Assembly (NCBI RefSeq): GCF_025244765.1 | Contig: NZ_CP104209.1 | Span: 1-64,000 of the forward strand | Reading direction: 5' to 3' | Source: Empedobacter stercoris | Lineage (GTDB): Bacteria > Bacteroidota > Bacteroidia > Flavobacteriales > Weeksellaceae | Length of the DNA stretch: 64,000 nucleotides | Part shown: one piece after another, positions 1 through 64,000 of the stretch | How the letters are laid out: each line of letters begins with the position of its first letter | How positions within the stretch are numbered: position 1 is the stretch's first letter | Translations under genes and position numbers: made by a program | The notes under the pieces: model-generated | Databases searched by the model: none | What the model saw: the letters and a program-made list of their open reading frames with translations, nothing else | Told to the model about the DNA's origin: nothing

Positions 1-1422
1 ATAACTGCAAATTCTGTGTGGGAAAAATGCTTGTCTTTTATCAAAGACAACATTGCGGAAGATGCATTCAATACATGGTTTGTTCCGATTCGTCCGGGCA
101 AACTAAATAATAATGTTTTAACAATACAAGTACCAAGTAAATTTTTTTACGAATGGTTAGAGGAACATTATATCAAAATTTTAAAAAGTGCCTTACAAAA
201 AGAACTTGGTTCTGATGCGAAATTAGTTTATAGTATTTTGATGGACCAAAAGTCACAAGGACGTGAACCATTTACCGTTCGTATTCCAAGCTCGAACAAA
301 GAAAAACCTCGCCCACAAGAGGTTGAAGCGCCAATGAATTTACAGGCGGGTAAAATGATGAATCCTTTTATTATCCCAGGATTACAAAAACTTAAAATTG
401 ATTCACAGTTAAATCACAATTATACCTTCAGTAATTTTATCGAAGGAGAATCAAACCGATTAGCTCGTGCTGCTGGTCGTGCGATTGCCAAACGTCCAGG
501 AGGGACTTCGTTCAATCCACTTTTTATTTATGGTGGAGTAGGATTAGGAAAAACTCATTTGGTGCATGCGATAGGTTTAGAAGTAAAAGATTTACATCCA
601 GAGAAAACGGTTTTGTATGTTTCGACAGAGAAATTTACACAACAATTTATCGAAGCTGTAAAAAATAATAATCAAAATGATTTCATTCACTTTTATCAAA
701 TGATTGATGTTTTGATTATGGATGATATTCAGTTTTTATCAGGAAAAACAAAAACGCAAGAAGTTTTCTTCCATATATTTAACCACTTACATCAAAGAGG
801 AAATCAAATTATTTTGACTTCGGATAAATCTCCTGCAGATATCCAAGACATGGAAGATCGTTTGATTTCTCGTTTTAAATGGGGATTATCAGCAGATTTG
901 CAAAATCCAGACTACAATACACGTCTATCTATTTTGAAACAAAAATTAGAAAATGACGGAATCGAATTCCCTGACGAAGTAATGGATTATATCGCTCAAA
1001 ATATTGATACAAATGTGCGCGAATTAGAAGGTTCTTTGAATTCTATCATTGCACAAGCAACATTAAATAAACGCGAGATTACGTTAGATCTTACAGCACG
1101 TACACTCTCTAAATTGGTGCAAACGGCTCGTAAAGAAATTTCAATTGATTATATTCAAAAAACGGTTTGCGAATATTTTAAAGTGAAGATGGAAGATATT
1201 CAATCTAAAACACGTAAACGCGATGTGGTACAAGCGCGTCAATTGGCGATGTATTTTGCAAAACAATACACAAAAGCCTCGTTGGCGAGTATCGGTTCTC
1301 AAATTGGTAAACGTGATCACGCAACTGTTTTGCATGCTTGTAAAACAGTTAAAAACTTACAAGAAACAGACAAGCAATTCCGTGGTTATATCGAAGATAT
1401 TTCGCGTAAAATTGCTGATTAA
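1..1422 (+). CDS. dnaA: Chromosomal replication initiator DnaA (5' end outside window)
   Basis: DnaA binds the origin and opens DNA to start chromosome replication. The reading frame is open from base 1, so the true start lies upstream; the GTG at 16 is an internal valine in the conserved VWEKCL stretch of domain I. Visible domains are the N-terminal DnaB-contact domain (about residues 1-75 from the GTG), a short linker, the AAA+ core with Walker A GGVGLGKTH and Walker B VLIMDDIQFL, and the C-terminal DNA-binding domain with the signature KRDHATVLHACK. An origin is often next to dnaA, but the upstream side is outside the window and I see no DnaA-box cluster inside it. A phosphatase gene follows after 18 bp and may be co-transcribed. 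The identity is secure. Confidence 0.97.
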   Translation: MTANSVWEKCLSFIKDNIAEDAFNTWFVPIRPGKLNNNVLTIQVPSKFFYEWLEEHYIKILKSALQKELGSDAKLVYSILMDQKSQGREPFTVRIPSSNKEKPRPQEVEAPMNLQAGKMMNPFIIPGLQKLKIDSQLNHNYTFSNFIEGESNRLARAAGRAIAKRPGGTSFNPLFIYGGVGLGKTHLVHAIGLEVKDLHPEKTVLYVSTEKFTQQFIEAVKNNNQNDFIHFYQMIDVLIMDDIQFLSGKTKTQEVFFHIFNHLHQRGNQIILTSDKSPADIQDMEDRLISRFKWGLSADLQNPDYNTRLSILKQKLENDGIEFPDEVMDYIAQNIDTNVRELEGSLNSIIAQATLNKREITLDLTARTLSKLVQTARKEISIDYIQKTVCEYFKVKMEDIQSKTRKRDVVQARQLAMYFAKQYTKASLASIGSQIGKRDHATVLHACKTVKNLQETDKQFRGYIEDISRKIAD

Positions 1423-1440
1423 ATAGTTAATACTTTTTCT

Positions 1441-1887
1441 ATGAAAATTTTAATGGTTTGTTTGGGGAATATTTGTCGTTCTGCCTTGGCAGAAGGTATT
1501 TTACAAGCAAAGGTTGGCGACAATCATTTGGTAGATTCTGCTGGTACAGGAAATTGGCACGTTGGCGAACAACCAGACAGACGCTCCGTTGCAGTGGCAA
1601 AGAAATATGGCGTTGATATTTCCGATCAACGTGCGATGCATTTCAATCTAATCTTTTTCGAAGAATTTGATTTGATTTTTGCAATGGATAAACAAAACTC
1701 GATCGATTTGCAGCAATTAGCTCGTAACGAAGAAGAAAAAGAAAAAGTAAAATTAATCCTGAAAGAAGGGACAGGTCTTGCGCACAATGTACCTGATCCT
1801 TATTACGATGGCGAAGATGCTTTCGAGCATGTTTACCAATTATTAGATGAAGCCACTGACGGTATCATCAAAAAATACAATCTTTAA
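1441..1887 (+). CDS. Low-molecular-weight protein tyrosine phosphatase
   Basis: This 148-residue protein is a cytoplasmic LMW protein tyrosine phosphatase. It begins with the P-loop CLGNICRS, a CX5R catalytic motif at residues 7-14, and ends near the general-acid loop DPYYDG, where the first Asp is the proton donor. The length is normal for the family. The ATG at 1441 places the P-loop at the expected distance from the N terminus. It lies 18 bp after dnaA and 9 bp before the methyltransferase, so the three genes may form one unit. Its physiological substrate cannot be told from sequence; no tyrosine kinase or capsule gene lies nearby. Confidence 0.93.
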   Translation: MKILMVCLGNICRSALAEGILQAKVGDNHLVDSAGTGNWHVGEQPDRRSVAVAKKYGVDISDQRAMHFNLIFFEEFDLIFAMDKQNSIDLQQLARNEEEKEKVKLILKEGTGLAHNVPDPYYDGEDAFEHVYQLLDEATDGIIKKYNL

Positions 1888-1896
1888 AAAATAATT

Positions 1897-2604
1897 ATGA
1901 ATACGGCTAAAGTTTATTTGATTCCTTCGCTATTAGGCGAAAGCGAACACAGTAGAGTATTGCCTTTATACAATCTTGATATTATTCGTTCGTTAACTAC
2001 TTTTGTCGTGGAAAACGAGAAATCTGCACGTAAGTTTATCAAGCAAGTTTGTCCCGAAAAAGTACAAGCCGATTTAGATATTTACATTCTTAACAAAGAT
2101 ACAGAACCAGAAGAGCTGTTCGATTTGATTAAATTATTGGACAAAGGAATCTCCTTGGGTATTATCTCCGAAGCTGGTTTACCTGCTGTTGCCGATCCGG
2201 GTGCACAGTTGGTAAAGGTGGCGCAACAAAAACGAATTCAGGTTGTACCTTTAGTAGGTCCATCGTCGATTCTTTTGGCTTTGATGGCCTCTGGAATGAA
2301 TGGTCAAAACTTTGCGTTTCATGGCTATTTACCTATCGATAAAACCGAACGTAAAAAGAAATTAGCACATTTAGAAAACGAAAGTGCAAAGACTGGAATT
2401 GCTCAAATTTTTATGGAAACGCCTTATCGTAATAATCAAATGGTAGACGATTTAACGAAAATTCTTCGTGCCGAAACCAAGATTTGTGTGGCGTGTCATA
2501 TTACTTTAGACGACGAAGATATTCGTACCTTATCAATCAAAGAGTGGAAAAATGAACAATACGATTACCACAAACGTCCCGCAATTTTTGTGATGCAAGC
2601 TTAA
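1897..2604 (+). CDS. SAM-dependent methyltransferase, RsmI/tetrapyrrole methylase fold
   Basis: This 235-residue protein belongs to the tetrapyrrole-methylase-fold group that includes RsmI, the 16S rRNA C1402 2'-O-methyltransferase. The conserved segments are LGIISEAGLPAVADPG (about 85-100) and VPLVGPSSILLALMASG (about 110-125), which form the SAM pocket. The N terminus lacks the usual RsmI start with a TPIGN motif and reads YLIPSLLGE instead. It may therefore be the RsmI-like paralogue common in Bacteroidetes rather than RsmI itself, so I give no gene symbol. It follows the phosphatase by 9 bp. Its terminator downstream has been split by an insertion sequence. Confidence 0.85.
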   Translation: MNTAKVYLIPSLLGESEHSRVLPLYNLDIIRSLTTFVVENEKSARKFIKQVCPEKVQADLDIYILNKDTEPEELFDLIKLLDKGISLGIISEAGLPAVADPGAQLVKVAQQKRIQVVPLVGPSSILLALMASGMNGQNFAFHGYLPIDKTERKKKLAHLENESAKTGIAQIFMETPYRNNQMVDDLTKILRAETKICVACHITLDDEDIRTLSIKEWKNEQYDYHKRPAIFVMQA

Positions 2605-2668
2605 ACTAATTTTTTAAACTAATAGATCAACACTTCGTGTCGCTTTTCACGAGTCGTTGTTTCAAAGT

Positions 2669-2686
2669 AAATAAAATAGCCAACTT
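2669..2686 (+). terminator. Left arm of a terminator split by the IS150-group element
   Basis: The 18 bases here are the exact reverse complement of 4139-4156 on the far side of the insertion sequence. With the IS and one copy of the CCAT target duplication removed, they form an 18-bp stem with a CCAT loop, ending in TATTTTATTT. This is a typical intrinsic terminator for the methyltransferase transcript. Confidence 0.8.
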
Positions 2687-2690
2687 CCAT
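2687..2690. repeat. Target site duplication CCAT, left copy
   Basis: CCAT directly precedes the IS and is repeated at 4135-4138 directly after it. A 3-5 bp duplication is usual for IS3-family elements. In the uninterrupted site CCAT would be the loop of the terminator hairpin. Confidence 0.8.
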
Positions 2691-2695
2691 TACAC

Positions 2696-2733
2696 TGCCC
2701 CCAAAAAGTTAGACACTTTTGGGGGCATTTTTT
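2696..2733 (+). terminator. IS-borne terminator-like hairpin upstream of transposase orfA
   Basis: TGCCCCCAAAA (2696-2706) and TTTTGGGGGCA (2717-2727) form a perfect 11-bp stem with a 10-base loop, followed by six T and then the orfA ATG at 2734. This is the layout of an intrinsic terminator. It would stop transcripts entering from the upstream host gene and so limit transposase expression. It could equally hide the orfA start in read-through RNA. Confidence 0.7.
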
Positions 2734-3270
2734 ATGACAAGAAAAGTAAAATATGGTGTAGCATTTAAGTTACGCTGTGTGAAAGAAGTTTTAGAAAAAC
2801 ATCGAACAATACGTTCAATTAGTAAAAAAGAAAATATACATGCTTCTTTTTTAAAGAAATGGGTTTCTGATTATCATAATCAAGGAATTTCAGGTATAGA
2901 ACCTAAAAAAAACCAAACGTATAGCGTTGAATTTAAGTTGAAAGTTATTAAGACTATAACTAGTCAATATCTTAGTTTACGTGAAGCCAGAGTTAAATTT
3001 AATATTCCAAGTGAATCGGTTATTATAAAATGGCAAAAAGATTTTGCTACCTTTGGAATAGACGGATTAAAACCCAAACCAAAAGGCCGTCCCAAGACTA
3101 TGAGCACATCTAAAGGTAGACCTAAAAAATCGAAACAACCATTATCAAGAGAAGAAGAACTATTGTTGGAGATTGAACGTTTACGTTGTGAGAATGCACT
3201 CTTAAAAAAGTTCAATGCCTTAATTCAAGCCGAGGAAGAAAAACAAAAGAAACTTGGACGCAAGCCATAA
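2734..3270 (+). CDS. IS150-group transposase OrfA (helix-turn-helix subunit)
   Basis: OrfA of the IS3-family element is 178 residues from the ATG at 2734. An in-frame TTG at 2719 lies inside the terminal hairpin and is unlikely to be used. The protein has two tandem helix-turn-helix blocks (about residues 5-55 and 60-110), a basic linker rich in GRPK, and a C-terminal leucine-zipper-like stretch (LLLEIERLRCENALLKK) that in this family mediates oligomerisation. It differs from copy 2 at a few residues (for example Phe/Leu in the first helix-turn-helix). OrfB lies in the -1 frame and is open back into the end of orfA, so a programmed -1 frameshift on the A-rich tract near 3236-3252 probably makes the OrfAB transposase. 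Confidence 0.93.
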   Translation: MTRKVKYGVAFKLRCVKEVLEKHRTIRSISKKENIHASFLKKWVSDYHNQGISGIEPKKNQTYSVEFKLKVIKTITSQYLSLREARVKFNIPSESVIIKWQKDFATFGIDGLKPKPKGRPKTMSTSKGRPKKSKQPLSREEELLLEIERLRCENALLKKFNALIQAEEEKQKKLGRKP

Positions 3271-3320
3271 ATGAATTAAGGTCAGAATTTCATCTAAATT
3301 TACTTTTAGATTGTACACAT

Positions 3321-4100
3321 ATGGCTAGAAGCAGCTTTTACTATCATATTTCACGTAGTAAAACAGATAAATACGAGGAATTAAAACTTAAGATAAAATC
3401 CATTTATCATCAGCATAAAGGGCGATATGGCTATCGACGAATTACCGATGAATTAAGAAAATCAGGAACTATCATCAATCATAAAACTGTTCTTAAACTG
3501 ATGAATAGCTTAGGATTAAAGAGTTTGATTCGAAGAAAAAAATACAAATCTTACAAAGGAGAACAAGGAAAGATTGCACCAAACATCTTGCAAAGAGCAT
3601 TTAAGGCTGATAAACCCAACCAAAAATGGGTAACAGATGTTACCGAGTTTAAAGTAAAAGATAAAAAACTATATTTATCACCAATAATGGATCTGTACAA
3701 TCAAGAAATTATCAGCTATGAGTTAAGCGAACGACCTGTTTTTAATCAAGTAACTCAAATGCTTAAAAAGGCATTTAAAATAACGAAAGACACTAAAGAT
3801 TTGATATTACATTCAGATCAAGGATGGCAATATCAAATGAAACAATATCAGGCTTTATTAAATGAAAAAGGAATCATACAAAGTATGAGTAGAAAAGGAA
3901 ATTGCTTAGATAATGCTATTATCGAGAATTTCTTCGGAATACTGAAATCGGAACTATTTTATTTACAAAAATTTAATTCTATTGAAGAGCTAAAAAAAGA
4001 AATAAAACAATACATTTACTATTACAATAACGATAGAATAAAATCGAACTTAAATAAAATGAGCCCGATACAATATCGAACTCATTTTTATAATTATTAA
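3321..4100 (+). CDS. IS150-group transposase OrfB (DDE integrase domain)
   Basis: OrfB supplies the DDE catalytic core of the IS3-family transposase. The acidic residues are visible in WVTDVTEF, LHSDQGWQYQ and IENFFGILKSE. An N-terminal HTH_21-like part (GRYGYRRITDELR) precedes the core. The 259 residues counted from the ATG at 3321 are identical to those of copy 2. The frame is open upstream to about 3240, reading through INELRSEF and LLLDCTHMARSSFYY, so the native product is probably an OrfAB fusion made by -1 frameshifting rather than free OrfB. There is no sign of inactivation. Confidence 0.95.
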   Translation: MARSSFYYHISRSKTDKYEELKLKIKSIYHQHKGRYGYRRITDELRKSGTIINHKTVLKLMNSLGLKSLIRRKKYKSYKGEQGKIAPNILQRAFKADKPNQKWVTDVTEFKVKDKKLYLSPIMDLYNQEIISYELSERPVFNQVTQMLKKAFKITKDTKDLILHSDQGWQYQMKQYQALLNEKGIIQSMSRKGNCLDNAIIENFFGILKSELFYLQKFNSIEELKKEIKQYIYYYNNDRIKSNLNKMSPIQYRTHFYNY

Positions 4101-4134
4101 TTTTTAATCTGTCCAAACTTTTGGGTGCAGTCTA

Positions 4135-4138
4135 CCAT
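4135..4138. repeat. Target site duplication CCAT, right copy
   Basis: This is the second copy of the 4-bp duplication flanking IS copy 1; its partner is at 2687-2690. Confidence 0.8.
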
Positions 4139-4156
4139 AAGTTGGCTATTTTATTT
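4139..4156 (+). terminator. Right arm of the split terminator
   Basis: AAGTTGGCTATTTTATTT is the exact reverse complement of 2669-2686. It is the 3' arm and T-rich tail of the original terminator, now separated from its partner by 1,444 bp of IS plus the duplicated CCAT. Confidence 0.8.
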
Positions 4157-4234
4157 AATCATTTTTTGTATCTGTTGAGTATTAATAAAAAAATAACTAT
4201 CTTAATACGAATTAATTAACCAAAAAAATATGCT

Positions 4235-4402
4235 ATGGCAATAAAATTTAACTTAGTAGAAAAACCGCAACCAGGAGTAGCTAGAGGAGGTGTAAAAAAA
4301 TGGTATGCAAGCGCAAAAACAGATGGTGAAGTTAGCATCGACGAATTAACAGCAGAAATAGAAAAGTTCTCTGCACTTTCTGAAGCTGATATTCGAGTGT
4401 AA
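4235..4402 (+). pseudogene. HU-family DNA-binding protein, truncated by an IS
   Basis: Only about 54 native codons remain, reading MAIKFNLVEKPQPG through ...SALSEADIRV, then a TAA supplied by the IS end. The start resembles the Bacteroidetes HU-like proteins (HU-HIG type), which normally run to about 120-160 residues: the N-terminal helices are present and the DNA-contacting beta arm is missing. The IS terminal repeat starts at 4398. The missing 3' part is not found beyond the element at 5637; a terminator hairpin follows at once, so the tail was probably deleted with or after the insertion. No function is expected from the fragment. Confidence 0.75.
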
Positions 4403-4429
4403 TCTTCCCTTAACTAGCTACATTCAAAA

Positions 4430-5373
4430 CTAATGATTCCACTGATTATTACTACAATTATCTTGCTGAAATGTTGGAAATTCACTTGTATTCGGTTTAT
4501 TTATTTTTCCATATTTCAACAAAAACTCGTGCGGAGTAAGGTATCCGAGGCTTGCGTGCGGTCTCTCATTGTTATACATCCACATCCAAGCTTGAAAGAA
4601 TATGTTGAATTGCTTGATTGTTGAAAACTAAAACAATCCAAAACTTCTTGTCTAAATGTACGATTAAAACGTTCGATCAAACTATTTTGCGTCGGTTGAC
4701 CAGGCTGAATATAAATCAATTCAATAGACTGATTATGATACCAATCTTTTAGTGCGTTTGCAATAAATTCTGGTCCATTATCGACTCTTATTCGCTCTGG
4801 TTTTCCTCTCCATTGAATTAAATTCTCAAGTTCTCTTACTGCTCGTCCTGAAGGTAAACTTGTATCGATACAAATACTCAAAATTTCTCGATTAAAATCG
4901 TCTATAATATTCAAACTTCTCACGCTTTTTCCGTTTTCTAAACTATCACGCATGAAATCCATACTCCACGTTACATTTGGATAAATCGGACGTAAAAGTG
5001 GCTCTTTAATCCTTGCAGGAAGTCTTTTTTTACGTAGGTTAAGTTTCATCGAAGTGTAAATTCGATAAACTCGTTTATGGTTCCATGAATAGTTCAACTT
5101 TCTAAGCCGATGAAACATCTACCAAAAAACCCATGTTTTGTTTAAATCCGCTAATGAAGAGAGTTCTTGAATGATTAAATCGTCCTGATTGTTACGTTTG
5201 GGACGATAATAAAACACCGATGTCCTGATACAAAACAATATACAAGCCTGACGAAGACTGAGTTTAAATTCCTCGCGAGAAAAATCAACCAGTTCGCGTT
5301 TTTCGTCAGGCGTTAGAGTTTTTTTTCGATAACAGTTTTTAAACCGTATTTTGAAGGGTTGATTCTGCAACAA
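4430..5373 (-). pseudogene. IS407/IS2-like transposase OrfB, broken by nonsense and frameshift
   Basis: The DDE transposase frame carries [19 protein letters not shown] and [16 protein letters not shown], the three catalytic blocks. An in-frame TAG at 5119-5121 splits it after ...NKTWVFW. Near 4625 one A seems to be lost from a CAA-ACA-ATC run: in the shifted frame the usual C terminus [20 protein letters not shown] reappears and runs to a TAG at 4430-4432. Both lesions are inferred from family-like sequence resuming in the right place. No active transposase is expected. Confidence 0.85.
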
Positions 5374-5578
5374 TCTTTTTATATTGGACTAATTCTTTCT
5401 CCATTTCTTTTAACTGTTTGAGTTGATTAGCATCCATTCCCGAATATTTACTCTTCCATTGGTAAAAAGTCGGTTGACTGATTCTGTATTCACGACAAAT
5501 TTCCAAAACGGTTTTGCCTTTGTCCTGTTCAGAGATAATCTTGATGATTTGTACTTCTGAAAATTTGCTTTTTTTCAT
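5339..5578 (-). pseudogene. IS407/IS2-like transposase OrfA, C-terminal frameshift
   Basis: The 79-residue product starts MKKSKFSEVQIIKIISEQ and has the expected helix-turn-helix (LEICREYRISQPTFYQWKSKY). It ends early at ...STLQNTV. One frame over, the sequence continues to VIEKKL and a stop, the normal end of this OrfA group, so a single-base loss near 5338 probably truncated it. Upstream lies the IS terminal repeat at 5626-5637. It is a remnant of a dead element. Confidence 0.75.
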
Positions 5579-5637
5579 ACTTCATAATTTAAAAAATATT
5601 CTACTTTTATGCGTAGCTTTTTTTGGGGAAGATTACA

Positions 5638-5664
5638 AAAAGGCAAACGTTAGTTTGCCTTTTA
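5638..5664 (+). terminator. Orphan terminator of the truncated HU-like gene
   Basis: AAAAGGCAAAC, loop GTTA, GTTTGCCTTTT forms an 11-bp stem with a T tail, directly touching the IS end at 5637. It is oriented to end plus-strand transcription and was probably the terminator of the HU-like gene before its 3' half was lost. Confidence 0.75.
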
Positions 5665-5678
5665 CTTTATTGTGAATT

Positions 5679-5704
5679 AATATGTTGTTTTTAAACAACA
5701 TATT
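5679..5704. repeat. Near-perfect palindrome between IS and lipoprotein gene
   Basis: AATATGTTGTTT and AAACAACATATT are perfect reverse complements separated by TT. The palindrome lies 17 bp from the end of the minus-strand lipoprotein gene and could be its terminator, though no T run follows, or a protein-binding site. Confidence 0.5.
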
Positions 5705-5721
5705 TGGAACAGTACCGTACC

Positions 5722-6126
5722 CTACCTTTTAATAAATTTAAAAGCTTCAAAGTTTTTATTATATAATTCTTTATTGCAAAAATTTTCAAAACTTCTGATT
5801 ATGATAGAATCTTTTTTGTAAACATACATAATAGGCTCTCCTTTTTTCTTTATTACAGTATCACCTATTTTTATATACTTACTAATTCCAATCAAAGACC
5901 TATTTTCTGTAGATAAAATTTCTTTATTTTTTGTTTTTAAACTCAGACCTTCTATAAAAACTTTTGGAAAAGACTGCTCTTTTGTTAAATTTTTTGTTAC
6001 AATTATATTGCTTTCAAGATTATTAATATCATCATAAAATCTCTCACAATTATCACATGAGATAAAAAACAATATTATCATTATAAGAATCCCAAATTGG
6101 ATATATTTAGAAAAGAATATTTTCAT
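5722..6126 (-). CDS. Hypothetical lipoprotein
   Basis: This 134-residue protein has a basic N terminus, a long hydrophobic segment (about residues 9-23) and a lipobox FFISC with the acceptor Cys at 24, so it is probably an exported lipoprotein. The mature part is about 110 residues with a DNCERFYDD start and no domain I recognise. The following residues after the Cys are Asp-Asn-Cys. It stands alone between the IS remnants and secA, and is separated from secA by a terminator. It is a real gene by its signal peptide and isolation, with unknown function. Confidence 0.7.
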   Translation of the reverse strand: MKIFFSKYIQFGILIMIILFFISCDNCERFYDDINNLESNIIVTKNLTKEQSFPKVFIEGLSLKTKNKEILSTENRSLIGISKYIKIGDTVIKKKGEPIMYVYKKDSIIIRSFENFCNKELYNKNFEAFKFIKR

Positions 6127-6151
6127 ATTTAATGTAAATCATAAATTTAAC

Positions 6152-6190
6152 AAAAAAACCCTTTCTAAAAACATTCAGAAAGGGTTTAAA
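6152..6190 (-). terminator. Intrinsic terminator after secA
   Basis: AAACCCTTTCT (6156-6166) pairs with AGAAAGGGTTT (6177-6187) over a 10-base loop. On the minus strand it is followed by a T run, so it ends secA transcription before the lipoprotein gene. Confidence 0.85.
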
Positions 6191-6207
6191 AAATTATTTT
6201 AAATCTG

Positions 6208-9200
6208 TTAGTTCGCTGTTTCAGTTTCTTCTACAGATTCTTCTTTTTGTGCATTTGGTAATTCACCTTTGAACAAGAACGAAATAATTTCTTTGTTCAC
6301 TGTATCTAACATTCTTTGGAAGATATGGAAAGACTCTTGTTTGTAAACAACCAACGGATCTTTCTGCTCGTAAACTGCATTCTGAGACGTTTTACGTAAA
6401 TCATCAACATCACGTAAATGCTCTTTCCAGTTATCATCGATTAAACTTAATACAACCGATTTTTCGAAATCTTTGATTAATGTTTTTCCATGAGATTCGT
6501 ACGCTTCTTTCAAATCACAAACAACTGTCATTTGACGCAATCCATCTGTAAACGGCACTTGAATACGAGAGAACATATGACCTTGATTTTCGAAAACATT
6601 CGAAATAACAGGGAAAGCAGTTTCTGCAACATACTGCATACGTGCTTTGTAATCTGCAATTGCCGCGTCGTATGTGATGTTTGTTAACTCTTTTACAGAT
6701 TTAGATTTAAATTCGTCTTCTGTAACAGGAGTTCCCATTGTGAAGTATTTAATTAAATCTAATTCATATTGTCCAAAGTCTTCAAAATCTTTGTTTGAAC
6801 TTACAACAGAAGCAGCTACATCATAAATCATGTTTGCAATATCTACTTCCAAACGATCTCCAAATAATGCATTGTGACGACGTTTGTAAATTACTTCACG
6901 TTGTTTATTCATTACATCATCATATTCTAATAAACGCTTACGGATACCAAAGTTGTTTTCTTCTACTTTTTTCTGTGCACGTTCAATTGATTTTGTAATC
7001 ATAGAGTGTTCAATTACATCTCCATCTTTGTGTCCCATACGGTCCATTAACTTTGCAATTCGTTCTGAACCGAATAAACGCATTAATGAATCTTCTAACG
7101 AAACAAAGAATTGAGAAGATCCTGGGTCTCCTTGACGACCAGCACGACCACGTAACTGACGGTCTACACGACGAGAATCGTGACGTTCTGTACCAATAAT
7201 TGCTAAACCTCCAGAATCTTTTACTTCTTTTGTTAATTTAATATCGGTACCACGACCAGCCATGTTCGTTGCAATTGTTACAGCTCCTGGTTTACCAGCT
7301 TCTGTTACAATATCAGCCTCGCTTTTGTGTAATTTAGCATTTAAAACGTTGTGATTAATACCACGCAATTTTAACGCTTTTGATAATATCTCAGAAATCT
7401 CAACGTTTGTTGTACCAACTAAAACTGGACGTTTGTCATCTTGTGATAAGCGAACAATTTCCTCGATTACTGCTTTATATTTTTCACGATTTGTTTTGAA
7501 AACAATATCATTTTTATCATGACGTAAAATAGGACGGTTTGTTGGAATAGAAACAACATCTAATTTGTAAATTTCCCAAAATTCACCTGCTTCAGTTTCC
7601 GCAGTACCAGTCATACCTCCTAATTTGTTGTACATACGGAAGTAGTTTTGTAATGTAATTGTCGCAAACGTTTGTGTAGCTGCTTCAATTTTTACATTTT
7701 CTTTCGCTTCAATTGCTTGGTGTAATCCATCAGAGTAACGACGACCATCCATAATACGTCCTGTCGATTCGTCAACGATTTTTACTTCACCATCAACTAC
7801 TACATATTCGATATCTTTTTCGAATAAAGTATAGGCTTTTAACAATTGACTTAATGTATGAATACGCTCCGATTTGATAGAGAAATTACGGAAGAATTCT
7901 TCTTTCATTTTAAGAATTTCTTCTTTATCTTTTCCAGAGTTTTCAATTGCTCCAATATTTGTCGAAACATCTGGTAAAATGAAAAAATTCTCGTCTTCCA
8001 TTCCTTTAGACAAATACTCAATTCCTTTATCTGTTAAATCTGATTGATTTTGTTTTTCATCAATTACAAAGTATAAATGCTCATCAACTTTTGGCATTTC
8101 TCGGTTGTTATCTTGAATGAAATGCGCTTCTGTTTTTTGTAATTGAGCACGAATACCATCTTGAGATAAGAATTTAATTAATGGTTTGTATTTCGGTAAA
8201 CCACGATAAACTTGGTACAATTTGAAACCACCTTCTTTTGTATCTCCTTGTTTGAATAATGTTTTCGCTTCGTTTAATGTTTTTCCTAACATCTCACGTT
8301 GCATTTGGTATAGACGATCAATTTTTGGTCGTAACACATCAAATTCGTGACGATCTCCTTGTGGTACTGGACCAGAAATAATCAATGGAGTACGAGCATC
8401 ATCAATTAATACAGAATCGACCTCATCGACAATTGCAAAGTTTAACTCACGTTGCACCAAAGCGTCTGGCGTGTTTGCCATATTGTCACGTAAATAGTCG
8501 AAACCAAATTCGTTATTTGTACCATAAACAATATCAGAAGCATATGCTTCGCGACGACCTGGTGAATTTGGTTGATGGTTATCAATACAATCAACAGATA
8601 ATCCATGAAATGAGAAAATAGGACGCATCCACGCCATATCTCGTTTTGCTAAGTAATCATTTACAGTTACCAAGTGAACTCCACGACCTGTTAAAGCATT
8701 TAAGTAAATTGGTAAAGTTGCAACCAAGGTTTTACCTTCACCGGTTTGCATCTCTGCAATACGACCTAAGTGTAAAGCAGAACCACCAATAAACTGTACA
8801 TCATAATGAGACATGTCCCATGTTACTTGACGACCAGCAGCATCCCAAGAGTTTCTCCAAATAGCAGTGTTTTCGTCTTTTAATGAAACGAAATCATGTC
8901 CACGTTGAACTAATGTTTTATCAAAATCAGATGCAGTTACTTCTAAAGTTTCATTTTCTGTAAAACGTTTACCTGTCTCACGCATTACTGCGAAAGCTTC
9001 AGGTAAAATTTCTAATAAAATCTTTTCTTCAATTTCGTAAGCTTGTTTATTGATTTTATCAATTTCAGTATACAAGTCTTCTTTTTCTCCAAAATCTTCA
9101 GTTTCTTCTACTTTTTTCTTTAGCTCATCAATTTGAGCTTTCAGTTCTTTAGTAGCTTCTATTAATTGAGTTTTGAAACCTGTCGTTTTTTCTCTTAATT

Positions 9201-9330
9201 CATCTATAGTTAATGAACCAAGTGATTGACCTGCTTGATTGGCAAGGTCAACATATTTTTGTAATTCTTTTACGTCTTTTGCATTCTTATCACCTAAGAA
9301 TCCTTGTAAAATTTTGTTTAAAATATTCAT
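6208..9330 (-). CDS. secA: Preprotein translocase ATPase SecA
   Basis: SecA drives Sec-dependent export by coupling ATP hydrolysis to movement of preproteins through SecYEG. The 1,040-residue protein shows Walker A MQTGEGKTLVA, the DEVDSVLIDDARTPL Walker B region, the long preprotein cross-linking domain insertion, TNMAGRGTDIKL and QLRGRAGRQGDPG of the second ATPase domain, and the helical scaffold. It is longer than E. coli SecA (about 900), as is usual in Bacteroidetes. The C terminus ends in an acidic tail (EESVEETETAN) with no cysteine-rich SEC-C zinc motif, so the usual SecB/lipid-binding tail is missing. The start is the ATG at 9330. It is a single-gene unit. Confidence 0.98.
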   Translation of the reverse strand: MNILNKILQGFLGDKNAKDVKELQKYVDLANQAGQSLGSLTIDELREKTTGFKTQLIEATKELKAQIDELKKKVEETEDFGEKEDLYTEIDKINKQAYEIEEKILLEILPEAFAVMRETGKRFTENETLEVTASDFDKTLVQRGHDFVSLKDENTAIWRNSWDAAGRQVTWDMSHYDVQFIGGSALHLGRIAEMQTGEGKTLVATLPIYLNALTGRGVHLVTVNDYLAKRDMAWMRPIFSFHGLSVDCIDNHQPNSPGRREAYASDIVYGTNNEFGFDYLRDNMANTPDALVQRELNFAIVDEVDSVLIDDARTPLIISGPVPQGDRHEFDVLRPKIDRLYQMQREMLGKTLNEAKTLFKQGDTKEGGFKLYQVYRGLPKYKPLIKFLSQDGIRAQLQKTEAHFIQDNNREMPKVDEHLYFVIDEKQNQSDLTDKGIEYLSKGMEDENFFILPDVSTNIGAIENSGKDKEEILKMKEEFFRNFSIKSERIHTLSQLLKAYTLFEKDIEYVVVDGEVKIVDESTGRIMDGRRYSDGLHQAIEAKENVKIEAATQTFATITLQNYFRMYNKLGGMTGTAETEAGEFWEIYKLDVVSIPTNRPILRHDKNDIVFKTNREKYKAVIEEIVRLSQDDKRPVLVGTTNVEISEILSKALKLRGINHNVLNAKLHKSEADIVTEAGKPGAVTIATNMAGRGTDIKLTKEVKDSGGLAIIGTERHDSRRVDRQLRGRAGRQGDPGSSQFFVSLEDSLMRLFGSERIAKLMDRMGHKDGDVIEHSMITKSIERAQKKVEENNFGIRKRLLEYDDVMNKQREVIYKRRHNALFGDRLEVDIANMIYDVAASVVSSNKDFEDFGQYELDLIKYFTMGTPVTEDEFKSKSVKELTNITYDAAIADYKARMQYVAETAFPVISNVFENQGHMFSRIQVPFTDGLRQMTVVCDLKEAYESHGKTLIKDFEKSVVLSLIDDNWKEHLRDVDDLRKTSQNAVYEQKDPLVVYKQESFHIFQRMLDTVNKEIISFLFKGELPNAQKEESVEETETAN

Positions 9331-9428
9331 ATTTTTCTGCGTTCTTCGTCAAAATTAGCCACAATATATTTGAGACTAATTAAGATGCAAATATACGTTA
9401 ACTATGTTAGTTATAGATTATAGAATCG

Positions 9429-9455
9429 AAAAAAGCCCCAATTCGGGCTTTTTTT
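9429..9455 (-). terminator. Intrinsic terminator after the DUF2795 gene
   Basis: AAAAAAGCCC (9429-9438) and GGGCTTTTTT (9445-9454) form a GC-rich stem, with T runs on either strand. It directly follows the minus-strand DUF2795 gene. Confidence 0.85.
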
Positions 9456-9458
9456 ATT

Positions 9459-9680
9459 TTAATATTCGTCCTCGTTCCAAAGGAAATCATCGTCCGTTGG
9501 ATAGTCAGCCCAAATTTCTTCAATGCTTTCGTAAGAATCTCCTTCGTCCTCAATAGATTGTAGGTTTTCTACCACCTCCAAAGGTGCACCAGTACGAATT
9601 GCGTAATCGATTAATTCATCTTTAGTTGCTGGCCAAGGTGCATCACTCAAATAAGATGCTAATTCTAAAGTCCAATACAT
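9459..9680 (-). CDS. DUF2795 family small acidic protein
   Basis: This 73-residue acidic protein starts MYWTLELASYLSDAPWPATK and contains the DUF2795-type core (ELIDYAIRTGAPLEVVENL), a short helical domain found widely in Bacteroidetes. The C terminus is very acidic (YPTDDDFLWNEDEY). It is predicted to be cytoplasmic with no signal peptide. It lies upstream of secA on the same strand but has its own terminator, so it is a separate unit. Its function is not established; I infer only the family. Confidence 0.85.
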   Translation of the reverse strand: MYWTLELASYLSDAPWPATKDELIDYAIRTGAPLEVVENLQSIEDEGDSYESIEEIWADYPTDDDFLWNEDEY

Positions 9681-9848
9681 AGCTTATATTTTTTATTATT
9701 AGTAGAGATAATTAAACTCTAATTTGTTTTAAAATTCGATTTTTTGCAAATCAAATAATTTGCCAAAGTCAAACTGTCAGTCTTTATGTTAAAATTAAAT
9801 TTTTTCGTTGTCTTTATTTATTTAATTTTATGCCTAAATATAACGAAA

Positions 9849-10790
9849 ATGGACACGAATATAACAAAATTATTTGCAATAAAATATCCAATTATTCAAG
9901 GAGGTATGATTTGGAACAGTGGTTGGCGTTTAGCATCGGCTGTTAGTAATGCTGGAGGGCTTGGTTTAATAGGTGCTGGAAGCATGTATCCTGATGTTTT
10001 GCGGGAACACATAAAAAAGTGTAAAGCAGCTACTAATCATCCTTTTGGCGTAAATGTACCAATGCTTTATCCTAATATTGAAGAAATTATGCAGATAATT
10101 GTGGAAGAAGGTGTGAAAGTTGTTTTTACTTCTGCTGGAAATCCAAAAACGTGGACAGAAATTTTAAAAAAAGAAGGCATTACAGTAACGCATGTTATCA
10201 GTAGTACAAAATTTGCGTTAAAATCTCAAGAAGCTGGAGTTGATGCTGTCGTGGCAGAAGGTTTTGAAGCAGGTGGACATAATGGCAGAGAAGAAACAAC
10301 GACTTTATGTCTTATTCCAAATGTAAAACGACAAATCGATATTCCTTTAATTGCAGCAGGAGGAATTGGTACAGGTTCTCAAATTTTGGCAGCTTTTGCT
10401 CTTGGTGCTGATGGTGTACAAATTGGATCTCGTTTTGCAGCTACGCAAGAATCGTCTGCTAATCAAGCTTTCAAGGAAGTGATTGTAAGTGCAAAAGAAG
10501 GCGATACACAATTAACATTGAAAGAATTGGCACCAGTACGTTTGATTAAGAATGAATTTTATAATCAGGTGCAACAAAAATATCAACAAGGAACAACTGC
10601 GGAAGAGTTGAAAGAGCTTTTAGGTAGAGGTCGTTCTAAAAAAGGAATGTTTGAAGGTGATTTGGTAAATGGTGAATTAGAAATAGGACAAGTTTCTGCA
10701 TTAATTGATTCAATTCCAACTGTACAAGAAGTTTTTGATGATTTAATCTTAGGTTTCAATCAAGCGAAAGAAAATATTTTACGATTTTAA
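9849..10790 (+). CDS. Nitronate monooxygenase / 2-nitropropane dioxygenase family flavoenzyme
   Basis: This FMN-dependent TIM-barrel enzyme belongs to the NMO / enoyl-ACP reductase FabK-like group. The ATG at 9849 is preferred because MDTNITKLFAIKYPIIQGGM is the family's usual start; an in-frame extension to 9786 would add a spurious hydrophobic leader. Motifs include IIQGGMIW, SAGNPKTW, EGFEAGGHNG (flavin phosphate and active-site region), IAAGGIGTGSQI and GADGVQIGSRF. At 313 residues it has family length. The native substrate is uncertain: propionate-3-nitronate-type nitronates are possible, other oxidoreductions cannot be excluded. It stands alone, with an IS-end-like hairpin 35 bp downstream. 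Confidence 0.9.
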   Translation: MDTNITKLFAIKYPIIQGGMIWNSGWRLASAVSNAGGLGLIGAGSMYPDVLREHIKKCKAATNHPFGVNVPMLYPNIEEIMQIIVEEGVKVVFTSAGNPKTWTEILKKEGITVTHVISSTKFALKSQEAGVDAVVAEGFEAGGHNGREETTTLCLIPNVKRQIDIPLIAAGGIGTGSQILAAFALGADGVQIGSRFAATQESSANQAFKEVIVSAKEGDTQLTLKELAPVRLIKNEFYNQVQQKYQQGTTAEELKELLGRGRSKKGMFEGDLVNGELEIGQVSALIDSIPTVQEVFDDLILGFNQAKENILRF

Positions 10791-10825
10791 TTCCAACTAT
10801 TTTATATTTTTACAAAGGGTGCCTT

Positions 10826-10866
10826 TACACTGCCCCCAAAAGTGTCTAACTTTTTGGGGCTGTGTA
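10826..10866. repeat. Solo IS-end palindrome (miniature element or terminator)
   Basis: This 41-bp near-palindrome runs from TACACTGCCCC to GGGGCTGTGTA. Bases 10831-10859 (TGCCCCCAAAAG...TTTTTGGGG) are identical over 29 positions to the reverse complement of the left end of the 1,444-bp IS, yet no transposase is attached. It therefore looks like a stand-alone IS end or two left ends fused head to head. It sits where the terminator of the upstream flavoenzyme gene would be expected, but no T run follows. Confidence 0.75.
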
Positions 10867-10939
10867 TATTGGTTGAGCTTTTTAAATTAAAAAATAATTA
10901 GAAAATACTTTAAATTCATTTTATCTTGGTCAATTTCAT

Positions 10940-10947
10940 TAATTTTG
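10940..10947 (+). promoter_or_regulatory. Candidate -7 element of the two-component operon
   Basis: TAATTTTG fits the Bacteroidetes -7 pattern TAnnTTTG and lies 16 bp before the response regulator start. No TTG sits at the expected -33 distance, so the call is tentative. Confidence 0.4.
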
Positions 10948-10963
10948 AAAAAAAGGATAGTGT

Positions 10964-11641
10964 ATGCAAATTTTAGTAATCGAAGATGATAAGCGAATTA
11001 GCGATTTTTTAATCAAAGGACTAGAAGAAAATGGATATTTGGTTATGCTTTGTAAAGATGCAGAAACTGTTTTAGATGAATTTATTACGATTCAGTTTGA
11101 TTTGATTATTTGTGACATTATGTTACCAAAAATGGATGGAATTCAGCTTGTACAAACACTTCGTTACAAGAAAATATTCACTCCAATATTGATGTTAAGC
11201 GCTTTGAATACAGTTCAAGATAAAGTATCCGCTTTAGATTATGGTGCAGATGATTACATTACAAAACCATTTCATTTCGACGAATTATTATCGCGAATCA
11301 AAGCTTTGACGCGCCGGAATCAGTTTCGTTCGCAAGAAGCTCCTGAAAATAAATTGATTTTTGATGATTTAGAAATTGATTTGGATCAATACAAAGTTTT
11401 TGTAAATAAAGAAGAAACAGAACTTTCTCCCCGAGAATTTAAGTTGTTGAATTATTTAATCGAAAATATAGATAAAACCGTTACTCGTATCCAAATTTTA
11501 AATGCGGTTTGGGGAATAACATTCGATAATCACACCAATGTTGTGGATGTTTACATTTCGTATTTGCGTAATAAAATAGAGAAAAATGGTACGAAATATA
11601 TTCACACGGTAAAAGGCGTTGGTTATATGTTTAAAGCCTAA
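10964..11641 (+). CDS. OmpR-family response regulator (metal efflux two-component system)
   Basis: This is a 225-residue regulator with an N-terminal receiver domain (acidic pocket EDD at 7-9, phospho-acceptor Asp51 in ICDIMLP, conserved Lys in YITKPF) and a C-terminal OmpR-type winged helix (about 130-225, with SPREFKLLNYL and the ending KGVGYMF). The sensor kinase gene begins 3 bp after its stop. The RND efflux genes follow, which is the CusRS/CzcRS arrangement, so it probably activates them in response to a metal ion. Four 11-bp-spaced repeats upstream of the efflux genes are its likely binding site. Confidence 0.93.
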   Translation: MQILVIEDDKRISDFLIKGLEENGYLVMLCKDAETVLDEFITIQFDLIICDIMLPKMDGIQLVQTLRYKKIFTPILMLSALNTVQDKVSALDYGADDYITKPFHFDELLSRIKALTRRNQFRSQEAPENKLIFDDLEIDLDQYKVFVNKEETELSPREFKLLNYLIENIDKTVTRIQILNAVWGITFDNHTNVVDVYISYLRNKIEKNGTKYIHTVKGVGYMFKA

Positions 11642-11644
11642 CTT

Positions 11645-12982
11645 ATGAAATTAAAACACCGATTAGCACTTTATTCAGTCGTTATTTTCAGTATCATTAT
11701 TCTGATTGTTTCTACAATTATTTACTTTTCTTTTTATACCGAAATGGAGAAAAAAGAGATCAAATCATTGCAGAATAAGACACTTTTGGCTTCTATTTAT
11801 TATTTAGAAAAGGACGAATTACCTGTTTTAGAACATAATAATATCAAAAGTCAATTAGAGAAGACGATTTCCCGAAAAAATATTTTAATTGTTGATCATA
11901 ACAACAAAAAATACAATGGAAATATGTCTTCTAATAAAGATATTTCAACCAATTTTATAGAAAATATTCGTGCCAATAAATCCGATTTTTTTACAAGTAA
12001 AGATTTCTTTTATAACGGAATTTTTTATCATGATAACGAAGGTGATTTTGTTGTAATCACGCGTGAATCTAAACAAGAATTTAACGAACAAATGCAATCG
12101 TTACTTCAAATTTTGATTTCGGTTTCATTGGTTGGGTTGATTTTTATTTATCTATTTTCTAATTTTTTAGGAATAATTGCTTATGAGCCGATCACAAAAA
12201 TTATTGAACAAATAAAAGAGCGTGATGCGAAGAATTTCACTGAACCTTTAAAGCTCAATAGGTCGTATGCAGAAATTGAGGATTTAATCAAAACCTACAA
12301 TCACTTTATTGATCGAATGGCGCAAACTTTTAATGTACAAAAGAATTTTATTGATTATGTTTCGCACGAGTTACGAACGCCAATTACTGCATTATTAGGG
12401 ACTTTAGAGGTGACAAATCATAAAAAAAGAACGCTCGAAGAATACGAAAACGTAATTGTACAGCTGAAACAATATACGAATGATTTGCAAGAAACGTTAG
12501 ACCAAATGATGTTACTTTCGGGAGCAAAAACGAGTTTTGAATTTAGTCAAATTCGGATTGATGAAGTAGTTTGGCAAGTGATTGAAAATGCTGTTTTGTA
12601 TCATCAAGCACGTATAAATGTGGATTTACAAGTCGAAAATAATCAATTGTTAACCATTCAAGGAAATGAAAAATTATTAGAAGTTGCGTTGAATAATTTA
12701 GTAAGTAACGCAATAAAATATTCGAACAATCAACCGATTTTAGTACAGTTTTTGGAAATTAATCATCGTTTACAAATTCATATTTCCGATTTAGGAATTG
12801 GTATTTTAGAAACCGATATCAAACAAATTAAACAAAACTTTTTTCGAGGAAAAAATACGCAAGATTTTCAAGGAAAAGGCATTGGACTTTCGATGGCGAA
12901 TATTATTTTTACACTTCATCAAATTGATATCGAAATTGTTCCGAATAAACCTAAAGGAACGATTGTTAAACTCATTTTCTAA
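11645..12982 (+). CDS. Sensor histidine kinase partner of the response regulator
   Basis: This 445-residue inner-membrane sensor has a first membrane segment at about 8-30, a periplasmic loop of about 120 residues, a second segment at about 150-175, a HAMP-like linker and a HisKA domain with H-box VSHELRTPITALLGT. The ATPase domain shows the N box NNLVSNAIKYS, the G1 box DLGIGI and G2 GKGIGLSMA. The periplasmic loop has several histidines but I see no clear metal motif. It is translated right after the regulator. Metal sensing (copper, silver, zinc, cobalt or cadmium) is inferred from the efflux operon, and the particular ion is unknown. Confidence 0.93.
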   Translation: MKLKHRLALYSVVIFSIIILIVSTIIYFSFYTEMEKKEIKSLQNKTLLASIYYLEKDELPVLEHNNIKSQLEKTISRKNILIVDHNNKKYNGNMSSNKDISTNFIENIRANKSDFFTSKDFFYNGIFYHDNEGDFVVITRESKQEFNEQMQSLLQILISVSLVGLIFIYLFSNFLGIIAYEPITKIIEQIKERDAKNFTEPLKLNRSYAEIEDLIKTYNHFIDRMAQTFNVQKNFIDYVSHELRTPITALLGTLEVTNHKKRTLEEYENVIVQLKQYTNDLQETLDQMMLLSGAKTSFEFSQIRIDEVVWQVIENAVLYHQARINVDLQVENNQLLTIQGNEKLLEVALNNLVSNAIKYSNNQPILVQFLEINHRLQIHISDLGIGILETDIKQIKQNFFRGKNTQDFQGKGIGLSMANIIFTLHQIDIEIVPNKPKGTIVKLIF

Positions 12983-13021
12983 TCTACTTTTAATCTAACT
13001 TAAAACTCACCTTAATCTTAC
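12980..13021 (+). promoter_or_regulatory. Four 11-bp-spaced direct repeats, candidate response regulator operator
   Basis: TAATCTACT (12980), TAATCTAAC (12991), AAAACTCAC (13002) and TAATCTTAC (13013) repeat at exactly 11-bp steps, one DNA turn, with the third copy degenerate. The array starts at the kinase stop codon and ends 6 bp before a -7 element. Phased direct repeats just upstream of a promoter are the classic site for tandem binding of an OmpR-family activator. The link to the regulator encoded upstream is inference. Confidence 0.65.
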
Positions 13022-13026
13022 ACTTT

Positions 13027-13034
13027 TACTTTTG
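13027..13034 (+). promoter_or_regulatory. Promoter -7 element for the efflux operon
   Basis: TACTTTTG is an exact match to TAnnTTTG, 20 bp before the GTG start of the outer-membrane component. No TTG is present at -33; the phased repeats cover that region, as expected of an activator-dependent promoter. Confidence 0.6.
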
Positions 13035-13054
13035 AATTTTCAAAAAGAGTAGAA

Positions 13055-14305
13055 GTGAAGAAGATCTATTATACAGCAATTCCAATTGTTCTTGCGATGC
13101 AAACACAGGCGCAAAACATAACGTTGGACAATTTAGAAGCAGCGTTTTTACAAAAAAATTATGCGCTTATTGCGAATAAATTCAATGTAGACAGAATTGA
13201 TGCTGAAATTATTCAGGAGAAATTATGGCAAAATCCAACGTTGAGTATTTCTGAGGTTAATCTTTGGAAAACTTATAATGTAGAAGAACAGCCTTATTTA
13301 TTCGGTAAATACGGGAAAAATCAACAAATTTCTGTCGAATTAGAGCAATTAATTGAAACCGCTGGTAAACGAAAAAAGCGTGTTGCGATTAAAGAATTAG
13401 AGAAGAGTTCTGCACTTTTTGAGTATGAGGAATTATTGCGTGAGCTGAAAAAAGAATTAAGACAAACATATTTTTCGTTAGCGCGTATTCAATCTGAAAA
13501 GAAAGAATTGCAAAATAGCGTTGATTTGTTTGAACAAATGATGACGCAATATCAGCGACAAGCAGATTTAAAAAATGTTCCGAAAGCAGATTTTTACAGA
13601 CTTCAAACCGAATTAATAGATTTACAAAAAGATCAAATTGAGCTAGAAAATCAAGAAATTGAATACATCAATAAACTTCGATTGTTAACGCAAAACTCAG
13701 ATTTAAATGTAAATGAAATCGATTTTTCAAGATTCAATTCTCACTCCAAATCAATTCCATTTAATGCTAAACAATTAGCGAAAGAGCAAAATATAGCGTT
13801 AAAAAAACAAGAGAATGAAATCAATTTAGCTGAAAAACAATTGATTTTAGAAAAAGCACAACGTACACCAGATTTGGCTTTTCAAGTAAATTATGATCGA
13901 GGTGGAAATATTATGCGCGATTTTGTTGGTGTTGGTGTAAGTATTGATTTACCGATTTTCAATACGAATAAAGGAAACATCAAAGCTTCTGAAATTGTAC
14001 TGAATCAACAACAAATTACGAAAAATGCGCTACATTCTGAGTTAGATATTTCGATCGATCGACTTCAAAATCAAATTAGTCAATTGGATAAAGCACTTAT
14101 TCAGTGGAAAAAATTGAATAATCAAGAGCAATTAACCATGATTGACAATTATAAAAAACATCTCCAAAATAAACAAATCACTTTACTAGAATTTATTGAT
14201 TTTACGCAGGCTTATCGAGAATCTCAACAAGCTTATTTTGATTTGTTAGAGAATTATCAAAACACATTCGAAGAATTAAATTATATCGTTGGACAAGATT
14301 TATAA
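13055..14305 (+). CDS. Outer-membrane efflux protein, TolC/CusC/CzcC type
   Basis: This 416-residue protein is the outer-membrane channel of the tripartite efflux pump. The GTG at 13055 gives a clean signal peptide (MKKIYYTAIPIVLAMQTQA), which supports that start. The mature protein is rich in long alpha-helical heptad stretches (residues about 100-210 and 230-400) typical of the periplasmic tunnel, and contains an ETAGKRKKR segment seen in metal efflux TolC proteins. Its stop codon is followed after one base by the start of the adaptor gene, so the two are translationally coupled. It is the first gene of the efflux part of the operon. Confidence 0.92.
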   Translation: MKKIYYTAIPIVLAMQTQAQNITLDNLEAAFLQKNYALIANKFNVDRIDAEIIQEKLWQNPTLSISEVNLWKTYNVEEQPYLFGKYGKNQQISVELEQLIETAGKRKKRVAIKELEKSSALFEYEELLRELKKELRQTYFSLARIQSEKKELQNSVDLFEQMMTQYQRQADLKNVPKADFYRLQTELIDLQKDQIELENQEIEYINKLRLLTQNSDLNVNEIDFSRFNSHSKSIPFNAKQLAKEQNIALKKQENEINLAEKQLILEKAQRTPDLAFQVNYDRGGNIMRDFVGVGVSIDLPIFNTNKGNIKASEIVLNQQQITKNALHSELDISIDRLQNQISQLDKALIQWKKLNNQEQLTMIDNYKKHLQNKQITLLEFIDFTQAYRESQQAYFDLLENYQNTFEELNYIVGQDL

Positions 14306-14306
14306 G

Positions 14307-15401
14307 ATGATGAAAAAAGCTTTATATTTTTTAGCTGCTTTTACCTTGGTTTTAAGTAGTTGTAACAAACAAGAACCCCAGAAAGAAGCGGTAAAAGAAG
14401 ACAAATTTTGTTTGAACGAACAACTGAAAAAATCAACTGAAATTGTAGCTGTTTTAGAGCAGCCGATTCACGAACATTTAACCTTGTCAGGAAAAATTGA
14501 ATACAACGAAAATGATTTGGTTGGTTTTAAAAGTTTGCTGCAAGGAGTGGTAGATAAAGTGAATTTTGAATTAGGCGATTATGTTCGTCAAGGTCAAGTT
14601 TTGGCAGTTGTAAAATCGAACGAAATACTGGATTTGGTGCAGCAAAAGCGTTATCATCAAAATCAAATGGATTTGATTCGAAAACAAATCAAGTCGAAAA
14701 AAGAATTATTGAATGATGGAATGGCTTCTCAGCCCGAAGTTACAGAGGCAGAACACGAATTACAATCAGCGCAAATTGAAATTGATAAAATCAATGCTAC
14801 CTTGAAGATATATCGTGCAGTTGGCAATGGTCAATTCCAGATTTTATCACCTAAAAATGGTTATATCGTTCAGAAAAACATGAGCGTTGGTCAATCTATT
14901 ACTTCAGATTCAGATGAAAATCTTTTTTCTATTTCAAATTTAAAACAGGTTTGGGTAATGGTAAATATTTACGCCAATAATCTGCAATATGTAAAAAAAG
15001 GTGATGCTGTAAAAGTGAAATCTATGGCGTATCCTGATCGAATTTATGTTGGAAAAATTGATAAAATATACAATGTGTTTGATGAAAATGAACACGTTTT
15101 GAAAGCGCGTGTTGTGTTAGAAAATCAAGATTTGAACTTGATGCCAGGTTTGAGTGCAGATATTATTATCGATAAACAAAATATTATTGGAAATGCATTT
15201 GCGATACCAAACAAAGCCAAAGTTTTTGAGAACAACAAGGAATATGTGGTGGTATATAAAAATGATTGTACAATGGAAAACCGAAAAATTACGACGATTG
15301 GTCAGAATGAAGAATTCACATTTGTTAGCGAAAAGTTTGCTCCAAATGAGAAAGTTATTTCTCGAAACGCTCTAATGATATTTGAGGAATTAAATAAATA
15401 A
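14307..15401 (+). CDS. RND efflux periplasmic adaptor, CusB/CzcB type, lipoprotein
   Basis: The membrane-fusion subunit links the RND pump to the outer-membrane channel. The ATG at 14307 (a second one is at 14310) yields a lipoprotein signal, FTLVLSSC, so it is probably anchored by a lipid. A TTG at 14289 would add six residues inside the previous gene and is less likely. Domains in order: lipoyl half-motifs (VDKVNFELGDYVRQGQVLAVV and KNGYIVQKNMSVGQ), a short coiled-coil hairpin at about 110-160, a beta-barrel domain, and a membrane-proximal domain. The RND gene follows after 3 bp. No histidine-rich metal-binding N terminus like that of some CusB/CzcB relatives is seen. Confidence 0.92.
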   Translation: MMKKALYFLAAFTLVLSSCNKQEPQKEAVKEDKFCLNEQLKKSTEIVAVLEQPIHEHLTLSGKIEYNENDLVGFKSLLQGVVDKVNFELGDYVRQGQVLAVVKSNEILDLVQQKRYHQNQMDLIRKQIKSKKELLNDGMASQPEVTEAEHELQSAQIEIDKINATLKIYRAVGNGQFQILSPKNGYIVQKNMSVGQSITSDSDENLFSISNLKQVWVMVNIYANNLQYVKKGDAVKVKSMAYPDRIYVGKIDKIYNVFDENEHVLKARVVLENQDLNLMPGLSADIIIDKQNIIGNAFAIPNKAKVFENNKEYVVVYKNDCTMENRKITTIGQNEEFTFVSEKFAPNEKVISRNALMIFEELNK

Positions 15402-15404
15402 TAA

Positions 15405-18400
15405 ATGAAAAAGTTAGTACAATCAGTCGTAACTTTTTCGTTACGAAATACAACCTTTGTTTTATTTGCTGTATTTGCATTACTCTTTGTAGGTATATTT
15501 TCTTTAAAACACACACCAATAGAGGCATTTCCAGATGTAACAAATACTAGAGCTCGTATTATAACACAATGGCCAGGAAGAAGTGCTGAGGAAATGGAAA
15601 AATTGGTGACTCTACCAGTTTCAAAAGTAATGAATAGTATTCCGCATAAATCAAATATTCGTTCTATTTCTCTTTTCGGATTATCTGTTGTTACTGTTCA
15701 GTTTGAAGATGGTGTAGATGATTTTTATGCACAACAATACGTATCGAATAAATTAAGTGGAGTTGATTTACCAGAAGGAGCTGATGCGGATATTGAACCA
15801 CCTTCTGGTGCTACGGGAGAGATTTTTCGTTATGTGATCAAAAGTGATTTACCGATTAAGGAAGTTACAGCGATACAAGATTGGGTAATTGAGCGTGAAT
15901 TACTTTCTGTATCTGGAGTTGCAGATGTTGTAAGTTTTGGTGGAGAAGAAAAAACATATGAAATTAAAATCAATCCGACAGAATTAAAAAATTATAATTT
16001 ATCGCCTTTAGATGTTTACGAAGCAGTTTCTAAATCAAATATAAATGTAGGTGGAGATGTTATTCAGCAAGGAGATCAAGCTTATGTAGTTCGTGGTGTT
16101 GGTTTGTTAGATAAGATGGAGGATATAGGAAATATTACTGTTGCTCTAAATGGTTCTACACCAATTCTTATCAAAAATGTAGCAGATGTTGTTGTTTCAA
16201 ATAAACCTAGATTAGGACAAGTTGGTTATAATGAAAATGATGATATGGTACAAGGTATCGTTATTATGTTACGAGGAGAAAATCCATCTGAAGTCATTGG
16301 AAATCTGAAAGCAAAGATTGAAGAATTAAATACAAGAACTTTACCAGATAATGTAAAAATTGAAACAGTTGTAGATCGTACCAAATTGGTTGATAATACA
16401 GTACATACGGTTTCTAAAAATATCATTGAAGGTATTTTATTAGTATCATTAATTGTTTTTGTTTTTTTATATAATTGGAAATCAACATTTATTGTAGCTT
16501 CGGTTATACCGCTTTCGTTTTTGTTCGCAATTATTATGTTGAAAATACAAGGATTACCAGCGAATTTAATTTCAATGGGATCATTGGATTTTGGATTGTT
16601 GTTAGAAGGAACTTTGGTAATTGTGGAAACAGTTTTTGTTGCTTTAGCAACCATGCAACATAAAGTAGGAGCAGAACGTTTCGCAAAAATGAGTAAAATG
16701 GGCGTTATAAAGAAAAGTGCTGGAAGTGTAGCTTCTTATATTTTCTTTGCCTTACTTATTCTTATTGTTGCTTTATTACCGATATTTTCATTCCAAAAAG
16801 TGGAAGGTAAAATGTTCTCTCCTTTAGCATTTACATTGGGATACGCATTATTAGGATCTTTAATATTAAGTCTAACTTATGTTCCTGCAATGTGTAAGTT
16901 GCTTTTTAAGAAAAATATGGAGGAGAAAGAGAACTTTATTACTCGATTTTTTCAGAAAACTATTTTCGGATTATATGAAACAGCATTTCGTTATAAAAAA
17001 GCAACAATAGGAATTTTTTTAGGGATTTTAGCTCTTTGTTTGTTTAAGTTCTCACATTATGGATCAGAATTTCTTCCGAAATTGAATGAAGGAGCAATTT
17101 ACATTCGTGCAACTTTACCAAATAGTGTCAATTTACAAGAATCAACTCGATTAACAAAAGAGATGAAAGAGTTGATGCAGAAAGATTGTGATGAAATTGA
17201 TTTTATTTTAACACAAACAGGTCGTCCAAATGATGGAACTGATCCAACAGGATTTTTCAATATTGAATTTAATATTCAATTAAAAGATGAAAAAGATTGG
17301 AAACGCAAGGTTTCAAAAGAAGAGATTATTCAAGAGATGCGAGATAAACTGAATCATTATCCTGGAATTGTATTTGGATTTTCGCAACCCATTCAAGATA
17401 ATGTTGAAGAATATGTAGCAGGTGTAAAAAGTTCATTAGTTATTAAGATTTTTGGTGATGATTTGTATGATTTAGAAAAATATGCAAATAAGGTAGCTTT
17501 ATCTATCGAAAAAGTAAATGGAATAACGGATATCAATGTTTACAAAAATATTGGATTACCTGAACTTAGAATAGAATTGAGTGATACAAAAATGGCGAAA
17601 TATGGTATTAGTACAGCGGATGTTCAGGCAGTAATTGAAATGACAATTGGTGGACAAGCAGCTACTAAGTTTTATGAAAATGATAGACAGTTTGATGTTA
17701 TTCTTCGTTTTCAGGAAGCTTATAGAGATACTCCTGAGAAAATTGGAAATATCTTGATTCCGTCAAGTAACGGGAACAATGTCCCTTTGCAGGAAATAGC
17801 TACAATTGGTTATCAAACAGGACCTGCTTTTATTTATCGAGAAGGAAATAGTCGTTATATCGGTGTAGGATTTAGTATAGAAGGTCGTGATTTAGGAAGT
17901 ACAATCGATGAAGCGAAGAAAGTAGTGGCCAAAGAAGTTAAATTACCGAAAGAAAATTACATAGAATGGGCTGGTGAATTCGAAAGTAAAGAGCGCGCAG
18001 CAAAACAATTAGCAATGGTTGTTCCGATTTCGTTAGTTTTGATTTTATTATTACTGTACACTAATTTCGGAAATGTAAAAGACACAGCGATAGCTGCATT
18101 AACACTGCCTTTTGCTTTTATTGGAGGATTTATTTCGCTTTGGATAACAGGAACTATTTTTGGTATATCTGCGGGAATAGGTTTTATTATTCTTTTTGGA
18201 GTAGCAACAATTGATGGTATTGTTCTAATTGGTGTTATTCGAGATAATTTAAAACATAAAATGCAATTAAAAGAAGCAATAGTTAATGGTGTTAAAAGTA
18301 GAATACGCCCTGTTGTGATGATTGCGCTTATGGGATCGATGGGATTATTACCAGCAGCACTTTCTACCGGAATGGGATCAGAAATTCAAAAGCCTTTGGC

Positions 18401-18512
18401 AATTATGATTGTAGGAGGATTAATCATTTGTTTAATCCTATCCTTTACAATTCTTCCAGTTGTATTTTATTATGCATACAGAAAAGAATATCAACAGAAA
18501 TTCCTGAAATAA
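15405..18512 (+). CDS. Heavy-metal efflux RND transporter, CusA/CzcA family
   Basis: This 1,035-residue inner-membrane pump uses the proton gradient to expel metal ions. It has twelve membrane segments in two halves with two large periplasmic loops, and starts with HTPIEAFPDVTNTRARI, typical of the heavy-metal efflux subfamily. The proton-relay segment in membrane helix 4 reads LDFGLLLEGTLVIVE: compared with the CzcA pattern DFG-x3-D-x6-E, the middle Asp is Glu. It ends the operon regulator-kinase-channel-adaptor-pump. The exported metal (Cu/Ag versus Co/Zn/Cd) is not decidable here, although the DFG motif favours a CzcA-like divalent pump. Confidence 0.93.
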   Translation: MKKLVQSVVTFSLRNTTFVLFAVFALLFVGIFSLKHTPIEAFPDVTNTRARIITQWPGRSAEEMEKLVTLPVSKVMNSIPHKSNIRSISLFGLSVVTVQFEDGVDDFYAQQYVSNKLSGVDLPEGADADIEPPSGATGEIFRYVIKSDLPIKEVTAIQDWVIERELLSVSGVADVVSFGGEEKTYEIKINPTELKNYNLSPLDVYEAVSKSNINVGGDVIQQGDQAYVVRGVGLLDKMEDIGNITVALNGSTPILIKNVADVVVSNKPRLGQVGYNENDDMVQGIVIMLRGENPSEVIGNLKAKIEELNTRTLPDNVKIETVVDRTKLVDNTVHTVSKNIIEGILLVSLIVFVFLYNWKSTFIVASVIPLSFLFAIIMLKIQGLPANLISMGSLDFGLLLEGTLVIVETVFVALATMQHKVGAERFAKMSKMGVIKKSAGSVASYIFFALLILIVALLPIFSFQKVEGKMFSPLAFTLGYALLGSLILSLTYVPAMCKLLFKKNMEEKENFITRFFQKTIFGLYETAFRYKKATIGIFLGILALCLFKFSHYGSEFLPKLNEGAIYIRATLPNSVNLQESTRLTKEMKELMQKDCDEIDFILTQTGRPNDGTDPTGFFNIEFNIQLKDEKDWKRKVSKEEIIQEMRDKLNHYPGIVFGFSQPIQDNVEEYVAGVKSSLVIKIFGDDLYDLEKYANKVALSIEKVNGITDINVYKNIGLPELRIELSDTKMAKYGISTADVQAVIEMTIGGQAATKFYENDRQFDVILRFQEAYRDTPEKIGNILIPSSNGNNVPLQEIATIGYQTGPAFIYREGNSRYIGVGFSIEGRDLGSTIDEAKKVVAKEVKLPKENYIEWAGEFESKERAAKQLAMVVPISLVLILLLLYTNFGNVKDTAIAALTLPFAFIGGFISLWITGTIFGISAGIGFIILFGVATIDGIVLIGVIRDNLKHKMQLKEAIVNGVKSRIRPVVMIALMGSMGLLPAALSTGMGSEIQKPLAIMIVGGLIICLILSFTILPVVFYYAYRKEYQQKFLK

Positions 18513-18538
18513 TTTGTAGTTGTTTATTTTATTAAAAG

Positions 18539-18566
18539 AAATAGCGAGCATTAGCTCGCTATTTTA
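18539..18566 (+). terminator. Intrinsic terminator between efflux operon and trxB
   Basis: AAATAGCGAGC, loop ATTA, GCTCGCTATTT forms an 11-bp perfect stem between convergent genes. It can work on both strands. Confidence 0.85.
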
Positions 18567-18590
18567 GTATTTATAATTTCTTCTGAAAAA

Positions 18591-19535
18591 TTATACTTCA
18601 AAAAATTCTGCTACATAGCGTTCTGCATCTAAAGCTGCACCACAACCAGCACCTGCTGCTGTAATTGCTTGTCTGTAAACAGAATCTTGTACATCACCCG
18701 CAGCAAAAACTCCAGGTATATTTGTTTTGTACGTACGATCTTGAGTGATTAAATAACCCGTTTCGTCCATATCCAATTTACCAACAAATAAATCTGTATT
18801 TGGTTTATGTCCAATTGCTATAAAAACACCATCTACAATTAATTCTTTTTCTTCATTCGTTACATTGTTGATAATTTTAGCTTTCTCAACAACATTATTT
18901 CCATCAAGACCAATTAATTCGTGGTTGTATAAAACCTCTAAATTTTGTGTATTAGCTACACGATCTTGCATCGCTTTAGAAGCGCGCATTTCGTCTTTAC
19001 GAACCAATAAATAGACTTTATTACAAAGTTTTGATAAGTATGTAGCTTCCTCAGCAGCAGTATCACCACCACCAACTACAGCAACATCTTTTCCGCGGTA
19101 GAAGAAACCATCACAAGTAGCACAAGCCGAAACTCCGCTACCAGCATACTTTGTTTCATCATCTAATCCTAAATATTTTGCAGTTGCACCAGTAGAAATA
19201 ATAATAGAACGTGTTTGATACTCAGCTGTATTTGTTTTTACATGGTGGATATCAGCTTCTTTTTCTCCAAAAGTTACTTCCGTTACATATTCATATTTAA
19301 TCTCAGTTCCAAAACGCTCTGCTTGTTTTTGTAAATCAGCCATCAATTCTGGTCCAGTTACTGCTTCAGGATAACCCGGGAAATTTTCAACATCGGTTGT
19401 TGTTGTTAATTGACCACCAGGCTCCATTCCTGTTAAAATTAACGGATTCATATTAGCACGAGCCGCATAAATCCCTGCAGTATAACCAGCTGGTCCCGAT
19501 CCTATAATGATGACTTCTCTTACGTTATTTTCCAT
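18591..19535 (-). CDS. trxB: Thioredoxin-disulfide reductase
   Basis: This FAD enzyme transfers electrons from NADPH to thioredoxin. The 314 residues carry the FAD-binding GSGPAGYTAGIYAARA at the N terminus, the redox pair in CATCDGFF, the NADPH-binding VVGGGDTAAEEA and the C-terminal FAD contact GVFAAGDVQD. Length and order match the low-molecular-weight bacterial type. A sequence TAAATTTG on the minus strand at 19554-19561, 19 bp upstream of the start, matches the -7 element. It is a single gene, with holA upstream on the same strand. Confidence 0.97.
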   Translation of the reverse strand: MENNVREVIIIGSGPAGYTAGIYAARANMNPLILTGMEPGGQLTTTTDVENFPGYPEAVTGPELMADLQKQAERFGTEIKYEYVTEVTFGEKEADIHHVKTNTAEYQTRSIIISTGATAKYLGLDDETKYAGSGVSACATCDGFFYRGKDVAVVGGGDTAAEEATYLSKLCNKVYLLVRKDEMRASKAMQDRVANTQNLEVLYNHELIGLDGNNVVEKAKIINNVTNEEKELIVDGVFIAIGHKPNTDLFVGKLDMDETGYLITQDRTYKTNIPGVFAAGDVQDSVYRQAITAAGAGCGAALDAERYVAEFFEV

Positions 19536-19553
19536 TGTGAGTTTTATTTTTTA

Positions 19554-19561
19554 CAAATTTA
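19554..19561 (-). promoter_or_regulatory. Candidate -7 element of trxB
   Basis: On the minus strand this reads TAAATTTG, an exact TAnnTTTG match, 18 bp upstream of the trxB ATG. No clear TTG is seen at -33. Confidence 0.45.
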
Positions 19562-19603
19562 GTTATTCTAATTTTACTTTTAGTATAAGATTATTTCTTA
19601 AAA

Positions 19604-20614
19604 TTATAGATGCATAATTTTATACACTAATTCAATCAACAATTGACTTGGCGTTACATTTCCTGTTGTGCCAACACCTTTACCTTTCAAGTCATATTCG
19701 CGAATAAAAGAAATAATTCTCGTTGCTTTTTTTAACGGATAATTATTTGCTGCCGTCATCATTCCTTGTACAAAATAAGGGTTAATACCTAAAACTTTTG
19801 CCAGATTTTGTTTCGATTTATCCGCTGTCACATGGATTTGAATGATATTCGTAAACAAATTGAAAATTGTTGTGATAGAAACCACATACGGATTATCTTT
19901 TGGATTTTTTTCGAAATATTTGATAATTTTAAATGCTTTCTCGATATTTTTCGTTTCGATTGCATTTCGTAATTCAAATACATTATAATCCTTGCTAATT
20001 CCAATATGTTCTTCGATATGTTTGGGTGTAATCGTTTTATCAGCACCAACTATTGTAAATAATTTTTCTAATTCATTGTTCAAACGAGATAAATCGGCAC
20101 CAACATATTCGGTCAATAGAAACTTTGCTTTTGGTTCAATTTTAAATTGATTGGTAGTTACTTTTTGTTCTATCCAAGCAGGAATTTCGCTTTCATAAAT
20201 CTTTTTAAATTCAAAATAAAACCCTTTTTCATTCAGAATCTTGTAGATTTTTTTACGTTTGTCTAATGTATTTCCTTTGTAATTGATGATTAAAATTGTT
20301 GAATCTTGAACTTGATTTGCATACATTTCCAATTGATCAATCGAACGACTCAAATGTTGAGCTTCTTTTACAATAACAACCGATTTTTCCGCACCCATTG
20401 GGTATTGACGCGCCATTCCAATTAATTGTCCAATTTCTACATCTTGTCCATAAACAATTGTTTGATTAAATCCTTTTTCTTCTTCAGGTAAAATAGTTTC
20501 TTCTAACAAATCAGTTACCTGATCGATGAAAAACGGTTCGTCGCCCGCTAAGAAGTAAATCGGTTTATAGTGTTTGTTTTTTATATCTTTGATCAAAGAT
20601 TCTACAGGACTCAT
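19604..20614 (-). CDS. holA: DNA polymerase III subunit delta (clamp loader)
   Basis: The delta subunit opens the sliding clamp during clamp loading. The 336-residue protein begins with the AAA+-like region KPIYFLAGDEPFFIDQVTDLL, which lacks a working Walker A as is normal for delta, followed by the middle domain and the C-terminal helical collar domain (about 210-336). The length fits HolA. Its start codon is only 3 bp from the start of the divergent HsdR-N-like gene, so the two promoters must overlap each other's coding sequence or leader. Confidence 0.93.
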   Translation of the reverse strand: MSPVESLIKDIKNKHYKPIYFLAGDEPFFIDQVTDLLEETILPEEEKGFNQTIVYGQDVEIGQLIGMARQYPMGAEKSVVIVKEAQHLSRSIDQLEMYANQVQDSTILIINYKGNTLDKRKKIYKILNEKGFYFEFKKIYESEIPAWIEQKVTTNQFKIEPKAKFLLTEYVGADLSRLNNELEKLFTIVGADKTITPKHIEEHIGISKDYNVFELRNAIETKNIEKAFKIIKYFEKNPKDNPYVVSITTIFNLFTNIIQIHVTADKSKQNLAKVLGINPYFVQGMMTAANNYPLKKATRIISFIREYDLKGKGVGTTGNVTPSQLLIELVYKIMHL

Positions 20615-20617
20615 ACA

Positions 20618-21070
20618 ATGACTGAATTAGTACAATTAAATTTTTCCGAAAAATACCAAATAAGATTGAAACAAGCCCAAGATAAATTGTATATCTTTTG
20701 TTTGATTCGAAAAAAATGGTTGGTCTATACACCCGAAGAATGGGTTAGGCAACACGTTCTGAATTATTTAATCTACGATTTAGGTTATTCAACTTCTGCG
20801 ATTGCCTTAGAAGTTCCTATTGATATCACAGGAATGCGAAAACGTGCAGATATTGTAGTTTATCAACAAGAAAAACCTTGGATTATGGTGGAATGTAAAG
20901 CGCCTCATATACCAATTTCGCAAGCAACTTTTGATCAAATAGCACGTTACAATATTGTGTTAGGTTCTCAATTATTGATGGTTACAAATGGGTTGAATCA
21001 TTTTTATTGCATGATGGATTTTGAAAATAAACGGTATAATTTTTTGAAAGAGTTGCCGAAAAAATGTTAA
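20618..21070 (+). CDS. Type I restriction R-subunit N-terminal-domain-like protein (HSDR_N_2)
   Basis: This 150-residue stand-alone protein has the nuclease-like fold of the HsdR N-terminal domain. The signature RADIVVYQQEKPWIMVECKAP contains the D...ExK residues of the PD-(D/E)XK core. The ATG at 20618 is chosen because upstream codons would run into the divergent holA start. No helicase or modification genes are nearby, so this is not a restriction system; such small HSDR_N proteins beside holA are, to my knowledge, common in Flavobacteriia. Its role is unknown and could be nucleic-acid processing. Confidence 0.85.
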   Translation: MTELVQLNFSEKYQIRLKQAQDKLYIFCLIRKKWLVYTPEEWVRQHVLNYLIYDLGYSTSAIALEVPIDITGMRKRADIVVYQQEKPWIMVECKAPHIPISQATFDQIARYNIVLGSQLLMVTNGLNHFYCMMDFENKRYNFLKELPKKC

Positions 21071-21111
21071 TTTGCTAATTCGGTAATGAGTTGATGTGAA
21101 AATAATATGAT

Positions 21112-21645
21112 TTGAAAAAGATTTTTTTATTACTTGTAATTTTTAATATAAATTGTTCTAAGCAAAATAATAAACTTACTGAACAAGTTTCTAAGTACGA
21201 TGATGCTTCTTGGCATTATGGAAATGATTATCCAAAAGATTTAACTCAGGAAAATGCTTCTACGCATATCGGAATGTATTTAAAATGGTGTATTCATCAT
21301 AATTTAATTTCTTCTGAATTGATTGAAGATACAAAAGATGGTATTGATGATGTGAAGAGCAATAGAATTACTGGAGCTACTTTTCTTATTAAATATTCTG
21401 ACGGAAAATTTTTAGATTCTGATTTAAATGAAATTGGTAAGAATTTTACAAAAGATTATTATGAAAATGATTCTAAATTTTCTAAGATGTATGGTTCATA
21501 TTTGGATGATTATACAAATCTATTTCAAAAGATTATTGATAATAAATCTGTTTACCATGTTGAAGACTCAGAGCTAAATTATTTGCTAATAAAAGAAAAG
21601 ATTGATAAAAAGTTCGAAATTTGGAAAAATTTTGAATCAAAATAA
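21112..21645 (+). CDS. Hypothetical lipoprotein with immunity-like WHYG...THIGMYL motif
   Basis: The TTG at 21112 gives a short lipoprotein signal (MKKIFLLLVIFNINC, Cys at 15). The mature part starts with a conserved-looking block ASWHYGNDYPKDL and ASTHIGMYLKWCI, which resembles a family (DUF7832-like, by memory) whose members often resemble immunity proteins of polymorphic toxins. The 177-residue protein is acidic, with a lysine-rich end. No toxin gene is adjacent. The cellular role is unknown and the immunity link is a guess based on the motif. Confidence 0.65.
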   Translation: MKKIFLLLVIFNINCSKQNNKLTEQVSKYDDASWHYGNDYPKDLTQENASTHIGMYLKWCIHHNLISSELIEDTKDGIDDVKSNRITGATFLIKYSDGKFLDSDLNEIGKNFTKDYYENDSKFSKMYGSYLDDYTNLFQKIIDNKSVYHVEDSELNYLLIKEKIDKKFEIWKNFESK

Positions 21646-21647
21646 CA

Positions 21648-21671
21648 AAATCCACTCAAACGAGTGGATTT
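21648..21671 (+). terminator. Intrinsic terminator between convergent genes
   Basis: AAATCCACTC, loop AAAC, GAGTGGATTT forms a perfect 10-bp stem right after the lipoprotein stop codon; it faces the end of the carbonic anhydrase gene. Confidence 0.8.
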
Positions 21672-21701
21672 CACATTTCTATAAATCTTATCTAAAAAAA
21701 A

Positions 21702-22346
21702 TTAGTGAGAGATGTTTAATTGGAAAACAGCTTCCAAATCATCATTAGAATTAAGAGACACACCTAAATCTTTTACTAAACCAGAACTAACTCCATAAAC
21801 CCAACCGTGCACATGTAAATCTTGACCTTTTGCCCATGCATTTTGAACAATTGACGTTTTTGCTAAATTAAGAACTTGTTCAGCAGCATTAATTTCGACT
21901 AAGCGATCACATTTTGTGTTCTCATCTGTAATGGCATCCAATTCTGCTTTATTGAAACGATAAGTATCTTTGATGTGACGTAACCAATTGTCAATTAATC
22001 CAACGGAAGCATTTCCCATTGCTGTTTTTACACCACCACATCCATAGTGTCCGCATACAATAATATCTTTTATTTTTAAGACATTTACAGCATAATCTAA
22101 CACAGAAAGCATGTTCATATCTGTGTGAACAACCATGTTGGCAATGTTACGATGCACAAATACTTCACCAGGTTGCGCACCAATAATTTCGTTGGCTGGA
22201 ACTCGGCTATCAGCACAACCAATCCACAAAAGAGGAGGTTGTTGACCTTGAGCCAATTTGGTGAAAAAATCGGGGTCTAAATTTAATTTTGATTCAACCC
22301 ATGCTTTGTTATTATCTAATATTTGTTTGTAATATTCGTTTGTCAT
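21702..22346 (-). CDS. Beta-class carbonic anhydrase
   Basis: This enzyme interconverts CO2 and bicarbonate. The zinc site is visible as Cys44, Asp46 and Arg48 in GCADSRVP, and His and Cys in HYGCGGV at about residue 100. The 214-residue length is normal for the beta class. It lies 26 bp downstream of the SulP transporter gene on the same strand, so the pair probably works together in bicarbonate uptake and CO2 hydration. It is cytoplasmic and has no signal peptide. Confidence 0.95.
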   Translation of the reverse strand: MTNEYYKQILDNNKAWVESKLNLDPDFFTKLAQGQQPPLLWIGCADSRVPANEIIGAQPGEVFVHRNIANMVVHTDMNMLSVLDYAVNVLKIKDIIVCGHYGCGGVKTAMGNASVGLIDNWLRHIKDTYRFNKAELDAITDENTKCDRLVEINAAEQVLNLAKTSIVQNAWAKGQDLHVHGWVYGVSSGLVKDLGVSLNSNDDLEAVFQLNISH

Positions 22347-22372
22347 TTTATATTGTTTTGTTTTTATTTTTT

Positions 22373-23917
22373 TTAATGTGCTCCAGCGACTAATACGTAA
22401 CCAAAAAATTCTCTAAAAGAGGGAGGATTATCGACAGTTCCACGTTCAGAAATTAATCGGATATTAATGTTATTATTTTTAGCTTTTACCTTAAATTCAT
22501 CCAAATATTCGATGATATCATAATCTAATATTCGAGTTTTACGGACATCTAATTCTAAGTTAGATCCAGGTTTCAATCCATCTAATTCTTTTACAATTGC
22601 TCCGCGGTTAACAAAAGTTACTTCTTCAGCAAAATTCATATGAAAAATGTTTCCTTCTTTTACTAACATCACATGCGAATTATTATACGATTTGATCAAT
22701 GAAACGACAACACCAACAATTAAACCGATGATAATTCCTTTCAGCAAATCTGTTGCAAGAATAGCAATCACTGTAACAGCGAATGGAATTAATTGATCTT
22801 TTCCTAATTTTTTCATGTCCAAAAATTGTTTTGGATTACCTAATTTATATCCAATAACCAATAGGATAGAAGCTAATACAGCATTCGGAATTAAATTTAG
22901 AAAAATTGGAATAGATATTACACTTACTAATAATAAAATTCCATGTGTAATTGTCGATAATTTTGTAAGACCGCCACTCATCGCATTGGCAGAGGAACGA
23001 ACAATTACTTGTGTGACGGGTAAACCTCCAATTAATCCAGATAAAGAATTTCCAATTCCTTGAGAAATTAATTCGTGATTAGTAGGCGTTTGACGTTTTA
23101 ATGGATCTAATTTATCAGTTGCCTCAACAGAAAGCAAAGACTCTAACGAAGCCACAATGGCAATTGTAAAGGCTGTTTGCCAAACTAACGGATTCGTTAA
23201 TCCATTCGCAAAATCAGGTGTCGTAAATTGAGCAAAGAAGTCTGTGATACTTTCTGGAATAGGAACTTTTACCAATAGATTATGATCGATAGAGAATACT
23301 TCGTGATTGGTGTCTCCAATCGTAATTTGATATAAAATTCCAATTAAAACCGCTACTAACGATCCTGGTAATAATTTGAAAAAGTTAGACTTTTTGCCTA
23401 AGATATTATCCCAAACGATCAAGATAAATAGAGAAATTATGGTGATAATAATCGCTCCTGGTGTAGCATTCGAAAAACTGAATTCGCTAAACGAAAAATT
23501 CCCTTGATACCCGAAAGCTAACGGAATTTGTTTTAAGAAAATAGAAATACCAATGGCACATAACATTCCTTTGATCACTGAAGAAGGAAAGTAATACCCA
23601 ATAACACCAGCTTTTATAATGCCTAAAAGTATCTGAAATATACCAGCAATTACAACTGCAACTAAGAATAATTCATAAGCACCTAAATCGGTAATTGCAT
23701 TTAAAACAATAACGACTAAACCTGCTGCTGGTCCAGAAACTCCGATTTGTGATTTTGAAATTAAGCCTACTACAATTCCTCCAATAATTCCAGCAATAAT
23801 CCCAGAAAATAAAGGCGCACCACTGGCCAAAGCAACACCTAAACATAATGGCAATGCAACGAAAAAGATAACAATACTCGCTGGTATGTCCTTTTTCCAA
23901 TTTTGAAAAATGTTCAT
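22373..23917 (-). CDS. SulP family anion permease (probable bicarbonate or sulfate transporter)
   Basis: This inner-membrane transporter has about 12-14 membrane segments and a C-terminal STAS-like domain (from about residue 430, with EVTFVNRGAIVKELDG). The ATG at 23917 (MNIFQNWKKDIPASIVIFF) is chosen; an in-frame start at 24004 would add an unlikely hydrophobic leader. Conserved SulP features include LPLCLGVALASGAPLFSGI and GLPVTQVIVRSSANAMSGG. Its gene partner is a carbonic anhydrase, which favours bicarbonate as substrate, as in other SulP-carbonic anhydrase pairs; sulfate remains possible. Confidence 0.9.
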   Translation of the reverse strand: MNIFQNWKKDIPASIVIFFVALPLCLGVALASGAPLFSGIIAGIIGGIVVGLISKSQIGVSGPAAGLVVIVLNAITDLGAYELFLVAVVIAGIFQILLGIIKAGVIGYYFPSSVIKGMLCAIGISIFLKQIPLAFGYQGNFSFSEFSFSNATPGAIIITIISLFILIVWDNILGKKSNFFKLLPGSLVAVLIGILYQITIGDTNHEVFSIDHNLLVKVPIPESITDFFAQFTTPDFANGLTNPLVWQTAFTIAIVASLESLLSVEATDKLDPLKRQTPTNHELISQGIGNSLSGLIGGLPVTQVIVRSSANAMSGGLTKLSTITHGILLLVSVISIPIFLNLIPNAVLASILLVIGYKLGNPKQFLDMKKLGKDQLIPFAVTVIAILATDLLKGIIIGLIVGVVVSLIKSYNNSHVMLVKEGNIFHMNFAEEVTFVNRGAIVKELDGLKPGSNLELDVRKTRILDYDIIEYLDEFKVKAKNNNINIRLISERGTVDNPPSFREFFGYVLVAGAH

Positions 23918-24022
23918 AATGATATAAAATGAATAATTTATTATTTTTAAAAATGATATGAATATTGCTGTTCTATTTCCAATAATTGGAAGAGAATGAA
24001 GCAAATAATCTGTAAAAAAAAA

Positions 24023-24379
24023 TTAAATTAATTCAGGAGGTGGTGTTGTAACTCTATTGTTCAAAGATGAATAAAGTTTGGAATGATGAAAGTCTATAAA
24101 AGAATTTTCTTTTGATTTGAAAAATGTAAACAAATTGATCTCATGAAAATAATGTATTTTTTCGGTAATTTCTTTCGAAGACGTATGATGATTTTCTTCT
24201 TCTGTCGAAGTTTGTGAAAAAAGTGCTTTCGTTGCGTCGTTTGTAGAATTTTCACAAGCGTTTTGCTCTAATTTTATCTGATAATCTAAGTACCCAGCAA
24301 TACCTTGCATGTTCGTGCTGAACACCAAAATAAGCGTAAAAAAAATTCCAATGATATGTTTGATCAGATTGTCTTTCAT
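24023..24379 (-). CDS. Small exported hypothetical protein
   Basis: This 118-residue protein has an N-terminal hydrophobic segment (about residues 8-28, IIGIFFTLILVFSTNMQGIAG) and a polar, histidine-containing body (ENHHTSSKE, HYFHE, DFHHSK), ending in VTTPPPELI. Small proteins with this PPPE-type end are common in Flavobacteriia next to transporter genes. It lies 105 bp upstream of the SulP gene on the same strand and may be in the same unit. I recognise no domain; a metal or periplasmic role is speculative. Confidence 0.6.
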   Translation of the reverse strand: MKDNLIKHIIGIFFTLILVFSTNMQGIAGYLDYQIKLEQNACENSTNDATKALFSQTSTEEENHHTSSKEITEKIHYFHEINLFTFFKSKENSFIDFHHSKLYSSLNNRVTTPPPELI

Positions 24380-24545
24380 GACGCAACAAAAATATATTTT
24401 AATTTTTAATTACAAAATATCTAAAGAAATTATTAATAAATATTTATCATTTTATTTTATATCGCTTTATTATATTTATTGATTAAAAATATATAGAGAT
24501 ACAAAATTGATATCATAAATCATTTTTAATCATTCATATTAGGGG

Positions 24546-24553
24546 TAAATTTG
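24546..24553 (+). promoter_or_regulatory. Candidate -7 element of the outer-membrane barrel gene
   Basis: TAAATTTG matches TAnnTTTG and lies 14 bp before the TTG start at 24568. No TTG is present at the -33 distance. Confidence 0.45.
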
Positions 24554-24567
24554 CAAAAATTTAAATT

Positions 24568-25407
24568 TTGAAAAAGTATATAAGTTTAATGTTTTTAGTA
24601 GCTTTGGTGGCGACTACTTTTGGACAAGGAAAACATAATAAAGGAAAATTTTATGTTTATTGGGGTTGGAATCATGCGCAATACACAAAATCAGATATTC
24701 AATTCAAAGGAAATGGATACGATTTTACATTAGACAATGTAGTGGCACATGACCGTCAAACTTCTTTTGGAATTAAGTATTTCAATCCAACATCAATGAC
24801 AATTCCTCAGTATAATTTCCGTTTAGGATACTTTGTTACAGATAATTGGAACATCTCTTTTGGTATTGATCACATGAAATATGTAATGGATCAAGATCAA
24901 ATGGTTAACATGAATGGATCGATTAATACTGGTTCTGAATTTGATGGAAATTATAATAATGTCAATCAAAAATTAACAGAAGATTTCTTAACATTTGAGC
25001 ACACAGATGGATTAAATTATGCGAACTTAGAAATTCGTCGTTTTGATAATATTCAGCATTTTCCAATTACTAAAAATGGAAAAGGAATAGATGTTAACGT
25101 AACTGCTGGTTTGGGTGCAGGTATTTTATACCCACGTTCTAATGTGAAATTAATGAGTAACGAACGTTACGATGAGTTTCATTTAGCTGGTTTTGCAACA
25201 GCAGCAATGGTCGGAATTAACTTTACTTTCTGGGATTATTTCTTTATACAAGCAGAAATGAAAGGAGGTTATGCTAATATGAATGATATTCGTACAACTG
25301 CCAATAAATCGGATAAAGCAAAACAAGATTTTTTCTTCTCACAACAAAACTTAGTTTTTGGAGCGATTATCCCAGTTTTTACTCATAAAAATAAGTTAAA
25401 CTTTTAA
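24568..25407 (+). CDS. Outer-membrane beta-barrel protein, hypothetical
   Basis: The TTG at 24568 gives a signal peptide (MKKYISLMFLVALVATTFGQ) cleaved before GKHNKGK. The remaining 260 residues alternate aromatic and polar residues (FYVYWGWNHAQYTKSD, FRLGYFVTDNWNISFGID), as in transmembrane beta strands, and end in an aromatic-tailed strand (LVFGAIIPVFTHKNKLNF). It is predicted to be an outer-membrane barrel of 8-12 strands. It stands alone between divergent and downstream units and ends in a strong hairpin. The transported or bound compound is unknown. Confidence 0.75.
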   Translation: MKKYISLMFLVALVATTFGQGKHNKGKFYVYWGWNHAQYTKSDIQFKGNGYDFTLDNVVAHDRQTSFGIKYFNPTSMTIPQYNFRLGYFVTDNWNISFGIDHMKYVMDQDQMVNMNGSINTGSEFDGNYNNVNQKLTEDFLTFEHTDGLNYANLEIRRFDNIQHFPITKNGKGIDVNVTAGLGAGILYPRSNVKLMSNERYDEFHLAGFATAAMVGINFTFWDYFFIQAEMKGGYANMNDIRTTANKSDKAKQDFFFSQQNLVFGAIIPVFTHKNKLNF

Positions 25408-25480
25408 TTAAAGGATTAAATATAAATTATATAGCTTAATTTTAAACATCGATTAGACGATTTGAAAAAATTATTAGCGG

Positions 25481-25527
25481 AGACATCATTTGTATACATT
25501 TTGTATTGAATGATGTCTTTTTTTATG
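25481..25527 (+). terminator. Intrinsic terminator after the barrel gene
   Basis: AGACATCATT (25481-25490) pairs with AATGATGTCT, followed by seven T. The loop is longer than usual, about 18 bases. Confidence 0.75.
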
Positions 25528-25590
25528 GGGAATATTTACCTTTCTCAATAAAGAATTGTTATTTTTACAAGGAAATTGAATAAAATTAAC

Positions 25591-27477
25591 ATGAATAGAT
25601 TTTCTATATTAGTCGCAAGTATTTTAATGACGACGACAGTAATGGGACAAAAAGTGATGACGCCAGAATTGCTATGGCAAGTAAAAAAAGTTTCTCCAGT
25701 TGGAGTAACAAAAGATCAAAAAAATCTTATTTACAAAGTAACATCTACAGACGTTAAAACACAAGAAGACACGTCAAAAACATATATGATTTCATTAGCA
25801 GGTGGTAAAGCTTCAGAAATTGAAGACTACAAAACACTATTGGCTGATGTTTCATTAAATAAATCTCAACAATACAAAGCTGAAACAGAAAAGGTTAAAT
25901 TACAAAAGGTTTTTGGGTCAGATTATTATCCAGAAATGGACAAATCAAATGTGCAGATTTACAATGAGTTAAATTATAGACATTGGGATACTTGGAACGA
26001 TGGTCATTTTGAACATTTATTTGTGTCAGAAAATAAAGAAAATGCAACAAAGATTGATGTTTTAAAAGATGAACCGTATTCAGTTTCTGAATTTGTTTGG
26101 GCACCAGATGGGACAAAAGTGTTGTATGTTTCTAAAAAGAAATTTGGTACTGATTATGCGTTGAGCACAAACACAGATATCTTTCAATACGATTTAACAA
26201 CAAAGAAAACGACCAATATCACAGAAGGAAAAATGGGGTATGACAATACACCAAGCTTCTCGTCTCAAGGAGATTTCGCTTTTTTGAGTATGGCGCGTGA
26301 TGGTTACGAAGCGGATAAAAATGATTTAATTGTTCGTCGTGGTGATCTTGAACTAAATATTACAAAACATTGGGACGGAACTGTACAAAATTACAAATGG
26401 AGTAATGATGGTACAAAAATATATTTCAATGCACCAGTTGAAGGAACTGTTCAATTATTTGAAGTTGATGTCAACTTCAAAATGAAAAAGATGCCTTTCA
26501 TCAAGCAAATTACAAAAGGTGATTTTGATATAGCAGATATTAAAGAAGTTGTAGGGAATAAGGCTGTCGTAACAAAAACAGATATCAATCATGCAGCAGA
26601 AATATATGTAGTTGATCTTAAATCTGGAGCGTTAACACAATTGACAAACGAAAACAAAGACATTTTTGATAACATTGCGTTGAGTGATGTAAAAGCAAGA
26701 ACGATCAAAACGACAGACGGAAAAGATATGCATGCTTGGGTAATTTATCCGCCAAATTTTGACCCAAATAAAAAATACCCAACTTTATTATATTGTCAAG
26801 GAGGTCCACAATCTGCTTTAACTCAGTTCTATTCTCCTCGTTGGAATTTTCAATTAATGGCTGCTCAAGGTTATATCGTGATTGCGCCTAATCGTAGAGG
26901 AATGCCAGGACATGGAGTAGAATGGAACGAGCAAATTTCGAAAGATTGGGGTGGACAAGTAATGGATGATTATTTAGCAGCAATTGATGATATTTCGAAA
27001 GAACCATATGTTGATAAAGATCGTCGTGGAGCTGTTGGTGCATCTTACGGAGGATATTCTGTTTATTATTTAGCAGGAATTCACGAAGGTCGTTTCAAAT
27101 CATTTATTTCGCATAATGGTGTGTTCGATTTGAAATCAATGTACGGTACAACAGAAGAAATTTTCTTTACAAACTGGGATGCCGGTGGTGCTTGGTGGGA
27201 AACGAACAATAAAGCTGCACAAAAAACATATACTAAATTTGATCCAAGTAGTACCGAATTAGTCAATAAATGGAATACACCAATGTTGATTTATGTTGGA
27301 GGACACGATTACCGTGTACCAATGGGACAAGGACAAGAGGCTTATCAAATTTTACAATTGAAAGGAATTAAATCTCGTTTTATTTATTTCCCTGAAGAAA
27401 ATCACTGGGTGTTAAAACCACAAAATTCAATCATTTGGCATACAGAATTTTTCAAATGGTTAAAAGAAACGTTATAA
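25591..27477 (+). CDS. S9 family prolyl oligopeptidase-type serine peptidase, secreted
   Basis: This 628-residue exported peptidase of the DPP/acylaminoacyl-peptidase group has a signal peptide (MNRFSILVASILMTTTVMGQ) from the ATG at 25591; the TTG at 25576 would add five residues and is less likely. An N-terminal beta-propeller (about 30-370, with repeats such as FVWAPDGTKVLYVSKK) precedes an alpha/beta-hydrolase domain. Catalytic residues are the Ser in GASYGGYS, the Asp in GGHDYRVP and the His in PEENHWV. It likely cleaves dipeptides or small peptides in the periplasm. It stands alone, with a strong terminator after it. Confidence 0.93.
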   Translation: MNRFSILVASILMTTTVMGQKVMTPELLWQVKKVSPVGVTKDQKNLIYKVTSTDVKTQEDTSKTYMISLAGGKASEIEDYKTLLADVSLNKSQQYKAETEKVKLQKVFGSDYYPEMDKSNVQIYNELNYRHWDTWNDGHFEHLFVSENKENATKIDVLKDEPYSVSEFVWAPDGTKVLYVSKKKFGTDYALSTNTDIFQYDLTTKKTTNITEGKMGYDNTPSFSSQGDFAFLSMARDGYEADKNDLIVRRGDLELNITKHWDGTVQNYKWSNDGTKIYFNAPVEGTVQLFEVDVNFKMKKMPFIKQITKGDFDIADIKEVVGNKAVVTKTDINHAAEIYVVDLKSGALTQLTNENKDIFDNIALSDVKARTIKTTDGKDMHAWVIYPPNFDPNKKYPTLLYCQGGPQSALTQFYSPRWNFQLMAAQGYIVIAPNRRGMPGHGVEWNEQISKDWGGQVMDDYLAAIDDISKEPYVDKDRRGAVGASYGGYSVYYLAGIHEGRFKSFISHNGVFDLKSMYGTTEEIFFTNWDAGGAWWETNNKAAQKTYTKFDPSSTELVNKWNTPMLIYVGGHDYRVPMGQGQEAYQILQLKGIKSRFIYFPEENHWVLKPQNSIIWHTEFFKWLKETL

Positions 27478-27502
27478 TTCAATTATAAACATATCAAATA
27501 AT

Positions 27503-27538
27503 AAAAAAGTGCAATTTCTATAGAAATTGCACTTTTTT
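27503..27538 (+). terminator. Intrinsic terminator after the S9 peptidase gene
   Basis: AAAAAAGTGCAATTTCTA and TAGAAATTGCACTTTTTT are perfect reverse complements across 36 bp, giving a strong stem with a T tail. Confidence 0.9.
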
Positions 27539-27649
27539 ATTTGTTTGAAAATCAATGACAATATTCAATAAGTAATCCAATTATTTTTTAAAATTTTGCA
27601 GAATAGAATAATCGTTGTAAATTCAAAAACAGAAGTCAAACCCCAATTT

Positions 27650-28351
27650 ATGAGTAAGGAAAATAACAAAATATACTTTTCAAATAGCCCATTTACAAAC
27701 GGACACAAAGTAATAGATTTTGTTTGGAGTGCTCGCCTTGATGAAAATTTTGATCTATGGATGGATCTTCATTTAGAATCTGATAATTACGATCAAGAAG
27801 AGGAATATAAAGACGATTTAGATGAAATAGACGATATCTCGCAAGAAAATGTTACAAAACAACTTTGGATCAATTATGATCATGCCATTATTTCGAGCAC
27901 ATATTGGAACAATAAGGGAATTAAGATAGAGAATAATGAGCAATTAGATTTTAATCAGCTCAATAATAAAGTATTCGAAATTGATCCACTTCCGATTAAT
28001 CTTGATGAACCAGAAAAATTAGCCTTTGGTGTTTCGATGTTAGGGAATGATACCGTTGCACAACACGAAATTACATTTTTAGATACAGAAGAATTTGGTG
28101 TTTTTGATATCAAATGGAAAGGAAAAATTGCCAATACACATTTAGGAGAAACTGATTTCGACTATGATTTTTATGTGTACATGAAGAACATAAAATTCAA
28201 TGGAATTAAAGTACATCCATCTCTTGAAAAAAATAAAGTTGTTGAGTTTTTTACATCTCAATTAGCGCATTATAATGACTTTGAATTGGTTGACACAGAT
28301 GAGTTAGAGTTAGAAAATTATATTTTAAAGTTAAGAAAGCAAGAAGATTAA
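27650..28351 (+). CDS. Acidic protein of unknown function, first gene of phytochrome-like operon
   Basis: This soluble protein has about 233 residues from the ATG at 27650; a TTG at 27596 could add 18 more. It has no signal peptide or membrane segment. It is strongly acidic (SDNYDQEEEYKDDLDEIDD) and rich in aromatic residues in a beta-like pattern (FVWSARLDENFDLWMDLHL, FDIKWKGKIA, DYDFYVYMKNIKFNGIKVH). I recognise no domain. Its stop is 5 bp before the phytochrome-like kinase, so the two are surely co-transcribed and probably act in the same process. Confidence 0.75.
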   Translation: MSKENNKIYFSNSPFTNGHKVIDFVWSARLDENFDLWMDLHLESDNYDQEEEYKDDLDEIDDISQENVTKQLWINYDHAIISSTYWNNKGIKIENNEQLDFNQLNNKVFEIDPLPINLDEPEKLAFGVSMLGNDTVAQHEITFLDTEEFGVFDIKWKGKIANTHLGETDFDYDFYVYMKNIKFNGIKVHPSLEKNKVVEFFTSQLAHYNDFELVDTDELELENYILKLRKQED

Positions 28352-28356
28352 TTTTT

Positions 28357-30546
28357 ATGATCAACCAAATTATCAAAAACGATGAAGAAGAGGCTCCTCA
28401 ATTTCTCAATGAAATTCAATCTTTTGGCTATCTAATTGGTATCCATAAAAAAACGAGTGAAATTGAGTTTGCTTCTCAAAATATAACCGAAGTTTTTGAA
28501 ATTTCTCCTAATCAAATTTTAGGGAAAAATATCGCTGAATTATACAATTTCGAAATCAACTTTAATGACGTTTTAGCACTCGAAAAAGGTGAGTTTTATC
28601 GTTCTCATATAGAAATTAATTCAGAAAAGTATGATGTAACCACTTTTTATACAAACGACTATATTTATATTGAGTTAGAAAACTTACAAACTTTAGAAAA
28701 TAGATTAGATTTTTATAAATATTCTGAAAAGATTCTTTATGCAAAATCGACCGAATTAACTTGGGACAACTTAATTCTGTCAATTAAAAACCTGACAGGT
28801 TATGACCGTGTAATGTTGTACCAATTCCTTGAAGATGGAAGCGGAATTGTGATTAACGAAAAAAAGGACGATGATTTAAGTTCGTATTTGGGATTACACT
28901 TCCCAGAGTTTGATTTTTCTGATCAGATGAAAGAATTGTATTTAGAGAAGAAAAGTCGAATGGTTTCAGATGTAAATGGACCGCAGATTAAAATATTGAG
29001 CGCAAAAAATAAAAAAATTGATTTGAAATATTCATCTGTTCGAGCACTTTCACCGGAACATATCAAGTATCTTCGAAATTCGGATTGCTCTGCAAGTTTT
29101 TCAGTTTCTGTAATTATGAATGAAAAATTGTGGGGAATTGTTATTTGTCAGAATACAGAGCCAAAATATATACCCAATCAAATTCGTTTGCAAAGTGAGT
29201 TGTTGACGCGTTTAGGTAGATTGACGTATGTCAATTTTAAGTCAAATGAGCGATTAAAATTTCAAAATCAATTTAATGAAATTGCTATAAAGCTTAAAGA
29301 AAATCTTTTGACAGAGGAAAATATAGAAAATTCAATCAATACTTATTTAACTCAAGTTCTTCATTTAACCCAAGCCGATGGAATAGCTTTGGTTAATTTT
29401 GGGAAGGTGTATTACGAAGGTGAAACTCCAGAAATTGAAGAGATTTTGAAAATAAGAGATTGGGCAATGTATAATCATCCGACTCAATTATTTTCATCAA
29501 ATTCTTTTTATGTTGATTATGGAAAAGAGTTAAATATAAGTGTAAAAGCCGCCGGTGTAATGTGTGGTTTTTTGGGACAAGGATTTAAGCATTTTGTGAT
29601 TTGGTTTAAAAAAGAACAATTGCAAAAATTAAATTGGGTAGGGAACTCAAATCAAACCGACAAAATTGTTGTGATAGATGATAAAGAAGTGGTGTATTCA
29701 TCTTCTAAATCATCGTTCAAAATTTTGCAACAAGAAATTAAACATAAATCGTTTATTTGGTTAGAAAAAGAGAAATATGTTGCAAAAGAAGTCGTGAAAT
29801 TAATTATTGAAACACTTCATTTACAATCCTTCAAAATTCATAGTTTATACGAACAGTTGAAAGAAATAAATGATGAATTAGATGCGTTTACTTATACTGT
29901 TTCTCACGATTTGCGCACACCTTTATCTGTCATGAAATTAAATTGTCAAATGCTTCAACGAAGTTTAAAAGACGATGAAATAAAGAATGATCGATTACAA
30001 AACGTAGTGAAAGAAATTGATCGAATGGCAGAAATGATGCAGGATTTATTGGCTTTGAGTAAGGCTAAAAAATCCGAAATTGAATTATCTAACATTCAGA
30101 CAAAACCAATTATTGAGAAGATTGTGCGTGATGTATTATTGTATTACAAATCAACAAATGCAGAAGTAGTAGTAGAACATATCAATAATGTATTAGCAGA
30201 TAAAACAATGTTTTATGAAGTTTTTTTGAACATCATTGGTAATGCGGTAAAATATTCATCGTTAGAATCACATCCAAAAATTAATATTTCATCAGAAATA
30301 GCTGGTGAACATGTCGTTTTTCAAGTAAAAGACAACGGAATTGGAATAAAAGATGAAGATCATGAAAAGATGTTTCAATTGTTTAGTCGAATGTCAAATA
30401 CTGGAAATATTTCGGGAAATGGAGTTGGATTGGCGATTGCACATCGTATGATGAATAGAATGGATGGAGATATATCTTTTGAAAGTAAAATAGGGGAAGG
30501 AACAACTTTTGTATTAACGTTTAAAAAATGTACGGATGTTATCTGA
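28357..30546 (+). CDS. Phytochrome-like sensor histidine kinase lacking bilin-attachment cysteines
   Basis: The 729-residue kinase has phytochrome architecture: PAS (about 15-110), GAF (about 125-290), PHY (about 310-480), HisKA (H-box VSHDLRTPLSVMKLN, about 510) and HATPase (NIIGNAVKYS, DNGIGI, GNGVGLAIAH). In GAF, FPEFDF keeps the Asp of the PASDIP motif and SPEHIKYLRN keeps the conserved His and Tyr. The N-terminal Cys of bacteriophytochromes is absent, and the cyanobacterial-type GAF Cys site is Glu. In PHY, HFVIWFKKE...NWVGN fits the family, while the tongue PRxSF is SKSSF. The adjacent heme oxygenase argues that biliverdin is bound, probably non-covalently. No response regulator is adjacent. 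Confidence 0.85.
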   Translation: MINQIIKNDEEEAPQFLNEIQSFGYLIGIHKKTSEIEFASQNITEVFEISPNQILGKNIAELYNFEINFNDVLALEKGEFYRSHIEINSEKYDVTTFYTNDYIYIELENLQTLENRLDFYKYSEKILYAKSTELTWDNLILSIKNLTGYDRVMLYQFLEDGSGIVINEKKDDDLSSYLGLHFPEFDFSDQMKELYLEKKSRMVSDVNGPQIKILSAKNKKIDLKYSSVRALSPEHIKYLRNSDCSASFSVSVIMNEKLWGIVICQNTEPKYIPNQIRLQSELLTRLGRLTYVNFKSNERLKFQNQFNEIAIKLKENLLTEENIENSINTYLTQVLHLTQADGIALVNFGKVYYEGETPEIEEILKIRDWAMYNHPTQLFSSNSFYVDYGKELNISVKAAGVMCGFLGQGFKHFVIWFKKEQLQKLNWVGNSNQTDKIVVIDDKEVVYSSSKSSFKILQQEIKHKSFIWLEKEKYVAKEVVKLIIETLHLQSFKIHSLYEQLKEINDELDAFTYTVSHDLRTPLSVMKLNCQMLQRSLKDDEIKNDRLQNVVKEIDRMAEMMQDLLALSKAKKSEIELSNIQTKPIIEKIVRDVLLYYKSTNAEVVVEHINNVLADKTMFYEVFLNIIGNAVKYSSLESHPKINISSEIAGEHVVFQVKDNGIGIKDEDHEKMFQLFSRMSNTGNISGNGVGLAIAHRMMNRMDGDISFESKIGEGTTFVLTFKKCTDVI

Positions 30547-31090
30547 TTATTTAAAGAAAAAAACAGCAAATTATCACGCAGAAATTGAGCAAAAATTAGA
30601 ATCTCACAAATTATTTAATGGCACATTTACAGATAAAAATTATTTTAAAATGTTGCAGGTTAACCACGTTTTTCTGAAATCGTATGAAGATTCGATTAAA
30701 CATTTATTGAATGATAAGGATATAGAAAATTTGGCTTTAACAAAATTGAATAAATTGCCTTTAATCGAAAAAGATTTACAAGAATTAGGTATAAATGAAT
30801 TACAAGTAAATAAGCAATTTGAGTTAAAAAATAGAGCAGAAGCTATCGGAGCACTTTATGTAATCGAAGGATCGATGCTTGGAGGGAATGTGATTGCAAA
30901 AACACTAAAAAAATACCCTTTTTTAGAACATAAAAGCTTTAATTATTTTGGACATTATGGTGAAAATCTTGGTTCAATCTGGAAAACTTTTATTGCTTAC
31001 ATTGACCAAGAATTTACAACAGAAAATGAGCAACAACAAGTTTTTGAAGGTGCAAAAAAAGCATACGAAGATCTGATTAGCTTTGCATAA
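30536..31090 (+). CDS. Biliverdin-producing heme oxygenase, BphO/HemO type
   Basis: This 184-residue enzyme opens heme to biliverdin, CO and iron. The proximal heme ligand is His14 in KTANYHAEIEQ, and the distal helix reads YVIEGSMLGGNVIAKTL with the glycines that contact heme. The length is standard for bacterial heme oxygenases. It overlaps the end of the kinase gene by 11 bp, so the two are translationally coupled; the simplest role is supply of biliverdin to that kinase. A general iron-from-heme role is less likely given no heme uptake genes nearby. Confidence 0.92.
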   Translation: MLSDYLKKKTANYHAEIEQKLESHKLFNGTFTDKNYFKMLQVNHVFLKSYEDSIKHLLNDKDIENLALTKLNKLPLIEKDLQELGINELQVNKQFELKNRAEAIGALYVIEGSMLGGNVIAKTLKKYPFLEHKSFNYFGHYGENLGSIWKTFIAYIDQEFTTENEQQQVFEGAKKAYEDLISFA

Positions 31091-31104
31091 ATATAATTCT
31101 AAAC

Positions 31105-31147
31105 AAAACCTCTTTTTAACCTAAAAAAAGAGGTTTTGTTTTTTTAT
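31105..31147 (+). terminator. Intrinsic terminator of the phytochrome-like operon
   Basis: AAAACCTCTTTTT (31105-31117) pairs with AAAAAGAGGTTTT (31125-31137), followed by a T-rich tail, 14 bp after the heme oxygenase stop. Confidence 0.85.
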
Positions 31148-31212
31148 TCAGTTTTCTATTTATTCTTCGTAAGAATATTTATATTAGACACCAATAAGAT
31201 AAACAATTAAGT

Positions 31213-32382
31213 ATGAAAAAAATTCTTACACTCACAGCGCTTGTAATTAGTGTATTTTCATTTAGTCAGACAGGGATGAAATTTGAAGAATCAGATTTTA
31301 AAACGGTTTTAGCGAAAGCAAAAAAAGAAAATAAATTAATCTTTTTAGATGCGTATGCCGCTTGGTGTGGACCTTGTAAGTTAATGGTGAAAAATATATT
31401 TCCTTTGCAAACGGTTGGCGATTATTACAATGCAAATTTTGTGAATGTAAAAATTGATATGGAAAAAGGGGAAGGAATTGAATTGGCTAAAAAATTTAAA
31501 GTTCAAGGATATCCGACATATTTATTTATTGATGGAGATGGAAACGAGGTACATCGAACAATGGGGTACGTAAAAGAGGAAGATTTTATTCAATTCGGTA
31601 AAGATGCACTTAACCCAGAAGGAAGAATGGCATCGCTTGTCAAACGTTTTGAGGATGGTGATAATGATCCAGAATTTTTGAAAAGTTTTGTGATGAAAGC
31701 GGTTTATGCTGATAGAGATTTATTTGAAAAAGCACTAATTCGTTTATATAATGTAAACAAAACAGAAGAGTTGACAAAAGACGATGTTGCTTTACTTCAA
31801 TATGGAATCAGTTCAATTGAAAGTCCAACATATAAAATTTACAAAGAAAGAAAAGCAGCTATCGAGAAAGTGATTACTCCTGCAGCTTACACAAAATTTG
31901 AGAATAATTTATTATTATCAAATGTTTATAAAAAAACCTATAATAAGGATTCAAAAACCTTAGATGAAACACAATTCTTAAAACAAGCTCAAGATTTTTT
32001 AACAGAAGAAGAGGCTCAGCGGGCATTAGTTTCAATTAAAGGAAACATTGCTTATAGTAAAAAAGATTATGCAATGTGGGAATCATTGATGTTAGAAAAA
32101 TACAAAGACGTATCTGCTGTTGATGCAAACGAATTAAATTCTGTTTCGTGGAGATTTTATGAAAATGTAACTGATAAAGGGGCTTTGCAAAAAGCAATTT
32201 TATGGGCACAAGAATCAGTAAAAAAGGACCAAGGTTATCACAATACCGATACCTTAGCACATTTATATAGTAAAACTGGCGACAAAGTAAATGCTAAAAA
32301 ATGGGCAACAAAATCTATCGAATTGGCAAAAGCTGAAGGAGAAGATTTTGAAGGAACTCAAAAATTATTAGAAAGTTTATAA
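31213..32382 (+). CDS. Exported thioredoxin-fold protein
   Basis: The protein has 389 residues with a signal peptide (MKKILTLTALVISVFSFSQ) and an N-terminal thioredoxin domain containing AAWCGPCKLM, so the redox pair is intact, and the cis-proline region GYPTYLFIDGDG. The C-terminal half (about 140-389) is helical and TPR-like (ALQKAILWAQESVKK, TDTLAHLYSKTGDKVNAKKW). It probably acts in the periplasm as a disulfide reductase, or in cytochrome or outer-membrane protein maturation. It is a single gene bounded by terminators on both sides. Confidence 0.87.
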   Translation: MKKILTLTALVISVFSFSQTGMKFEESDFKTVLAKAKKENKLIFLDAYAAWCGPCKLMVKNIFPLQTVGDYYNANFVNVKIDMEKGEGIELAKKFKVQGYPTYLFIDGDGNEVHRTMGYVKEEDFIQFGKDALNPEGRMASLVKRFEDGDNDPEFLKSFVMKAVYADRDLFEKALIRLYNVNKTEELTKDDVALLQYGISSIESPTYKIYKERKAAIEKVITPAAYTKFENNLLLSNVYKKTYNKDSKTLDETQFLKQAQDFLTEEEAQRALVSIKGNIAYSKKDYAMWESLMLEKYKDVSAVDANELNSVSWRFYENVTDKGALQKAILWAQESVKKDQGYHNTDTLAHLYSKTGDKVNAKKWATKSIELAKAEGEDFEGTQKLLESL

Positions 32383-32408
32383 TCAAATTAGAGGTATAAT
32401 TCTATCAG

Positions 32409-32437
32409 AATCGTTACATTATTGTAACGATTTTTTT
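32409..32437 (+). terminator. Intrinsic terminator after thioredoxin-fold gene
   Basis: AATCGTTACA, loop TTAT, TGTAACGATT is a perfect 10-bp stem followed by a T run. Confidence 0.85.
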
Positions 32438-32498
32438 ATTTATACTTTTTCGAAAAAAAAATGACATTTTTTTAATTCATTCTAAGCATAAAACGTTC

Positions 32499-32506
32499 TA
32501 AATTTG
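32499..32506 (+). promoter_or_regulatory. -7 promoter element almost touching the start codon
   Basis: TAAATTTG matches TAnnTTTG and ends 4 bp before the ATG at 32511. Since transcription starts a few bases after this element, the mRNA of the following gene would have almost no leader. No TTG is found at -33. Confidence 0.5.
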
Positions 32507-32510
32507 AAAC

Positions 32511-33779
32511 ATGAAAAAAACAATACTTAGTATATTTTCTGCAATTGTTTTAACTTTTTCTGTTACAGCAAATGCACAAGAAATTGAACCTCAAATTGTA
32601 CTTGAAAATCGTGTTAATGATATCAAACAACAAGAAAAACCTTATGTGATTTTGATATCAGCAGATGGATTTCGTTATGATTATGCAGAAAAACATGGCG
32701 CTACGAATTTATTAGAATTTGCAAAAAAAGGAGTAAAAGCAGATGCAATGTATCCATCTTTTCCTTCGGTTACTTTTCCTAATCATTACACAATTGTAAC
32801 AGGTTTAACTCCTATTCATCACGGTTTGGTGGGGAATAATATGTTAGATAGAGAGTCGGGAGAACGTTATTCTTTAGGAAACAGAAATGCAGTTATTAAT
32901 CCGAAGTGGTACGGTGGAACGCCAATTTGGAATCTTGCAGAACAGAATAATATGTTAGCAGCTTGTTACTATTGGCCAGGTTCTGAAGCGCCAATTAATG
33001 GAATGTTACCCACTTATTCTTATAAATATTCAGAAAAATCTCCGATTGATTTTCGAGTACAACAAGTTGTAAATTGGTTAGAGTTACCTGCGGATAAACG
33101 ACCTCATTTGATTACGTTCTATTTTCCTGAAGTTGATCATGCTGGACATACTTTTGGTCCAGATGCTCCTGAAACAAGGGATGCAGTTCGTTTTGTAGAT
33201 GAATCGATTAAGAAATTGAATGATGAAGTTGCAAAAACTGGGTTAAACGTAAATTTTGTTTTTGTATCTGATCATGGAATGACAAGAATTGATAACGAAA
33301 ATCCGTTGAAATTACCAATAAAAATCGATGAGTCTAAAATGCAAGTCGCTTCAAACGGTTCGTATGTTAGTTTATTTGTAAATGATAAAAATGATATTGA
33401 ATCGATTTACAACGAATTAAAAGCAACACAAAACGATAAATTCGAGGTGTATAAAACTACAAGTGTTCCAAAAAAATATCAGTTTGATGCAAAAAATGAT
33501 CGATACAATCGTATTGGTGATATTATTTTGATTGCGCATGCACCAAATTATTTTGCAAATAAAAATGCACCAAAAGGTTCGCACGGATTTTATGTAAAAG
33601 AAACACCAGAAATGAAATCAACTTTTATGGCTTGGGGACCAAATATTAAGGCTGGAAAAGAGATTAAAGTTTTTCCTAATACGCAAGTATATCCAATGAT
33701 TGCTAAATTATTAGGTTTACCAATTACAGAAAAAATTGATGGAAATAATCAATTAGCCAATAAAATTTTGGTAAAGTAA
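32511..33779 (+). CDS. Exported nucleotide pyrophosphatase/phosphodiesterase (alkaline phosphatase superfamily)
   Basis: The 422 residues start with a signal peptide (MKKTILSIFSAIVLTFSVTANAQ). Zinc and nucleophile residues of the NPP family are visible: Asp in ISADGFRYDY, Thr nucleophile in PSVTFPNHY, Asp/His in PEVDHAGHTFGP, the Asp-His pair in VSDHGMT, and His in KGSHGFY. It should hydrolyse phosphodiester or pyrophosphate bonds of extracellular nucleotides or lipids. The ATG follows the -7 element closely, suggesting a leaderless message. It is a single gene. Confidence 0.93.
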   Translation: MKKTILSIFSAIVLTFSVTANAQEIEPQIVLENRVNDIKQQEKPYVILISADGFRYDYAEKHGATNLLEFAKKGVKADAMYPSFPSVTFPNHYTIVTGLTPIHHGLVGNNMLDRESGERYSLGNRNAVINPKWYGGTPIWNLAEQNNMLAACYYWPGSEAPINGMLPTYSYKYSEKSPIDFRVQQVVNWLELPADKRPHLITFYFPEVDHAGHTFGPDAPETRDAVRFVDESIKKLNDEVAKTGLNVNFVFVSDHGMTRIDNENPLKLPIKIDESKMQVASNGSYVSLFVNDKNDIESIYNELKATQNDKFEVYKTTSVPKKYQFDAKNDRYNRIGDIILIAHAPNYFANKNAPKGSHGFYVKETPEMKSTFMAWGPNIKAGKEIKVFPNTQVYPMIAKLLGLPITEKIDGNNQLANKILVK

Positions 33780-33856
33780 TTCGCAAAATATTTCAATACT
33801 TTTTCTTCTGTTAAAAATTATTAGAAATAATTAAATATTAAAATATTCAACGAACT

Positions 33857-33886
33857 AAAAAAAGCTTCCTTTTGGAAGCTTTTTTT
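33857..33886 (-). terminator. Intrinsic terminator between convergent genes
   Basis: AAAAAAAGCTTCC, loop TTTT, GGAAGCTTTTTTT forms a strong stem usable on both strands. It overlaps the stop codon of the minus-strand TlpA-like gene. Confidence 0.9.
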
Positions 33887-34469
33887 AGTTCATCATTTTG
33901 AAAATATCAACTAATTGTTGGTTTATTTCTCCTGTTTGATAATCCATTGGTGCTGGCGCACTATCAATCATAATATTTCCTTCTTTATCTAAAATTAAAA
34001 AAGTTGGAATGTATTGTATTTGATAATCGTAGCCAAAATTGTTTTCTCTTCCTGCAAATAATTGTACGCCAGACATCTGATTTTCTCTTACCATTTTCTC
34101 CCAAATAGGTTTATCCTTTTCTTTATCCAAAGAAATACTTACAAAATGAATAGGTGCTCCTCGAAATTGTTTTTCCAATTCTTTCATAAAAGGAATTTGC
34201 ACTTTACAAGGTCCACACCAAGTTGCCCAAATATCAATGTAGACATATTTCCCTTTAAAATCAGATAAATCAAATCGTTTTCCATTGATGTCTGCTAACG
34301 AAAAGTCAGGCGCTTTAACCAATTCTTTTGGTATTTCAGTTTCTGGTGATTCATTTGTTGCAACAGAATCAATTTGTTCTATTTCAGTCGATTCTTCAAC
34401 TTTTTGTTCTGATTTGTTACAACTAAAAAATGTAAAAATCATTGATAGTATTAGCAGTTTTGTTTTCAT
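33885..34469 (-). CDS. TlpA-like thioredoxin-fold lipoprotein
   Basis: This 194-residue protein has a lipoprotein signal (ILSMIFTFFSC, Cys at 17), an acidic linker (about 18-50) and a TlpA/ResA-type thioredoxin domain with IWATWCGPCKVQIPFM, the central insert, and the cis-proline region YIPTFLILDKEGN. It is probably tethered in the periplasm and reduces disulfides, for example in apocytochromes or metallochaperones. It is divergent from queA and has no partners in an operon. Confidence 0.9.
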   Translation of the reverse strand: MKTKLLILSMIFTFFSCNKSEQKVEESTEIEQIDSVATNESPETEIPKELVKAPDFSLADINGKRFDLSDFKGKYVYIDIWATWCGPCKVQIPFMKELEKQFRGAPIHFVSISLDKEKDKPIWEKMVRENQMSGVQLFAGRENNFGYDYQIQYIPTFLILDKEGNIMIDSAPAPMDYQTGEINQQLVDIFKMMN

Positions 34470-34571
34470 TTGTCGATTTCAACTAATTTATAAAATCTAC
34501 TTGGTAAAGCAGTTTAACTGCCAAAAATAAACATTTAAACGTTATCAATTTCATAAAATACCTCAATTCAC

Positions 34572-34603
34572 TTGACAAAGGGGTACCCGAGGTTGTATAT
34601 TTG
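34572..34603 (+). promoter_or_regulatory. Canonical Bacteroidetes promoter of queA
   Basis: TTG at 34572-34574 (within TTGACA), a 21-bp spacer and TATATTTG at 34596-34603 match TTG-N19..21-TAnnTTTG. It lies 17 bp before the queA start. Confidence 0.7.
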
Positions 34604-34620
34604 TAAAAAATTGTACAATT

Positions 34621-35676
34621 ATGAAAATGAAAACCTCCGATTTCGATTTTACTTTACCTGAAGAACTTTTAGCAGATCGTCCTTCTGAAAACAGAGATGA
34701 AGCTCGTCTAATGGTTGTTCACCGTGATACCGGAGAAATTGAACATAGACAATTTAAAGATCTAATTGATTATTTCGATGAAGGAGATGTGATGATTCGT
34801 AATAACACCAAAGTTTTTCCAGCTCGTTTAATGGGTAATAAAGAAAAAACAGGTGCACAAATCGAAGTTTTCTTATTAAGAGAATTAGATGCAGAAACTC
34901 GTTTATGGGATGTTTTAGTAGATCCAGCACGTAAAATTCGTATCGGAAATAAATTGTTTTTTGATAATGATGATACATTAGTTGCAGAGGTAGTAGACAA
35001 CACAACTTCTCGTGGACGTACTTTACGTTTTTTGTTTGATGGATCTTACGAAGAATTTCGTGCAAAATTGAAAGAATTAGGAGAGACTCCTCTTCCAAAA
35101 TATATTTTACGCGACGTTGAGCCAGAAGATGCAGAACGTTACCAAACTATTTATGCAAAACACGAAGGGGCAGTTGCTGCACCTACAGCTGGTTTACACT
35201 TTTCTAAACACTTATTAAAACGTTTAGAAATCAAAGGTGTTGATTTTGCTGAATTAACATTACATATTGGTTTAGGAACTTTTCAGGCTGTAGAGGTTGA
35301 AGATTTATCTAAACATAAAATGGAATCTGAGCAAGTAATTATTCCTCAAGAAACAGCAGATTTAGTAAATCGTGCAATAGATGAGAAGAAAAAAGTTTGT
35401 GCCATAGGTACAACTTCTATGCGTTCTATCGAATCTTCAGTTTCTGCTGATGGTCATTTAAATGCTTTTGATGGATGGACGAATAAATTTATTCACCCAC
35501 CTTACGATTTCTCTATTGCAAATTGTATGATTACAAACTTCCACACACCAAAATCAACATTAATTATGATGATTTCTGCGTTTGCTGGACACGACTTAAC
35601 AATGAAAGCGTATAGCGAAGCAGTAAAAGAAGGATATAAATTCTACTCTTACGGAGATGCAATGTTAATCTTATAA
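34621..35676 (+). CDS. queA: S-adenosylmethionine:tRNA ribosyltransferase-isomerase
   Basis: QueA transfers the ribosyl part of SAM to preQ1 in tRNA to form epoxyqueuosine. The 351-residue protein starts [19 protein letters not shown]; the second ATG at 34627 is also possible. Conserved segments include [37 protein letters not shown] and LHIGLGTFQ. The length is normal. rlmN starts 8 bp after its stop, so queA-rlmN form a tRNA/rRNA-modification pair, followed by two more plus-strand genes at short distances. Confidence 0.97.
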
Positions 35677-35683
35677 GACAAGT

Positions 35684-36733
35684 TTGAATACAACAAAAAA
35701 AGATATACGAAAGCTTTCACAAGCTGAGATTGAAGACTATTTCAAAGGGATTGGAGAAAAGTCATTCCGCGCAAAACAAGTGTACGAATGGTTATGGAAA
35801 AAGAATGCCCATCAATTTGATGACATGACAAATATTTCTAAAGCTTTACGTGAGCAATTAGGAGAGTCTTTCCAGATTCAACCAGTTGAAGTTGATCTTC
35901 TACAAAAATCTAACGACGGAACCATCAAGAATGCTGTAAAGCTTCATGATGGTAACGTTGTGGAATCTGTTTTAATTCCAACCGATACGCGTACAACAGC
36001 TTGTGTTTCGTCTCAAGTTGGATGTAGTTTAGATTGTACATTCTGTGCAACAGCTCAATTAAAACGTATGCGTAACTTAACAGCTGCCGAAATCGTTGAT
36101 CAAGTTGTGATAATCGATGACGAAAGTAAACGTTATTTTAACCGTCCATTAAGTAATATTGTGTTTATGGGAATGGGAGAGCCTTTGTTAAATTACAATG
36201 AAGTAATTTCTGCTATCAAAAAAATAACTTTACCAGAAGGATTAGGAATGGCTCCAAGACGAATCACAGTTTCAACTTCAGGAATTCCTAAGATGATAGA
36301 GAAATTAGCAGACGAAGAATTACGTGTTAATCTTGCGGTTTCTTTACACTCAGCTCGAGAAGAAGTTCGAAACGTAATTATGCCGTTTTCGGTTAAATTT
36401 CCGTTGACAGATTTGATGGAAAGTTTACAATATTGGTACGATAAAACAGGTTTGCGCATTACATTCGAATACATTGTTTGGGGAGGCGTGAATGATAAAA
36501 AAGAAGACATTGATGCCTTGGTGAAATTCTGTAAAAAAATTCCTTCAAAAGTGAATATCATCGAATATAATTCGATTGATGACGGAATCTACAAACAAGC
36601 ATCAGAACAAGCAATTGATCATTATATAAAAGCATTAGAGTCAAATAATATTGTGGTAAATGTTCGTCGCAGTCGCGGAAAAGACATCGATGCAGCTTGT
36701 GGACAATTGGCCAATAAGACTGGTAATGATTAA
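35684..36733 (+). CDS. rlmN: Dual-specificity rRNA/tRNA adenine C2 methyltransferase RlmN
   Basis: RlmN is a radical-SAM enzyme that methylates A2503 of 23S rRNA and A37 of some tRNAs. The 4Fe-4S motif CSLDCTFC (CX3CX2C) is intact, preceded by TTACVSSQVG and followed by NIVFMGMGEPLLNY. The reactive Cys near the C terminus is in DAACGQL. The start is a TTG at 35684, because the family start KKDIRKLSQAEI follows directly and no ATG lies closer. It lies 8 bp after queA. Confidence 0.96.
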   Translation: MNTTKKDIRKLSQAEIEDYFKGIGEKSFRAKQVYEWLWKKNAHQFDDMTNISKALREQLGESFQIQPVEVDLLQKSNDGTIKNAVKLHDGNVVESVLIPTDTRTTACVSSQVGCSLDCTFCATAQLKRMRNLTAAEIVDQVVIIDDESKRYFNRPLSNIVFMGMGEPLLNYNEVISAIKKITLPEGLGMAPRRITVSTSGIPKMIEKLADEELRVNLAVSLHSAREEVRNVIMPFSVKFPLTDLMESLQYWYDKTGLRITFEYIVWGGVNDKKEDIDALVKFCKKIPSKVNIIEYNSIDDGIYKQASEQAIDHYIKALESNNIVVNVRRSRGKDIDAACGQLANKTGND

Positions 36734-36744
36734 AAAATAATCAA

Positions 36745-37698
36745 ATGAAATATTTAGCCATATTTTTATTTTTGATTCTAACTAAATTCACCTACGCTCA
36801 AATAGTAGAAAATATCGATACAATTTCAATCGATGATTATAAAATGGAAAGTTTTAACTTACCGACTATCTTGAACGAAATTTCGGCTTTAGAATATGAA
36901 AAAGAAGATAAAAATGTGGCTTCTTTTTGGGGTTTAAATGATTCTGATTCCAAACCAGAATTGTATCGTTTTAATGCTAAAACAGGGGAGATTATCAATA
37001 CAATTTTCATCTCAAACGCTCCCAATGTAGATTGGGAAGAAGTTTCTTCAGATGATAATCGAATTTATTTTGCTGATTTTGGTAATAATTTGGGTAAGCG
37101 TAGAGATTTAGCCATTTATTTCATCGAAAAATCGAAGATAGATTTCTCTAAAACTTATCAAGAATTAAAAGCAGAAAAGATTGAATTTTATTATCCTGAA
37201 CAAGAAACTTTTCAGTTCAAAAATATGACGACGAATTGGGATGCAGAAGCATTTTTTGTCTACCAAAATCAATTGCATATTTTTACAAAAGAATGGTCAA
37301 ATTTGGCAACTACACATTATGTTGTTCCGATTGACACTTCTCAAAAACACGCTGCAATAAAAGTAGAAACTTTCAAAACAAATTACGCTGTAACTTCGGC
37401 GTATATTGATTCTGACCCAACAAGTCCAACCAAAGGAATCTATTTATTAGGTTACACAAAAGAAGCTTTAGCATTTATTAATTGGTTCGATTTGCCAAAA
37501 GATAACAATCCATTATTCTTCACTTTTCAAGTTAAAAAAATAAGTTTACCTTTGGGCTTCACGACACAGTTGGGACAATTGGAAGGAATTTCAGTTTTAC
37601 CAACAGTAAATAAAATTTGTGTAAGCGGTGAAGAATTTAAATTTAAAGAATTTTACGCTAAGCAAGTTATACATTGCATCAATAATTTTACGAATTAA
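36745..37698 (+). CDS. Exported hypothetical protein, possible beta-propeller
   Basis: The 317 residues begin with a signal peptide (MKYLAIFLFLILTKFTYAQ). The mature part has repeated short beta-like motifs (ASFWGLNDSDSKPELYRF, NRIYFADFGNNLGKRRDLAIY, GIYLLGYTK, QLGQLEGISVL) that suggest a propeller related to SdiA-regulated or phytase-like proteins, with no clear catalytic motif. It lies 12 bp after rlmN and 12 bp before the prenyl synthase, and may be expressed with them although the functions look unrelated. Confidence 0.75.
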   Translation: MKYLAIFLFLILTKFTYAQIVENIDTISIDDYKMESFNLPTILNEISALEYEKEDKNVASFWGLNDSDSKPELYRFNAKTGEIINTIFISNAPNVDWEEVSSDDNRIYFADFGNNLGKRRDLAIYFIEKSKIDFSKTYQELKAEKIEFYYPEQETFQFKNMTTNWDAEAFFVYQNQLHIFTKEWSNLATTHYVVPIDTSQKHAAIKVETFKTNYAVTSAYIDSDPTSPTKGIYLLGYTKEALAFINWFDLPKDNNPLFFTFQVKKISLPLGFTTQLGQLEGISVLPTVNKICVSGEEFKFKEFYAKQVIHCINNFTN

Positions 37699-37709
37699 AA
37701 AACTAAATT

Positions 37710-38687
37710 TTGGCTAACACGGTAGATTTGATTAAAGCTCCAATCGCGGAGGAAATGAAATTGTTTGAACAGAAATTCTTCGAATCAATGAAGAGTAATG
37801 TTTCGCTTCTTGACCGTATTACCAATTATATTGTTCGCAGAAAAGGAAAGCAAATGCGTCCAATGTTTGTTTTTTTAACGGCGAAATTAAATGGAGAAGT
37901 ACAAGAACGTACCTATCGTGCGGCTTCTTTTATCGAGCTTATACATACCGCAACTTTGGTTCATGATGATGTCGTAGATGATAGTACTTTGCGTCGAGGT
38001 TTTTTTTCTCTAAATGCTATTTGGAAAAATAAAGTAGCCGTTTTAGTTGGTGATTATTTTTTGTCTAAGACGTTGATTATTTCGACTAAAAACAAAGATT
38101 TTGATTTACTTGAAGTTGTTTCTGTAGCGATACAAGAAATTTCTGAAGGTGAGTTATTACAAATCGAAAAGGCGAGAAAATTGGATATTACAGAAGATGT
38201 TTATTTCGAAATTATTCGAATGAAAACTGCTACGCTTATTGCTGCTTGTTGCGAAGCTGGAGCGCGTTCTGTTGGTTGCTCGGAAGAAGTTGCGAAAAAA
38301 ATGCATCGTTTTGGTGAATTGGTTGGAATTGCTTTCCAAATCAAAGACGATTTGTTTGATTACACCACTTCTAATGCAATTGGAAAGCCAGTTGGAATTG
38401 ATATTAAAGAACAAAAAATGACATTGCCTTTAATTTATTCTATCAATAATGCGAACGAAAAAGATCGTAAATGGTTGATTAATTCGGTGAAACGCTACAA
38501 CAACGATAAGAAACGTGTGCGTGAAATTATTCAATATGTGAAAGATAACGGCGGAATTGAATACACGCAAAAAATGATGAAAAAATACAGTCAAGAAGCG
38601 TTGGATATTCTGCACGAATTTCCTGAATCTGAATACCGAAATTCATTAGAAACTATGGTGAAATACGTTATCGAAAGAGAAAAATAA
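37710..38687 (+). CDS. Polyprenyl diphosphate synthase (respiratory quinone side chain type)
   Basis: This trans-prenyltransferase builds long isoprenoid diphosphates, probably for menaquinone. The two Asp-rich motifs are HDDVVDDSTLRRG (about residue 87) and IKDDLFDYT (about residue 212). The TTG at 37710 is used because MANTVDLIKAPIAEEM is the family-like start. The length of 325 fits octaprenyl/heptaprenyl synthases; the chain length cannot be read reliably. It is the last gene of the queA strand run and ends in a very long hairpin. Confidence 0.93.
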   Translation: MANTVDLIKAPIAEEMKLFEQKFFESMKSNVSLLDRITNYIVRRKGKQMRPMFVFLTAKLNGEVQERTYRAASFIELIHTATLVHDDVVDDSTLRRGFFSLNAIWKNKVAVLVGDYFLSKTLIISTKNKDFDLLEVVSVAIQEISEGELLQIEKARKLDITEDVYFEIIRMKTATLIAACCEAGARSVGCSEEVAKKMHRFGELVGIAFQIKDDLFDYTTSNAIGKPVGIDIKEQKMTLPLIYSINNANEKDRKWLINSVKRYNNDKKRVREIIQYVKDNGGIEYTQKMMKKYSQEALDILHEFPESEYRNSLETMVKYVIEREK

Positions 38688-38715
38688 TATTCTTCACTTA
38701 TCAAAAGAATTAATA

Positions 38716-38762
38716 ATATCAAACAATATTAGCTCGTTTATCGAGCTAATATTGTTTGATAT
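38716..38762. terminator. 21-bp perfect hairpin between convergent genes
   Basis: Bases 38716-38736 and 38742-38762 are perfect reverse complements around the loop TTTAT. It sits between the ends of the prenyl synthase and the minus-strand small gene and so likely terminates both. No long T run follows, which is unusual, and the stem is about twice the normal length. Confidence 0.75.
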
Positions 38763-38775
38763 AGTTTCCTCTAAC

Positions 38776-39129
38776 TTACTTTCGTTTTTTCAAGATGTAA
38801 TAAAGTGCATCGTCATCATTTTCTTTCGAAGTGTAAGCAAATTGAAATTCATATCCATTTGAAGACATAAAATTTAATGCATCAATCATCGAATTAAATT
38901 TGATTGTATTTCCTTTTTCATCTTTAATTTTTAGCCCGTTTTTAAAAGAAATAGATTTAGTTTCTTGACCAAAATCTAATCTTATATTCATTTTTGTGCT
39001 CAAACCTCGTCCAGTTCCAATAATTTGTATATAATCAACATTTATATCTTTAATCGGTACATCATTTACTGTTTGTGCAAACGACAAACTTCCGAAAAGT
39101 AATCCAAAAGTAAGTGCTAATTTTTTCAT
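38776..39129 (-). CDS. Small exported hypothetical protein
   Basis: The 117-residue protein has a signal peptide (MKKLALTFGLLFGSLSFAQ) and a mature part with a beta-alpha pattern (VDYIQIIGTGRGLSTKMNIRLDFGQ, ALNFMSSNGYEFQFAYTSKEND). Its shape, a short strand-rich protein with a conserved-looking IIGTGRGLS, resembles small secreted Flavobacteriia proteins of unknown role. It has a terminator on each side. No function can be assigned. Confidence 0.7.
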   Translation of the reverse strand: MKKLALTFGLLFGSLSFAQTVNDVPIKDINVDYIQIIGTGRGLSTKMNIRLDFGQETKSISFKNGLKIKDEKGNTIKFNSMIDALNFMSSNGYEFQFAYTSKENDDDALYYILKKRK

Positions 39130-39170
39130 AGTTTTAATTTTAACAAAGATATTTATTTACAAATAAAACA

Positions 39171-39200
39171 AAAAAACCGATTCAAGAATGAATCGGTTTT
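39171..39200 (-). terminator. Intrinsic terminator of tsaD-rsmE
   Basis: AAAACCGATTCA, loop AGAA, TGAATCGGTTTT makes a perfect 12-bp stem, with a T run on the minus strand after rsmE. Confidence 0.85.
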
Positions 39201-39222
39201 GGTATAAATTATTGTTTTTGAT

Positions 39223-39933
39223 TTATTTTTCTAAACCCCAATCAACTGCAAAAACGGCTTGTAGAGCTGCTGTTTCAGTTCGAAAACGTTGATGTCCAAG
39301 ACTAATACCTGTAAAATTATGTTCTTCTGCTGTTAGAATTTCATCTCTCGAAAAATCTCCTTCAGGACCAATCAGAATTAAAATTTTCTGCGGATTATTT
39401 TCTAAAACTCTTCGTAAAGGCGTACGTTCGATATCAGATTCACAATGTGCGATACATTTTGTGAAACTTTCAAAATCTTGTTTGATAAACTCATTGAATT
39501 TTATTAAATCATTTACTTTTGGTAAATATGCTTTTAACGATTGTTTCGTGGCAGATTGTACAATTTTTTCGATGCGTTCGATTTTAATATTTTTTCGTTC
39601 CGAATGAAAAGTTTGTAAAAAAGTAATTTCGTCAATACCAATTTCAGTTGCTTTTTCTAAGAAAAACTCCAAACGTTCCATTGTTTTCGTCGGTGCTATT
39701 GCAACATGCAAATAATAGTTTTTTTGCTCGAAATTTGTTTTTAAATCAACAATTTTTCCTTCAACTGCTTTTTTAGAAATTGATGTAATCTCAACTTCTG
39801 CCAAATTTCCTTTTCCATCTGTGACATGAACTAAATCGCCTTCATTTCCCCGTAAAACTTTTGCAAAATGATGACTTTCTTCTTCGTTTAGAATTGCTGT
39901 ATCGTGATGAATTTCTCCAAAAAATAATTTCAT
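39223..39933 (-). CDS. rsmE: 16S rRNA m3U1498 methyltransferase RsmE
   Basis: RsmE is a SPOUT-fold methyltransferase acting on U1498 of 16S rRNA. The 236 residues show an N-terminal PUA-like domain, then ATEIGIDEITFLQT, LILIGPEGDFSRDEI (the GPEGG-like SAM loop) and LGHQRFRTETAA at the C-terminal knot. Its ATG overlaps the tsaD stop by one base (TAATG), so the two are translationally coupled; both act on translation machinery. Confidence 0.95.
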   Translation of the reverse strand: MKLFFGEIHHDTAILNEEESHHFAKVLRGNEGDLVHVTDGKGNLAEVEITSISKKAVEGKIVDLKTNFEQKNYYLHVAIAPTKTMERLEFFLEKATEIGIDEITFLQTFHSERKNIKIERIEKIVQSATKQSLKAYLPKVNDLIKFNEFIKQDFESFTKCIAHCESDIERTPLRRVLENNPQKILILIGPEGDFSRDEILTAEEHNFTGISLGHQRFRTETAALQAVFAVDWGLEK

Positions 39934-40952
39934 TAAATATGGTATTTCGCTACAGATTTTGCTGTATTTTCTGTAAAGATTTCTTGATCAAATTTTAAAC
40001 TTCCAACCATTGCAATCATGGCAGCATTGTCGGTTGTGTAGGCAAATTTTGGAATAAAAGTTTTCCAACCAAATTCAGTTTCTCCATCTTTTAGTCGTTG
40101 ACGAATTTCTGAATTTGCAGAAACTCCACCTGCAATTGCAATTTGTTTAATTCCAGTTTCATCAGATGCTTTTTTAACTTTTTCCATTAAAATATTCACG
40201 ATAGAACGTTGAATTGAGGCACACAAATCGTCAATATTTTCTTCAATAAAATTTGGATTCGCTTTGACTTCTTTCTGAATAAAATATAAAATAGACGTTT
40301 TAAATCCACTAAAACTAAAGTTTAAACCTTCAATTTTTGGTTTTGCGAATTTGAATTTTGTAGGATCTCCAATCTTAGATTTTTTGTCGATAATTGGACC
40401 TGCGGGATAAGGTAAATTTAAAATTTTACCTGCTTTATCAAAAGCTTCACCAGCGGCATCGTCAATTGTTTCACCTAAAATCTCCATCTCAAAATAATTG
40501 TTAATTTTTACAATTTGAGTATGCCCTCCAGAGACTGTTAAACATAAAAAAGGAAAAGTAGGTTTTTCATCGTTTGCATCTTCAATAAAATTTGCCAAAA
40601 TATGCGCTTGCATATGATTGACTTCAATCAACGGAATATCCAAAGATTGACTGAATGATTTTGCAAAACTTCCGCCAACCAAAAGCGAACCCATTAATCC
40701 TGGACCGCGCGTATAAGCAATTGCTTTAAGTTCTTCTTTGTTAATATTTGCCTGTTTTAGGGCTTGATCTACGACGGGAACAATATTTTGTTGATGTGCT
40801 CTCGAAGCTAATTCTGGTACTACGCCACCATATATTTCGTGAATTTTTTGGCTTGCCACAACGTTAGAAATAATTTTATTTCCGTCAATAATTGCTGCGC
40901 CTGTATCATCACAAGAAGACTCTATGGCTAAAATGTAGTTTTTATCGCTCAT
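39933..40952 (-). CDS. tsaD: tRNA N6-threonylcarbamoyladenosine transferase TsaD
   Basis: TsaD transfers the threonylcarbamoyl group to A37 of ANN-decoding tRNAs, with TsaB and TsaE. The 339-residue protein starts ILAIESSCDDTGAA, has the metal-binding HMQAHILANF and the ASKHA-fold motif YTRGPGLMGSLLVG, and SGGHTQI and GGVSANSEIR of the ATP site. Its stop overlaps the rsmE start by one base. tamB is divergent, with 63 bp between the starts. Confidence 0.97.
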   Translation of the reverse strand: MSDKNYILAIESSCDDTGAAIIDGNKIISNVVASQKIHEIYGGVVPELASRAHQQNIVPVVDQALKQANINKEELKAIAYTRGPGLMGSLLVGGSFAKSFSQSLDIPLIEVNHMQAHILANFIEDANDEKPTFPFLCLTVSGGHTQIVKINNYFEMEILGETIDDAAGEAFDKAGKILNLPYPAGPIIDKKSKIGDPTKFKFAKPKIEGLNFSFSGFKTSILYFIQKEVKANPNFIEENIDDLCASIQRSIVNILMEKVKKASDETGIKQIAIAGGVSANSEIRQRLKDGETEFGWKTFIPKFAYTTDNAAMIAMVGSLKFDQEIFTENTAKSVAKYHI

Positions 40953-41015
40953 AATTCCTTGTAGAATAAAATTTATAACTTATTTTTACCCTGCAAATAT
41001 CGTAAAATTATACCA

Positions 41016-44000
41016 TTGAAAATAGTCAGACGAATAGGAAGATTTTTATTATCGTTGATTATACTTGTTTTAACCTTGGTTTTGACAGTATCAATCGCCA
41101 TACAAATTCCTGCGGTACAGACAAAATTAGCACATTTCGCTTTAGAAAAATTAAATAAATCGTTGAATACGCAAATGTATGTTGACTCGGTTGATATTGA
41201 TTTTTTTGGGCGGATATATTTCCATGGTGTTAAGATTAAAGATGATCATAAGTATGATTTTATGAAGTCTAAAACGTTGGAAACAACAATTGATCTTTGG
41301 TCGCTTTTGCCAGGTATAAAAAAAGATCATATCGATTTAAGTCAAGTGAAATTGATTCAACCCGAAATAAATGTGATCACATACAAAGGCGATTCGGTTT
41401 CTAACTTTATAAAATTTGTCAATGGTTTTAGCTCGGATAAACCTAAAGACTCGAAAAAGATTTTTAAACTTGATGGCGATTTTATTTTAGAAGAGGGTAA
41501 AGTGTCAATTGTTAATCAAAATTCTGGCAATATTTGGTTGGATGCAAAACAACTGAATTTGACGGTGAAGAAATTTAGATTGGTCGATTCTGATATTACA
41601 GGAGATTTAGAGAATTTTTGTTTTGTTGCCACAAAGAATAAAGATACATATAACGTTCAGAATTTTACCGGGAAAGTTCATTATTCTAACAAAGAAATTC
41701 GAATTGGTAATTTGAATCTGCGAACAGATACTTCTGTGTTAAACGGAAATCTATTGTTGAGCTACGATGAACCTTCGGATATGTCCGACTTTTCGAATAA
41801 GGTACGTTGGGATGTTTTCTTTGATAGAGGTTCAAAAATTAATTTTAAGGAGATACGCTATTTCACCGAGATATTCGACAAAAATTCATCTGTAGATTTG
41901 TACGGTAAGGTAGAAGGACCGTTGAATAATTTAACATTTTTGGATTTCGAATTGAAAGGTGAAGATAACTATGTCGGTGCATCCCGATTACAATTACAAG
42001 ATGTTTTAAATGGATCTTTATTAAATTTCTCAACAAGAAATGCAAAGATTAACACATCATATCAATCGATAACTAAGTTGCTTCCGACTTCAATAGCGAA
42101 GAGTATTCCAGATTTATTAACACGTTTTGGAGCGATTAATTACCGCGGAGATATTTCATTAAATCCAAATGAAATTAATGCAAATGGATATACTGTTTCA
42201 GGATTAGGAGATGCGGACATTAATGCTCAAATTAGAAATTATAAAGATGTAAAATCGTTAATATACAAAGGAACGATTGATGCTAAAAACTTAAATCTTC
42301 ATCAATTAACGAATGCAAAAGATTTGGGTTATGTAAGTGGACAATTTAGATTTGATGGAAAAGGAACAGATCTTAACAATATCAATTTAAATTTGGATGG
42401 TACACTTCGTTACATTGATTTAATCGGAAAAAGATATCAAAATATTACGGTTGATGGTTTGGTTAAAAATTATCAATTTAATGGATTGTTTGATATCAAA
42501 GACCCTAATCTGAATGCGCAATTGAACGGAAAAATTAATTTTAGTGGAAAACCTTATGATTTTGATTTTACATCAAATATCCGTCAAGTTAACTTAGATT
42601 TTATCGGTTTAACAAAAAATTTAGGAGCGGTTGTAAGAGGTGATGTAACGGGGAATTTTCAGTTAACAAATATTAATGATTTACGAGGGAATATCGACGT
42701 TAAAAATCTGTATTTCCGCTCAAAAAAAGATACGTTAGAATTGGCACATGTCATGTTAAATTCTGAAATAAGCGGCTCAAATAAAATCATGACATTAGAT
42801 GTTCCAAATTATATGAAAGCTACTGTTGATGGACGATTTAATGTGACCGAAATTGCAGATGTAGTCAATAATTCATTGGTTAATTTAGTGCCGTCTTTTC
42901 GCATGAAAAAAGTTTCGCCAAATCAAGCTTTTTCGTTTGATGTCAATGTGCAAGAAAACTTACTTAATTATATAGACCCTTCTATTTCTATTGAGCCTGA
43001 CACACATGTAAAAGGTTTTATAGACGGAACGAAGAATCAATTAGAAGCAACTTTGGAAACACCTGGAATAAAATATGCAGGAATTCAATTGTTTCAATCG
43101 AATGTAAATTTGAATACAATAGCCGAATTGCCTACGCTAAACGCTAAAATTGATAGCATGAAAGTGAGTGGTGTTACGCTGAATGAAATCAATGTAAGCT
43201 CGATTCCGAAAAATGATACAATGATTGTGAAAACAGATTTTAATATTGGACGAAAAAATCCAGTAGTATTTAATTTAAATCTTTTTCATACAGTACAAAA
43301 TAAGAATGATTTGATTTTTGGGTTTTCACCTTCGACTGTTCAAATCGATTCGACTCAATGGACGATTAATCATTTAAATGATGTAAATTCAAATCGTGTT
43401 ATTTTTAATCGGATCAATAATTCGTTGAAAGTTGAAGATTTATCGTTAGAATCAGAAGAACAAAGTCTGAATGTTAGTGGTTTGTTTAACAATAATATTG
43501 ATTATAATTTCAATGCAGATTTTAAAGATTTATACCTCGAAAAAATTATTCCTAAAACAGTTTTAAACAACCTTAAAATTGTCGGAATTGCAAATGGAAA
43601 TGTCAATATAGTACGAACAAAGGAAAAGTTAGAACCAACGCTCGAAGCTAAGATTGATAACTTAGGATTAAATGATTTTGAACTTGGAAATTTGACTTTA
43701 CAAGGAGGTTATAATGTAGAGGATAAACAATTTAATTTTGAAACAAGTTTACAAAAAGAGCAAATTCAATCATTGGTTGCTTATGGTAACATTATCAATA
43801 AACCTACAGGTCCAGAGTTGGATGTAGATGCCAATTTTGATGAATTTCACATTGATTTCTTAGAAGGATTTTTGAAATCAGTTTTCTCTAATATGCGTGG
43901 TACTTTATCAGGAGATTTAAAAATGACAGGACCAGTTGATTTACCAAATCTAAATGGAAATATGGTCGCGAAAGATCTTGGGCTGAAAGTTAATTTCTTG

Positions 44001-45611
44001 GGAACGGATTATTTATTTGAAGGAGAAAACGAATTATTTGTTACCAAACAAGGTAAAGGACAAGGGATTATTATGTTAAATGATATTGCATTTAAGGACA
44101 CTTCTTTTAATACTAAAGGAAAAGTGGACGGAGCAATTCTGTTTAGAAATTTGAGTAAATGGGGTCTCAACTTAGATTTTGATACAGACAATTTATTGGT
44201 GATGAATACAACGATAAAGGACAATGAATTATTTTATGGTAAAGTATTTGCCAAAGGAAATGTAACGATGTTTGGTGCTGTAGAAGAACTGGAGATTGCG
44301 GGAGACGCAACAGTAGTTGGAAACTCAGAATTAACGATAAACACTGGTAGTACAACAATTGAATCTGAAAATAATTTGGTTCGTTTTGTTCCTAATCAGC
44401 ATTTAGACGAGATAGCAAAAAACAATGAGCCACATGCACCAAAAGGAATGTCGATAGATGTTAACATCAATGCTTATCCAAATGCTATGGTGAATTTAAT
44501 TTTTGATGCTGCGACAAATGATAAAGCAACAGCTCGCGGTACTGCAGAAAATCTACGTTTCTTGATGAACAAAGCAGGGCTTAATATTACAGGGGTTTAC
44601 AATATAGAAAGTGGAACATATGAGTTTAGACAATTTCCTCTGATTCCAAAAGATTTTAAAATAAAGAAAGGTTCATCTGTTCAATTTGCGGGCAATCCAC
44701 TGGATGCAACATTAAATATTACAGCAGAATATCAACGTTCAGTATCTAATGTAGGCGATTATTTAGGTGTTGGATATTCTCAAATTTACGATGCAATTCT
44801 TTCCATTGATATTTCCGAAACGCTTAAAAAACCAATCATTGATTTTGGTTTATCAATTCCGAATGCTGGATCAGATATTAATTCACAGTTACAATCAAAA
44901 TTCCGTTCCAACACAGAAGAACAGATGCTCCAATTTAGTTATATCTTATTGACAGGTAAATTTGGAGACGCTTCTGCTGTGCAATCAGGAGTTACAAGTA
45001 CAGCTGCTGATATTGGTTTATCGACAATTGCAGGTATGTTGTCATCTATTGCAAATAATGTAGATATTCAAATGGAATATGTTGGTGGTAGTGCACAGTC
45101 TGATACAAATGATAAAATTAGAACATCTATTTCTTATCGTATCAATAATCGTTTAAGTTTAAGAGGATCTTATGGAATTGCCGTAACAAATAACCGCAAT
45201 GTGCAAGAGAATTTTGATGGTAATTTTGATATTTCTTATGATATTTCAAAACTAAACAATGGTTCATTGGTTTTAAAAGCATTTACAAAACCAACTACTT
45301 TTGGACTATTGCCTGGTATGGAAAATAGCTTGAATCAAAGTTTTGGTGTCGGAATTCAATACAATAAAAGTTTTGATACCTTCAGAGGATTTTTAGGAAT
45401 AGATGAAAGAAAGAAAGAATCTAACAATAAAAATACTGAATATAAACAAGAAAAATTTGATTCGATTGTACTTCCAAAACAATTTAAAAAAGAAGAAAAT
45501 AAAATAGATTCTGCATATCAAGCTCGTAAAGATACAGTCAACGTTACTTATCAAAAATCTTCTCAGCCAAAGACACAACAAAAACGTCGCGGTTTAGTCA
45601 GAATTAAATAA
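41016..45611 (+). CDS. tamB: TamB-like translocation/assembly module protein (AsmA-like, DUF490)
   Basis: This 1,531-residue inner-membrane-anchored protein has one N-terminal membrane segment (about residues 10-35, LLSLIILVLTLVLTVSIAI), a long AsmA/TamB-type beta-rich body spanning the periplasm, and a C-terminal DUF490 domain (about 1180-1450, with QRSVSNVGDYLGVGYSQ and EEQMLQFSYILLTGKF). Members move phospholipids or assist outer-membrane protein insertion. The start is a TTG at 41016. The tail is basic (QQKRRGLVRIK). No tamA gene is adjacent. It is divergent from tsaD. Confidence 0.9.
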   Translation: MKIVRRIGRFLLSLIILVLTLVLTVSIAIQIPAVQTKLAHFALEKLNKSLNTQMYVDSVDIDFFGRIYFHGVKIKDDHKYDFMKSKTLETTIDLWSLLPGIKKDHIDLSQVKLIQPEINVITYKGDSVSNFIKFVNGFSSDKPKDSKKIFKLDGDFILEEGKVSIVNQNSGNIWLDAKQLNLTVKKFRLVDSDITGDLENFCFVATKNKDTYNVQNFTGKVHYSNKEIRIGNLNLRTDTSVLNGNLLLSYDEPSDMSDFSNKVRWDVFFDRGSKINFKEIRYFTEIFDKNSSVDLYGKVEGPLNNLTFLDFELKGEDNYVGASRLQLQDVLNGSLLNFSTRNAKINTSYQSITKLLPTSIAKSIPDLLTRFGAINYRGDISLNPNEINANGYTVSGLGDADINAQIRNYKDVKSLIYKGTIDAKNLNLHQLTNAKDLGYVSGQFRFDGKGTDLNNINLNLDGTLRYIDLIGKRYQNITVDGLVKNYQFNGLFDIKDPNLNAQLNGKINFSGKPYDFDFTSNIRQVNLDFIGLTKNLGAVVRGDVTGNFQLTNINDLRGNIDVKNLYFRSKKDTLELAHVMLNSEISGSNKIMTLDVPNYMKATVDGRFNVTEIADVVNNSLVNLVPSFRMKKVSPNQAFSFDVNVQENLLNYIDPSISIEPDTHVKGFIDGTKNQLEATLETPGIKYAGIQLFQSNVNLNTIAELPTLNAKIDSMKVSGVTLNEINVSSIPKNDTMIVKTDFNIGRKNPVVFNLNLFHTVQNKNDLIFGFSPSTVQIDSTQWTINHLNDVNSNRVIFNRINNSLKVEDLSLESEEQSLNVSGLFNNNIDYNFNADFKDLYLEKIIPKTVLNNLKIVGIANGNVNIVRTKEKLEPTLEAKIDNLGLNDFELGNLTLQGGYNVEDKQFNFETSLQKEQIQSLVAYGNIINKPTGPELDVDANFDEFHIDFLEGFLKSVFSNMRGTLSGDLKMTGPVDLPNLNGNMVAKDLGLKVNFLGTDYLFEGENELFVTKQGKGQGIIMLNDIAFKDTSFNTKGKVDGAILFRNLSKWGLNLDFDTDNLLVMNTTIKDNELFYGKVFAKGNVTMFGAVEELEIAGDATVVGNSELTINTGSTTIESENNLVRFVPNQHLDEIAKNNEPHAPKGMSIDVNINAYPNAMVNLIFDAATNDKATARGTAENLRFLMNKAGLNITGVYNIESGTYEFRQFPLIPKDFKIKKGSSVQFAGNPLDATLNITAEYQRSVSNVGDYLGVGYSQIYDAILSIDISETLKKPIIDFGLSIPNAGSDINSQLQSKFRSNTEEQMLQFSYILLTGKFGDASAVQSGVTSTAADIGLSTIAGMLSSIANNVDIQMEYVGGSAQSDTNDKIRTSISYRINNRLSLRGSYGIAVTNNRNVQENFDGNFDISYDISKLNNGSLVLKAFTKPTTFGLLPGMENSLNQSFGVGIQYNKSFDTFRGFLGIDERKKESNNKNTEYKQEKFDSIVLPKQFKKEENKIDSAYQARKDTVNVTYQKSSQPKTQQKRRGLVRIK

Positions 45612-45619
45612 AAAAAAAT

Positions 45620-45647
45620 GAGTTTATTGTGGTTAGACAATAAACTC
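45620..45647. terminator. Inverted hairpin after tamB
   Basis: GAGTTTATTGT, loop GGTTAG, ACAATAAACTC gives a perfect 11-bp stem. The T run (A8 on the plus strand) lies on the tamB side, so as an intrinsic terminator it would act on minus-strand transcription; on the plus strand no T run follows. Confidence 0.5.
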
Positions 45648-45736
45648 GCGCAAACAAACAAAAGTGATTAGTTCTTTCTTTTTTGAACTATTATTACAAC
45701 AAAAATAAAATATTAAATAAATCATTAAAAAATATT

Positions 45737-45767
45737 TTGATGTTTGTTTGTTTTATTTATAATTTTG
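45737..45767 (+). promoter_or_regulatory. Promoter of the Lrp-type regulator
   Basis: TTG at 45737-45739, a 20-bp spacer and TAATTTTG at 45760-45767 match TTG-N19..21-TAnnTTTG. The leader to the ATG at 45824 would be about 50 bases. Confidence 0.65.
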
Positions 45768-45823
45768 CTAAAAATTAATTCGATTTTTTATTAAAATAAT
45801 AATAATAATCAAAAATTAGGAAA

Positions 45824-46294
45824 ATGAATTACATAATTGATGATGTTGATAAGAAAATTTTGATGTATTTAATTGACAATACAAGAATGCCATTTACAGA
45901 AATAGCAAAAAAAATGAATGTTTCTGCTGGTACTATTCATGTACGTGTCAAGAAATTAGAGGAGGCGGGAATCATCAAAGGAACTACACTAATTACAGAT
46001 TATGATAAAATGGGTTATCAGTTTGTTGCATATGTAGGTTTATTGCTTACGAAAACAAACAAAACTCAAAAAGTAATCGATGAATTATACAAAATTCCAA
46101 ACGTAACAGTTGTTCACGTAGTTTCTGGGAAATATAATATTTTCTGTAAAATTCGTGCAAGAGATACAGCAGATGCAAAAGATGTTATCTACAAAATTGA
46201 TCAAATTGATGACGTTTTGAGAACAGAATCTATGATTTCGTTAGAAGAATCTTTTAATGATAAAAATAGATTAATGCATTCAATCTTTCACTAA
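45824..46294 (+). CDS. Lrp/AsnC family transcriptional regulator
   Basis: The 156-residue regulator has an N-terminal winged helix-turn-helix (DNTRMPFTEIAKKMNVSAGTIHVRVKKLEEAG, about 17-50) and a C-terminal RAM/ligand-binding domain (about 65-150, VAYVGLLLTKTNKTQ, VVSGKYNIFCKIRARD). Length and order are standard. It probably responds to an amino acid. It lies 32 bp before the NrtR-like regulator and one gene away from serine dehydratase, so amino acid metabolism is a plausible target, which is inference. Confidence 0.93.
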   Translation: MNYIIDDVDKKILMYLIDNTRMPFTEIAKKMNVSAGTIHVRVKKLEEAGIIKGTTLITDYDKMGYQFVAYVGLLLTKTNKTQKVIDELYKIPNVTVVHVVSGKYNIFCKIRARDTADAKDVIYKIDQIDDVLRTESMISLEESFNDKNRLMHSIFH

Positions 46295-46326
46295 GAAAAA
46301 TTCAATTTTTTAAATCATCCCACAAA

Positions 46327-47028
46327 ATGACAGACGAAGAAAAAGAAAAATATTTTCAGGTCGCTCTCTGTTCAAGTCTCGTGCTTTTCGGGTTTGATGG
46401 AGAAGATCTAAAAATATTAATATATAAAAAACTTAACGATCCTTTCAAAGGAGCATTGGTTTTACCAGGAAAATATATTGCACCAACGGTAAGTAACGAT
46501 CAGGCAATTCACGAATTATTAATCGAGAAAATTGCTTACGATGAGCATCAAACCTATATCGAACAACTGAAAGCTTTTACAAAAGTTTTTCGTAATCCAT
46601 TAGGACGTGTTGTAAATGTTGCTTATTACGCACTTGTAAAACTAACACCTCAAATAGAGGAGAAAGTAAAAATGCAAGGAGGTGAGTGGTATCTATATGA
46701 CCGCATACCAGATTTAGCTTTCGATCATAATGAGATTGTAAAATACGCAAAAGAACGTGTAAAACGCCGCGTAAAACGTCGCCCAGTTGGTTTTAACCTT
46801 TTAGGAGATGAATTTACAATTGCACAATTACAAAGTTTATATGAAAAAGCTTTGAATAGAGAACTTGATAAACGTAACTTTAGAAAGAAAATCTTTAACT
46901 CAAATTTAATTATCGAAACAGGCAATACAACCGACCCGAAACTTCATCGTAAAGTGTCGAAATTATACCGTTTTGACGAAGAAAAATACGAAAAATTGAG
47001 CTTGAAAGGATATGATTTCTTATTTTAA
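46327..47028 (+). CDS. NrtR-like regulator: inactive Nudix domain with winged helix
   Basis: The 233-residue protein joins an N-terminal Nudix-fold domain (about 1-145) with a C-terminal winged helix (about 150-225, FTIAQLQSLYEKALNRELDKRNFRKKIF), the layout of the NrtR/AraR-like regulators. The Nudix box region reads GKYIAPTVSNDQAIHELLIEKI: the catalytic REL and EExG residues are replaced, so it is probably a ligand sensor, not a hydrolase. In Bacteroidetes such regulators control sugar or NAD genes; none is adjacent, so the ligand is open. Confidence 0.85.
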   Translation: MTDEEKEKYFQVALCSSLVLFGFDGEDLKILIYKKLNDPFKGALVLPGKYIAPTVSNDQAIHELLIEKIAYDEHQTYIEQLKAFTKVFRNPLGRVVNVAYYALVKLTPQIEEKVKMQGGEWYLYDRIPDLAFDHNEIVKYAKERVKRRVKRRPVGFNLLGDEFTIAQLQSLYEKALNRELDKRNFRKKIFNSNLIIETGNTTDPKLHRKVSKLYRFDEEKYEKLSLKGYDFLF

Positions 47029-47037
47029 AACAAAGCT

Positions 47038-47520
47038 ATGACAGATAAAAAAAATGAAACCAATAAAGAAAGAGAAGATCTTTTTGATGCTAATGTTTTA
47101 ATGTCTGATAATACAAAATCAAATGACTTAAAACACAAAGGAGAGAAAAAATCATTCTTATTCAAATCAATGATCTTTATAATGGTTTTTCTTTTATTAA
47201 GTATTCTATATCGAGGTTACCAATTGTTAGTGACAAATGATTATTTAATGCGCGATTTACTGAATCAAGATGCACCAGAAATGCCAAGTTGGTATCCAAT
47301 TTCAACTATTATTTTTGGTTTAATTGGTCTTGCAGGTATTTTCTTGGTAAATAAATACAAACGAATAGGTGTATATATGGTCGTAGGTTCATTATTTATA
47401 TCTGCAGCAATACAACCAGAATTTATGGCAGATGGAACACTATTTACAATGTTCGCTTTATTTGTGTTTATAGGTTATGGTTTAGCAATTATTTATCCTT
47501 ATTGGTATAAATTCAAATAA
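47038..47520 (+). CDS. Hypothetical four-segment membrane protein
   Basis: This 160-residue protein has a polar, charged N terminus (about 1-45, no signal peptide) and four hydrophobic segments (about 43-62, 88-108, 113-130, 134-155). It starts 9 bp after the NrtR-like gene and ends in a terminator, so the two are an operon. I do not recognise a family. A regulator followed by a small membrane protein suggests the protein may be under its control or transport a small molecule. Confidence 0.7.
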   Translation: MTDKKNETNKEREDLFDANVLMSDNTKSNDLKHKGEKKSFLFKSMIFIMVFLLLSILYRGYQLLVTNDYLMRDLLNQDAPEMPSWYPISTIIFGLIGLAGIFLVNKYKRIGVYMVVGSLFISAAIQPEFMADGTLFTMFALFVFIGYGLAIIYPYWYKFK

Positions 47521-47540
47521 TAAAAATTTGATAAAATGGA

Positions 47541-47577
47541 AAAAATAGGTTACAAAAAATTGTAACCTATTTTTTTT
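47541..47577 (+). terminator. Intrinsic terminator after the membrane protein gene
   Basis: AAAAATAGGTTACAA, loop AAAA, TTGTAACCTATTTTT followed by T forms a perfect 15-bp stem. Confidence 0.9.
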
Positions 47578-47688
47578 GATTGAAAATTAGTTGAGGTAAT
47601 ATCATTAATATGAATATTTTAAGCTTTATAATTGAGTAAGTTCATAAAAAATATACTGAAAAAAAAATGAATATGTTAATTTAACGGC

Positions 47689-47696
47689 TATATTTG
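47689..47696 (+). promoter_or_regulatory. Candidate -7 element of serine dehydratase
   Basis: TATATTTG matches TAnnTTTG and lies 35 bp before the ATG at 47732. No TTG at the -33 distance was found. Confidence 0.45.
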
Positions 47697-47731
47697 TCCT
47701 GTGTGGAAAAAATATAAATTAAAAGTATAAA

Positions 47732-49147
47732 ATGGATTGTATTTCAGTATTTGATATGCTCAAAATTGGCGTAGGTCCTTCAAGTTCTCATACTTTAGGT
47801 CCTTGGCGAGCAGCAGAAGCTTTTCTGAAAGAGTTAGATGCAGCTTCAATTTTCAATAAAATTACGCGTATTCGTGTAGATTTGTACGGTTCTTTATCCT
47901 TAACAGGAAAAGGACATGCAACAGATTTTGCGGTTATGTTAGGATTGAGTGGCGCAGATCCTGAATACATTCCTGTTGATGATATTTCAACAATAATCAA
48001 TACAATTAATAGTAAAAAACAATTAAATTTTGGAAGCCGATTTTTAATTGATTTTGATCCCAAAACAGATATTGTTTTTAATAGAGAGTTTTTAGATTTT
48101 CATGCAAATGGAATGATGTTTACTGCCTTTTATGAGAATGAAGAATTTACCTCTACATTCTATTCGATAGGAGGTGGATTTATAACAAAAGAAAACGAAG
48201 AATCAATTAATGCAGATGTAACATGTGCATTTCCATTTTTATTTAATACATCAACAGAGCTTTTAGCATTTTGTGATAAAGAAAATAAAACAATTTCACA
48301 AATCATGTTCGAAAATGAGAAAACACTTCGAACAGAAGATGAAATTCATCACGAATTAATGCGTGTTTGGAATACAATGTTAGAATGTATGTACATAGGA
48401 TGTCACACAGAAGGTACATTGCCAGGCGGATTGAATGTAAAACGTCGTGCGTATGACATGCACAATAATCTGATTGGAACAACTCCTTATTCTAATCCAC
48501 AAGAATGGATTACATCTATTCGGAAAACCAAAGTATATTTTCGTCAAATTCTGAAATGGGTAAGTTGTTTCGCACTTGCAGTGAATGAGGTCAATGCCTC
48601 GTTAGGTAGAGTGGTAACAGCACCAACAAATGGAAGTGCAGGAGTAATTCCTGCTGTATTGATGTATTATTTGGTGATCGAAAATCACAAAGCGGGACAA
48701 AAAGAAATTGAACAATTTTTAACAACAGCAGGTGTTATTGGATCTATTTTTAAGAAGGGTGCTACCATTTCTGCCGCGATGGGAGGTTGTCAAGCTGAAA
48801 TTGGAGTGTCATCTGCAATGGCAGCAGGTGCTTTGTGCGAATTAATGGGAGGAAGTCCTGCACAAGTGACTATTGCAGCTGAAATTGCGATGGAACATCA
48901 CTTGGGGTTAACTTGCGATCCAATAGGAGGGTTGGTACAAATACCTTGTATTGAACGCAATACAATGGGAGCAATTAAAGCGATAAATGCTGCTGAATTG
49001 GCATTGGATACAGATCCTTTAAATGCAAAAGTACCTTTAGACAAGGTTGTAAATACAATGTGGGAAACTGCAAAAGATATGAATAATAAATACAAAGAAA
49101 CTTCTGAAGGAGGCTTAGCAGTTGCTGTGAATATTGCAGATTGTTAA
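47732..49147 (+). CDS. sdaA: L-serine ammonia-lyase, iron-sulfur type, single chain
   Basis: This enzyme deaminates L-serine to pyruvate using a 4Fe-4S cluster. The 471-residue protein has the N-terminal beta domain ([25 protein letters not shown]) and C-terminal alpha domain, fused in one chain. The cluster cysteines are visible as GGCQAE, LTCDP and IPCIER, and [17 protein letters not shown] is conserved. It is a single gene preceded by a -7 element. The nearby Lrp-type regulator could control it. Confidence 0.95.
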
Positions 49148-49189
49148 TAAAGTATTTATATTCAATTAAATAAAGAATAGTGTGTAATT

Positions 49190-49237
49190 TGTAAGGATTG
49201 TGAAAGTGTGTTGTGTGTTTCAAAAAAAATCCTTACA
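49190..49237. repeat. 10-bp inverted repeat over the DEAD-box helicase promoter
   Basis: TGTAAGGATT (49190-49199) and AATCCTTACA (49228-49237) are perfect reverse complements 28 bp apart. They enclose the TTG of the promoter, and the right arm overlaps the -7 element. This is either an operator or a long-loop terminator after sdaA. Confidence 0.5.
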
Positions 49238-49241
49238 TTTG
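49211..49241 (+). promoter_or_regulatory. Promoter of the DEAD-box helicase gene
   Basis: TTG at 49211-49213, a 20-bp spacer and TACATTTG at 49234-49241 match TTG-N19..21-TAnnTTTG. Transcription starting near 49245 leaves a leader of about 168 bases, unusually long for this window. Confidence 0.65.
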
Positions 49242-49412
49242 CACAGCCTTTTAGAATTAAGGTACGGATGTTAAAGAATATTCATTTAGGGATTTTTTAG
49301 GCTGCTCAGCCATTTAATTTTATTCTTTCATATCTGTTGGTTATAATAATTTAAAAATAAAAACCGGATATGAAATATAAATGAATTTCAATATCACGGT
49401 ATCGTATCTAAC

Positions 49413-51302
49413 ATGATTACATTCAAAGAATTAGGACTTCAAGAAGAACTCCTAACTGCAATTGAGAAAATGGGATTCGTTAACCCTTCTCCAATTCAAG
49501 AAAAAGCTATTCCTCAAATCCTTTCATCAGACCAAGATGTTATTGCATTGGCGCAAACAGGTACAGGAAAAACTGCAGCATTCGGGCTTCCGATTTTAAA
49601 TCAATTAGACAATAGTTCAAAATCAGTTCAGGCAATTATTTTATGTCCAACTCGTGAGTTATGTTTACAAATCGCAAAAGAAATCGAAACTTTTGCAGCT
49701 GATACACGAGGAGTACGTGTACAAGCAGTTTATGGTGGAGCTGATATCGTTAAACAAATTAGAGGATTAAAAGATAATCCACAAATCGTTGTAGGAACAC
49801 CAGGTCGTACAATGGATTTAATTAAACGTGGTGCATTAAAAATTAATGACATTACGTGGACAGTTTTAGATGAAGCTGATGAGATGTTGAACATGGGATT
49901 CCGTGACGAAATCGATTCAATTTTAGAAACTACTCCAGAAGAAAAACAAACTTTATTGTTCTCAGCTACAATGCCTTCAGAGGTTCGTCGTATCGCTTCA
50001 GAATATATGCACAATCCAGTTGAGATTGCTGTTAGTAAAGTAAATACTACCTCAAAAAATATCGAGCACCACGTTTATTTAGTACGTTCATCAGATCGTT
50101 ACTTAGCTTTAAAACGTTTGGCCGATTATTACCCAAATATTTATGGTATCGTTTTCTGTAGAACACGTCGCGAAGCGAAAGATGTAGCAGATAAATTGAT
50201 GCAAGATGGTTATAATGCAGATGCATTACACGGAGATTTATCACAATCACAACGTGATCACGTGATGGAAAAATTCCGTAACCAAAACATTCAAATTCTT
50301 GTAGCAACAGACGTTGCAGCTCGTGGAATTGATGTTAATGAGTTGACACATGTTATCAACTTCAACTTACCAGATGATCCAGAAGTTTATGTTCACCGTT
50401 CAGGTCGTACAGGTCGTGCAGGAAACAAAGGGATATCTATTATTATTTCAGGTGGACGTGAAGCACGTAAAATTAGAGATTTAGAAAAATTAATTGCTTC
50501 TAAAATCGAGCCTAAAAACGTTCCAACTGGTGCAGAAATTTGTGAAAAACGTTTAATTTCTTTAATTGACAAAATCGAAAATATCGAAGTTGATGAAGAG
50601 TTAATCGAGCCTTACATGGAAACTGTAAACGAAAAATTAGCTGATATTGATCGTGATACTTTATTGAAACGTTTTTTAACAGTAGAATTTAATTCGTTCT
50701 TAGAATATTACAAAAATACGAAAGACATCACTCCAGAAGGTGATCGTGGTGATAGAAGTGATCGTTCTTCTAATCGTCGTGGAGGTCGTGATTTCTCAAG
50801 ATTCTTCATTAACATTGGACAAAAACACAACTTACGTGTTCCAAACTTAATTGGATTAATCAACGAACAAACACGTAACCGTAACATCGAAATCGGAAAA
50901 ATTGAAATTTTACGTAATTTCTCTTTCTTCGAAGTAGATACACAATTCGAATCATTAGTTTTAGAATCTTTCAAAGATGCACAACGTGATGGAGTTGATT
51001 TAGATGTTCAAATCTCTAAACCAGAACCAAGACGTGGTGACGGTGAGCGTCGTGGAGGCGGAGATCGTCGTCGTAATGGCGGAGGAGATTCTCGTGGACG
51101 TGGTTTTAACAGTCGTCGTGACTCTGATCGTGAAAGAAGCGGTGGAGACCGTGGTGGTTTCCGTAGAGGAGATCGCGATAGAGGAGGTTACCGAGGAGGA
51201 GACCGTGATCGTGATAGCCGTGACAGTAAAGGAGGAGATCGTGGTGGTTACCGCGGTGGAGACCGTAACAGAACGGGAAGTTCAAGAAGAGGTAGAGATT
51301 AA
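49413..51302 (+). CDS. DEAD-box ATP-dependent RNA helicase with DbpA-like domain and RGG tail
   Basis: The 629-residue RNA helicase has all core motifs: AQTGTGKTAAFGLP (I), PTRELCLQ (Ia), DEADEML (II), SATMPS (III), ARGIDVNE (V) and HRSGRTGRAG (VI). A DbpA-type RNA-binding domain follows (about 465-535, FFINIGQKHNLRVPNLIGLIN), then a glycine-arginine-rich tail (about 545-629, many RGG and GDR units). It is related to CsdA/DeaD, which unwind RNA in cold shock and ribosome assembly. The long leader suggests post-transcriptional control. It is a single gene with a strong terminator. Confidence 0.95.
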   Translation: MITFKELGLQEELLTAIEKMGFVNPSPIQEKAIPQILSSDQDVIALAQTGTGKTAAFGLPILNQLDNSSKSVQAIILCPTRELCLQIAKEIETFAADTRGVRVQAVYGGADIVKQIRGLKDNPQIVVGTPGRTMDLIKRGALKINDITWTVLDEADEMLNMGFRDEIDSILETTPEEKQTLLFSATMPSEVRRIASEYMHNPVEIAVSKVNTTSKNIEHHVYLVRSSDRYLALKRLADYYPNIYGIVFCRTRREAKDVADKLMQDGYNADALHGDLSQSQRDHVMEKFRNQNIQILVATDVAARGIDVNELTHVINFNLPDDPEVYVHRSGRTGRAGNKGISIIISGGREARKIRDLEKLIASKIEPKNVPTGAEICEKRLISLIDKIENIEVDEELIEPYMETVNEKLADIDRDTLLKRFLTVEFNSFLEYYKNTKDITPEGDRGDRSDRSSNRRGGRDFSRFFINIGQKHNLRVPNLIGLINEQTRNRNIEIGKIEILRNFSFFEVDTQFESLVLESFKDAQRDGVDLDVQISKPEPRRGDGERRGGGDRRRNGGGDSRGRGFNSRRDSDRERSGGDRGGFRRGDRDRGGYRGGDRDRDSRDSKGGDRGGYRGGDRNRTGSSRRGRD

Positions 51303-51324
51303 TATTTCTCAAAAAATAACAACT

Positions 51325-51358
51325 AAAAAGGATGATTTTTTTAAATCATCCTTTTTTT
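51325..51358 (+). terminator. Intrinsic terminator after the helicase gene
   Basis: AAAAAGGATGATTT and AAATCATCCTTTTT form a 14-bp stem with a T run. Confidence 0.9.
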
Positions 51359-51418
51359 GTGCTTAAAATTTGTATTTGAATTGATAATTTTTCTATATTT
51401 ATTCAAAACCACAAATAA

Positions 51419-53116
51419 ATGACAGTACAAGAATTGTTTAATTCTATTCGAGCTTCTATCGAACAAGAGAATTATGCGCAGTTAAAAGAAATTAAAATTT
51501 TTAAACCAGAAAAATTTAATTGGGTTCGAGACATTTTCGAAACGTATAATGTTACTCAATTAGGTGAGCAAAAAGGATTGATTTGGAAGTACAATAATCA
51601 ACGAGAAGATTATACGTTTCAAGATTTATCTATTAAGTACAATCAATTTTTAAATTATTTACGTAACAAAGGTATTGTAGAAGGGGACAAAATGTTTTCT
51701 CAAGTTCCTTTATTACCAATTACTTGGATTGGCTATCTGGCATCAATCAAAGGTGGATTGGTTATTATTCCAGCGGCTACAACGTTAGAAGCACGTGATT
51801 TAACTTTCCGTTTTGAATCATCATTTCCAGAAGTGGCATTGGCTGATCAGGCGAATGCTAATAAAATAGATGAAGCAGAAGCAAAATTTGAGCAGAAAAT
51901 CAAAGTTAAATTAATCACGGAGGGAGAAAGAGAAGGATGGATAAATATCAACGATTTATGGAATGAATCACCTGAAGCCGAAGCTGCCGATACTAAAGCA
52001 GACGATGATTTGTTTTATTTCTTTACTTCTGGTACAACTGGAATGCCCAAAGTGGTGGTGCACACGCATTACACTTATCCGCTTGGAGGCTTTACAACCT
52101 CTTCTTGGGTTGGAATGAAACAAGGTGATTTACATTACAATATATCACAACCTGGATGGGCTAAATTCTTTTGGAGTAGTTTCTTTGCTCCTTGGAATAT
52201 GGGGGCTACAATTTTAGGATATCATGCAGATAAATTTGTTCCAAAGGAACAATTACAAACAATTCAGGATTTAGGTGTGATAACATTTTGCGCACCACCA
52301 ACTGCTTTGCGTGTATTAATTTTAGAAGATTTAAAAAATTATCATTTCAAACTTCGTCAATGTGTTGCGGCAGGCGAACCGCTTAATCCAGAGATTATAG
52401 ATGTTTGGAAAGAAGGCACAGGCATAACAATTCGAGATGGATATGGACAATCGGAATCTACAGCTATGATTGCCAACTTACCTAACGAAAATATAAAATA
52501 TGGTTCGATGGGTAAACCTGCTTTTTTATATGAAATTGTAATTGCAGATGACAATGGAAATATAGTACAAGATTGTGAAGAAGGAAATATCTGTGTTGTG
52601 TACAACGAAGAAAGCATTAATGGAATTTTTAAGACATATCTTATTCAGAAAGATAAGATGTCAAAAGTTTTTAAGCATGGATTATATTATACAGGAGATA
52701 AAGCGTACAAAGACGAAGATGGCTATGTGTGGTTTGTTGGGCGTGATGACGATGTGATAAAAGCATCAGATTTCAGAGTTGGACCATTTGAAGTAGAAAG
52801 TGCGTTATTAGAACATGATGCGATTATGGAAGCTGCTGTTGTAGCAAGTCCACACGAATTGCGAAGTAATGCAGTGAAAGCGTTTGTTATTTTAGCCCCA
52901 GGGTATGAAGCTTCGGAAGAATTAGCGAAAGATATTTTCAGGTATACGGAAGAACATTTAGCACGTTACAAAATTCCTCGAATTGTCCAATTTGTTGAAT
53001 CATTACCCAAAACAATTTCAGGTAAAATACGTCGCGTAGAATTACGAAACCAAGAAGCGAAGGATAAACAAGATAAAATTAAAATTCTAAACGAGTATTT
53101 CCATGAGAAATATTAA
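51419..53116 (+). CDS. AMP-forming acyl-CoA synthetase
   Basis: This adenylate-forming enzyme activates a carboxylic acid to acyl-CoA. The 565 residues contain the P-loop-like FFTSGTTGMPKVVVHTH (about 205-222), DGYGQSEST (about 345), YYTGDKAYKDEDGYVWFVGRDDDVIK and the catalytic Lys in PKTISGKIRRVELR. The set resembles medium-chain (ACSM-type) and acetyl-CoA synthetase-like enzymes; the substrate is not certain. It is a single gene starting at the ATG at 51419, 117 bp after the helicase. Confidence 0.92.
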   Translation: MTVQELFNSIRASIEQENYAQLKEIKIFKPEKFNWVRDIFETYNVTQLGEQKGLIWKYNNQREDYTFQDLSIKYNQFLNYLRNKGIVEGDKMFSQVPLLPITWIGYLASIKGGLVIIPAATTLEARDLTFRFESSFPEVALADQANANKIDEAEAKFEQKIKVKLITEGEREGWININDLWNESPEAEAADTKADDDLFYFFTSGTTGMPKVVVHTHYTYPLGGFTTSSWVGMKQGDLHYNISQPGWAKFFWSSFFAPWNMGATILGYHADKFVPKEQLQTIQDLGVITFCAPPTALRVLILEDLKNYHFKLRQCVAAGEPLNPEIIDVWKEGTGITIRDGYGQSESTAMIANLPNENIKYGSMGKPAFLYEIVIADDNGNIVQDCEEGNICVVYNEESINGIFKTYLIQKDKMSKVFKHGLYYTGDKAYKDEDGYVWFVGRDDDVIKASDFRVGPFEVESALLEHDAIMEAAVVASPHELRSNAVKAFVILAPGYEASEELAKDIFRYTEEHLARYKIPRIVQFVESLPKTISGKIRRVELRNQEAKDKQDKIKILNEYFHEKY

Positions 53117-53141
53117 TAGAGCTTAAATTTATCGCATAAAA

Positions 53142-53170
53142 AAATAGCCTTACAATTTGTAAGGCTATTT
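53142..53170 (+). terminator. Intrinsic terminator between convergent genes
   Basis: AAATAGCCTTACAA and TTGTAAGGCTATTT form a perfect 14-bp stem between the synthetase and the minus-strand membrane cluster. Confidence 0.85.
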
Positions 53171-53187
53171 ATATTTAAAATATTTTA

Positions 53188-53511
53188 TTAGAGTTTTTCG
53201 TCTAAATATTCCTGAATTTTAGTTGTAATTATAGGTACAGCTATCATAATTAATCCCGAAATGACAATTTTTGTAATCCCTTTCATTGGGTATTTATTTG
53301 ATGCTTTATCTCCAACCCAATTTAATGCGTTTTCAACTTTAGAAGACGTAAAATGACTATCAGTTTTTATATTCGATATAAGACCCACAGCCTTATTCAC
53401 AATAGAATTATCGTGCTTGTTTTCAGAAGCCTTCATTTCAATACGAAGCTTTCTTTTGGCAAGTCGTAAATCTTCTAAATTTTTAATTACTGGTTTTTCT
53501 TTATTCGTCAT
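53188..53511 (-). CDS. Hypothetical protein with C-terminal membrane segment
   Basis: From the ATG at 53511 the protein has 107 residues (an in-frame start at 53565 lies inside the upstream gene and would give a basic extension). It begins MTNKEKPVIKNLEDLRLAKRKL, a charged helix, and ends with one hydrophobic segment (VISGLIMIAVPIITTKI) and a short tail. The start overlaps the stop of the holin-like gene by 11 bp, so it is the last gene of the YtxH/holin-like cluster. It is likely a small membrane partner with no assigned role. Confidence 0.7.
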   Translation of the reverse strand: MTNKEKPVIKNLEDLRLAKRKLRIEMKASENKHDNSIVNKAVGLISNIKTDSHFTSSKVENALNWVGDKASNKYPMKGITKIVISGLIMIAVPIITTKIQEYLDEKL

Positions 53512-53848
53512 CTTCGTCGTCGTCATCTTGGTTAGACATAGCTTCCATAGCATTCTCAATCGCAATGTTTGTTAAGAATAATTTTAATTTCTTTCTAAAC
53601 AAAAGGCATAGTACCATTACTACAAAATAAATTCCAGTAACAGTTAAGAAACCTAATCCTGTATCATCAAAATAACTGCCTAAAATAAATCCTAATGCTA
53701 AACTACCTAACAACAATAAGAACAGCGCAAAAACGGCAATAATCAGTACGTAAATCCCGCTTGCTAACATGTTACTGACAGAATCTATCAAGTCATATTT
53801 AGTTAACGTGATTCTATTATTGATATAGGTTTTTAGATCATTAAACAT
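53501..53848 (-). CDS. Phage-holin-like membrane protein (Holin-X/DUF1469-like)
   Basis: The 115-residue protein has two membrane hairpins (about 28-55 and 62-85, IYVLIIAVFALFLLLLGSLALGFIL and TVTGIYFVVMVLCLLF) and a very acidic tail (NQDDDDEDDE). It resembles the phage-holin-3-6/Holin-X family found with YtxH proteins in Bacteroidetes chromosomes. It is not phage: no phage genes are nearby. It lies between YtxH and the small membrane gene on the same strand and probably acts in envelope stress. Confidence 0.82.
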   Translation of the reverse strand: MFNDLKTYINNRITLTKYDLIDSVSNMLASGIYVLIIAVFALFLLLLGSLALGFILGSYFDDTGLGFLTVTGIYFVVMVLCLLFRKKLKLFLTNIAIENAMEAMSNQDDDDEDDE

Positions 53849-53910
53849 AAAAATTGTTTTAGTTTAGACAAATTTAATTATAATTTTTAAGGATTATTGA
53901 CTAAACTGAA

Positions 53911-54270
53911 TTAAACTCCTACGTTTTCTTGAAATTCGTCTTTTAAATCTTCTTTAGCTTGATTAGTTTTAGTTTTCAAATCTTTTCCAGCTTCTTTGGC
54001 TTTCGCAACAAATTCGTCTTTTTGATCTGCTAATTTAGATTTAATTTCTTCTAATTTAGCTTCTAATTCTTTTTTTGTTTGCTTTGCTTTATCAGAAAAA
54101 TCATTTGCGTATTTATCTAACTCTTTTTTGTATTTGTCAGCTTCTTTTTTTAATTTTTTGCGCGTGTCTTTCCCTGATTCTGGCGCGTACAATAAACCTA
54201 CTACTGCTCCGATTGCTGTTCCAATTGCTAAACCTGCTAATAATTTAGTTGCATTATTTAATTTACTCAT
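53911..54270 (-). CDS. YtxH-domain protein
   Basis: The 119-residue protein has an N-terminal membrane segment rich in glycine and alanine (LLAGLAIGTAIGAVVGLLYAPESG, about 8-31) followed by a long, highly charged helix of lysine and glutamate (about 35-115). This is the YtxH-type small stress protein layout. It is the first gene of a three-gene minus-strand cluster, 62 bp upstream of the holin-like gene, and divergent from the aminotransferase. The role is inferred from family only. Confidence 0.88.
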   Translation of the reverse strand: MSKLNNATKLLAGLAIGTAIGAVVGLLYAPESGKDTRKKLKKEADKYKKELDKYANDFSDKAKQTKKELEAKLEEIKSKLADQKDEFVAKAKEAGKDLKTKTNQAKEDLKDEFQENVGV

Positions 54271-54370
54271 AATAAAGTTTTTTTTGAGATTAAACGTTTT
54301 TTATATTTACACTTTAAAATTACAAAAACAATACCAAAGAATTCAATTCAAATTTAAAAAATTACAATAA

Positions 54371-55573
54371 ATGTTAATATTATCTGAAAAATCACAAAAT
54401 ATGCCAGCTTCTCCTATTAGAAAGTTGGTTCCATACGCAGATGCAGCTAAAAAGAGAGGTACAAAAGTATATCATCTGAACATTGGTCAACCTGATATAG
54501 AATCGCCAAAAGCTGTTTTAGAAGGATTGAAAAAATTTCCATCTAACATTATTTCTTACACGCATTCAGAAGGGACGTTAGAATATCGTCAAGCGTTGGC
54601 AGACTATTTCACTAATCGTGGAATTGAATTAACTCCAGAGAATTTTATTGCTACGTTAGGAGGTTCAGAAGCTTTATTGTTTATTTTTGGGATTATCGCA
54701 AATCCGGGTGATGAAATCATTATTCCAGAACCTTTTTACGCAAATTACAATGGATTTACGTGTGAAAATGATGTAAATATTGTTCCTGTACCTTCAACAA
54801 TTGAGAATAATTTTGCTTTACCTTCTGTCGAAGAGTTTGCAAAAAAGATTACAGATAAAACGCGTGCAATTTTAATTTGTAATCCTGGAAATCCAACTGG
54901 TTATGTTTATTCGAAAGAAGAATTAAATCAATTGAAAGATTTAGTTTTAGAACATGATATTTATTTAATTGCAGATGAAGTGTATGCTGAATATTTATAT
55001 ACAGAAGAAGAATTTACATCTATTTTAAGTTTTCCAGAATTAAAAGATAATGCAATTGTAATTGATTCTGAATCGAAACGTTTTTCTTTATGTGGTGCTC
55101 GTTCTGGAGCGTTAATTACACGAAACGAAAAGTTCTTAAAAGCAGCTATGTTGTATGCACAAGCGCGTTTGAGTCCAGTTGAGATTTCTCAATACATTGC
55201 AACATTAGCGCATAAAAATGTAGGATCCTATTTCGAAGATTGTCGTACAGAATATTTAAAACGTCGCAATACATTAATAGAAGGTTTAAAACAGATTCCA
55301 GGGGTGGTTTGTCCAAATCCAAAAGGGGCTTTCTATTGTATGATTCAATTACCAGTTGATAATGCGGAAAAATTTGCAATTTGGTTGTTAGAGTCATTTT
55401 CGTCAAATGGGGAAACTGTCATGTTGGCACCAGGAGCGGGATTTTACTCAACTCCAAATTCAGGAATACAAGAAGTTCGTTTGGCATATGTGCTAAAAGA
55501 AGAAGATTTAGTACGTTCTGTAGAATTACTAAAAGAAGCTTTAGAACAATATCCAGGAACAATTAGATCATAA
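54371..55573 (+). CDS. PLP-dependent aminotransferase, class I fold
   Basis: This 400-residue fold-type I aminotransferase is of the aspartate-aminotransferase kind. The PLP site is visible: LGGSEALLF for the phosphate loop, LICNPGNPTGYV, IADEVYAEYLY with the Asp, and the Schiff-base Lys in IDSESKRFSLCGARSGAL. Substrate specificity cannot be read. It is followed by murB after 13 bp, so both are probably in one transcript. The start at 54371 lies in the divergent gap with ytxH. Confidence 0.93.
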   Translation: MLILSEKSQNMPASPIRKLVPYADAAKKRGTKVYHLNIGQPDIESPKAVLEGLKKFPSNIISYTHSEGTLEYRQALADYFTNRGIELTPENFIATLGGSEALLFIFGIIANPGDEIIIPEPFYANYNGFTCENDVNIVPVPSTIENNFALPSVEEFAKKITDKTRAILICNPGNPTGYVYSKEELNQLKDLVLEHDIYLIADEVYAEYLYTEEEFTSILSFPELKDNAIVIDSESKRFSLCGARSGALITRNEKFLKAAMLYAQARLSPVEISQYIATLAHKNVGSYFEDCRTEYLKRRNTLIEGLKQIPGVVCPNPKGAFYCMIQLPVDNAEKFAIWLLESFSSNGETVMLAPGAGFYSTPNSGIQEVRLAYVLKEEDLVRSVELLKEALEQYPGTIRS

Positions 55574-55586
55574 GAAATATACGAAG

Positions 55587-56606
55587 ATGGAAATCATCGA
55601 AAATTATTCATTAAAATTATATAACACATTCGGAATAGAAGCAAAAGCAAAATATTTTGCAGATGTCGCAACTATTCAAGATTTACGAAAAGTATTGGTT
55701 TTTCGTCGTCAAAAAAATCTTCCCATTTTATTTATTGGAGGAGGAAGTAATATGCTTTTTGTAGACGATTTTCCAGGAATTGTGTTAAAATTAAATTTGA
55801 AAGGAATCGAAATTATCAATGAAGAGGATGATTTTGTGTACATAAAAGCGCAAGGAAGCGAAAATTGGCACAATTTTGTTCAATGGACGTTGGAAAATGA
55901 TTTCGGAGGATTAGAAAATCTTTCTTTAATTCCAGGAAATGTTGGAACAGCACCGATGCAAAACATTGGAGCCTATGGCGTTGAAGTGAAAGATTATATT
56001 GAAGAAGTTCAAACATTAGAATTAGAAACAGGCGACGAGCGTACTTTTACAAATGAAGAGTGTCAGTTTGGTTACCGTGAATCTATTTTTAAGAATGAAT
56101 TAAGAGGTCAATATGTTTTGGTAGCAGTTACATTTAAGTTATCAAAGAGAAATCATCAATTGCATATCGATTATGGGGCAATAAAATCTGAATTGGAAAA
56201 GGAGCAAATTTTTGAGCCTTCAATTCAAGAAATTAGTGCAGCCGTGATCAAAATACGTCAAAGTAAATTACCAGATCCTTCGCAAATAGGAAACTCGGGA
56301 AGTTTCTTTAAAAATCCTGTTATTACGAACGAAGAATTTGTGGAGATTGAAAAACGTCATCCCGAAATTTCTCATTATAAAACTGATTCGGGTGTAAAAT
56401 TAGCTGCAGGTTGGTTAATTGAACATGCTGGTTGGAAAGGAAAGCGTTTTGGTGATGCTGGTGTTCACGATAAACAAGCATTGGTTTTGGTGAATTATGG
56501 TAATGCTACAGGACGTGAAATATATGATTTGTCTGAACAAATTATTGAAGATGTGAAGTCTAAGTACGGTGTCACATTAGTCAGAGAAGTTAATATTATT
56601 CAATAA
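55587..56606 (+). CDS. murB: UDP-N-acetylenolpyruvoylglucosamine reductase
   Basis: MurB reduces UDP-GlcNAc-enolpyruvate to UDP-MurNAc in peptidoglycan synthesis, using FAD and NADPH. The 339 residues contain the FAD-binding IGGGSNMLF, PGNVGTAPMQNIGAYG, the active-site FGYRESIFK and the catalytic Ser in GNSGSFFKNP. It follows the aminotransferase by 13 bp. An IS-end-like hairpin with a T run serves as its terminator. Confidence 0.97.
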   Translation: MEIIENYSLKLYNTFGIEAKAKYFADVATIQDLRKVLVFRRQKNLPILFIGGGSNMLFVDDFPGIVLKLNLKGIEIINEEDDFVYIKAQGSENWHNFVQWTLENDFGGLENLSLIPGNVGTAPMQNIGAYGVEVKDYIEEVQTLELETGDERTFTNEECQFGYRESIFKNELRGQYVLVAVTFKLSKRNHQLHIDYGAIKSELEKEQIFEPSIQEISAAVIKIRQSKLPDPSQIGNSGSFFKNPVITNEEFVEIEKRHPEISHYKTDSGVKLAAGWLIEHAGWKGKRFGDAGVHDKQALVLVNYGNATGREIYDLSEQIIEDVKSKYGVTLVREVNIIQ

Positions 56607-56631
56607 TTAAAAATCCTACTTTTATTTATAC

Positions 56632-56668
56632 AATGCCCATAAAGTATCTAACTTTTTGGGCATTTTTT
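56632..56668 (+). terminator. Terminator of murB resembling the IS left end
   Basis: AATGCCCA (56632-56639) pairs with TGGGCATT (56657-56664), followed by a T run to about 56668. The loop contains GTATCTAACTTTTTGGGCA, close to GTGTCTAACTTTTTGGGGGCA, the reverse complement of the IS150-group left end. It may be a diverged IS-end relic now acting as terminator, or chance similarity. Confidence 0.6.
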
Positions 56669-57872
56669 ATAAAGAATTTCGACTATCAATACCTAATGTT
56701 GTGTAAATTACTTTTAAATGGTACTTAACTGTATTTTCAGAAATATATAATTGAGTAGCAATCTCTTTGTTGGTTAATCCTTTTCTTACAAAATCAATGA
56801 TTTCTAACTGTCTTTCAGACAGATTGTAGTCCGAAAAAGTGACTATTTTCTCGTTTTTTGATTTATTATCAATTAAATCTGAGAGTTCTTTGCGCATTCT
56901 TTCGTTCTCATTTTCAACTAATATTCTTTTTTCTTTATTAATTTTATTGTATTTGAAAAGAACTAAAAGTAAAATAGCTAAAATGGTAGAAATTATACCT
57001 AAAAAAAATTTGATATTTTTTTGATTTCGAACCTCTAAATTATTTCGTTTATTGATAATTTCTTTCTCTAAACTTTGTAATTTTCCACTTTGATTTATTG
57101 CGTCGTAATCGGTTGCAAGATCATTTACAATTAATCGCGTTTTGTAAGCTTTTTCCCAATCTTCATTTTGTGCATAATGCCAAGTAAGAGATTCGTACAT
57201 ATTCAGAATATATAATTTTGTATTGAATTTTTTAGCATAATACAGTCCGTTTTCAAAAGCCTTTATCGCTTTTTGATCTTCATTGGTTTCGGTGTAAAGA
57301 TGCAATAGTTTTCGATATATATTTGGTAAATGTTTGGGTGATTCTTTTTTTAATACATCTACAGCTTCATTATATTCTTTTTCAGCTTGTTGATAATCCT
57401 TATTAAGGATATTGATTGTGCCTAAAACAGAAATATAAAAAGCATACGTTTCTGGATCTAAAAAATGAAGATTATTCTTTTCTACTTTTTTAAGCAATTC
57501 ATTTACATTATCATATTTAAGGTAATCAAACTGAATGAAAATTCGCTCAATTAAAATTTTTGTTTCAACTTCTTTTTTATGGTTAGGATCCTTTAATCCA
57601 TATTTTTCAGCAATATTTAGATTTTCTTCAGCTTCTGGATAATTCAATAAAGTTTTATAGGTAATATATTTTAATAAATACAAATTGTATAAATCATAAT
57701 TACTAACTCTCTTAGAGTAGATAAGACTATCTAATTTGAAAATAGATTTATTATAAGCACCAATTTGGTTGAAATTACTAATCTCTTTCTTTAGAATTTC
57801 GGAATTAATTGTGTTTCCAAACCCTACTTGAGTATAAAAAGAAAAGAATAATAATAAGAGAAATTTTTTCAA
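56667..57872 (-). CDS. Membrane TPR protein with C-terminal LuxR helix-turn-helix
   Basis: The 401-residue protein has a signal peptide (MKKFLLLLFFSFYTQVGFG), TPR-like repeats (about 40-270, for example PEAEENLNIAEKYGL and AEKEYNEAVDVL), a membrane segment (about 285-305, FFLGIISTILAILLLVLFKY), a coiled stretch, and a C-terminal LuxR-type helix-turn-helix (LSERQLEIIDFVRKGLTNKEIATQLYISENTVKYHL). It thus spans the inner membrane with a periplasmic TPR sensor and a cytoplasmic DNA-binding domain, a common Flavobacteriia design. Divergent secreted genes and repeated ACTACCC sites in the intergenic region suggest local control. Confidence 0.9.
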   Translation of the reverse strand: MKKFLLLLFFSFYTQVGFGNTINSEILKKEISNFNQIGAYNKSIFKLDSLIYSKRVSNYDLYNLYLLKYITYKTLLNYPEAEENLNIAEKYGLKDPNHKKEVETKILIERIFIQFDYLKYDNVNELLKKVEKNNLHFLDPETYAFYISVLGTINILNKDYQQAEKEYNEAVDVLKKESPKHLPNIYRKLLHLYTETNEDQKAIKAFENGLYYAKKFNTKLYILNMYESLTWHYAQNEDWEKAYKTRLIVNDLATDYDAINQSGKLQSLEKEIINKRNNLEVRNQKNIKFFLGIISTILAILLLVLFKYNKINKEKRILVENENERMRKELSDLIDNKSKNEKIVTFSDYNLSERQLEIIDFVRKGLTNKEIATQLYISENTVKYHLKVIYTTLGIDSRNSL

Positions 57873-57911
57873 GATTTAGATCATTTAGTTGATTATATGC
57901 GTTCTACATAG

Positions 57912-57943
57912 ACTACCCGTAGGTAGTTTAATATAAACTACCC
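57912..57943. promoter_or_regulatory. ACTACCC repeats and hairpins in a divergent gap
   Basis: ACTACCC occurs at 57912-57918 and again at 57937-57943. GGTAGTTT (57922-57929) pairs with AAACTACC (57935-57942), and CTACC with GGTAG around CGTA. The block lies between the LuxR-tailed regulator and the divergent secreted genes, so it is a candidate operator. Confidence 0.5.
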
Positions 57944-58047
57944 ATTAACTATGCTTGCAAAAGTAGGAATTTATTTTATGATTTTTAAAATTTGTGAAGA
58001 TTTATAACAAATGTAAGTCGTAATAAATTAGATAATTAAATAGAAAT

Positions 58048-58575
58048 ATGAAAAATATTTTAACTCTTTTATTAGTCATGTTGTCTAATGTGATTTTTGC
58101 TCAAAATTTAGATTACAAAACGTTAAAACAATTTATCGGTAATCGAGTAACCGAATTAGAAGATTATTATCAAATAAAGTCCAGTTCTATAGATGATAAT
58201 TTTGGTAATCAAAAAGTACACTACAATTCTATCACGATAGATCCATATACTATAAGTATGGAGGTGGAAACTGAAGGTAAGAACATTAAACGAATTGTTG
58301 TTGTGAATTCTGAAAATAGAACTAATTTTTTTCAAAATATCGCACAAGAAATAGAACAAACAACTCCAACAAAGAAAAACTATAAAACAGTTTATATTTC
58401 TTTAGTTAAAAATTCTACAAAAAAGAAAATCTATCAAGAGTCTATAAGTCATTTGATTGATTTAATGAAAAAACAAACAACAAATCTAAAAGAGAATCAT
58501 GGTCTTTTAGAATCAAGTACTTTAAATACTACTATATCTATCGATGACACTGCAAGTGTTTTAATTGTAAACTAA
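58048..58575 (+). CDS. Exported hypothetical protein
   Basis: The 175-residue protein has a signal peptide (MKNILTLLLVMLSNVIFAQ) and a mature part with charged helices and strands (LDYKTLKQFIGNRVTELEDYYQIK, IKRIVVVNSENRTNFFQNIAQEI). I recognise no domain. It is divergent from the LuxR-tailed regulator and 34 bp before another secreted gene, with which it probably forms an operon. It may be a target of the regulator, which is inference from position. Confidence 0.7.
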   Translation: MKNILTLLLVMLSNVIFAQNLDYKTLKQFIGNRVTELEDYYQIKSSSIDDNFGNQKVHYNSITIDPYTISMEVETEGKNIKRIVVVNSENRTNFFQNIAQEIEQTTPTKKNYKTVYISLVKNSTKKKIYQESISHLIDLMKKQTTNLKENHGLLESSTLNTTISIDDTASVLIVN

Positions 58576-58609
58576 ATAAATACATTATATACAAATTAAA
58601 AAATTAACT

Positions 58610-59107
58610 ATGAAAAACATTTTTATTTTAGGATTAGGTTTTATGGCTTCTGTGGCTTTTGGACAAGTTGATAAAATTTATAAACATTCAGGAGAAATTA
58701 TAGAAGGTCAAATAAAGCGTGTAGGAGAATTTACTGTAGAATTTACTTATGATGGAGAAGATGCAATACAATCATTAAGTAAATATTCTGTAAACAAGGT
58801 TTTCTACGGAAAAAGCACTCGTATCGAAGATGTTTCAGAAAAGATAGAAATTACCGATGACAAAGATTGGCCGAAAGTTATTATTTTAGAAGATAAATCT
58901 TTAGTTGCTGGATTAAAAAAAGGGGATGATTTGAAATCAAAAACAGGTTGGGTAAACTTTAGATCTGGAAATGGAAAAGATGAGCGTGCTGAGAAAGTTT
59001 TAAAACAACAAGCTGCGGAGGTGAGATGCCCATTTATTCTTTTATTATCTGATAAAATGGCAGGTAAATCGGCTAAAAAAACTGGAAGTTGCTATAAATA
59101 CCAATAA
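58610..59107 (+). CDS. Exported hypothetical protein
   Basis: This 165-residue protein has a signal peptide (MKNIFILGLGFMASVAFGQ) and a mature part starting with a strand-rich block (DKIYKHSGEIIEGQIKRVGEFTVEF), typical of small secreted Flavobacteriia proteins. Two cysteines near the C terminus (VRCPFILLL and GSCYKYQ) could form a disulfide in the periplasm. It follows the previous gene by 34 bp and ends before a strong terminator. No function is known to me. Confidence 0.7.
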   Translation: MKNIFILGLGFMASVAFGQVDKIYKHSGEIIEGQIKRVGEFTVEFTYDGEDAIQSLSKYSVNKVFYGKSTRIEDVSEKIEITDDKDWPKVIILEDKSLVAGLKKGDDLKSKTGWVNFRSGNGKDERAEKVLKQQAAEVRCPFILLLSDKMAGKSAKKTGSCYKYQ

Positions 59108-59149
59108 AACGGATTAACAACTAACTAACTACGTAATGTATTTTTGACC

Positions 59150-59183
59150 AATAAGTCGTGAATTGATTTCACGACTTATTTAT
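59150..59183 (+). terminator. Intrinsic terminator after secreted gene pair
   Basis: AATAAGTCGTGAA, loop TTGAT, TTCACGACTTATT is a perfect 13-bp stem. Confidence 0.8.
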
Positions 59184-59189
59184 TGTAAA

Positions 59190-59327
59190 ATGAAGAGAAT
59201 AGTGCTGACAAAAAAACGAAAAAGAACAACAAAATTTGGTTCGAAAAAAATAAATTATTTGGATATTTTAATTGTAGTTGCAATTAGTATTGTGACCATT
59301 TTAATTATCATAGATTTTTTAAATTAA
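59190..59327 (+). CDS. Possible 45-residue basic membrane protein
   Basis: An ATG at 59190 opens a 45-codon frame: a strongly basic N terminus (MKRIVLTKKRKRTTKFGSKK) followed by one hydrophobic segment (YLDILIVVAISIVTILIIIDFLN). The shape is that of a small single-pass membrane protein, possibly a regulator or toxin-like peptide. It fits neatly between a terminator and the minus-strand acyltransferase. There is no ribosome binding site or promoter I can point to, so it could be a chance frame. Confidence 0.4.
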   Translation: MKRIVLTKKRKRTTKFGSKKINYLDILIVVAISIVTILIIIDFLN

Positions 59328-59343
59328 CAAAAAAACATCACTA

Positions 59344-60393
59344 CTACCTTACTTTTTCTTTAATCCATTTTGCAACAGGTTTCTCGAAATATTCAAAAGT
59401 CAAAGCGCTTAAAATTAAGGCAACGGCGAAATAAATTCCAATCTTCAGAAAATCGTTTATTGCAGGGAGATATTGGTTTCCATATTTTATCACAATCATG
59501 TGAATCATATAAAAAGCAAAACTAATTTCACCCAAATAAACCAGTGTTTTATGTTGTAATAGTTTAGAAAAGAATCCGCGTTGTAAAGCAAAAATTAAAA
59601 CAATTCCAACCATCGGAATCCAATAATAAATTCCGTAACGAAACGCTCTTGCAACATCATTATGGAAGTAAAAAAAGATGGATAAAACGATAATTGCAGC
59701 CAATTCGATTAAAGTTCCTTTCGAGAAATTAATAGGTGATTTTTTTATTTTTTTATAGATCTGACAGGTAATAATTCCTAAAATAAAATCTAAACTACGA
59801 ACCAAAGGATTGATGTAGAAAATAGCTTTTTCCATTTTCATATCTGTTCTAAAATAGGGTTCTGCAAAGATAATAATCGGAATTGCTAACAATAAAATGT
59901 ATTTCAGTTTCGGGAATTTATACAGCCAAATGACATAAAATGGAAACATGAAATAAAAGAATAATTCAGTCGAAATACTCCACGAAACATTGTTGATAGA
60001 AAAGTAAAAATCTTTTATCGGAATGTATGATTGTAACAAAAATAGATTTGCTCCAGCAATATCCCAATGAAAAGTACCTTGCCAAACATTTAGTATAACA
60101 AAAGGTAACATGACGCAAAATGTAAGCACATGCAATGGATAAATTCGAGCAATTCGGGCAATGTAAAATTTCTTTTTATTGAAGTTAGGATTTTCGATGA
60201 TTTTATTTTCGTAATTAAGTGCTAAAACGAAACCACTTAGGATAAAGAAAAAACCAACCCCTAAATACCCTTCGAAAAAGACATTATTTTTTAGAAAGTT
60301 ATACCACGCTAAATCTGTTTTAACAAACGTTAAATGACTCAAAAAAACAGCAAAAGCAAAGAAAAAACGTAAAGAAGTTAAACTGTTTAACAT
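59344..60393 (-). CDS. Acyltransferase family 3 membrane protein (OafA/YrhL type)
   Basis: The 349-residue integral membrane protein has about ten hydrophobic segments. The N-terminal motif LTSLRFFFAFAVFLSHL carries the catalytic His of acyltransferase-3, and GVGFFFILSGFVLALNYENK is the second conserved block. Such enzymes add acetyl or other acyl groups to surface sugars. The start codon overlaps the stop of the upstream yigZ-like gene by one base (TAATG), so the two are coupled. The acceptor is unknown. Confidence 0.88.
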   Translation of the reverse strand: MLNSLTSLRFFFAFAVFLSHLTFVKTDLAWYNFLKNNVFFEGYLGVGFFFILSGFVLALNYENKIIENPNFNKKKFYIARIARIYPLHVLTFCVMLPFVILNVWQGTFHWDIAGANLFLLQSYIPIKDFYFSINNVSWSISTELFFYFMFPFYVIWLYKFPKLKYILLLAIPIIIFAEPYFRTDMKMEKAIFYINPLVRSLDFILGIITCQIYKKIKKSPINFSKGTLIELAAIIVLSIFFYFHNDVARAFRYGIYYWIPMVGIVLIFALQRGFFSKLLQHKTLVYLGEISFAFYMIHMIVIKYGNQYLPAINDFLKIGIYFAVALILSALTFEYFEKPVAKWIKEKVR

Positions 60394-60998
60394 TAGTCAA
60401 TAATTTTGATTTCCATTTGATAATATTCTTTAAACATCTGAATAAATTCGTCTATTTTACTTTCTCTCACCGAAATGGTAAACATGCATTTATCCGAAAA
60501 ATGTTTGTCTTTTATTTCGCCCGAAATTCGCTCTACATTGCGTTCAACAATTCCTTGTTGATCATAATTAAAAACCATTTTAATACGTTTCGAAACAAAT
60601 TTTTCAACAATAGTGGCTTCTTCCAATACAACTTGAGCAGCATATTTATACGCTTTTACTAAGCCTGGAATTCCTAATTTTGTGCCACCAAAATAACGTA
60701 CAGAAACAATTAATATATTGGTAATTTCACTTGATAAAATTTGATTGTAAATTGGTAAACCAGCAGATCCACTTGGTTCTCCATCATCATTTGCGCGATG
60801 ATTTTTTTTGTCTATGCCCAAAATATAAGCGTAACAATGATGATTTGCATCAGGATGAATTTCACGTAATTGATCTAAATATATTTTGATCTCATCTTCA
60901 TTTTCAACTGGATACGCAAAGTTGATGAATTTGCTACCCAATTCCTTGAAAATTACATCCTCTACAGGTTTTTCGATTGTACGATAATTGTCTGTCAT
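60393..60998 (-). CDS. YigZ/IMPACT family protein
   Basis: The 201-residue protein belongs to the YigZ/UPF0029 family, with the signature DDGEPSGSAGLPIYNQI in the IMPACT N-terminal domain and a C-terminal domain with an EF-G-like fold. The biochemical role in bacteria is unsettled; the eukaryotic relative IMPACT modulates a translation kinase. It is translationally coupled to the acyltransferase, a pairing with no obvious logic. TATCTTTG on the minus strand at 61018-61025 is a candidate -7 element. Confidence 0.92.
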   Translation of the reverse strand: MTDNYRTIEKPVEDVIFKELGSKFINFAYPVENEDEIKIYLDQLREIHPDANHHCYAYILGIDKKNHRANDDGEPSGSAGLPIYNQILSSEITNILIVSVRYFGGTKLGIPGLVKAYKYAAQVVLEEATIVEKFVSKRIKMVFNYDQQGIVERNVERISGEIKDKHFSDKCMFTISVRESKIDEFIQMFKEYYQMEIKIID

Positions 60999-61017
60999 GT
61001 TCTATTGAAAAGTAGCA

Positions 61018-61025
61018 CAAAGATA
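61018..61025 (-). promoter_or_regulatory. Candidate -7 element of the yigZ-like gene
   Basis: On the minus strand this is TATCTTTG, a TAnnTTTG match 20 bp before the ATG at 60998. No TTG is seen at the -33 distance. Confidence 0.45.
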
Positions 61026-61089
61026 GTTTAAATCGTACTTTAAAGAAAAAAAGGTTTTATATTTATGAATGATGAAAAACGTTCTTTAA

Positions 61090-61559
61090 ATGAAAACATA
61101 TTTATTTTTAATCATATTAATATTTTCGAATATAGTTTTCTCTCAAAATATTTCAAAAAAGGAGTTCAAAAAAATCATTAATAATTCTATGAATGATTCA
61201 TATAACGATGAAATTATAACAGATAATAGAGATAGTATATTTTACAAAAGTGAAAATTTAAAGATTTATAATAATTCTTTAGCAAAAGCTAAATTTCAAT
61301 TTTGTCATACAATAGCATTTAGGTTTTTAAAAAAGAAAAGAGTAAGTTTAATTGATTGTCAAACTTGTAATGAACCAACATTTGCTATGTAACAAAAGAA
61401 CAAAATATATTCAATTATAAACTTGATGTTGCTGATGGAAAATTAATATTGAAGCTAAAAAATAAATTTTCTGAAATGAATTTTCAAATTGCGTTAAAAA
61501 ATAAAATTGAATTTGAGAATAATAAATTTGATGAAATAATTATTAAACGAAAATTTTAA
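61090..61559 (+). pseudogene. Exported hypothetical gene with frameshift
   Basis: The first part encodes a signal peptide (MKTYLFLIILIFSNIVFSQ) and about 80 residues to a TAA at 61390-61392 after ...NEPTFAM. One frame over, coding continues at once with VTKEQNIFNYKLDVADGKL and reaches a TAA at 61557-61559, giving about 156 residues in total. Loss of one G at GCTATG-GTAACA would explain the break. It is either a recent pseudogene or a sequencing error. Function unknown; it lies directly beside the second IS. Confidence 0.65.
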
Positions 61560-61575
61560 TAAATTCAAATAAAAA

Positions 61576-61583
61576 AAGAACCT
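61576..61583 (-). terminator. Distal arm of the ribD terminator split by IS copy 2
   Basis: AAGAACCT here pairs with AGGTTCTT at 63039-63046 across the IS. On the minus strand the T run lies immediately beyond this arm, so the original hairpin AAGAACCT...AGGTTCTT plus TTTTTTT was the terminator of ribD. Confidence 0.75.
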
Positions 61584-61586
61584 CAA

Positions 61587-61589
61587 AAT
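61587..61589. repeat. Target site duplication AAT, left copy
   Basis: AAT precedes IS copy 2 and is repeated at 63034-63036, directly after it. This is a 3-bp duplication, against 4 bp for copy 1; the exact base may be ambiguous by one position. Confidence 0.6.
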
Positions 61590-61594
61590 TACAC

Positions 61595-61632
61595 TGCCCC
61601 CAAAAAGTTAGACACTTTTGGGGGCATTTTTT
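61595..61632 (+). terminator. IS-borne terminator-like hairpin, copy 2
   Basis: TGCCCCCAAAA (61595-61605) and TTTTGGGGGCA (61616-61626) form a perfect 11-bp stem followed by T6 and the orfA ATG at 61633, as in copy 1. Confidence 0.7.
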
Positions 61633-62169
61633 ATGACAAGAAAAGTAAAATATGGTGTAGCATTTAAGTTACGCTGTGTGAAAGAAGTTTTAGAAAAACA
61701 TCGAACAATACGTTCAATTAGTAAAAAAGAAAATATACATGCTTCTTTATTAAAGAAATGGGTTTCTGATTATCATAATCAAGGAATTTCAGGTATAGAA
61801 CCTAAAAAAAACCAAACGTATAGCGTTGAATTTAAGTTGAAAGTTATTAAGACTATAACTAGTCAATATCTTAGTTTACGAGAAGCCAGAGTTAAATTTA
61901 ATATTCCAAGTGAATCGGTTATTATAAAATGGCAAAAAGATTTTGCTACCTTTGGAATAGACGGATTAAAACCCAAACCAAAAGGCCGTCCCAAGACTAT
62001 GAGCACATCTAAGGGTGGACCTAAAAAATCGAAACAACCATTATCAAGAGAAGAAGAACTATTGTTAGAGATTGAACGTTTACGTTGTGAAGTTGCACTC
62101 TTAAAAAAGTTCAATGCCTTAATTCAAGCCGAGGAAGAAAAACAAAAGAAACTTGGACACAAGCCATAA
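61633..62169 (+). CDS. IS150-group transposase OrfA, copy 2
   Basis: This 178-residue OrfA is nearly identical to the one in copy 1: differences include SLLKK for SFLKK, KGGPKK for KGRPKK, CEVALLKK for CENALLKK and a C-terminal GHKP for GRKP. All are single amino acid changes and leave both helix-turn-helix blocks and the zipper intact. It starts at the ATG right after the terminal hairpin. OrfB follows in the -1 frame and would be produced as OrfAB by frameshifting. Confidence 0.93.
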   Translation: MTRKVKYGVAFKLRCVKEVLEKHRTIRSISKKENIHASLLKKWVSDYHNQGISGIEPKKNQTYSVEFKLKVIKTITSQYLSLREARVKFNIPSESVIIKWQKDFATFGIDGLKPKPKGRPKTMSTSKGGPKKSKQPLSREEELLLEIERLRCEVALLKKFNALIQAEEEKQKKLGHKP

Positions 62170-62219
62170 ATGAATTAAGGCCAGAATTTCATCTAAATTT
62201 ACTTTTAGATTGTACACAT

Positions 62220-62999
62220 ATGGCTAGAAGCAGCTTTTACTATCATATTTCACGTAGTAAAACAGATAAATACGAGGAATTAAAACTTAAGATAAAATCC
62301 ATTTATCATCAGCATAAAGGGCGATATGGCTATCGACGAATTACCGATGAATTAAGAAAATCAGGAACTATCATCAATCATAAAACTGTTCTTAAACTGA
62401 TGAATAGCTTAGGATTAAAGAGTTTGATTCGAAGAAAAAAATACAAATCTTACAAAGGAGAACAAGGAAAGATTGCACCAAACATCTTGCAAAGAGCATT
62501 TAAGGCTGATAAACCCAACCAAAAATGGGTAACAGATGTTACCGAGTTTAAAGTAAAAGATAAAAAACTATATTTATCACCGATAATGGATCTGTACAAT
62601 CAAGAAATTATCAGCTATGAGTTAAGCGAACGACCTGTTTTTAATCAAGTAACTCAAATGCTTAAAAAGGCATTTAAAATAACGAAAGACACCAAAGATT
62701 TGATATTACATTCCGATCAAGGATGGCAATATCAAATGAAACAATATCAGGCTTTATTAAATGAAAAAGGAATCATACAAAGTATGAGTAGAAAAGGAAA
62801 TTGCTTAGATAATGCTATTATCGAGAATTTCTTCGGAATACTGAAATCGGAACTATTTTATTTACAAAAATTTAATTCTATTGAAGAGCTAAAAAAAGAA
62901 ATAAAACAATACATTTACTATTACAATAACGATAGAATAAAATCGAACTTAAATAAAATGAGCCCGATACAATATCGAACTCATTTTTATAATTATTAA
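62220..62999 (+). CDS. IS150-group transposase OrfB, copy 2
   Basis: The 259 residues are identical to OrfB of copy 1, with only silent base changes, so purifying selection or very recent copying holds. The DDE residues in WVTDVTEF, LHSDQGWQYQ and IENFFGILKSE are intact, and both copies should be able to transpose. The frame is open upstream to the end of orfA. Confidence 0.95.
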   Translation: MARSSFYYHISRSKTDKYEELKLKIKSIYHQHKGRYGYRRITDELRKSGTIINHKTVLKLMNSLGLKSLIRRKKYKSYKGEQGKIAPNILQRAFKADKPNQKWVTDVTEFKVKDKKLYLSPIMDLYNQEIISYELSERPVFNQVTQMLKKAFKITKDTKDLILHSDQGWQYQMKQYQALLNEKGIIQSMSRKGNCLDNAIIENFFGILKSELFYLQKFNSIEELKKEIKQYIYYYNNDRIKSNLNKMSPIQYRTHFYNY

Positions 63000-63033
63000 T
63001 TTTTAATCTGTCCAAACTTTTGGGTGCAGTCTA

Positions 63034-63036
63034 AAT
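63034..63036. repeat. Target site duplication AAT, right copy
   Basis: AAT follows IS copy 2 and matches 61587-61589. Its last base is the final base position of the ribD stop codon on the other strand, so the IS landed directly beside that stop without destroying it. Confidence 0.6.
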
Positions 63037-64000
63037 TAAGGTTCTTCATTATCTAATCTATTTTCGAAAATATTTAATTCATCATTCAAAAAACGATGTT
63101 TTTCAGTTCGTATTCCTTTTAAGCGTGGTGCTAAAATTCCTTCATTCCAAATGGTATCAGAACTTAAGATTCTTGCTTCATCCCACAAATTGGCATCAAT
63201 AAAATGTTGAATTGTATCGCATCCACCTTCAACAATCAGAGATTGAATATTATTTTCATATAAAAAGTTCATAATAGGCGGTAATATTGGTTGCGAAAAA
63301 TCCAATTGGATAAGGTTTAAATTTTCTTCTGATGAATTTTCAAGTGAATTAAAAATAACCGTAGGTTGAGTCTGATCAAACAAATGAAAACTTCTCGGGA
63401 TAGCTAAATTTTTGTCAATCGCAATTCTCAACGGATTATTCCCAGTCCAAAGTCTTGAGTTTAATTGTGGATTATCAATTAAAGCTGTGTTTTTTCCAAC
63501 CAAAATAGCTTGTTCTTCCGTTCGCCATTTATGTACCAATTGTTTGGTGTATTGATTGGTAATCCACAATTGTATATCATCACGTCCGATGTATCCATCT
63601 TCAGTTTGTGCCCATTTTAGGATAATGTATGGACGTTTTTTTTGATGAAATGTAATAAAACGCTTATTAAGGTTGATGCATTCTTTTTCTAAAACACCTA
63701 ATGTCACATCCACACCATTTTTTAGCAAACGTAAGTAACCTTGTCCATTTACTTTAGCAAACGGATCTAACGTTCCTATTACAACTTTCGGAATTTCTTT
63801 TTCAATAATCAAATCTGCACATGGAGGTGTTTTACCATGATGCGAACAGGGTTCTAATGTCACATATAAAGTACTTTCCTTTAATAATTCAGGATTTTTG
63901 ACTGAATTGATCGCGTTTACTTCTGCGTGAGGACCACCGTATTCAGATGTAAAACCTTCACCAATAATTTGATTGTTATGTACAATAATAGAACCAACAA
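63036..64000 (-). CDS. ribD: Bifunctional riboflavin biosynthesis deaminase/reductase RibD (5' end outside window)
   Basis: RibD performs the second and third steps of riboflavin synthesis: deamination of the pyrimidine and reduction of the ribosyl group. The frame is open to the window edge (base 64000), so the N terminus is missing. The zinc motif of the deaminase is visible as GGPHAEVNA and LEPCSHHGKTPPC; the reductase domain follows (about 95 onward from the GTG at 63863), with WAQTEDGYIG and ILVGKNTALIDNPQLNSR. The stop codon TAA is at 63036-63038, followed by the IS. Its terminator is split by the IS. Confidence 0.96.
   Translation of the reverse strand, partial: VGSIIVHNNQIIGEGFTSEYGGPHAEVNAINSVKNPELLKESTLYVTLEPCSHHGKTPPCADLIIEKEIPKVVIGTLDPFAKVNGQGYLRLLKNGVDVTLGVLEKECINLNKRFITFHQKKRPYIILKWAQTEDGYIGRDDIQLWITNQYTKQLVHKWRTEEQAILVGKNTALIDNPQLNSRLWTGNNPLRIAIDKNLAIPRSFHLFDQTQPTVIFNSLENSSEENLNLIQLDFSQPILPPIMNFLYENNIQSLIVEGGCDTIQHFIDANLWDEARILSSDTIWNEGILAPRLKGIRTEKHRFLNDELNIFENRLDNEEP
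63039..63046 (-). terminator. Proximal arm of the split ribD terminator
   Basis: AGGTTCTT pairs with AAGAACCT at 61576-61583. It overlaps the last codons of ribD. With the IS removed, the loop would be about 8 bases, followed by seven T on the minus strand. Confidence 0.75.

Follow-up and report, generated by a model that had tools for sequence, protein, structure and literature searches.

In the window (the whole stretch of 64,000 nucleotides of Empedobacter stercoris DNA that was analysed), a complete insertion sequence (IS) separates the two arms of what would otherwise be a single terminator hairpin. This raises the question of what brings such an element to so narrow a target: the shape of the terminator, its sequence, its transcription, or merely the survival of harmless insertions. 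To answer it, the element and its sites were compared with other copies in the host genome (G000), with a genome of the same species (G139), with relatives in other genomes and with other IS types.

The element and its two copies in the window

The features in the window are listed here by coordinates and strand.

2669..2686, plus: left (5') arm of the terminator hairpin that copy 1 interrupts, behind an RsmI-like gene, AAATAAAATAGCCAACTT; G139 has this arm intact
2687..2690, plus: target duplication CCAT, from the sequence exactly the hairpin loop
2691..4134, plus: IS copy 1, IS3 family, IS150 subgroup, 1444 bp, ends TA...TA
2691..2715, plus: left terminal inverted repeat (IRL), from a whole-genome pattern search
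2696..2733, plus: terminator-like hairpin, formed by the IRL with its complement and followed by T6, immediately upstream of the orfA ATG
2734..3270, plus: orfA, HTH transposase subunit, from open reading frame (ORF) and domain match
3321..4100, plus: orfB, DDE (rve) transposase, in the -1 frame with respect to orfA, with the open frame (302 codons) extending further upstream
4056..4088, minus: terminator-like hairpin in the last orfB codons, with a T-rich tail leftwards, facing transcription from the right
4110..4134, minus: right terminal inverted repeat (IRR), from a whole-genome pattern search
4135..4138, plus: second copy of the CCAT duplication, from the sequence
4139..4156, plus: right (3') arm of the terminator hairpin that copy 1 interrupts, AAGTTGGCTATTTTATTT
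10826..10866, no strand: palindromic mini-element of 41 bp that consists of just the IRL hairpin, with TA...TA ends
61576..61583, plus: left arm of the terminator hairpin interrupted by copy 2, AAGAACCT
61590..63033, plus: IS copy 2, 99% identical
63039..63046, plus: right arm of the terminator hairpin interrupted by copy 2, AGGTTCTT

The bases bear out the initial annotation in that the 18-base arms around copy 1 are exact reverse complements and that removal of the IS and one CCAT restores a stem with a CCAT loop, to which stem scoring assigns 19 pairs. The T-rich tail that it placed behind this stem is present as T runs but is weaker than claimed, as these lie mostly within the right arm, and beyond that arm TTTTTT follows only after five further bases. 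The empty site of copy 2 is predicted to be a hairpin with an 8-bp stem formed by its two arms and an 8-nt loop that contains the 3-bp duplication.

By sequence, the element belongs to the IS3 family and, within it, to the IS150 subgroup. Domain matches were obtained to Pfam rve (4.4e-26), HTH_21 and HTH_Tnp_1, OrfB is 57.8% identical to InsK of Escherichia coli IS150 over 258 amino acids (2e-115) and OrfA 26.5% identical to its IS150 counterpart, and the two overlapping frames, with orfB in the -1 frame, form the IS3/IS150-type arrangement. IS150 is also similar in length (1443 bp) and in its 3-bp duplication at most of the sites retrieved. Members of the IS3 family transpose by a copy-out/paste-in route via a circular intermediate. 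Target duplications of 3 or 4 bp, a further IS3/IS150 trait, flank 22 of the 24 host copies (4 bp in L001 and L010, 3 or 4 in L014, 3 in the others), and L008 and L020 have none. Terminal 5'-CA-3' is called generally conserved in PMC6211511 and is a typical rather than a defining trait; the host copies end in TA...TA and so lack it, many relatives start with TG and end with TA, and the most distant have TG...CA.

Insertion sites in the host, a conspecific genome and relatives

The host genome (3.07 Mb) carries 24 full copies that are 94-100% identical, and a pattern search for exact right ends also returned 24. Sites were scored as positive when a stem with a score of at least 11 enclosed the insertion in its loop of 3-16 nt, and the same test was applied to background points, with 'intergenic' meaning outside script-found ORFs of at least 90 codons. 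At this threshold, 20/24 copies are positive versus 4.5% of 8000 random intergenic points, a background that rises to 15% at score 8, and versus 1.1% of 4000 coding points; the view that loop insertion was unlikely by chance is thus upheld. When the insertion had to lie within 1.5 bp of the dyad axis, the figures were 20/24 and 1.23% of 59,081 intergenic positions (binomial P ~6e-35). The copies without a good hairpin are L008, L017, L020 and L021. By inspection, the stems of the 20 hairpin targets differ from one another, and the duplication touches the stem on at least one side in 16 of them and makes up the entire loop in 6. Mismatched flanks, in which the left side comes from one copy and the right side from another, also pass in 89 of the 552 combinations because terminators have A and T tracts in common, an effect of which the random-point background is independent. 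As to their distribution, the copies are absent (0/24) from 1.30-2.16 Mb of G000:C1, a stretch of 0.86 Mb opposite dnaA, and their mean distance from dnaA is below the uniform expectation (P ~0.007 by simulation).

Other IS types of the same genome served as controls, namely, a second IS3-type element (5 copies) and two elements that, from domain and frame size, we take to be IS30-like (5 copies) and IS1182-like (3 copies). None was found in a hairpin loop (0/5, 0/5 and 0/3, or 0/13), although the ends of the IS1182-like copies are less sure since these have no visible duplication. The second IS3-type element (L328-L332; G000:C1 1023114, 2306788, 2045533, 577440 and 846967; 3-bp duplications) makes a different use of terminators as landmarks: in 4/5 copies, it lies outside a terminator hairpin, at a nearly constant 24.5-30.5 bp from the axis and with the terminator to its right. 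A frame-broken IS3-like element right of copy 1 (window 4423-5590) has two relatives in the genome at 74-78%, and with only 3 divergent copies, it was left out of the controls.

The draft genome G139 consists of 70 contigs, in which two copies of the element are listed. When searched with the joined empty sites, it contained 16/24 whole, and the joins were read for all 16. Fourteen of these IS-free joins are predicted hairpins, including the site of copy 1 with its CCAT loop intact. The other two, L017 and L021 (the latter in a multi-copy region), are present without a hairpin and are therefore true exceptions. Eight sites were not found whole; for some of them, such as L020 and L015, a contig starts no more than 140 bases from a half site, and more IS copies may therefore hide in assembly breaks. 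Between G000 and G139, the terminator loop is exactly inverted at 3/14 IS sites (L010, L016, L024). The idea that IS insertion flips the loop was dropped, as the same inversion occurs at 3/18 IS-free terminators (26 queried, 8 without a usable match), and the loop of L023 is palindromic and uninformative. The loci of this comparison are L339-L368, L209, L213 and L284. Such inversions between conspecifics would fit the formation of DNA hairpins, with template switching among the other explanations.

For the relatives, the best 80 of 546 matches were kept. Of 110 loci examined overall, 80 had both ends and flanks, and removal of 5 own or conspecific copies and 3 duplicates left 72 to be scored, with the background taken from the host genome. 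A strict test at 1.5 bp from the axis, which gave 40/72 among the matches listed, was replaced by the test of whether the loop holds the insertion, because loops can be off centre and larger. By the latter, 53/72 of the matches listed are positive, i.e., 2/2 at 97% identity, 25/28 at 74-85%, 21/32 at 70-74%, 0/5 at 66-70%, and 5/5 at 60-66%. With a target duplication the count among these matches is 44/50 and without one 9/22. Positive loci among the matches listed include Flavobacterium, Chryseobacterium and bins labelled Sphingobacteriaceae, Bacteroidales and Clostridia, whereas the misses include the single Pedobacter locus scored (L124), the two from Sphingobacterium (L088, L140) and those from Taibaiella (L100) and Bacteroides (L136); the bin labels Bifidobacterium, Rhizobium, Nitrotoga and Iodobacter are metagenome assignments and were not trusted.

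In six other genomes of the family, with at most 13 candidates scored per genome (G111 and G089 may hold more copies), 46/51 listed copies are in loops, as are 41/44 of those with a duplication, versus 3.4% of 4800 intergenic points from five of these genomes (binomial P ~5e-62). Seventeen of the 72 relatives also belong to this set, and the remaining 55 score 38/55 among the matches listed. The comparison of IS-free sites with random intergenic points that the initial annotation had proposed is thus strongly positive in the host and the six genomes, and positive with gaps across the 72 relatives listed.

At the level of sequence, insertion is within the loop, the 3-4 duplicated bases either make up the loop or mostly touch the stem, and the empty sites are intact predicted hairpins. 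The loop habit holds in several genomes and in many relatives.

Terminator-like hairpins in the element and in mini-elements

The element itself carries a hairpin inside each end. On the left, the architecture consists of the IRL, its complement, usually T5-6, and then the orfA start, and the predicted hairpin is terminator-like in 47/51 distinct left ends versus 43/4000 random windows; the negatives are L129 (its end probably miscalled), L136, L148 and L166. On the right, the hairpin overlaps coding sequence, and codon shuffling gave z < -2 in 46/50 relatives versus 15/200 internal windows, with L075 (z -1.83), L085 (-1.98), L136 and L166 as misses. The 3' sequence of L075, a near miss (9/200 shuffles as low), is also that of the window element. 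Covariation across the right-end stem was 0.236 versus 0.124 (sd 0.010) after shuffling, with 0/500 shuffles as high and 0.047-0.153 when the stem was slid, and 8/14 pairs have changes on both sides; a count of further pair types, which 46/500 shuffles reached, is less telling. The minus-strand hairpin at the right end is maintained by codon choice. A single relative, L136, is without both end hairpins and lies outside any hairpin target, which fits but as a single case proves nothing.

The end hairpins would function as terminators and, as they face opposite ways, elements may replace the terminator that they split. In E. coli IS150, the minus-strand hairpin in the last orfB codons is likewise found (-24.6 kcal/mol), but the left-end hairpin is weak (-8.2 kcal/mol) and without a T run. 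In some Amoebophilus IS, hairpins in the first 50 bp are read as expression control (PMC3196728). The remark of the initial annotation that the insertion is harmless to genes fits both the terminator-like hairpins at the two IS ends and the position of 14/24 copies between convergent ORFs.

The IRL hairpin also occurs alone. Two mini-elements, of 41 and 43 bp, were seen in the host genome (window 10826-10866; G000:C1:1663849), and further ones of 41-43 bp in L039, L031 (incomplete at one end) and L049 (around 1490-1545). They span three genera, and the flanks of some are A-rich and T-rich. When 60 genomes were searched for mini-elements by pattern, the single match was in the host genome, and others seen elsewhere were missed.

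What the element recognises

It is probable, in our judgement, that this is an IS150-subgroup element whose transpososome integrates in the loops of intrinsic-terminator hairpins. The terminator palindrome would be extruded in DNA as a hairpin or cruciform, and the circular IS intermediate would attack both strands at or near the stem-loop junctions, whereby a few loop bases would become the target duplication. Shape, i.e., a paired stem capped by a small AT-rich loop, would be recognised more than sequence. The element's own terminator-like hairpins, inside both ends and facing incoming transcription, may then replace the split terminator and may also keep the transposase gene free from read-through transcription. 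As the initial annotation surmised, a hairpin or cruciform as target is supported by the positive loop test together with the 0/13 of the three other IS types; that DNA structure rather than symmetric sequence is the thing recognised is supported, not proven.

The explanation that comes nearest, although we think it unlikely, is recognition of double-stranded DNA, in which a transposase dimer would read a dyad of A tract and T tract some 8-12 bp to each side of an AT-rich centre and terminators would merely supply the motif. In the left arm and its mirror, the 20 targets have A 8, 9 and 10 positions from the loop in 97, 93 and 100% of cases, versus 58, 64 and 74% in 104 other strong hairpins, and this greater regularity of A tracts 8-12 nt from the loop means that recognition may be partly by sequence. 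Two exceptions that do have a duplication point the same way, as L021 has both tracts without pairing and L017 has one tract. However, among the 824 intergenic positions where A and T tracts are spaced as in the targets, only 224 are hairpins and 600 are not, whereas 16/17 host insertions bearing both tracts are in hairpins, with a single unpaired one, and 25/30 insertions of relatives without the tracts (among the matches listed) are still in hairpins. Pairing therefore counts in its own right.

Coupling to transcription, with the target marked by a paused polymerase, a nascent RNA hairpin or an R-loop at the terminator, is quite improbable. The targets are terminator-like and at least one neighbouring ORF points at 23/24 copies, but in the tandem contexts (9 of the 24, next to 14 convergent and 1 divergent, by mechanical ORF calls with some ORFs short) the element is oriented 5 times with and 4 times against transcription, a small test because most sites are convergent and the ORF calls mechanical. 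Moreover, all 20 hairpin sites have the duplication no more than 1.5 bp off the dyad axis, with shifts to both sides. With respect to replication, 13/24 copies are oriented with the fork if the origin is at dnaA. Random insertion followed by the survival of copies where nothing is broken is hardly credible, and both the register and the controls from the same genome already contradict it as a full account: convergent ORFs flank 14/24 copies, but loops are 1-5% of intergenic positions, and selection would neither put 16/20 duplications against the stem nor leave other IS types of the genome at 0/13.

Since pairing matters beyond the A and T tracts and there is no bias of direction with transcription or replication, we infer that recognition of the extruded hairpin or cruciform is the best-supported mechanism. 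The balance of directions and the stem-abutting duplication would likewise fit strand transfer into such a structure. Counted against loop targeting are the relatives at 66-70% identity (0/5 of the matches listed), the misses in Pedobacter, Sphingobacterium, Taibaiella and Bacteroides, the relatives without a duplication (9/22 of the matches listed) and the namesake of the subgroup. E. coli IS150 differs in that strong hairpins are present at only 3/11 distinct sites, versus 5.7% of 3839 intergenic positions in one 50-kb stretch (score at least 12, loops to 30 nt; 13 sites from MG1655 and 12 records, two of them repeats). Several of its copies (L185, L219-L230) adjoin type I toxin-antitoxin loci (hok or ibs), and GAGGC often stands next to the duplication.

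The targeting of palindromes by transposition is already known. IS1397 and ISKpn1 target REP palindromes and may insert within the loop. These two IS3-family elements are described as specific for REP sequences, a preference for which their transposases appear to be responsible, and ISPsy8 is a further IS3-family case (PMC1525189). They are the closest precedent in family and palindromic target, but they use one repeated REP/PU family per host, whereas the targets of the window element do not belong to one such family and are unique terminators in several genera. Group IIC introns are guided to intrinsic terminators or other stem-loops (PMC7923331). They are retroelements that insert after the stem-loop (the attC type after or into it), whereas the window element has a DDE transposase and inserts inside the loop and is thus not of this kind. 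No IS3-family insertion into terminator loops is described in the literature searched, which covers few subscription titles (PMC1525189, PMC6211511, PMC5771124, PMC3196728 and PMC7923331 are among it). The terminator-loop form would accordingly be new, strongly supported as a pattern and moderately as a mechanism.

Whether a whole clade of transposases of the IS150 type, from Bacteroidota and some Clostridia, performs structure-guided and largely sequence-independent integration into extruded terminators, with the loop as duplication and its own inward-facing pair of terminators as compensation, seems to us about evenly balanced, a lower standing given because the relatives at 66-70% identity score 0/5 among the matches listed.

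Hundreds of genes are followed by an intrinsic terminator. For the host genome, the number of strong intergenic hairpins is estimated at about 800, from 104 in 400 kb. The element makes terminators places of IS concentration, where annotation and termination need rechecking. If they are found by shape, they would offer a target that is independent of the host and non-disruptive, a universal safe harbour; the in vivo extrusion of hairpins at terminators would become testable through insertion mapping, and the element could guide tools for safe-site DNA insertion. The findings suggest an element that recognises shape and spreads without breaking genes.
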